This document shows, piece by piece, positions 1 through 33,747 of a stretch of DNA of 33,747 nt (positions are counted from its first letter, which is position 1; the number at the start of each line of letters is the position of its first letter). Source of the stretch: Syntrophobacteraceae bacterium (lineage in GTDB: Bacteria > Desulfobacterota > Syntrophobacteria > Syntrophobacterales > Syntrophobacteraceae); NCBI GenBank assembly GCA_007125915.1, contig SLCH01000213.1, positions 1 to 33,747 on the forward strand, written 5' to 3'. Under the pieces are notes generated by a model. The model saw only the letters and a list, made by a program, of their open reading frames with translations. It searched no databases and was not told where the DNA came from. A program made the translations under genes and the position numbers.

Positions 1-884
1 GATACATTCGGAGAGCCCAAAGGACGGCAGGGCCCGGGGCGTTCCTCTTTGAAAGAACTCCCTTTCATCATGGCTTCGAATCCCAGCGCTGCAGAAATCA
101 TAACATTTGAAAATAAATTGCAGAATGCAGCATTATCCAATGTTGCAGTGAGGTTTTCAGAGTCTTGCTGAGCATGCTCCATTTTCGTTCATGCAGCTGA
201 GTATAGCAGATTTATCTATGCTCACTCCTGCATTTTTGAAAACCAGGGCAAGCCTTTCCAAAAGGTTCTTGAACATTAATACATGGAGAATCCATATTCT
301 CCCCCGTTGACCTCCCTCAATGGCAAGGCTGGCCGGGCATGGGACCCCGGTACACTGGCGGCCGCTCAAGGCAGTGCTGTCCTGCGCCTGGAAAGGATTA
401 AAAAATCTGGGGCGACAGTCCAATCTACAGGAAGGCCTTCTCTTCTTTGAGGACAACCAGATGGAGCGAACTGAATTCTTGAGTTTTCATAATTCACCGG
501 GAAAGTTTGCGGTGGTCGTGGGGCTTGCACTCAAGGCAATGGTCGCCCTTGTGGAGGGCCGGCACCCGCATTACCCTTCTATCCCTTTGCCCATTTGCCG
601 GCTCTTTGCGGTGGCCCTTTCCTTTTTGCACCGAGTCGACGGGAAAGAAGGCAAAAGTCCCGCTGCCCCACGGGAAGAAACGAAACGGATCACCGTCCAT
701 GAATGAGGAAACGGAAAGAAACTACCGATTCTCAAGCCGGCCCTGTTTGTGTTAATAATTGTGCTCATCGGGCAATGGCTTTCATGCAAGGGAAAGGCAG
801 AGGGGAATGTGTACCGCACATCCCCGCTCCTTCATGGAAGTCATTGGGGAAGACTTTCCTATGGGGCTTTAGAAGGAGAATTTG

Positions 885-1394
885 ATGAATACCCTCGACG
901 CAATTCTTACCCGAAGAAGCATTCGAAAATACCGCACTGATCCAGTTCCTCAAGAACTGATCGAGTTGATGCTGAAGGCTGCCATGAGCGCTCCTTCAGC
1001 GGGCAACCAGCAGCCATGGGAGTTCATCGTCGTCGATGATTCCGGCATTCTCAAGAAAATCCCTCAAATCCATCCCTACGTGGCCATGTGTGCCGAAGCC
1101 CCTTTGGGCATCGTCATTTGTGGAAACACACAGCGAGAAAAATTTCCCGGCTTCTGGGTCCAGGACTGCTCCGCCGCCACACAAAACCTTCTCCTCGCCG
1201 CCCACGAAAAAGGATTGGGCGCTGTCTGGACAGGCATCCATCCCTTGCAGGACAGGGTCAGGGCCTTCCGGGAACTCCTTGGCATTCCTTCCGCAGTCAT
1301 TCCTCTGGCGCTGGTCGTCATGGGCTATCCCGCACAGGAGGCAAAGCCTCAGGACAGATACAGGCCTGAGAGAGTGCACCACAATGGATGGTGA
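885..1394 (+). CDS. nitroreductase family protein
   Basis: ORF 882..1394; ATG at 885 preceded by AGAAGGAG; N-terminus MNTLDAILTRRSIRKYRTDPVP...SAPSAGNQQPWEF is typical of nitroreductase-family FMN binding. Confidence 0.93.
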   Translation: MNTLDAILTRRSIRKYRTDPVPQELIELMLKAAMSAPSAGNQQPWEFIVVDDSGILKKIPQIHPYVAMCAEAPLGIVICGNTQREKFPGFWVQDCSAATQNLLLAAHEKGLGAVWTGIHPLQDRVRAFRELLGIPSAVIPLALVVMGYPAQEAKPQDRYRPERVHHNGW

Positions 1395-1498
1395 AAACCA
1401 TTCCATGCCACAGTTCCCGGAACACCGGCATCGTTCCCGGGCCACCGCCACCCAGCACTATGCCTCAGCGCAACAAATTAACATGGAGAATGCCCCTC

Positions 1499-2065
1499 AT
1501 GAAAAAATCCTTCGGAGCTAAAACTCTCGCCTATCCAACCCCCGTATGGTGCATCGGATCTTACGATGGAGCAGGCAAGCCCAACATCATGACAGTGGCC
1601 TGGGGAGGAATCTGCTGTTCCAGCCCACCATGCGTGACCATATCCCTGAGAAAAGCCACCTACACCTACAGCAATATCATGGAAAGGGGCGGGTACACCG
1701 TCAACATCCCCTCGGAGAACTTCGTTCGCCACGCGGATTTTTTCGGCACGACTACCGGAAGAGACACAGACAAGTTCACCCATGCGGCATTGACGCCCGT
1801 ACGGGGAAAATTTGTGGACGCACCCTATGTGGACGAATTCCCCATGGTCATTGAGTGCCAATTGATTCACACCTACGAAATCGGTCTGCACACTCAATTC
1901 ATCGGAGAAATTCTGGATGTCAGGGCCGAGGAAACACTCCTCAATGAGAAAGGCTTGCCCGACATGGCCCTGATCCGGCCACTGATATACTCCCCTGAAA
2001 CCCGATACTATTATGGTATTGGAAGCGCTCTTGGGGAAGGCTTTTCCATCGGCAAAACCTTGTGA
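1499..2065 (+). CDS. flavin reductase family protein (FMN-binding split barrel, flavoredoxin-like)
   Basis: ORF 1388..2065; likely start ATG 1499 (MKKSFGAKTLAYPTPVWCIGSYDGAGKPNIMTVAWGGICCSSPPC). Confidence 0.88.
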   Translation: MKKSFGAKTLAYPTPVWCIGSYDGAGKPNIMTVAWGGICCSSPPCVTISLRKATYTYSNIMERGGYTVNIPSENFVRHADFFGTTTGRDTDKFTHAALTPVRGKFVDAPYVDEFPMVIECQLIHTYEIGLHTQFIGEILDVRAEETLLNEKGLPDMALIRPLIYSPETRYYYGIGSALGEGFSIGKTL

Positions 2066-2109
2066 AGACCACAGTCCACTGAAAACTGGTGAAAAAGGAG
2101 GCTAAATCC

Positions 2110-2685
2110 ATGAAAGTGGTTGCAATCAACGGCAGCGCCAGAAAAGAAGGCAACACAGCCAGACTGATAGGAACTGTCCTGCAGGAACTGGAAAAGGAAT
2201 CCATCGAAACGGAAGTGGTGAATCTTTCGGGAAAAGAAATTCGAGGGTGCACGGCCTGCATGAAATGCTGGAAAAACAAGGACGCCAGATGTGCCGCCCA
2301 CAAGGATTTTCTCAACAAATGCCTCGAGAAAATGACTCATGCCGACGGCATCATCCTTGGTTCTCCCACCTATTTCGCCAATGTGAGCACGGAGATGAAA
2401 GCACTCATCGACCGGGCGGGGATGGTGGGTCTGGCCAATGACTTTCTATACCGGCGAAAAGTGGGAGCCGGCGTGGTGGCCGTGAGGCGCGGGGGCGCCA
2501 TTCACGTCTTCAACTCCCTCAACCACTTCTTTTTCATTAACCAGATGGTGGTTCCAGGTTCCATTTACTGGAACATGGGCACGGGCCTTGAAAAGGGAGA
2601 AGTGGAAAAGGACGAGGAGGGACTCAAAACGATGCAGGTTTTGGGGGAAAATATGGCGTGGCTTCTGAAAAAACTGAATGCTTGA
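2110..2685 (+). CDS. NADPH-dependent FMN reductase / iron-sulfur flavoprotein
   Basis: ORF 2089..2685; flavodoxin-like MKVVAINGSARKEGNTARL; compact cysteine motif CTACMKCWKNKDARC (CX2CX2CX7C) as in Isf-type flavoproteins; preceded by AGGAGG. Confidence 0.88.
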   Translation: MKVVAINGSARKEGNTARLIGTVLQELEKESIETEVVNLSGKEIRGCTACMKCWKNKDARCAAHKDFLNKCLEKMTHADGIILGSPTYFANVSTEMKALIDRAGMVGLANDFLYRRKVGAGVVAVRRGGAIHVFNSLNHFFFINQMVVPGSIYWNMGTGLEKGEVEKDEEGLKTMQVLGENMAWLLKKLNA

Positions 2686-2710
2686 AACACGATGGCAGCC
2701 CATGCAAAGG

Positions 2711-2748
2711 GATCACCGGGAGGCCACGGATGTGACCTCACGGTGATC
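2711..2748. other. imperfect inverted repeat between convergent genes
   Basis: GATCACCGGGAGGCCAC GGAT GTGACCTCACGGTGATC: 17-nt arms with two mismatches; no adjacent long T-tract. Confidence 0.5.
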
Positions 2749-2837
2749 GCTGAAAAACTTGGTCCTCCTCCATGAAGCGTTGGTCAGGGCAGTTGCCGAT
2801 CAGTCCCCTTGACGAACCTTTTCAAAAAGGAAAGATC

Positions 2838-3260
2838 TCAGGGAAAAGCCTTCCAAACGATCCTGTCTTCAGCCTCCAGCCACACTTTGCCTTGCTCCAC
2901 ATGACAAAAAGGTCTCCAGGCCTCCTGACCGAGAAAGAAAATGCTGCTCCACATGGCAGCATTCCCATCACCATCTTTCAGTTTGGTGAGCAGGTACTCC
3001 CCCAATCCCGGAAGACCGTTGGGTAAAACAAACTCAGCCAGCACGGGCTTCCCAAAATCCACCGTTTTTTGCGTGATGCTCCAGAGGGTGCCGGTTTCTT
3101 CAAATTCTGAGTTCATCAACCATGCACCCACGATTTCTGCTATGATTTCAATCCATTTTTCATTGGTCAACAGGTTCATGTTGATCTGTACGGCAGGATG
3201 AACGGCCACTGCCGGACGGCGAAGGCCTGGCGAAGCCAGTGTGTCTTGTGATTGTTTCAT
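2838..3260 (-). CDS. hypothetical protein (140 aa)
   Basis: Uninterrupted ORF in an otherwise unoccupied interval; no family recognised. Confidence 0.55.
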   Translation of the reverse strand: MKQSQDTLASPGLRRPAVAVHPAVQINMNLLTNEKWIEIIAEIVGAWLMNSEFEETGTLWSITQKTVDFGKPVLAEFVLPNGLPGLGEYLLTKLKDGDGNAAMWSSIFFLGQEAWRPFCHVEQGKVWLEAEDRIVWKAFP

Positions 3261-3293
3261 GATCGTTCCACTCGACCTGATTTATGGCCAACA

Positions 3294-3319
3294 TCAAAAA
3301 TGGGCACATGGAATGTGCC
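3294..3319 (-). terminator. putative rho-independent terminator of the 589-aa gene
   Basis: Minus strand reads GGCACAT-TCC-ATGTGCC followed by CATTTTTGAT, about 55 nt beyond the stop at 3372. Confidence 0.55.
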
Positions 3320-3371
3320 GCGCTCCACCCAGAAAACTTTCCAATGGCCGCAAACCAACTTTTTTGCCGCC

Positions 3372-5138
3372 TCATTGGGAAAGGCCCAAGTCGCAGACCC
3401 TGCCCGTGCTCCCTTCGCGCAAGGGGGTGAAATATTCCCGGTCAAAGCAGGCCCGCCCCTTGTTGAGAGTTTTGGCCAGAACGGCCACGGTCAAAGCACT
3501 GGCCGAAGGAGCACCTCCGGCCATATGGCTCTTGGCAAGGACCTCATCGGTCAGAAGGGGATTGTCACTTCCCCAGTAACCGATGCAAAAGATGATGTTG
3601 CTGCACAAAAGACCGATTTTTTCAGCACGCCGGATGGAACGCAGATAAGGCACCCCTTCCATCTCCAGCCCTTCTATATTGTATTTTCGCATCAAATATC
3701 TCAAAACCATTTCGTTTTGAATGGCAATTCCCGGCACGGTGAGCATGGGCCCCCCCGTATGGACATCACAATTGACCAGCCCTTCAAAATCTTCTTTCCT
3801 GAGCTGATTGCCATTGGGAAAGTCGTGCACTCCCGTCTCCAGTTCCTGAGGAATGAGGTAGGTGGGAAGCATGATGTCGAATCTGCTGCCGCAAACAATG
3901 CCCGCTTTGCCGATGATGGAGATGCTCTCGATTCCCTTGGAAAAAGCCTCTGCCAGTTCACGCATGATTTCGGTGGCCTGAAGCCCAAAAGCATAATGAA
4001 TGTTGATAATATAGGGGGCCCTCTCCTTGAGCTGAGCCCAATTGTCTATTTTGATGCGCTCGTCCACCCTCTGAGGATCAAGAGCGAAGGTGTCGATGAC
4101 CTGAACATCAATCCCCGTGTTGTGGATGTCGGGAATGAAGCGAATGCCGAATTTCTGCTCATACTCAAGTTTTTCCTGGAACAATTCGGGGTGGGCCTGG
4201 CAGAGCTTGTATAAAGCGTAATGAAGGTTTCCGGGATGATCGAGATCCAGTTCCTGAAGTTCCGGATATTCTTCGCTCATCTCCACGATTCTTTGCTTGT
4301 GAATGCGGGAAAAGTCCGTGAGACAGCTGACCACATTGTGCAAATCACTGGAGATGATGACGATGGGACGGGCTCTGCTCAACTGGCCGCAATGCTCGAG
4401 ATTTTCCCGCCAGAGGCGCGCTTTGGTAGAATAATTGGTCTCTGCGAATTCATTGGCAAATTCAACCTCCAGCTGGTCGAGGTCATTTTGCATGATGTTC
4501 GTGATGAGGTCGAACAGGCCAAAGCGGAGAGAAGCATCCAGGCTCCTCAATTCTTCATATTTGACGCTGAACTTGCCGGCGATCCTGCAAAGAATCTGGT
4601 TTTTTTCTGCAGAATGCCTGTCGTTGCTGAGCCGCTCCACATCTTCGAGGAGCTGGCTGCCCATCAGCAACCGTTTGATCTTGCTGGACTCGATCCCGTA
4701 CATGAGCAGGGATGTGAGGATGTCAAAGACGTCCGTCTTTCCCTCAAGGGCAATGCACTTGAAGTGTCCCTCTCCCATCTCGTAGATGGTTCTCACCCGG
4801 GCACCCTTGGAGCCACTTTCCAGCAGAGTGATGCCGCTCACGGTGGACAGGTTTTCGGAATTTTTCTGAATATAAAAATATCGGGCGCGAGAGATCTCGT
4901 AAGGGAGTCGCTGCAGGGCACACATGAGTGCATTGACATCCACACGCCGGTCTTCGTTGCAGTAGGAGTGAATGCAGGGCTCCATTCGCTTGTATCTCTC
5001 GTAAAGACTGCCCAGAACGATGCTTCCCGAAATCATTCCGTGGCTGACGGTGACACAGAAGTTGGAGAGAGCCTGAAGGATTCTGTGCGCGCGGTATTCG
5101 TCGGTTTTCCACCATTCGTCTGACTTGACGCCTTCCAT
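3372..5138 (-). CDS. DUF6909-like protein with C-terminal nucleoside-phosphorylase-like region
   Basis: ORF 3372..5141; ATG at 5138 with upstream AGGAGG; segments LMCALQRLPYEI and GKTDVFDILTSLLMYGIE resemble the DUF6909 family as I remember it; C-terminal GLEMEGVPYLRS and GKAGIVCGSRFDIMLPTYL resemble PNP/UDP-phosphorylase motifs. Confidence 0.75.
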   Translation of the reverse strand: MEGVKSDEWWKTDEYRAHRILQALSNFCVTVSHGMISGSIVLGSLYERYKRMEPCIHSYCNEDRRVDVNALMCALQRLPYEISRARYFYIQKNSENLSTVSGITLLESGSKGARVRTIYEMGEGHFKCIALEGKTDVFDILTSLLMYGIESSKIKRLLMGSQLLEDVERLSNDRHSAEKNQILCRIAGKFSVKYEELRSLDASLRFGLFDLITNIMQNDLDQLEVEFANEFAETNYSTKARLWRENLEHCGQLSRARPIVIISSDLHNVVSCLTDFSRIHKQRIVEMSEEYPELQELDLDHPGNLHYALYKLCQAHPELFQEKLEYEQKFGIRFIPDIHNTGIDVQVIDTFALDPQRVDERIKIDNWAQLKERAPYIINIHYAFGLQATEIMRELAEAFSKGIESISIIGKAGIVCGSRFDIMLPTYLIPQELETGVHDFPNGNQLRKEDFEGLVNCDVHTGGPMLTVPGIAIQNEMVLRYLMRKYNIEGLEMEGVPYLRSIRRAEKIGLLCSNIIFCIGYWGSDNPLLTDEVLAKSHMAGGAPSASALTVAVLAKTLNKGRACFDREYFTPLREGSTGRVCDLGLSQ

Positions 5139-5597
5139 CACTCCTCCTGCGCTGATGGCCGCTGTAACTCAGTGGGTAAAACCCGCCGGTGAACAAAGGG
5201 GCAATCGGCGAGTCAGCTGTCACCCCATTAAAATAAACTTTTATGATTTCAACGGTCAAGCAAAGCTCACGCCCGGCGGAGAGCTTCCATGGAGTCGATC
5301 CATGAATCATCTCGGACCCTGCCGGACCTGCCAAAAATCTCGTGCCAGCACAATCCCTGGCCCCTTGTGCTCAATGTTACATTTCTGTTACGATGTTGTG
5401 CCTTGTGCTCCGGGCACAGTGAGCACGCCGCCGTTTGCCTGCCATGTTCCAATTTTGGACTACCACATTAGAGAGGAAACTCTTCTGAACATGGCCGATT
5501 CATTTTTTGCGCATGGACCGCCGAAAGATTGGAAACACGCTCTTCACGACCATCTCCATAAATGTTCGTGAACTCATCAATAGAAAAGGTGGGGCAC

Positions 5598-8500
5598 ATG
5601 GACCGCCATCAAGCCAAAAAACGCTTATTTTTTGATCGCAAGGACCGCGAACTGCTGGATATTGTCAACGATGTATTGGGCCATGAGGATCCCCGCAGCC
5701 TGAAAAAACTTCTCATCCCCTACCTGCACCCTCACGGGATCAAGGAAATGGCTGCTTCCACGGGTTTGCGCATCGCTTACGCAGTGGTCAAACTGTTTCG
5801 CTCGCTGGAAAGAGACAATGCTGAGGACCGCATCCACACCTTGCGCGCCCTGCGGGACGAGGTGTTTTCGAGCCCCGGCGGTGAATTGCGTAAAAACAGA
5901 GCCCGAGTGCTCCTTCAGATCATGAAGGATCTTGTCCGTGAAGAAGACGAAGAGATCAAACTGCAGCTGGCCCGGGACTTCAGAGAAGCCGCCACGGGCA
6001 AACCAAGGGCCATCGCACGCCAGCTTCTGAAATACCACCTGGTGGAGATGCCCGAAGAATGGAATCAGATTGCTTTTGACGATCATGTCCACGACGCCAA
6101 CACCAAGGGCCGAAAGTCGGCAACACATCTGATCATGGACGCATGGATCAAGGGGATTCGGCGGCTGAGGGTGATTTATTACAATTATGTGCATCCCGAT
6201 GTGGCTCAAGAACTGACGGAAGCAGCCGAGATCATGGACGTGAATGTTCGCGTGGGCATTGAGTATTGTGCCCGTTTCAGGGGGCGCTACGTCCGTTTCA
6301 TCTGGACGCCGAGAGGATTCAACGACGCCAAAGACTTTGTGGAATTCCTCAACGAACCCAAAGTCAGCGAGTTCATGGCTGAAGGCCGTCTCATTTCAGA
6401 GTATCAGCAGAAATACACTTTTTCCGTGCTGGAAGCTGTCAATAACATCCACAGGCATACCATCAACAAAGAATTCGGAATAAACTTCCCCGCCCTGAGC
6501 AAATCCGAACTGCTGACCCTGGTGGGCTCAGGGCAAACTTCCCTTCATCACCTGGCCAAACTCATCCATGATCACCTTCAACGATTGTTTCACCAAAAGC
6601 TCATCGACCTTCGAGAATGCTGCAATCAAGGCTGTCAACACGAGCTGCAGGAGGCTCAGCAACTCGTGGAGCAAATGAACGCCCTTGACATTGAGGCTAT
6701 CTCCGATCGGTACCTGCGTCCCGACAGGAATCCGGGCATACACAATCCTTTCATACCAAAGAAAGACGACGGAGCACCCCCTCTGTTGCAACTCACACCT
6801 TCCGCCCTGCTGCAACGCCTCGAAAAACTCCATGTGGGTTACCGCATCACCCTCAATCTGAGCGGCCTCGAGGCCCCGGATGTTCTCGAACTCCTCTATG
6901 ACTGTGAAGGCGACATCACTCGATTGGAGACCTTCAATTTCAAGGACGAAATATACGGCAACTGCACCGACTCACCTCGCATTCGAGAGCTTCAGGCCGC
7001 CATCAACTCGGGCAACGCCGTACAGCTGAAACGCCAGGTCAGAAACATTCTGCAAGCACTGGGACATCACCAGAAAGATCAGAAGGAAAAACTCTCCGTC
7101 ATTCTCGACAACCTCAATGCGCTGCGCGATCATTACCGCAATACGGAGATCAAATCCAGAATCGGGACCGATTCAACAGGCGGCTCATCGAGGGTGCCCG
7201 GCATGGGCCTAGTGGTGGTGGACACTCTGCCCAAGAAATGCCGCAGGCAGATGAACCGGGTCGTCAACTTTCCTGCAAACATACCTTTGCGCATTCACGT
7301 TTTTCCCCGGCGCACATACTTCAGGGATCCCTGGAAGAGAGGCCGAGAAGGCTCATCAAGATCCGTCTTCCCGGGAGATATCAAATCCGATTCGGGAACG
7401 CCCATTTTCCCCAGGTACGAGCAGGACTGGATGGTGGGTGAATATGAAACCGTTGCCCCAAAGCACAGTAACCTGCGTGCACTGGGGGGAGTCTCAACTG
7501 AGAGCAGACTGCAGCTGGCATGTCCTGAAAAATCCCGCAAGGACACTACCCCCCACTTGAGGTATGTGAACACAAACATCAAGAATTGCTTGAAGATTTT
7601 GCTGGGCTTCGGACCCGCCTTTGCCACCTTTGCCCTGACCAAAGACTGGTGGTTGCTCGCCTACATGGGGGCATTCATCTGGTTCGGCATCACGGGTTTG
7701 CGCAACATCATCCAATCCGTGCTGGGAGCGGGGGGGTTACGCCGCTCTCCCCTTATGCGCTGGACGGAATATATCAGCTGGAACAGACTCGCCGACTCCC
7801 TCATGTACACGGGCTTTTCCGTGCCCCTGCTGGACTACCTGGTAAAATCCCTGTTCCTGGAACAGCAAATGGACGTGACGGTAGAAACCAGTCCTCTTGC
7901 CCTCTACACCACCATGGCCGTCGTCAACGGCATCTACCTCACGAGCCACAACCTCTTCAGGGGTCTGCCCAAAACCGCAGCCTTCGGCAACCTGTTTCGC
8001 ACAGTTCTCTCCATTCCCGTGGCTCTCATGCTGAATTTCATCATCGGAGCCCTTTTGAGCGCAGCCGGAGTCCCCGCCGTTGCCGCCGCTCTGCAGAAGT
8101 GGGCCGCCATCATCTCCAAGCTGGCGTCGGACACTGTGGCCGCCTTTATCGAAGGCTATGCAGACCGGGGGGTCAACTTCAGAGAGCGCTACCTGGATTA
8201 TGAAGCAAAAATCACACAGGTTTTTGACAGCTACTCCAAATTGGAACTTCTGCATCCTCAGGAAGAGATTCTGAGCGTGCTGGAATCGTCCGAGCGACTG
8301 GTGTGCGCCGTATCCCGCAAGGAGGAGAGCCTGAACCTGGCTGTCATCGTCAACGCCCTGGACCTGATGTATTTCTGGATGTACCAGCCCAGAGCCAGGC
8401 ACGTTTTACAACGTATCATGCGGCAAATGAATGCGGAGGAACGCAAGGTTTTTCTGCTTTCCCAGCAGGTGCTGCAGAGGGAACGGGAAATCTCCCAGCT

Positions 8501-8639
8501 CTTTCTCGATGGACTGGTGGGCAAGAATTTCTCCAGAGCCCTGGCGTTCTATCTCGCCCGCTGGCGGGACTATCTGCATGATGTGCATCGAATGGCCTCC
8601 CGCCTTGCCATGACAGACACGACACTGCCGGTGCGTTGA
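5598..8639 (+). CDS. large uncharacterised protein: degenerate PHP-like region plus C-terminal multi-TM region
   Basis: ORF 5562..8639 (1025 aa); start possibly 5598 (MDRHQAKKRL); FDDHVHDANTKGRKSATH and VNVRVGIEY resemble PHP motifs; hydrophobic helices in the last about 350 aa. Confidence 0.85.
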   Translation: MDRHQAKKRLFFDRKDRELLDIVNDVLGHEDPRSLKKLLIPYLHPHGIKEMAASTGLRIAYAVVKLFRSLERDNAEDRIHTLRALRDEVFSSPGGELRKNRARVLLQIMKDLVREEDEEIKLQLARDFREAATGKPRAIARQLLKYHLVEMPEEWNQIAFDDHVHDANTKGRKSATHLIMDAWIKGIRRLRVIYYNYVHPDVAQELTEAAEIMDVNVRVGIEYCARFRGRYVRFIWTPRGFNDAKDFVEFLNEPKVSEFMAEGRLISEYQQKYTFSVLEAVNNIHRHTINKEFGINFPALSKSELLTLVGSGQTSLHHLAKLIHDHLQRLFHQKLIDLRECCNQGCQHELQEAQQLVEQMNALDIEAISDRYLRPDRNPGIHNPFIPKKDDGAPPLLQLTPSALLQRLEKLHVGYRITLNLSGLEAPDVLELLYDCEGDITRLETFNFKDEIYGNCTDSPRIRELQAAINSGNAVQLKRQVRNILQALGHHQKDQKEKLSVILDNLNALRDHYRNTEIKSRIGTDSTGGSSRVPGMGLVVVDTLPKKCRRQMNRVVNFPANIPLRIHVFPRRTYFRDPWKRGREGSSRSVFPGDIKSDSGTPIFPRYEQDWMVGEYETVAPKHSNLRALGGVSTESRLQLACPEKSRKDTTPHLRYVNTNIKNCLKILLGFGPAFATFALTKDWWLLAYMGAFIWFGITGLRNIIQSVLGAGGLRRSPLMRWTEYISWNRLADSLMYTGFSVPLLDYLVKSLFLEQQMDVTVETSPLALYTTMAVVNGIYLTSHNLFRGLPKTAAFGNLFRTVLSIPVALMLNFIIGALLSAAGVPAVAAALQKWAAIISKLASDTVAAFIEGYADRGVNFRERYLDYEAKITQVFDSYSKLELLHPQEEILSVLESSERLVCAVSRKEESLNLAVIVNALDLMYFWMYQPRARHVLQRIMRQMNAEERKVFLLSQQVLQREREISQLFLDGLVGKNFSRALAFYLARWRDYLHDVHRMASRLAMTDTTLPVR

Positions 8640-8643
8640 AATA

Positions 8644-10464
8644 TCACTCGATGATGATCTCCTGCTGAGGCCTCACAGGAATAACCTCTTCAACCTCGGG
8701 TCTCCTTTCGGGCTGCAACCTTGGCCTGCGGGCGGGGATGGGCTCTTCCCTCAAAGGCTCCTCCCACCTTCTTTGCGGTGTCCCCACATCTCGTGAAGGG
8801 AAAATGGGACGTGCGTCCTCAATTCTGTCCCGCGCGGGCGGTGAGAGCCGGGGGGGAGAAAAGTCATAAAGAAGGGGCCACGTGGAACGAACCCTCAATT
8901 CTTGGGGGCTCCAGAACCGGGGTCCATCCACTACATCACTTCTGGAAAAGACTGCCCCTTCTCTCGGCATCACGATCACCCCCGGGGGCCGCTGGCTTCT
9001 TGCTGAGCCTTCAAAAACCACCAGCTCGGTCTCTCCGTCCTCCACCCTCACATTGGCCCGGCTGTTCAATATGGCCGCCATGTCAGGGGTTTCAAAGCAA
9101 TGCAGATTCCTGTCTATGAAGACCTGCCCAATATCGATGCGAATGTAGACACATTCGCGTCCTGTGGCTCCATCCACTCGAATGCCAAACCAGGGGTCCG
9201 TGTTCGCATCCAGCTGGGAAAAACCACCATCGGGGTAGACGATTCGTGCGCTGCTCCCCTCCCCCGTACTCACCGTCATGCCCTCATAGATGGACTCGCC
9301 GTACCTCGCCCGGCGAGCATCCACAAAAACATTGGGGCCGGAGGTCTCAAGCTTTCCGATATACCGGCCACGGTCTCCATCCCATAGGGTCCCGTCATGA
9401 ATAGGCACACAGGCCCATCCGGCAAGACAGAGCAGGATTCCACCAATCATGTGAAAAAACACGTTCAACCTGAAATGCATGTTTCCCTCCTGATCAGGGT
9501 TCTTTTGTCTCTGGGAAAAAAGCGATTCCATGCCCAGCACTCTCACTCCATCCACCAGGTCCCTAGAAAGGCAAAGCACCTCTTTTTCATGGGAGTCCCA
9601 CAAGATGAGCTCTTGGGAAGACTTTTTAAGAAGAAACAACTTTGACGCCGTTGAAGGTCCATGACTCTCCTTCCAGTCCAGGGTGACGACCGCATATCTG
9701 GCAGGGCGCACCAGGACGCCATAGACCATGGGGGTGAAAACGGTGTAGAGGGAAAAAATCACAATGAAAGGTGAGACAAACCAAAAACGGGCAGGCAGGC
9801 TTTGTGAAACTTGCCAGGCTGCAATGAGCAAGAAAAGTGCGAGAAACTCTCCTCCAAGAAGAGTCATGAAGTATTGCTGAAGCTCCTGGCTCTCTCCATG
9901 CATCAGCCAGTCATAGACCTTCTCCGCATGACCTGGTCCCAAGGTCACCGAAGAAGGCCCAAACAGCACATTGCTGATGCTCAGCACATCGGCAAAACGC
10001 AAAAGATATGGAAGAACATGAAACATGAGAACCACAAACAAACCCGCAAGGAGAAGCATCCGCCAAAGTTGCGGATGCTTTTGCCAGAGGGAAATCCCCG
10101 CAGCGTGGGCCCTTTCAAGGTGCTCCACGGCGAGGCTTCTTTTCCAAAGGCGCAACAGTATCAGTGGAGGAGCAGCCAGGAGAGACAAAAGAACAACCGC
10201 ATAAAAGAGCAAAGTCATCCATGGCAGAATATTTCCCATGATCAGTACCGCGATGGTGACAAAAAATTTGGCACCTTCCTGGAGGTATAGTTCCCCCGGA
10301 TACTCAAAGAGGCCAAAAAGTCCCAGCAGGTTCAGCTGCGCACGCGCCACCAGGTAACCGAAGGCATAGAAAATAGCCGCTATCCCGGCCATTGAACTGG
10401 TCAGCCAGGCGATGAATATGGCAATTCCTTTGAAGAGTCCCACTGGCTGGGTCCTCCCAAGCAT
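8644..10464 (-). CDS. multi-TM protein with C-terminal FecR-like domain (possibly two translation products)
   Basis: 606-aa ORF; about 5 hydrophobic helices in the first 230 aa; FecR-like segment GESIYEGMTVSTGEGSSARIVYPDGGFSQLDANTDPWF; Pro/Arg-rich tail. Confidence 0.8.
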   Translation of the reverse strand: MLGRTQPVGLFKGIAIFIAWLTSSMAGIAAIFYAFGYLVARAQLNLLGLFGLFEYPGELYLQEGAKFFVTIAVLIMGNILPWMTLLFYAVVLLSLLAAPPLILLRLWKRSLAVEHLERAHAAGISLWQKHPQLWRMLLLAGLFVVLMFHVLPYLLRFADVLSISNVLFGPSSVTLGPGHAEKVYDWLMHGESQELQQYFMTLLGGEFLALFLLIAAWQVSQSLPARFWFVSPFIVIFSLYTVFTPMVYGVLVRPARYAVVTLDWKESHGPSTASKLFLLKKSSQELILWDSHEKEVLCLSRDLVDGVRVLGMESLFSQRQKNPDQEGNMHFRLNVFFHMIGGILLCLAGWACVPIHDGTLWDGDRGRYIGKLETSGPNVFVDARRARYGESIYEGMTVSTGEGSSARIVYPDGGFSQLDANTDPWFGIRVDGATGRECVYIRIDIGQVFIDRNLHCFETPDMAAILNSRANVRVEDGETELVVFEGSARSQRPPGVIVMPREGAVFSRSDVVDGPRFWSPQELRVRSTWPLLYDFSPPRLSPPARDRIEDARPIFPSRDVGTPQRRWEEPLREEPIPARRPRLQPERRPEVEEVIPVRPQQEIIIE

Positions 10465-10654
10465 TTGAAAATGAAAAGATTTTTCTTCCTGGTCAAAAGG
10501 TGCATGAAAAATGAGAGCAGAATCTGCCGGCTTCCGAATCCCCCGGTGGATCAGGACCTCACAGGCAATATTTTCTTACCGAGTTCGAAAGGTGAAGGAA
10601 TGAAGAAGCTGAATCCCGCAAACAGCAGAATGGGAGAGAAATAAATACTTCTTA

Positions 10655-10684
10655 CTTATAAGGTATTGTCCATTCACAGGTCAA
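10655..10684 (-). promoter_or_regulatory. putative sigma70 promoter upstream of the TM-FecR gene
   Basis: Minus strand TTGACC-18 nt-TATAAG. Confidence 0.45.
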
Positions 10685-10802
10685 CGTTTTGGGAAAACAA
10701 ATCCAGGGAGAGTGTCGCAGGGCCGCAGCCCCCCTTGAGCCAATGCCCACGCGCCATGGCGCAGGGAAGTCTTCCTTGTGAAAGTTCAGAAGGCGGGCCA
10801 TT

Positions 10803-11945
10803 TCATGACAGCCGGTTTCGGTAGTCCTCATAGCCAAAGGTTCTGATGATGTCGATCTGGCCATGTGGCCGAAGAATGGCGATGGAGGGAAGCCCGACAC
10901 CGTTGAAGGTGTTGTTTTTGACCATGGTGTAATGAGCCATGTCGAGGAAAATGATTTTAGAACCGACTTCCAGGGGATTCGAAAAGGAATAGTCTCCGAT
11001 CACATCCCCCGCCAGGCAGGTCATGCCGCCCAGCCGATAGGTATGGTTCCGTTCTCCCGGAAGCCCGGCTCCCACGATGGAGGGTCTGTAGGGCATCTCA
11101 AGCACATCGGGCATGTGCGCTGCTGCAGAAGTGTCCAGAATGGCGATGTCCATGTCATTGTGAATCACGTCCAGAACAGTAGTGACCAGAACCCCCGTGT
11201 TGAGAGCGATGGCCTCACCGGGCTCCAAGAACACTTCCTCCACAGTGTACCGTTCCCTGAAACGGACTATGAGTTCCACGAGCAGGCTCACATCGTAATC
11301 ACGGCGCGTGATGTGGTGGCCTCCGCCGAAGTTGACCCAGCTCATTCGAGGAATGAACTCTCCGAATCGCCTTTCAAAAGCAACCAGCGTGCGCGCCAGT
11401 GAATCGGCATTGAGCTCACACAGGTTATGAAAATGAAGCCCGCTGATCCCTTCAAGGCTGTCCTCCACAAAATTGGCGCGGGTCACACCCAGCCGGGAAA
11501 ACGGCCCGCAGGGATCATAGATGGGCACAGCAACTTCCGAATGCTCGGGATTGACCCGCATGCCGCAGGCAACTTTTTTGGAAGCCCTCAGAACTCTGTC
11601 TTTGAAACGATTCCACTGGGAAAAGGAATTGAAAATGATGTGGTCGCTGTGGGCCACCAGATCGTCGAACTCGGAATCCTTGTAGGCGGGGGCAAAAAGA
11701 TGCACCTCCCTGCCAAACTCTTCAAAACCCAGGCGCGCCTCATGAAGGGAGCTGGCCGCCACCCCATGGAGGGTTCGGGCAATGAGCGGGAAAAGGCTGA
11801 ACATGGCAAAGCCCTTCAAGGCCATGAGGATTTTGCAGCCCGATTCCCTTTGAACCCTGTCCAGCACCTGAAGGTTCTGTTCCAGGGCCACCTCATCCAC
11901 CACATAGCAGGGGGTTGGAATTTCTTTCAAATTCAATGTCTTCAT
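10803..11945 (-). CDS. nspC: carboxynorspermidine decarboxylase
   Basis: ORF 10803..12035 with likely start ATG 11945 (MKTLNLKEIPTPCYVVDEVALEQNLQVLDRVQRESGCKILMALKGFAMF: PLP alanine-racemase-fold decarboxylase with LALKxF-type lysine); WVNFGGGHHITR, FLEPGEA. Confidence 0.93.
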   Translation of the reverse strand: MKTLNLKEIPTPCYVVDEVALEQNLQVLDRVQRESGCKILMALKGFAMFSLFPLIARTLHGVAASSLHEARLGFEEFGREVHLFAPAYKDSEFDDLVAHSDHIIFNSFSQWNRFKDRVLRASKKVACGMRVNPEHSEVAVPIYDPCGPFSRLGVTRANFVEDSLEGISGLHFHNLCELNADSLARTLVAFERRFGEFIPRMSWVNFGGGHHITRRDYDVSLLVELIVRFRERYTVEEVFLEPGEAIALNTGVLVTTVLDVIHNDMDIAILDTSAAAHMPDVLEMPYRPSIVGAGLPGERNHTYRLGGMTCLAGDVIGDYSFSNPLEVGSKIIFLDMAHYTMVKNNTFNGVGLPSIAILRPHGQIDIIRTFGYEDYRNRLS

Positions 11946-12000
11946 GGAAGTACGGCCAGCTCCTGTGTGCATTGAATGTGTCCGCTCAAACTCAACGGAA

Positions 12001-13179
12001 TCAGTCCAGAAATCTCTCGTGCCAGGGCAACCCATGATGGTTCAAGGCTTCCATGAAAGGATCGGGATCGAACTCTTCCACGTTGAAAACCCCCTCTCCC
12101 CTCCACTTGCCCTGGAGCATGAGCATGGCACCGATCATGGCCGGAACACCCGTGGTGTAGGAAATCGCCTGGGCTTTGACCTCCCGGTAGCACTGAGCAT
12201 GATCGCAAATGTTGTAGACGAAGTATTTCCTGACCCGCCCGTCCTTGACTCCCTCGATGACGCATCCGATGCAGGTCTTCCCCTTGTAGTTCTCAGCAAG
12301 GGAGGAGGGGTCGGGGAGAAGGGACTTGAGAAACTTCAGGGGAACCACCTGCGTTCCCTCATAATCCACCGGATCGATGCGCGTCATGCCCACATTCTGC
12401 AAAACCCTGAGGTGGGTGAGGTATTCCTGAGAAAAGGTCATCCAAAAGCGGATGCGTTTCACTCCCGGAATATTCTTGGCCAGCGATTCCAGCTCTTCAT
12501 GATACATGAGGTACATTTCACGGGGTCCGATTTCGGGAAAATCAAAGGTCCTGTGAACCGCCATGGGATCCGTTTCAATCCACTGACCATTTTCATAATA
12601 CTTTCCCCTGGCGGTGATTTCCCGAATGTTGATTTCGGGGTTGAAGTTGGTGGCAAAGGGATGCCCGTGATCTCCCGCATTGCAATCCACGATGTCGATG
12701 GTGTGAATCTCATCGAAATGATGCTTGAGCGCATGGGCACAAAAGATATTGGTGACTCCAGGATCAAAACCGCAGCCCAGCAGGGCCATGAGGTTCTTTT
12801 CCTTAAACCTGTCGTGGTAGTCCCACTGCCATTTGTAACAAAACTTCGCTTCGTGAGGCGGTTCGTAGTTGGCCGTGTCGAGATAGTCCACCCCCGTCTC
12901 CAGGCATGCATCCATGATGGTCAGGTCCTGATAGGGCAGGGCAACATTGATCACAAGCTCAGGAGAAAAGGACTTCATCAGGGCCGCCAGCTCGGATGTG
13001 TTGTCCGCATCCACCTGTGCGGTCTCTATGGGACGGCTCAATTGGCTCCTGATGCGCTCGCATTTTTCAATTGTACGGCTGGCCAGAAGAATTTCCGAGA
13101 AGACTTCAGGAACCTTTGCACACTTGTGGGTCACCACTCCTCCGACTCCTCCGGCACCAATGATCATCACTCTACTCAT
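12001..13179 (-). CDS. carboxynorspermidine/carboxyspermidine dehydrogenase (saccharopine dehydrogenase family)
   Basis: ORF 12001..13227, start ATG 13179; Rossmann MIIGAGGVGGVVTHKCA; directly upstream of nspC on the same strand. Confidence 0.92.
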   Translation of the reverse strand: MSRVMIIGAGGVGGVVTHKCAKVPEVFSEILLASRTIEKCERIRSQLSRPIETAQVDADNTSELAALMKSFSPELVINVALPYQDLTIMDACLETGVDYLDTANYEPPHEAKFCYKWQWDYHDRFKEKNLMALLGCGFDPGVTNIFCAHALKHHFDEIHTIDIVDCNAGDHGHPFATNFNPEINIREITARGKYYENGQWIETDPMAVHRTFDFPEIGPREMYLMYHEELESLAKNIPGVKRIRFWMTFSQEYLTHLRVLQNVGMTRIDPVDYEGTQVVPLKFLKSLLPDPSSLAENYKGKTCIGCVIEGVKDGRVRKYFVYNICDHAQCYREVKAQAISYTTGVPAMIGAMLMLQGKWRGEGVFNVEEFDPDPFMEALNHHGLPWHERFLD

Positions 13180-13650
13180 GACGGGCTCCTCGATTTCAAG
13201 TGTCCGTTGATTTTTTGAAACGCACAAATACCCTGCATATATCCGTTGCGTCGCGTCGCAGATTCTTTCACCTTTTCAGGGACGCAGGTTTATAGAGAAT
13301 AAGCTCTGCCATGTCAATCCTCCACCATGATTTCCCTTTGCACTCGGGCATGAATTGAATCATAATAAAACAGTAGGATGACCATATCTCATATGGAAAT
13401 GAAAACAACGCCTTTTCCTTGAACACGGAAACATCCCGCCCGCAAATATGCAAAAGGTGCAGGGGCACTCTTTTTTCATGAACCACCCCTCCTGCCGGGC
13501 AAATTCTGTGTCGCGTCGGCCCTGCAAACACAAGGAATTGAACTTGCAGAAGGCCCCGCTCTTTTCATAAACTCTGTGGTTGCCTTACCCCGTTGCTGTG
13601 GTCAAACCCTCAGATATCTGGCGGTTCATGAAGCCGAAAGGAATTTGCGT

Positions 13651-13950
13651 ATGAACGAAACCGAACTCAAATCGCTGGTGGAACGTATCGCTTTCACCAT
13701 AGAGGAATACCTGGAACTGGTGGCCCTCAAGAAAGACTTCATGACCCAGAAAACATACCAGTCCAAAAAAGAAAAGTATGCAGAAAGCCTGGGAGCGGCG
13801 GTGGGAAAGCTCATTGAAGTGCGGCTTCATTCCACCTCGACAGGGGCAGAATCCGGTCCCTTGCAGGAACTGGAAGATGAAGTGAAAAACCTCGGCTTGC
13901 ATCTCATTGAGTTCATTGACAAAAGAATCATAGAGCTTTCTCATCGCTGA
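13651..13950 (+). CDS. hypothetical protein (about 99 aa, helical)
   Basis: ORF 13576..13950, likely start MNETELKSLVERIAFTIEEYLEL with AAAGGA upstream. Confidence 0.6.
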   Translation: MNETELKSLVERIAFTIEEYLELVALKKDFMTQKTYQSKKEKYAESLGAAVGKLIEVRLHSTSTGAESGPLQELEDEVKNLGLHLIEFIDKRIIELSHR

Positions 13951-13996
13951 TGCTCCCGCTCCATGATTTTTCGAATAAATTGAGTCGTTTCTCTCC

Positions 13997-14803
13997 ATGA
14001 ATGAATTCCGAGTCACGAGCTATAACGAACTGCAGGAGGCCCTTTTCGAGGATTCCTGGAATGCGGACCTGGGGCGCTTTCGCTCCCGGCATGCATTTCG
14101 GGGTCTATCAGATGCTCAGTATCGCCTGGAAACCACCCTGATCCGGCTGGGAGGCGCTTACGCCCAACTGGAAAAGCACCTTCTCAGGAATTTTAAGAAG
14201 TACGCACACCGAGACATGATACAGGGAGATTCTGTCTGGCATTGGCTGTCTGTGGCTCAACACTATGGACTTCCCACCCGGCTGCTCGACTGGACCTACT
14301 CACCCTTTGTGGCCATGCATTTTGCCACTGCCAACATTGACAAGATCAACATGGACGGCACCATATGGGCCGTCAACTACCTTAAAACCCACAACCTCCT
14401 ACCCGACATCCTTCGTTCCAAGCTGAATGAGGAAGGAGCCAACGTGCTCACTGTGGAAATGCTTTCGGAATCCGTCCGGTCTCTGGAAGAACTGGCCGGC
14501 CTGAGCAGGGAAACCTTTGTTGTGTTCCTGGAACCGCCTTCCATTGACGATCGCATCGTGAACCAGTTCGCCCTCTGCTCCATCATGTCGGAACCCAGGG
14601 CCATTTTTGACGACTGGCTGGAGGGGCATCCTGATGTGTGGCGTAAAATCATCATTCCTCATGAGCTCAAGTGGGAAATTCGAGATAAGCTGGATCAGGG
14701 CAACATCACGGAAAGGGTTCTATTCCCGGGTCTGGATGGCCTCACCCGCTGGCTCAAGAGGCACTACAGTCCCAGAACTCCTCCGTTGAAAGGGGGCCGC
14801 TAA
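13997..14803 (+). CDS. FRG domain-containing protein
   Basis: RHAFRGLSDAQYRLETTLIRL and HWLSVAQHYGLPTRLLDWTYSPFVAMHFAT are characteristic of the FRG domain. Confidence 0.92.
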   Translation: MNEFRVTSYNELQEALFEDSWNADLGRFRSRHAFRGLSDAQYRLETTLIRLGGAYAQLEKHLLRNFKKYAHRDMIQGDSVWHWLSVAQHYGLPTRLLDWTYSPFVAMHFATANIDKINMDGTIWAVNYLKTHNLLPDILRSKLNEEGANVLTVEMLSESVRSLEELAGLSRETFVVFLEPPSIDDRIVNQFALCSIMSEPRAIFDDWLEGHPDVWRKIIIPHELKWEIRDKLDQGNITERVLFPGLDGLTRWLKRHYSPRTPPLKGGR

Positions 14804-14837
14804 GAATCTTTCAAAATTGGAGATGGAGGATCCCGGC

Positions 14838-15443
14838 ATGTTTCCCCAGTTCGCTCTCCAGCTTCCTGCATGGGTGGAAGAATTCATAGGAGATCCCCAC
14901 AAAACCTATGAGACCATCGAAGAAAGAATGGCCCTGACCATTGCCCTCTCCCGTCTCAACGTGGAGAAAGGCACGGGAGGACCCTTCGCTGCAGGGGTGT
15001 TCGATCTGACCTTGAAAAAACTCCTGGCCCCCGGTGTCAATCTGGTCCTCCACCACAACTGTTCCGTCCTGCACGCGGAAATGGTGGCGCTCATCCTGGC
15101 CCAGAAAATCATCGGCCATCATGACCTGGGAGCTGGCGAGGGCCAGGCCTATGAACTGGTCACGACGACGGAGCCATGCGCCATGTGCCTTGGAGCCGTC
15201 CCATGGTCCGGCGTGGCCAGACTGGTGTGCGGAGCCAGGGATGAGGACGCTCGAAGCGTTGGTTTTGAGGAGGGCGCAAAAATTGAAAACTGGGTTGAAT
15301 CCCTGGAGGAACGCAACATCACCGTGGTGAGAGACATTCAGCGACAGGAAGCAAAAGCTGTCCTGCGCCTCTACGCGGAAGGAGGGGGCATCATTTACAA
15401 CAGTGAAGGGCAGAATGCCTTTCGTAAACGTTTTTCCATCTGA
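14838..15443 (+). CDS. nucleoside/guanine deaminase-like protein (CDA fold)
   Basis: ORF 14817..15443; zinc motifs HAEMVAL and TTEPCAMCLGA; ATG 14838 preceded by GGAGG. Confidence 0.88.
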   Translation: MFPQFALQLPAWVEEFIGDPHKTYETIEERMALTIALSRLNVEKGTGGPFAAGVFDLTLKKLLAPGVNLVLHHNCSVLHAEMVALILAQKIIGHHDLGAGEGQAYELVTTTEPCAMCLGAVPWSGVARLVCGARDEDARSVGFEEGAKIENWVESLEERNITVVRDIQRQEAKAVLRLYAEGGGIIYNSEGQNAFRKRFSI

Positions 15444-15473
15444 CACCAACCATTTGCGGACTCATTGGGCAAA

Positions 15474-15899
15474 ATGATTCGAGTGAACGAGAACATCTCC
15501 ATCGAAGAGCAGGAAATCGAAGAAGATTTTGTTTTGGCGTCCGGTCCTGGTGGACAAAATGTCAACAAAGTCGCCACAGCCGTGCAGTTGCGCTTTCAGG
15601 TGATGGACTCACCCTCCATCCCTGAGCCCGTCAAGCACCGCCTGCTGAAACTCGCGCACAATCGAATCACCAAGGAGGGAGTCCTCATCATCACAGCTCG
15701 ATCCCACCGCACTCAGGAGCAGAACCGCAGGGAAGCCCGGGAACGTCTCGCTTCCCTGGTCGCGAAAGCAGCGGTTGTTGAAAAACCACGAGTCAGAACA
15801 AAGCCCAGCCGGGCGGCGAAGGAGAGAAGGCTCGAGAACAAACAGAAAAGGGCGAATCTCAAGAAGCTGCGAAAGCACATTCCAAAAAACGAGCACTAG
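15474..15899 (+). CDS. arfB: aminoacyl-tRNA hydrolase, ribosome rescue factor ArfB (YaeJ)
   Basis: MIRVNENISIEEQEIEEDFVLASGPGGQNVNKVATAVQLRF: GGQ motif in ArfB context; Lys/Arg-rich C-terminal tail. Confidence 0.93.
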   Translation: MIRVNENISIEEQEIEEDFVLASGPGGQNVNKVATAVQLRFQVMDSPSIPEPVKHRLLKLAHNRITKEGVLIITARSHRTQEQNRREARERLASLVAKAAVVEKPRVRTKPSRAAKERRLENKQKRANLKKLRKHIPKNEH

Positions 15900-16987
15900 A
15901 AACCCATGAGCTTCCTCAAGGAGAAGCACTCACCCGGGAGCAGAGGATAACTGCAGCGATCCCCCCTGAAGTCTCTCACCACCATGGCGTCATCCCTCAA
16001 CTCTTCCACACTGTGAGGCAACAGGGGAATCTTTCCATGTCCTCCGGGCAGGTCGATGACAAACTGCGGCATGGCAAGTCCCGATATGTGATTCCTCAAC
16101 TGCTTCAGAATTTTCAGTCCTTCGCTCAGGGGCGTTCTGAAATGAGAAGTAGAACGGGTGAGGTCCATTTGCAGGAGGTAATAGGGCTTCACCCGCATGG
16201 TGAGCAGGTTCTGGAAAAGCTCCCCCAAGGTTTCCCCATCGTCGTTGACGCCTTTCAGGAGAACGGTCTGGCTTCCCAGGGGAATTCCCGCATCTGCCAG
16301 ACACTCACAGGCGCGCCTGGACTCCCCATTGATTTCTCGAGGATGGTTGAAATGAAGATTCACAAAAACAGGATGGTGTTTGGCAAGAAGAGCTGCGAGA
16401 TCCTCCTGAATTTTCTCCGGTAAAACGCAGGGTATTCGGCTGCCAATGCGGATGACCTGAACATGTTCCATGGACTTCAGGGAAGAAAGGATCCTGTCCA
16501 GGCGATCCAGAGGAAGAAGAAGGGGGTCTCCACCCGAAAGAAGAACGTCGCGGATTTCCCGGTGACTCGAGATGTATCCAAGCCCTCTCTGAAAATCCTC
16601 CTCCGTGAGAGGCAGAGGGTTTTTCCACCTTCTTTTGCGCGTGCAGAAGCGGCAGTTCATGGCACATTCATGTGACACAAGCCACAGAACACGATTGGGA
16701 TAACGGTGCACCAGATTGGGAACAGGAGACAGACTTTCCTCGGCGAGAGGATCTTCATAGCCGCTCCCGTCCCGCAGTTCCGCCATGTCAGGAATCATTT
16801 GCTTTCCGATGGCATCCCCGCGGTGTTTCATCAACTGGCTGTAGTGCCTGGTGGTGCGAAATGGAAACTCCTCCACCACGCGCTGGATGGACTCCTCCTC
16901 CAATAGCCACTGGACATTCGGTTCCTGGTGAATCCTCATAGGCTTTCCGCATGAATGTTCCCGGTAGACAATGAATGGAGGACTCAA
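15896..16987 (-). CDS. KamA family radical SAM protein (lysine 2,3-aminomutase-like)
   Basis: CAMNCRFC (CX3CX2C) cluster motif; C-terminal DLPGGHGKIPLLP matches the PLP-lysine PGGxGK motif. Confidence 0.9.
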   Translation of the reverse strand: MSPPFIVYREHSCGKPMRIHQEPNVQWLLEEESIQRVVEEFPFRTTRHYSQLMKHRGDAIGKQMIPDMAELRDGSGYEDPLAEESLSPVPNLVHRYPNRVLWLVSHECAMNCRFCTRKRRWKNPLPLTEEDFQRGLGYISSHREIRDVLLSGGDPLLLPLDRLDRILSSLKSMEHVQVIRIGSRIPCVLPEKIQEDLAALLAKHHPVFVNLHFNHPREINGESRRACECLADAGIPLGSQTVLLKGVNDDGETLGELFQNLLTMRVKPYYLLQMDLTRSTSHFRTPLSEGLKILKQLRNHISGLAMPQFVIDLPGGHGKIPLLPHSVEELRDDAMVVRDFRGDRCSYPLLPGECFSLRKLMGF

Positions 16988-17011
16988 TGCATCAAGCCCT
17001 GCGGGGCGATC

Positions 17012-17326
17012 TCATTCACCATTTCTTACAGGGAGATGAATTTTTCTCTTTTCCCGGTCGGGATGCTCCCGATAAAAGATCACCATGTTTCCGACCATTC
17101 CCACTTTTTCTCCTTCCAGTTCGTTGGAAATAGCCTGAGAAATGATGACTTTTTCTTCTTGATGGTCCAAGAATTTCACTTTGATCAATTCATGGGAGAG
17201 GAAAGCTCTGTCAATCTGGGCAAAGACGCGGTCCGTCAGACCGTTCTTTCCTATTTGAACCACAGGTTTGAGATGGTGAGCCAAGCCCTTGAGGTATTGC
17301 CTCTGAAAACCACTGAGTGTGGTCAT
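17012..17326 (-). CDS. yhbY: CRS1-YhbY domain RNA-binding protein
   Basis: ORF 17012..17425, start ATG 17326: MTTLSGFQRQYLKGLAHHLKPVVQIGKNGLTDRVFAQIDRAFLSHELIKVKF. Confidence 0.9.
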   Translation of the reverse strand: MTTLSGFQRQYLKGLAHHLKPVVQIGKNGLTDRVFAQIDRAFLSHELIKVKFLDHQEEKVIISQAISNELEGEKVGMVGNMVIFYREHPDREKRKIHLPVRNGE

Positions 17327-17412
17327 GAATCCTCCTTGCCGGTTCTGCGCGACTGCGACATCCGATCCCGCAGTGCTGTGGAATGGTCTGTGAACTGACG
17401 CTCGGAAGCCCG

Positions 17413-17703
17413 CTAAAACCTCCAAATGGTCTCGACCCCGAGGGCCTGGTTGTCCAGCAGCCCCGCATCCCTGCTTTCATACTTCTCGGTCGCATCTTCA
17501 TCGAGGTACTGGGGTTTGCCCACACGTAGCTTCATTTCCTGCCTGGTATCTCTGTGAAGCACACCAGGATCGGGCGTTCCGGGAACTCTCGGCGGAGGAG
17601 AAGTACCACATCCGGCCAGAAAAAAAAGCAAAAAAGCCACAAATACACCCTGGACAGTTTTAGCATAGAAGGATTCCTGCTTCATGCTCACCACCCTTTT
17701 CAT
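17413..17703 (-). CDS. small putative lipoprotein
   Basis: Signal peptide with lipobox FLLFFLAGC; 96 aa. Confidence 0.7.
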   Translation of the reverse strand: MKRVVSMKQESFYAKTVQGVFVAFLLFFLAGCGTSPPPRVPGTPDPGVLHRDTRQEMKLRVGKPQYLDEDATEKYESRDAGLLDNQALGVETIWRF

Positions 17704-17912
17704 TAAACTCCAGTCCCTTCAGAACAGTCCAGGAACTGGAGCTTTTCTGACAAAACGGATTTTTGCTGAAAAACTGCAAGGGATAATAAGTAACTTAAAT
17801 CTTCTCGGTTTTCCAGTTGCATTGGAATGAAAAAATCCTGCAATTTGCAAGGACCTTTCGCCTCACATAAAGACATCCCCAATGGCCTTTCTCTTGGATT
17901 CCAAAAAATCTG

Positions 17913-17941
17913 TTGACAGCACAGGATTATTTGGGTACTAA
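17913..17941 (+). promoter_or_regulatory. sigma70-type promoter of tRNA-Phe
   Basis: TTGACA-17 nt-TACTAA, ending 15 nt before the tRNA 5' end. Confidence 0.8.
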
Positions 17942-17956
17942 AGACACCACCGAAAC

Positions 17957-18032
17957 GGCGAGGTAGCTCAGTCGGTAGAGCAGTGGACTGAAAATCCTCG
18001 TGTCCTCAGTTCGATTCTGAGCCTCGCCACCA
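17957..18032 (+). tRNA. tRNA-Phe (anticodon GAA), CCA encoded
   Basis: GGCGAGG/CCTCGCC acceptor stem, D arm GCTCAGTCGGTAGAGC, loop CTGAAAA, T arm CTCAGTTCGATTCTGAG, 3' ACCA. Confidence 0.97.
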
Positions 18033-18039
18033 GAAGATC

Positions 18040-18080
18040 AAGGGATTGCAGCCCACAAGGCTCAATCCCTTTTTCTTTTT
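18040..18080 (+). terminator. rho-independent terminator of tRNA-Phe
   Basis: AAGGGATTG-c-AGCC-cacaa-GGCT-CAATCCCTT followed by TTTCTTTTT. Confidence 0.88.
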
Positions 18081-18101
18081 GAGCCCTTTGGCGAATTTCC
18101 A

Positions 18102-18572
18102 TCAAAACGAGACAGAGATGATGCGGTAAACACGAATTCCCGCGGGAGTGTATACGGTGACCTCTTCCCCCTCGAACCGTCCCATGAGAGACTGTCCCAC
18201 GGGTGATTGCACGGATAATTTTCCCACGGAGACATTGGACTCAAAAGGTCCCACCAGTTCATAATGAAAGGTCTCGTCCGTGTCCACGTTTTTGATTTCC
18301 GCAATGGTTCCAAAACCCACTTGCCGCAGGGCAAACTTTCTGCCCACAAACACCTCACACTGGAGAAGCTTCTCTTCCAGTTCCTGGATGCGCCGCATGA
18401 GCACCACGTGTTGCTCTCTGGCCAGCAAATAGTGTTGATTGTCCACTTTCACGCCATAAGAGCGCGCCTCCTGCAGTTCCTCGATGACCTGTGGACGCAC
18501 CACGCCCCTCAAATGTGCCAGCTCTCTCAAGAGCCTTCGGTAACCGGTGCGGGTGATGGGAACTTTTTCCAT
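18102..18572 (-). CDS. GreA/GreB-family transcript factor with altered acidic tip
   Basis: MEKVPITRTGYRRLLRELAHLRGVVRPQVIEELQEARSYGVKVDNQHYLLAREQH; C-terminal FKBP-like SVQSPVGQSLMGRFEGEEVTVYTPAGIRVYRIISV. Confidence 0.9.
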   Translation of the reverse strand: MEKVPITRTGYRRLLRELAHLRGVVRPQVIEELQEARSYGVKVDNQHYLLAREQHVVLMRRIQELEEKLLQCEVFVGRKFALRQVGFGTIAEIKNVDTDETFHYELVGPFESNVSVGKLSVQSPVGQSLMGRFEGEEVTVYTPAGIRVYRIISVSF

Positions 18573-18584
18573 ATTCAAAAACAA

Positions 18585-19139
18585 TCAAGAGAAAAAATCT
18601 GAAGGAATTTTTCCTCTGTCCTTCAGGAGTTGAAACCAGGCAAGACCGATGACGGTTTTTCCGTCGCGGATGCGTCCCTCGAGCATGAGATCGTGGGCTT
18701 CATGGAGGGAGAGTGTCTCCACCGATGCGATCTCATCCATGTCCTGGGCATCGGACAAGCGTTTCAGTCCTGAGGCGGCATAAATTCGAATCACCTCGTT
18801 GGAGTAGCCGATGGCGGGAAAATAGCTGAAAAGGTGAATGACCCTGGCCGGCTCATATCCTGTTTCTTCCAGAAGTTCCCTTCGAGCGCAAATCTCCAGA
18901 TCTTCTCCCGGATCCGCCTTACCCGCTGGAATTTCAAGGGTATCCTGACCAATGGCGTAGCGCCATTGGCGGACCATGAGGATCCTCTCCTCATCCAGAA
19001 AAGGAATCACGGCAGCCGCCTCGGGGTGATCTATTTTCATCCGTTCCGTGGTCCTTCCCGTGCGAAGTTTGACCGTGTCGAGTTGTGCCGTAAAGTGATT
19101 TGCGAAGATCATGCTTAAAGTTCGAATTTTTTCTTCCAT
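18585..19139 (-). CDS. NUDIX hydrolase (ADP-ribose pyrophosphatase-like)
   Basis: Nudix box GKADPGEDLEICARRELLEETGY; ATG 19139 chosen as start; the ORF stays open upstream to 19466. Confidence 0.9.
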   Translation of the reverse strand: MEEKIRTLSMIFANHFTAQLDTVKLRTGRTTERMKIDHPEAAAVIPFLDEERILMVRQWRYAIGQDTLEIPAGKADPGEDLEICARRELLEETGYEPARVIHLFSYFPAIGYSNEVIRIYAASGLKRLSDAQDMDEIASVETLSLHEAHDLMLEGRIRDGKTVIGLAWFQLLKDRGKIPSDFFS

Positions 19140-19360
19140 AATAACGAGATTCACCTTTCCGAGAGCCTCAATAAGAGAAAGATCCAAACGCGATCCTGTA
19201 TTTCTTGTCACCATGGATCGAGAAATGCCCAAAGCTCGAGCAAAGAGCCGCAAAGAACGATCATCGGAATCCCGTGATCCCGGAGGCTGCAGGGGCAAGC
19301 CTTCACTTCTTTGAAGCGCAGAGGCCGCACCCCTTAAGCTTTCATTACATTTTACTCCGA

Positions 19361-19410
19361 TGCCCAATGAGATAAAAGGTGTGTGACCCCGCTTTTTGCC
19401 ATTGCCGGCA
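19361..19410. repeat. 50-nt imperfect palindrome, possible dispersed REP-like element
   Basis: TGCCCAATGagatAAAAG...CTTTTTGCCATTGccGGCA. Confidence 0.35.
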
Positions 19411-19740
19411 CACGCAGGACTGCGCGGCATCGTGCCCGGTACCTTTTGCCTGCATCCCTGAATCAACCCTTAGGGGCAGCCTGATGTGGAACCAGCGATA
19501 AAGGGACTCTGAGGAAAACTGGGGGTGTGAAAAGTCTGTTTCGCAAGAGTGGAAATGGGGAAGGCTCCATTTTGCAGAGGAATGAGGAGGCCAGGGAACT
19601 TTCATGCTCCAAAGGAGTTCACTGGAAAAAAACACAGAGGGGTACGCAAATATTTCGGGGAAACTCACGGCCACACTCAACTGGTCGTCCCGCGGCCCTT
19701 TTCTAAGATTCTGTTGAGATACGTGGGCAAGTTCGGCGTC

Positions 19741-19980
19741 CTATCCGCCACCCACAGGAGGAAAAAAGGCAACGCGCTCATCCCCCTCCAGGACCTTGTC
19801 CCATGTGGACCCAATCCCGTTTACCATGATGAGCTTCACCTCCTCGGGTGGTATTTCCAGTTTCCGGGCAACATGGAGCACTGTTTCTCCCCGTTGAATT
19901 TCCAGGGAATGCCCCACTGCTCCATCATAACCGGGCACGTACTTGCGAAGGCTCGCTGCCAGCATCACTTGAACGGGCAT
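19741..19980 (-). CDS. MoaD/ThiS family ubiquitin-like sulfur carrier protein
   Basis: Beta-grasp-sized protein of 79 aa ending FFPPVGGG. Confidence 0.85.
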   Translation of the reverse strand: MPVQVMLAASLRKYVPGYDGAVGHSLEIQRGETVLHVARKLEIPPEEVKLIMVNGIGSTWDKVLEGDERVAFFPPVGGG

Positions 19981-19999
19981 TTTGAATGCCTCCCTGCGG

Positions 20000-20272
20000 T
20001 CATCGGGTACACTCGGGGCGGCGAAGCACCCGTTTCACCTGCACGTTGGACACAAGGGCCGTGTATTCTTTTCCCTGCTCAAAATCCACCTTGATGCTGT
20101 TTGTGTCAATCTCCATGTAGCGGCTGAGCACTGTGAGTATATCGTTTTTGAGGGCCTCCATCATGTCAGGCGTCAAATCCAGGCGATCATGCATCAAGAC
20201 AAACTGCATGCGTTTTTTCGCCTCCTGACCACTCGGCCTTTCTCCAAAGAAGCGCTTGATCGCTTTCAACAT
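20000..20272 (-). CDS. minE: cell division topological specificity factor MinE
   Basis: ORF 20000..20341, start ATG 20272; AKKRMQFVLMHDRLDLTPDMMEALKNDILTVLSRYMEID. Confidence 0.96.
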   Translation of the reverse strand: MLKAIKRFFGERPSGQEAKKRMQFVLMHDRLDLTPDMMEALKNDILTVLSRYMEIDTNSIKVDFEQGKEYTALVSNVQVKRVLRRPECTR

Positions 20273-20285
20273 GAAACGGTCCTCC

Positions 20286-21080
20286 TCATTGGCCCGTGAA
20301 AAGCTTTCTGAAAAAGTCGCGAAACCCCAGTTCCCTGCCATTGTGCACGGGCACGTCTTCCCCGTTCAATCGGGCTGCGATTCCCTGAAATGCGGCACCG
20401 GCCCTGCTGCTTCTGTCGTGCACGAGGGGAACACCCCGGTTTGTCGAGACAACCACGTCCTCACTTTCGGGCACAATGCCCAGGAGGGGAATGGCCAGGA
20501 GGGCCACAATGTCTTCGGTGGACATCATGTCACCCTTCTTCACCATGCGATCGTTGAGGCGATTGACAATGAGGTGAACATCGCGAAGCATGCTCGCCTC
20601 CAGGAGGCCTATGACCCTGTCCGCATCACGAATGGCTGAGACCTCGGGCGTGGTGACGACGATGGCGAGCTGAGCCCCTGCGACGGCATTTTTGAAACCC
20701 TGTTCGATGCCTGCGGGGCAGTCTATGAACACGTAGTCGAACTCCTCTGCCAACTCCTCACACAGCCGCTTCATCTGCTCAGGCTGAACCGAATCCTTGT
20801 CACGCGTCTGAGCGGCGGGAATGATGCACAGGTTTCCAAGTTTGCGGTCCCGTATCATGGCCTGTTCTTTGCGGCACCGCCCCTCGATGATGTCCACGAG
20901 GTTATAAACGATGCGGTTTTCGAGCCCCATGACCACATCCAGGTTTCTCAGCCCAATGTCTCCGTCAATGAGCACAACACTGTGCTTCTTTTTCGCCAGG
21001 GCCGTACCAATATTAGCGACGGTCGTTGTTTTACCGACGCCCCCTTTGCCGGAAGTAACCACGATTGTTCTACCAGCCAT
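20286..21080 (-). CDS. minD: septum site-determining ATPase MinD
   Basis: MAGRTIVVTSGKGGVGKTTTVANIGTALA deviant Walker A; conserved throughout; C-terminal amphipathic tail GFRDFFRKLF. Confidence 0.98.
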   Translation of the reverse strand: MAGRTIVVTSGKGGVGKTTTVANIGTALAKKKHSVVLIDGDIGLRNLDVVMGLENRIVYNLVDIIEGRCRKEQAMIRDRKLGNLCIIPAAQTRDKDSVQPEQMKRLCEELAEEFDYVFIDCPAGIEQGFKNAVAGAQLAIVVTTPEVSAIRDADRVIGLLEASMLRDVHLIVNRLNDRMVKKGDMMSTEDIVALLAIPLLGIVPESEDVVVSTNRGVPLVHDRSSRAGAAFQGIAARLNGEDVPVHNGRELGFRDFFRKLFTGQ

Positions 21081-21212
21081 GATGTTTCCCATCCATAGAT
21101 TGGAATTGTTGAAATTTTGGCTTCATATCGCGTCTGTTGCACCGCAGGGAAAAAGCGTCACGTGGAAGCAGATTCTTCTCACCGCATAAAAGTTGCATTT
21201 TGAAGAATTTGG

Positions 21213-21893
21213 TCATACGGTCACAACTTCAATGGATTCACCTCTCACCAGAGCCACCTCGTAGCGCTTTGGCACCGGCTTGCTTCCCCGGGGAGGCACA
21301 GCAACCATGTCCGCAATGCGCAGCTGATTGGGCTCCATGCTCAGGGCCCAAATCTTCGCATGCCGGTTACCCGCTGCACCCGCATGCGCCAGGCCCCTGA
21401 GACTCCCAAATACCACAACATCTCCATAAGCGATCACTTCCGCACCGGGATTCACATCTCCAAGAACAAGGCAGTCGGACTGAGAAACAATCCTGGCTCC
21501 GGACCTGCAAGTTTGCCGAACGATGAGAGGCACCCCTTCCACATCCTTTGATGCAGGTGGAGGCACTATGATTCTCTCTCGGCGCTCCGTGAAAAGCGAA
21601 AACCCCTCCTTGAGCTTGATTTCCACCAGCCCTGCCCCGCAACTCTCCTTCAGCAGGCTATCAATGGATTGGATTTCCTCGATGGAAAAAACTCTGAAAC
21701 GCAGGTCCAAAACCATCTTTGTGTGGCGAAAAAAGTCGCGGGAATGCTCCAGGCGATTCTTCAAATAAGCGAAAACTGCTTGAAAGGAAGCCGCCTCTTC
21801 GGGCAAGAGCACAAACCCTTCACGGTTGGCTTTGATCTGGAGGGGAATGAATTCCTGGTTTTCCATGCGCGTAATGTGGTCAGATTTCTGCAT
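21213..21893 (-). CDS. minC: septum site-determining protein MinC
   Basis: C-terminal VRQTCRSGARIVSQSDCLVLGDVNPGAEVIAYGDVVVFGSLRGLAHAGAAGN; start uncertain (21893 or 21866). Confidence 0.95.
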   Translation of the reverse strand: MQKSDHITRMENQEFIPLQIKANREGFVLLPEEAASFQAVFAYLKNRLEHSRDFFRHTKMVLDLRFRVFSIEEIQSIDSLLKESCGAGLVEIKLKEGFSLFTERRERIIVPPPASKDVEGVPLIVRQTCRSGARIVSQSDCLVLGDVNPGAEVIAYGDVVVFGSLRGLAHAGAAGNRHAKIWALSMEPNQLRIADMVAVPPRGSKPVPKRYEVALVRGESIEVVTV

Positions 21894-22108
21894 TTTTCCC
21901 TGTGCTTTGCCTGGATGACCTCCCCTTTTGGCACTCAATTCACTGCCGGCACTCATCGGATGAAAAACTTCTCTTGTTCCTGCATCTGACCGGTTTGATC
22001 ATCAAAGGGGATCCCATGCTCAGTGTTGAGAGCCTTTGTCTCACTTTCATGCTCTTGCTGACTTTGCAGCTTCAAGCCTCACGAAAGGGCTCCTCCCGAA
22101 ACCCTCAT

Positions 22109-22711
22109 TTACTCCAACTCATCCTCCAAGGGCAATACCCACTGCTGAATCTCCTGCCAACTCCTTACCCGTGGAAAAGGACAGGCATTTCCTCTTCGAT
22201 TCCACGGCTGGTCAAAAACAATGGGTTGAAAGCCTTCATGGGCGAGCAGCTCACAGGTTTCAAAGCGGTCCTCCACAAAATAGCACACTCCCAGCTGTCT
22301 CAGTATCTCCAGCTTGGCATCGGGGCTGCCCGTGGCCGAAACCTCGATGAGATTTCGAGGCACCTCGGGCAGAATGTTCTGAAGCCATTGGAAAATGGAT
22401 TCGGGCCATATCCTTGCCGTCACAAAACGCAGAGGTCCACAATGGGCCAGCTGAGAAAGAACATGGGGGGCTCCTTCCAGAGGCTCGAGCTCCAGCGTAT
22501 TGACATCATCGAGGGTGGTGCAGATGAGGTCATTGATGATCTCTTGATCGAGATCGAGACAACGGTGCAGGTCAAAAGAGATGAGGTCCTCTTTGCTCAG
22601 GTGATTCAAACCATAGCGCTCCCGCGCAATGCGCAGAAAAGTGGCCATGGTGTCAGCAACCACCCCGTCGATATCAAAACCCAGTTCCTGCGGACGAATG
22701 AAAGGCTTCAT
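22109..22711 (-). CDS. HAD superfamily hydrolase (5'-nucleotidase-like)
   Basis: GFDIDGVVADT motif I, FVTAR motif II, VEDRFETC motif IV-like. Confidence 0.85.
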   Translation of the reverse strand: MKPFIRPQELGFDIDGVVADTMATFLRIARERYGLNHLSKEDLISFDLHRCLDLDQEIINDLICTTLDDVNTLELEPLEGAPHVLSQLAHCGPLRFVTARIWPESIFQWLQNILPEVPRNLIEVSATGSPDAKLEILRQLGVCYFVEDRFETCELLAHEGFQPIVFDQPWNRRGNACPFPRVRSWQEIQQWVLPLEDELE

Positions 22712-22749
22712 GCTTCAAACCCATGACTGAGGGAAGTACGGCCGCCGAG

Positions 22750-24645
22750 TCACTCGGTGATGCAAACTTGTGCCGGCTCGTCAAAGCGGAAAGAAATTTC
22801 GTAGATGCCCTCTTCAAGGTGACTGTGCACCACATAACCCACTTTGTGAAAAACGGCGAGCATATTTCTGTTGGATGCAAGCACATAGGCCGTAAAACCA
22901 GTTATTTGTTTGCTTTTTGCAATCTCACAAAGGTAGTGCAGCATGAAGCTGGCAATGCCCATGCGCTGCCATTGTGTGCGCACTGCAAAGTCCACTTCGG
23001 CAATGTTCGTCTTTTGATCCAGGATGTATCGACCCAAAGCAATGATTTTTTCGTTGCCGATTTCACCCGTGACCCCCACGATGGCCATTTCATGCTCATA
23101 GTCCACATTGCACATGGCCTGCGTGTTTCTATGAGGAAAGACTTTCATGGCTGATAAAAAACGATAATAGATGTCCTGATCAGGCAGGGAGTAAAAAAAC
23201 TCCTGGAGAGCCCTTTCATCGGTGGGTTTGATAGGTCGGAAGAAGATCCGGACATTTCCGGGAAAAATCTGGTGTGCTTCCCATTGTCCCGGATAGAGAG
23301 GTTCGTAGATAGGGGGCAGAATCTGGTCCTGGTAAACATAGCGCAGGTCCTTCGCCTCCTGAAGCAGGCGCTCCCGGAATTTTGGATGAGCGATGCTGAT
23401 GAGGGCCAGAGCTCTCTCGCGAATGGTCTTTCCATGCAGGTAGGCAATGCCGAATTCGGTGACCACATAGCGCACCGTGCTTCGGGAACTCACCACCCCT
23501 GCACCGTGGGTGAGATGGGACACGATGCGCGAGCGGCGCCCATCGGAACTGGCCGATGGCATGACGATGATGGTTTTGCCCCTTGGAGCCCGCGCGGCAC
23601 CGTGCATGAAGTCCACATAGCCACCGATACCACTGTAGACCTGGTGTCCAATGGAGTCTGCACAGACCTGACCCGTCAAGTCGATTTCCAGGGCAGAATT
23701 TATGGTGACCATTTGTTCGTGCTGACTGATCAAACGACGGGAGTTCACGTAGTCAATGGGATAGAACTCCACTTCGGGGTTGTTGTGCACGAACCTGTAG
23801 AGCTCATCGGTCCCCACGCAGGCACTCGCAACGATCTTTCCCGTATGAACAGTCTTGCGCTTGCCCGTGATGACCCCTTTTTTCACGAGGAACAGGTGCG
23901 CGTCGGTGATGATCTCCGAATGAATGCCCAGGTCTTTTTTGTCATCGAGGTAGCGAAGCACGGAGTTGGTGATCCGGCCAATCCCTATCTGAATGGTCGA
24001 ACCATCTTCCACCAAATGAGACACGTAGCGGGCTATCCTTTCGGCCACCGCACTTCTTTCCCTGAAAGTGTTCTCCAGCAGGGGCTCAGGATATTCAACA
24101 AAATAGTCGATGTCCTTCACGTGAACGAAAGAATCCCCAAAAGTTCTGGGCATGTGGGGATTGATCTGTGCGATGGTGACCCGGGCCACCTCCAGGGCAG
24201 CCTTGCAGGAATCAACATTGATCCCCAGGGAACAGTACCCGTGTTTATCGGGAGGAGAAACCTGGATAAGGGCCACATCGATTCCCCAGCTTCCCTCATA
24301 GCGAAACAAGGATGGAATGGAGGAAAAATAAATGGGAATGTAGTCCGCGTAGCCCAAATTGACCGCCTTGCGCATTTGAGGACCAACAAAAAAAGTCTTC
24401 AATCTGCAGTGCTTTTCCAGGTCCTGCCAATCTTCCGGCAGGGCTCCAATGGACAAACTCTGAACGATTTCAAGGTCTTTGTAGTTTGGAAGAATCCTGA
24501 GCAGAGAACTGAGGAGGTGCTGCGGCTCTCCACAACCACCTCCCACAAAGATGCGCTGCCCATCCTGTATCTGGGAATCGAATACAGAGGCTGCATCAAG
24601 TTTATGGCCCTCGTAATACTGCTTCCAATGGGCGAAGTAACTCAT
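22750..24645 (-). CDS. acetyl-CoA hydrolase/transferase family protein fused to C-terminal GNAT acetyltransferase domain
   Basis: N-terminal IGIGRITNSVLRYL, GIGGYVDFMHGAARAPRGKTIIVMPS, VTEFGIAYLHGKTIRERALALI (CoA-transferase family); C-terminal VDFAVRTQWQRMGIASFMLHYLCEIAKSKQITGFTAYVLASNRNMLAVFHKVGY (GNAT). Confidence 0.93.
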   Translation of the reverse strand: MSYFAHWKQYYEGHKLDAASVFDSQIQDGQRIFVGGGCGEPQHLLSSLLRILPNYKDLEIVQSLSIGALPEDWQDLEKHCRLKTFFVGPQMRKAVNLGYADYIPIYFSSIPSLFRYEGSWGIDVALIQVSPPDKHGYCSLGINVDSCKAALEVARVTIAQINPHMPRTFGDSFVHVKDIDYFVEYPEPLLENTFRERSAVAERIARYVSHLVEDGSTIQIGIGRITNSVLRYLDDKKDLGIHSEIITDAHLFLVKKGVITGKRKTVHTGKIVASACVGTDELYRFVHNNPEVEFYPIDYVNSRRLISQHEQMVTINSALEIDLTGQVCADSIGHQVYSGIGGYVDFMHGAARAPRGKTIIVMPSASSDGRRSRIVSHLTHGAGVVSSRSTVRYVVTEFGIAYLHGKTIRERALALISIAHPKFRERLLQEAKDLRYVYQDQILPPIYEPLYPGQWEAHQIFPGNVRIFFRPIKPTDERALQEFFYSLPDQDIYYRFLSAMKVFPHRNTQAMCNVDYEHEMAIVGVTGEIGNEKIIALGRYILDQKTNIAEVDFAVRTQWQRMGIASFMLHYLCEIAKSKQITGFTAYVLASNRNMLAVFHKVGYVVHSHLEEGIYEISFRFDEPAQVCITE

Positions 24646-24844
24646 ATCACTTCGAGATCCTCAAAAAAACTGTGGATGAATACGCAGACTGAGGGCATGA
24701 AAGAACCTGAAAATCCTTCAGTCATTCAAGGGCATTGCACAAAAGCTCAGCACGTCACTCACACTGCAGGGAGACAGCCCTTCCAAACCTTACTGGCCGC
24801 CCTCATGCCTCAAATCCCTGCATGAAAGATTTCAAAAGCCCTGG

Positions 24845-24879
24845 AAGCAGTGACTCCATGAAAGCAGTGACTCCATGAA
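24845..24879. repeat. 17-bp perfect tandem duplication
   Basis: AAGCAGTGACTCCATGA x2. Confidence 0.9.
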
Positions 24880-24989
24880 GGGGCAAATGGATTCCTGCAA
24901 CCCCTTCCCTGGACGCCGAGTGTGAAAAGACTACGATGAACGCACTGCGCGCGCAAGGGAATTCACCCATTGAGTCTAAAGGTCGATCC

Positions 24990-25034
24990 TGCAGAAAGCA
25001 AAGGGGAGAAAACGCTTGTTCCCGTTTTCTCCCC
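24990..25034 (-). terminator. putative rho-independent terminator downstream of purA
   Basis: 12-bp perfect arms GGGGAGAAAACG/CGTTTTCTCCCC (25003-25014/25023-25034); minus strand continues TTTGCTTTCTGC. Confidence 0.65.
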
Positions 25035-25181
25035 GAAACACTCAGCCCCATCGCTTCATGGCAATTGACGGGATAAAGTCCATAGCCGCTGGCGGCACTC
25101 TTTCATTCAGTGTGGCCATGTTTTTCTCTCTCCAGGGATCACATGAAGAAACCCTCATTCCCTGGCGATGGTTTAGTGGCC

Positions 25182-26564
<1,383 letters not shown>

Positions 26565-26861
26565 CTACCTCTAATTAAAAAAAGAAGCTGTGTCAAAGAC
26601 AAAGTACCCCGGTGCACGGAGAGCGCAGCCAGCCCATTCCCCTCATGGAGAACCCTTTCTCGCTGCATCACCTTGGACCCCGTGAAGACCCCGGGGACAC
26701 CATAATAATGGTTGAGCATGTGAGCCAAAGCGTGCTATCATTTTTTGGCTTATTCAATGTTTACAGCACATTAGATCCTTACCGTGCGGTGTCCTTTTGG
26801 GGAGTCTGTGAACCGCTTTCATTCATGAACTTTTAGACAGAATGTGGCTGAGAGGAGAGGC

Positions 26862-28610
26862 ATGCGATACACCAAGTTTTTCATTCATACCCTTTTTGAG
26901 GTTCCCAGAGAGGCGGAAACCCCTTCCCACATCCTCCTGCTTCGAGGTTCCTACATACACCCGGTGGCAGCGGGCATTTACTCCTTGCTTCCCCTTGGGC
27001 ACCGAGTGGCGGAAAAAATAAAGGGCGTTCTCAGGGAAGAACTCAATGCCATCGGCGGCCTGGAAATCACCATGCCCGTCCTCAATCCGTCGGAGCTCTG
27101 GAAAAAAACGGGAAGGTACTTTGACATCGGACACGAACTCTTTCGACTGAAGGACCGCAAGGATCGCGAGTTCGTCCTGGCCATGACCCACGAGGAGGTG
27201 GTGACAGACATTGCCAGGCAATTCATGAAATCCTACCGAGACCTCCCTGTCATGCTCTACCAGATCCAGACTAAAATTCGCGACGAAGCCCGCCCTCGCG
27301 CAGGACTTTTGAGGGTGCGGGAATTTTTTATGAAAGATGGCTACAGCTTTCACCCCAACTTCGACGATCTCGATGCCTATTACCCAACAATCTACAATGC
27401 CTATCTTCGAATTTTTGCCCGCTGCGGCCTCCTGGCTGTCCCCATCGAAGCGGATTCGGGCATCATGGGGGGAAGTGGCTCCCATGAATTCATGCTTGAG
27501 TCCCCCCATGGAGAAGACCGCTTTGTGCTGTGTACCCATTGCCATTACAGGGCCAACACGGAAAAAGCCACGGGTAAGAAACCTTCCCTGCCCCCGGAGA
27601 AAGACCCCTCCCTTCCTTCCTTGGAAAAGGTCGCCACGCCGCAGGTGAAAACCATCGCCGACCTGGTCAGATTCTTCGGAACGGGCGAAGAACGCTTTCT
27701 CAAAACGGTGGCCTACGAAGCCGACGGGCAGATGATACTTGCAGTCATTCGCGGAGATTTCACCATTTCGGAAACCAAGCTGACCAACCACCTCAAGGCC
27801 ATAAAACTCCACGTTGCAGCCGAGGAGAAGCTCACGGAAAAAGGGCTGGTTCCTGGCTTTCTCTCTCCCGTAGGCCTGGAAAAGGTACGCATCGTCATGG
27901 ATGATTCCATCGCGGAAAACGTGCTCTTCATCACGGGAGGAAACGAACCGGACACCCACTTCAGGAACATTCTTCCGGGACGCGACTTCTTCGGGGTGGA
28001 AACGGCCGACATTGCGGAAGTGAGGGAGGGTGACGGCTGCAGCCAATGCAGCGCGGGAAAGTTGAAAATACGCAGAGGCATCGAACTTGGCCACACCTTC
28101 AAGCTGGGAACCAAGTACACGGCCCCTGACAGCATGGATGTGAACATTCTGGATGCCGAGGGGGATCAGAAAAGGGTGGTCATGGGTTGCTATGGAATTG
28201 GAGTGGAAAGACTCATGGCTTCCGCAGTGGAGCAGTGGCACGACGATCATGGAGCTATCTTCCCCGTGGCCATAGCGCCCTTTGACATCATTCTCTCTCC
28301 CATAGGCAAAAAACGGGAAGCTTTTCAAGAAGCTGAAGGACTCTACGAGAGACTGGGGAAAAAATACGAAGTTCTTTTGGACGACCGGCAGGATTCACCG
28401 GGCGTAAAATTAAAGGACGCCGACCTCATCGGCATCCCCGTAAGGATTGTGGTGAGCGAAAAACTTCTCAAGAAACAGGAACTGGAAGTCAAGGTGAGGC
28501 AGACCGGAGATGTTTTTTTCTGCCCAACGCAGGAACTGGAAGCCCTGCTTGAAAAAATTTTTGAAGACCTTCAGCCTCCCCTGGAAGGACTGCCCTACCT
28601 TTCCCACTGA
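26862..28610 (+). CDS. proS: proline--tRNA ligase (bacterial type with editing insertion)
   Basis: [49 protein letters not shown]; class II motifs; start ATG 26862 after AGAGGAGAGG. Confidence 0.98.
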
Positions 28611-28624
28611 CCCCCCCATTTTTT

Positions 28625-28670
28625 CAGGCCGCAGACGTGCCCGCAGTCTGCGGCCTGGGAAGCTCCCAGG
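28625..28670. other. two overlapping inverted repeats downstream of proS
   Basis: CAGGCCGCAGAC-9 nt-GTCTGCGGCCTG (28625-28657) overlapping CCTGGGA-AGC-TCCCAGG (28654-28670). Confidence 0.85.
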
Positions 28671-28851
28671 CAAAAGAAGCGCGCCATGACGCAGCCCGTC
28701 CTGCAAACAGCAGGAACGCGAAAGACCCCACCAAAAAAAAACCATGATTTTTTCCTCAACTTTTTGCCGTGAAGAACCGATTAGAAATCTCAGTGCATGG
28801 TTCTCTCATGCGGGACTTCCAAAGAGACGGCATCAACAAGGAGTAAAAGAA

Positions 28852-29202
28852 ATGAAAACCTATAAAGCCTTTTCTCTATTCTTCGCTCTTGCCCTGATGA
28901 TCAGTTGTACGTTCACTCTTTCTGCCACTGCTGCTCTGGAGAAGGGAAAAGCACAGGTTTCTCAGTCACAAGCGGGTCCTGGATCAATGATTCAGGAAGG
29001 TGAGGCCGTGAAAATAAACATCAATGCGGCCACTGTTGAAGACCTGCAAAAGCTGAAAGGCATCGGCCCCAGGACCGCCGAGGAAATCGTCAACTACCGC
29101 GAAGCGAATGGTCCGTTCTACAAAGCTGAGGATCTCATGCAGGTAAAAGGCGTTGGGCCGAAAAAGTATGAAAGCATCAGCCATTTAGTTGTCACTGAAT
29201 AA
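28852..29202 (+). CDS. secreted ComEA-like helix-hairpin-helix protein
   Basis: Signal peptide MKTYKAFSLFFALALMISCTFTLSATA; INAATVEDLQKLKGIGPRTAEEIVNYREANGPFYKAEDLMQVKGVGPKKYESI; GGAG SD. Confidence 0.92.
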   Translation: MKTYKAFSLFFALALMISCTFTLSATAALEKGKAQVSQSQAGPGSMIQEGEAVKININAATVEDLQKLKGIGPRTAEEIVNYREANGPFYKAEDLMQVKGVGPKKYESISHLVVTE

Positions 29203-29251
29203 GTTTCATAACACCCTTTGGCCGTCTCTTTTGGAAGGTTTTTTACATGTG

Positions 29252-30706
29252 TTATTCTGAATCGTTTTCAGTGGATTCCTGCCTGAAGTGCACCACCAGG
29301 ACCTCCCTGGTCTGCGGGTTGATTTTCACGCGATCGTCCAATCGATGCCCCACCACCCAGCATATTTTCTCCCTGTCGCACACAAGGGGCACCGAAGTCC
29401 GCTCATGCCGGGGAATTTTGGCATCCACAAAGAAATCCTGAAGCTTTTTCATGCCCCTCAGACCCAGGGGCTTGAAGCGGTCGCCCCTCTGCCATCTGCG
29501 AAGAGAAAGGGGCCATACAACCTTTTCAGCATCCATATGAGCAAGAAAGCCTCCTTGGGGGTCAGGTTCCGGCCCCTCCTCTCCTTTTCTGTGCACGCGC
29601 AATTGCACCCTCGCCCCCAAGGCGGGCAAAGGGTATTCACCCGGCCCATCCATCCAGGGGCCCCTTTCCTCAGCCTCTCCGGGAGAGGCCCACAAAACTC
29701 CCTCGTTCAGGGTGAATCTGAAGCGATCTCCCTCTTTATGAACCACGACCCTGTTGGGCAAAACCATATGCCGCCCCGACTGTGAAGTCATGACCCACCG
29801 GTCCAAAGCTTCCACATGAACCATGAAGGTTCCCGAGCAGGTGCCGGTCATCTCCCGCAGCACGTAGCGGTACAATCTTTTTCTGAAAGCAGAGTGCTGG
29901 CCTTGAAGGACATTGACGGGTACGGAAAGGAGAGATTTCCCCTCCCTGCTTCCAAACTGCGTAAACCAGTGGCAAATCATCTGTTCCCAGAAATTTTCCT
30001 CATCACGGACTAAAGCGGTGTGGCGCCCCAGAGTTCGAACGATTTGAGGATGAAGATGTTTTTCCAGAAGGGGAAGGACTTTCTGCCGAAGGGCATTTCT
30101 CTGGCAAATGATTTTTTCGTTGGAAGAATCCAACGCATAGCCAATGCCCGAGTCAGTCAGGAACCTCAGTATTTCACTGCGGTGCGCAAAAAGGAGGGGA
30201 CGAATGATTCCCCTCCGGTTGCGGGGAAGCATGCCCATCATTCCCGAGGGCCCAGTGCCACGGCAGAGGCGCAAAAGCACCTCCTCGGCCTGGTCATTGG
30301 CATTGTGCCCCAGCGCAAGCTTGTGTCCTTTCAGCAGCGCCATCTTCTCAAAAAAGAAACGATGACGGCACATACGCGCAGCCATTTCCAGGGAAACGCC
30401 TTCACGGGAGGCAAAAGAACGCACGTCTTCTTCGGCACTCAGGAAACGCAGGGATTTGTCCTGAGCCACCTGGCGTACAAACTCTCTTTCCTTCGCAGAT
30501 TCTTCCTTCCTCAACCGGTGGTCGAAGTGAAGAATGGTCAGTTCGCCCAATGAAAAACGGTGACGGAGGGTGAAAAGACATTCGAGCAGGGCGATGGAGT
30601 CAGGGCCACCCGAAACTCCCACGAGAACGTGGTCTCCCTGCTGAAGGAGTTTTTCAGACTCAATGTATTGGGAGGCGTGCTGGATGAGGGGATGAGAAGG
30701 ATCCAT
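29252..30706 (-). CDS. tilS: tRNA(Ile)-lysidine synthase
   Basis: PP-loop VGVSGGPDSIALL; LALGHNANDQAEEVLLRLCRGTG; C-terminal TilS-like substrate-binding region. Confidence 0.95.
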   Translation of the reverse strand: MDPSHPLIQHASQYIESEKLLQQGDHVLVGVSGGPDSIALLECLFTLRHRFSLGELTILHFDHRLRKEESAKEREFVRQVAQDKSLRFLSAEEDVRSFASREGVSLEMAARMCRHRFFFEKMALLKGHKLALGHNANDQAEEVLLRLCRGTGPSGMMGMLPRNRRGIIRPLLFAHRSEILRFLTDSGIGYALDSSNEKIICQRNALRQKVLPLLEKHLHPQIVRTLGRHTALVRDEENFWEQMICHWFTQFGSREGKSLLSVPVNVLQGQHSAFRKRLYRYVLREMTGTCSGTFMVHVEALDRWVMTSQSGRHMVLPNRVVVHKEGDRFRFTLNEGVLWASPGEAEERGPWMDGPGEYPLPALGARVQLRVHRKGEEGPEPDPQGGFLAHMDAEKVVWPLSLRRWQRGDRFKPLGLRGMKKLQDFFVDAKIPRHERTSVPLVCDREKICWVVGHRLDDRVKINPQTREVLVVHFRQESTENDSE

Positions 30707-30799
30707 GGGGTCTCGGAGTGAGTCTTTTTCCCGTCGCGGGTCACGAGGAAAGGGCCGTGCCTTCCCGTGCGGTCACCCCCCATGGTCCTCCTCTTTCAA

Positions 30800-31627
30800 T
30801 CATGAGGTCCCCAGGTCGAGAGGACGTGCCAAAGGAGTTTTGGATTTTCCTTCAGAAGATTTTTCCGAGGGCTTGATCATGGGCAGCAAAGGCACATTTT
30901 CCTTATCCTTGAATTTCTTGCCATTGATGAGGAGTTGTCCCTCGCTGTTCAAAACCGTGTTGTCTTCCAGGATGATGAGGCCGAACCGGTCAGCGACATC
31001 TCTTTTGTATTCATAGTCCATGGCCCGTTTGCGCAACTGATAATTGAGCAGAACCAGAATGAGGCCAAACAGGGAGGCCAGGGCCAGCAGTATCACCCCA
31101 CCCATGAGCATGTACTTGACGGATGTTTCCCCAACGTTTCCCAAAAATGAGAGAAGGGCATCGATCTTGTAGAAAAATACCGTTCCTATGGCCAGCAAAA
31201 TCAAAAGGGCAAGGAAGGGGAGTTTCTGAATGAGATGAACCATGCGGTACATTTTGTAGATTCGCCCCGACTTCTCATCCAGCATTCGAGCATTTTCCCC
31301 TGAAAGGTCAGGAGATTCTTCCGCCTGGGATTCAATGAAATAATTGTTGAACCCCACAATGATGACACCAATCAGGAAGGTGATGCCGATGGGCACCAAA
31401 AATGCCAGAAGGAAATAGGTTTTCCAGGGGAAAGCCACTTCCACGGGACCGAACCGGTCGTAGCTGCCATCTCCCAGCTGGTAAAGCCAGCAGACAGCCA
31501 AAATGAGAACCTGAACCCATGCAAGAAAAAACAGGTACTTCTTGAAAAACTCCTTCCTTTCCGTGTCATCGAACAGCCCAGCAATGCTGCGCAAGCGCGG
31601 TCTTGATTGCTCAGACGAGTTGCTCAT
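30800..31627 (-). CDS. hypothetical multi-TM membrane protein (275 aa)
   Basis: About four hydrophobic helices (FFLAWVQVLILAVCWLY, YFLLAFLVPIGITFLIGVIIVGF, LPFLALLILLAIGTVFFY, MLMGGVILLALASLFGLILVLLNY). Confidence 0.75.
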   Translation of the reverse strand: MSNSSEQSRPRLRSIAGLFDDTERKEFFKKYLFFLAWVQVLILAVCWLYQLGDGSYDRFGPVEVAFPWKTYFLLAFLVPIGITFLIGVIIVGFNNYFIESQAEESPDLSGENARMLDEKSGRIYKMYRMVHLIQKLPFLALLILLAIGTVFFYKIDALLSFLGNVGETSVKYMLMGGVILLALASLFGLILVLLNYQLRKRAMDYEYKRDVADRFGLIILEDNTVLNSEGQLLINGKKFKDKENVPLLPMIKPSEKSSEGKSKTPLARPLDLGTS

Positions 31628-31833
31628 GGTTCCATTCCTCTGTATATTTTTGATGAATTTCCAAGTGGCCTACCGCAGAACGAGAGAGAGGATTCAGGCA
31701 GGGAAAAACATTCTGTCTTGAAGACCAGAGGTCTTTGGCATTGTTCAGAAAACCCTTCGTCTGCGCTCTCTGTTGACTCCTTCCAACCATAATTCATGGA
31801 GAAATACTTGATATCCGATCCGAAGCAGGATAA

Positions 31834-31965
31834 CAAAAGGCGTCTTTTGGGTCAACACGGTTTTCATGGTCGAAAACACCTGCCGGTCCTCACCAGTCAA
31901 GGGTGTTTTCGGGGAAACAAAGCCCAGTTCACCTGGGTTTGAAACGAGGATGCGGGAATCATCCT
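31834..31965 (+). promoter_or_regulatory. candidate structured 5' leader upstream of purC
   Basis: Serial hairpins with mutually exclusive pairings (see findings). Confidence 0.4.
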
Positions 31966-32040
31966 TCTGCGGCACTTTTGAACCACTTGGATCCTGCCCT
32001 GAATCTGGCAAAATTTTCTTTTTTGTTAAGGAGAACCATC

Positions 32041-32946
32041 ATGAAAGCGGAATCGGTGATTGCAACAAACTTTCCCCAACTGAAGCTCCTCTCCAGAGGC
32101 AAAGTCAGAGACAACTACGACCTTGGGGATTCCCTTCTCATCGTCGCCACGGACCGCATCTCCGCTTTCGATGTGGTCATGCCCACACCCATCCCCGATA
32201 AAGGCAAGATCCTCACGCAGCTTTCGGAATTCTGGCTTCACTTTTTGAGCGACCTGGTGCCCCAGCACCTGATCTCCACAGATGTCTCCCAGTTTCCCTC
32301 CCAGTGCCAACCTTATGCGGAACAGCTTGCTGGGCGCACCATGTGGGTCAAAAAGGCAAAAGTGCTTCCCGTGGAATGCATTGTGAGAGGGTATCTTGTG
32401 GGTTCAGGCTGGAAGGATTACCGGGCGACGGGCAAAGTGTGCGGCATTTCCCTGCCCCCCAGCCTGAAAGAGGCTGAAAAACTTCCGGAACCCATTTTCA
32501 CCCCTTCCACCAAGGCGGAGCAAGGTGCCCACGATGAAAACATCTCTTTTGAAGAACTGAAAGAGATTGTGGGAGAGACCGTCGCTGACCAGTTGCGGGA
32601 GCTTTCTCTCAGAATCTACGCCAGAGGGGAGGAGTATGCTCGAAGCAAAGGAATCCTGCTCGCAGACACCAAGTTGGAATTCGGCATGATCGAAGGACAG
32701 TTGACCCTCATCGATGAAGTGCTGACTCCCGATTCCAGCCGATTCTGGCCTGCCGACCGCTATCGGGTGGGCCAAAGTCCTGAGAGTTTTGACAAGCAGT
32801 ATTTGAGAGACCATCTGCTCCGTTCGGGATGGAAAGCAACGGATCCACCTCCCCAGCTGCCTGAGGAGGTGGTGGTCAACACGCGGGCACGCTACCTGGA
32901 AGCCCTTGAACGCCTGAGCGGCCAAAAACTGGGCCAGCGCAGATAA
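32041..32946 (+). CDS. purC: phosphoribosylaminoimidazole-succinocarboxamide synthase
   Basis: SRGKVRDNYDLGDSLLIVATDRISAFDVVMPTPIPDKG; start ATG 32041 with AAGGAG SD. Confidence 0.97.
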   Translation: MKAESVIATNFPQLKLLSRGKVRDNYDLGDSLLIVATDRISAFDVVMPTPIPDKGKILTQLSEFWLHFLSDLVPQHLISTDVSQFPSQCQPYAEQLAGRTMWVKKAKVLPVECIVRGYLVGSGWKDYRATGKVCGISLPPSLKEAEKLPEPIFTPSTKAEQGAHDENISFEELKEIVGETVADQLRELSLRIYARGEEYARSKGILLADTKLEFGMIEGQLTLIDEVLTPDSSRFWPADRYRVGQSPESFDKQYLRDHLLRSGWKATDPPPQLPEEVVVNTRARYLEALERLSGQKLGQRR

Positions 32947-32951
32947 GCCCC

Positions 32952-33747
32952 ATGAATTCAGAATCACAAGCCTCTTCCATGCCCCGGCTGACGCCTCTGA
33001 GGGAACTGGATTTCTCTCAGGAGCGGTTCCGCATTTTGAGTTTCAGGAGCCGGGAAGACCTCCTTGCTTCCCTGGAAGCATTTGGAATTCTTCGCCCTCC
33101 CCTCCTGTGGACCCAGCCCGATGGAACCCTGGCCATTGTGGATGGATTTGAACGCCTGCATTGGGCCCAAAGGGCAGGATTGAAAGAGGTTCTGTCGCTG
33201 GTGATCCCTCCAGAGGTGAGTGAGCGCCGGTGCTGGCGCATCAGGGTTCAAACCCTGCTTTTTGGCATGCCTCTCAATGTTGCCCAAAAGGCACAGGTTA
33301 TCGCAAGGTTGAGTGACCATTTCCCTTTCGATCAGATCCGCACAGAATTCCTCCCTTTGCTGCATGTTCCGGGAAGGCCCGAGAGCCTGGAGAGCTGGTG
33401 CCTGCTGGCTCGCCAGGATCGCGGGTTTCTCAGGGCGGCGGCGCACGAGGAAATCAGTGAGAGAGTGGCGCTGGAACTGGTCCACTGGGAGTCTCAAGGG
33501 GCTGAAATCATGCTGAAGATTTTGACAGAACTCAAGTGCAGCGCCAGCATACAATGGGAACTGGTGGAACGGGTGAAGGAGATAGCCCTGCGGGAAGCCC
33601 TGCCCAGGGCGCAAGTGATCGGGAGCCTCATGGACAAGGTTTTCCGCAGTCCCCAATCACACCCCCGCAGAAAAACTCAAGCGCTTCGGGATAATCTGGC
33701 AGGCAGAAGGTTTCCGCGACTGAAAGCAAAGGAAGGGCGATTTCAAA
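32952..33747 (+). CDS. ParB/Spo0J N-terminal-domain-like protein (truncated by window end)
   Basis: Open frame from ATG 32952 to the end of the window, absent from the ORF track because it has no stop: LRELDFSQERFRILSFRSREDLLASLEAFGILRPPLLWTQPDGTLAIVDGFERLHWAQRAGLKEVLSLVIP. Confidence 0.75.
   Translation, partial: MNSESQASSMPRLTPLRELDFSQERFRILSFRSREDLLASLEAFGILRPPLLWTQPDGTLAIVDGFERLHWAQRAGLKEVLSLVIPPEVSERRCWRIRVQTLLFGMPLNVAQKAQVIARLSDHFPFDQIRTEFLPLLHVPGRPESLESWCLLARQDRGFLRAAAHEEISERVALELVHWESQGAEIMLKILTELKCSASIQWELVERVKEIALREALPRAQVIGSLMDKVFRSPQSHPRRKTQALRDNLAGRRFPRLKAKEGRFQ

Follow-up and report, generated by a model that had tools for sequence, protein, structure and literature searches.

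One gene on the forward strand of the window (the whole stretch of DNA analysed here, 33,747 nucleotides of a Syntrophobacteraceae genome) encoded a protein in which a PHP barrel, stripped of most of its metal ligands, was joined to a conserved membrane bundle and a helical C-terminal domain. This overall architecture and its ancestry were well supported. On the reading that we tentatively prefer, the barrel has been repurposed: it would face the cytoplasm, anchored to the membrane, and would bind a phosphate ester as part of a sensor or regulator rather than act as a canonical three-metal hydrolase.

Residues are numbered from the ATG at 5562 (residue 1). The open reading frame and the main domains were as follows:

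5562..8639, forward strand: open reading frame of 1025 codons (reading frame intact from the ATG at 5562; likely translation start at 5598)
5604..6032, forward strand: N-terminal all-helical domain, residues 15-157 (AlphaFold2 model and conserved residues)
6054..7241, forward strand: PHP-fold domain, approximately residues 165-560, with a large helical insert (Foldseek, hhalign and NCBIfam matches of family members)
7332..7400, forward strand: disordered variable linker, residues 591-613, pLDDT below 50 (AlphaFold2 model)
7572..8165, forward strand: membrane bundle of five transmembrane helices and a probable sixth (AlphaFold2, hydropathy and loop charges)
8268..8624, forward strand: C-terminal soluble helical domain, residues 903-1021 (AlphaFold2 models)

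A sequence-only reading of this DNA had assigned 1025 amino acids to a start at 5598; the reading frame was real, but length and start did not belong together, as the ATG at 5598 (residue 13 of the frame) gives 1013 amino acids and the ATG at 5562 gives 1025. To judge from the sequence, 5598 is the likelier translation start, because the ribosome-binding-like GGTGGGG lies immediately 5' of it and conservation in the family alignment sets in about 10 residues later. Differences from the nearest relative (85% amino acid identity) fell at codon positions 1, 2 and 3 in 113, 75 and 377 cases, and 302 of the differing codons were synonymous vs. 159 non-synonymous; this codon-position bias and synonymous excess therefore identified the frame as a gene under purifying selection.

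The full-length AlphaFold2 model, built from 89 sequences, reached a pLDDT of 86.4 and a pTM of 0.85. The helical N-terminus anticipated by the sequence-only reading appeared as helices over residues 15-157, with G59-I60, R70, R90, N112 and R115 conserved. The barrel was followed by a variable stretch containing beta structure and the disordered linker; residues 560-670, previously described as basic and of low similarity, did carry a net charge of +9 and were variable, but W623 was invariant, so the region was not wholly unconserved. The transmembrane helices and soluble C-terminus expected in the last 350 or so residues were likewise recovered by AlphaFold2 and hydropathy as a bundle (helices 671-693, 697-723, 740-769, 778-800 and 804-834, with TM6 probably formed by the beginning of the long helix 840-897) and then a helical domain; modelled alone, the membrane and C-terminal part had a pLDDT of 83.9. 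The PHP part may face the cytoplasm: the loop charges point weakly that way, and no signal peptide is obvious.

The soluble half descends, with good support, from the PHP branch of RNase AM (Rnm, YciV/TrpH; a PHP family 5'-3' exoribonuclease of E. coli) and the 3',5'-nucleotide bisphosphatases. When the full-length model was compared with the PDB by Foldseek, three matches fell under E 0.001 and all were PHP proteins: 3e0f (7.6e-6) and 3o0f (2.3e-5), both BAD_1165, and 9etk (RNase AM, 1.1e-4); the next were 2yb1 (Cv1693, 1.9e-3) and then 7ug9 (RNase AM PHP domain). A profile of residues 150-580 aligned to 31 RNase AM homologues by hhalign with a probability of 92 and an E-value of 6.7e-7 (6.6e-6 after removal of the most divergent relative, L131), vs. 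0.14 or worse for 15 column shuffles and one reversal. Among 42 members, weak matches below E 1 were found to the NCBIfam models for 3',5'-nucleoside bisphosphatase (11 members) and RNase RNM (8 members); the best E-values across members for NF047791 and NF041577 were 0.0031 and 0.00037, with scores far under the curated cut-offs, and the window protein itself matched neither in the NCBIfam search. Single-protein searches of Pfam, NCBIfam, PHROGs, PADLOC and PDB sequences gave nothing meaningful, and a profile search of the PDB gave chance matches only. The fold was a distorted (beta/alpha)7 barrel with its strands in PHP order (HxH, [T]DH, GxE, AHP, SDxH), the motifs themselves being only partly kept, and a helical insertion domain lay between the GxE and AHP strands, as in the RNase AM/bisphosphatase branch, with insert 256-423 aligning to that of RNase AM. 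The PHP-like domain proposed earlier was thus present, and no characterised family was found to cover the whole length.

The following elements were located within the barrel:

6078..6116, forward strand: motif I, DDHVHDANTKGRK, residues 173-185, HxH kept and RNase AM D20 replaced by Lys182 (hhalign, alignment)
6171..6188, forward strand: degenerate motif II, VIYYNY, residues 204-209, in place of RNase AM TDHD (hhalign; gapless 31-residue spacing from HxH)
6255..6263, forward strand: GIE strand, residues 232-234, E234 corresponding to RNase AM E72 (hhalign)
6327..6830, forward strand: helical insert, residues 256-423, at the RNase AM/Cv1693 insertion-domain site (AlphaFold2, hhalign)
6852..6863, forward strand: LNLS, residues 431-434, at the AHP motif position, ligand His replaced by Leu433 (hhalign)
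6924..6947, forward strand: LETFNFKD, residues 455-462, E456 corresponding to conserved RNase AM E225 (hhalign, alignment)
7164..7178, forward strand: GTDST, residues 535-539, at the GSDFH position, His replaced by Thr539 and Asp kept in most relatives (hhalign, alignment)

RNase AM binds three Mn ions, through H13/E72/D255 (alpha), E72/H83/H198 (beta) and D20/H45/H257 (gamma) (PMC9410882). Conservation was counted in an 89-row family alignment. The alpha trio was kept, as H175 (84/89), E234 (79/89) and D537 (75/89), whereas the gamma ligands D20, H45 and H257 had become K182 (88/89), Y207 (87/89) and T539 (85/89), and the beta ligands H83 and H198 had become Q, R or K at 245 (R245 in the window protein) and L433 (88/89). 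Five of the eight distinct metal ligands were therefore replaced, and counterparts of H13, E72 and D255 alone were left of the three-metal site. Motif I and the GIE strand had been recognised from the letters (H177 was present in 88 of the 89 rows), as had the loss of T-D-H, for which the equal 31-residue spacing from HxH placed D44-H45 gaplessly at Y206-Y207. Besides the alpha trio, E225 and the insert residue H143 had counterparts in E456 and H330, which were near-invariant together with K182; D173 was present in 89/89, and Q325, S327 and H330 in 88/89 each, with N459, K461 and D462 near-invariant in LETFNFKD. For the RNase AM 5'-phosphate pocket, R141 aligned to L328 and the alignment of R107/R110 was uncertain. 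The divergent relative L131 kept more ancestral motifs: FNHP, IELMN and a Glu instead of Lys at position 182. This gene (1425-5060, genome G212) lay directly after a glycerophosphodiester phosphodiesterase (GDPD) gene and retained the NHP motif of PHP proteins, which the main family has lost.

From these residues, canonical three-metal chemistry is very unlikely in the family. Most metal ligands having been lost, the barrel has probably taken on a new purpose, with a phosphorylated compound as its ligand. In the proposed mechanism the three-metal site would have been dismantled and rebuilt, with the invariant K182 at the gamma-metal Asp site, the private beta and gamma ligands gone, and E456 and His330 of the insert remaining; a phosphate ester (a nucleotide, an RNA 5' end or a lipid head group) would be held between barrel and insert, and the bound state might be relayed to the membrane bundle and C-terminal helical domain, making the protein a sensor or regulator. 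As a counterpoint, the conserved H177, D173 and E456 could be catalytic residues.

The alpha trio (H175, E234, D537) was whole in 84 of 118 sequences, the window protein included, so a one-metal catalyst, and a one-metal site in most though not all members, is possible. The family might accordingly have kept hydrolase activity at a reduced site, in which one metal sits on H175/E234/D537, K182 and nearby basic residues replace the lost metals, and a membrane-associated phosphate ester (a phospholipid or lipid-linked intermediate) is cleaved. Some neighbours would suit such an enzyme: in 5 of 168 loci the adjacent gene, at most 330 bp away and in the same orientation, encoded a GDPD (3 downstream, 2 upstream), and in 6 loci, some of them closely related, a PHO4 phosphate transporter lay no more than 3 kb away; this is a hint, no more, of a link to phosphate or phospholipid metabolism. 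However, most loci had neither neighbour, the family tree required at least five independent breaks of the trio while the remaining protein stayed conserved, and in RNase AM the D20A, E72A and D255/H257A changes each disrupt activity (PMC9410882), with D20 and H257 both changed in the family. We consider an active enzyme doubtful, and less probable than a sensor or regulator.

The membrane part looks like more than an anchor because it is highly conserved. R714, W740, N789, N797 and R800 were invariant, and with N715, Q718, K853 and D857 they made up a set of invariant or near-invariant polar and charged residues inside the membrane helices or at their ends, as might be expected of a transporter or channel with the PHP and other helical domains as its cytosolic regulatory parts. 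Against this, the membrane/C-terminal part had no fold match in the PDB (best Foldseek E 0.55), the window protein matched no Pfam transporter family, and one of 42 members gave a weak ABC_membrane match (E 0.0079); a transporter or channel is accordingly improbable. Finally, that the PHP resemblance is chance or generic TIM-barrel likeness can be practically dismissed: although no family member tested matched Pfam PHP and identity to RNase AM was about 13%, Foldseek, the controlled profile comparison and NCBIfam pointed to the same branch, the strand motifs stood in PHP order, and L131 retained RNase AM-like FNHP and IELMN.

Full-length relatives occurred in hundreds of Desulfobacterota genomes, widespread in sulfate-reducing-type bacteria, and shared a single architecture aligning from about residue 20 to 1010. 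In one scan, GTDB species genomes yielded 346 matching stretches, nearly all labelled deltaproteobacterial or Desulfobacterota, of which 80 were kept. The gene was found in 12 of 37 good genomes of the window's neighbourhood, in 31 of 244 genomes of a phylum sample and, within the class (Desulfobacterota) to which one distant member belongs, in 77 of 134 good genomes. Two records outside the phylum, one "Alphaproteobacteria" and one CSSED10-310, may be mis-binned or mislabelled; the gene was absent from 149 and 7 further genomes of their respective phyla. No relatives were present in plasmids, phages or viral contigs, and a mobile-element origin was rejected. Several genomes carried two copies, including a convergent full-length pair about 27 bp apart (L030, 27-6928). 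In the paralogue pairs of loci L158-L165 (G129, G161, G215 and G239) one copy was HED-intact and the other carried H177Y, Y207E and D537S/N; with one copy more degenerate, such pairs make the question of enzyme or sensor testable. No literature was found on a membrane PHP protein or on DUF6909, and neither Pfam, NCBIfam, PHROGs nor PADLOC held a model of its own for this large, strongly conserved family of about 1000-residue proteins, in agreement with the earlier impression of an undescribed family. Put more guardedly still, these proteins may be integral membrane receptors of a kind not described before, present in more than half of the good genomes sampled from one Desulfobacterota class. 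In such receptors the dismantled phosphatase barrel of PHP type would bind the ligand on the cytosolic side and be coupled to a membrane fold absent from solved structures, making the protein a candidate pseudoenzyme receptor of sulfate-reducing and syntrophic bacteria.

Neighbours varied by lineage; none was common to the family, and a universal operon partner was rejected. The divergently oriented gene of the window (3372-5141, reverse strand), given as 3372-5138 in the sequence-only reading and suggested there for a co-occurrence check, was a DUF6909 member (Pfam E 6.8e-73), but this adjacency was seen only here and at the locus of one sister species (L002), and a conserved partnership was rejected. 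RNase AM-like genes coexisted with the family gene in G091, G094, G106, G123, G126 and G129, so the family gene is not a simple RNase AM replacement. Elsewhere in the window lay, at 22750-24645 (reverse strand), a fusion of a butyryl-CoA:acetate type CoA-transferase domain (residues 15-435) with a Pat-like GNAT acetyltransferase domain (466-605); an FRG-domain protein at 13997-14803 (forward strand) that also matched the PADLOC candidate defence model PDC-S15 (E 5e-43); a carboxynorspermidine decarboxylase at 10803-12035 (reverse strand; TIGR01047, E 1.2e-157); and, at 18585-19466 (reverse strand), a Nudix hydrolase domain (residues 137-282) preceded by about 130 additional N-terminal residues, adjoining a GreA-like gene (18102-18584).

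Among known PHP proteins, RNase AM shared with the window protein the barrel, the order of strand motifs, a helical insert at the equal site with a conserved His (H143; H330 here), and counterparts of the alpha ligands H13/E72/D255 and of E225. It differed in its metal site, where the family lacks five of the eight distinct ligands and has Lys in place of D20, and in size: RNase AM has 293 amino acids, whereas the family adds about 165 N-terminal residues, a longer insert, a six-helix membrane bundle and a C-terminal domain. Cv1693 (2yb1; a 3',5'-nucleotide bisphosphate phosphatase) and BAD_1165 (3e0f/3o0f) were top structural matches, each a barrel with a helical insertion domain, and of the NCBIfam models the bisphosphatase one was matched by the largest number of family members; both proteins, however, are known from solved structures of about 285 residues, carry the annotation metal-dependent phosphoesterase/amidohydrolase and lack a membrane part. 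The PHP domains of the bacterial DNA polymerases PolC and DnaE, some of which are catalytically degenerate, shared the PHP fold, but their fold matches were weaker (E 0.04 or worse) and their fusion partner is a polymerase instead of a membrane domain.
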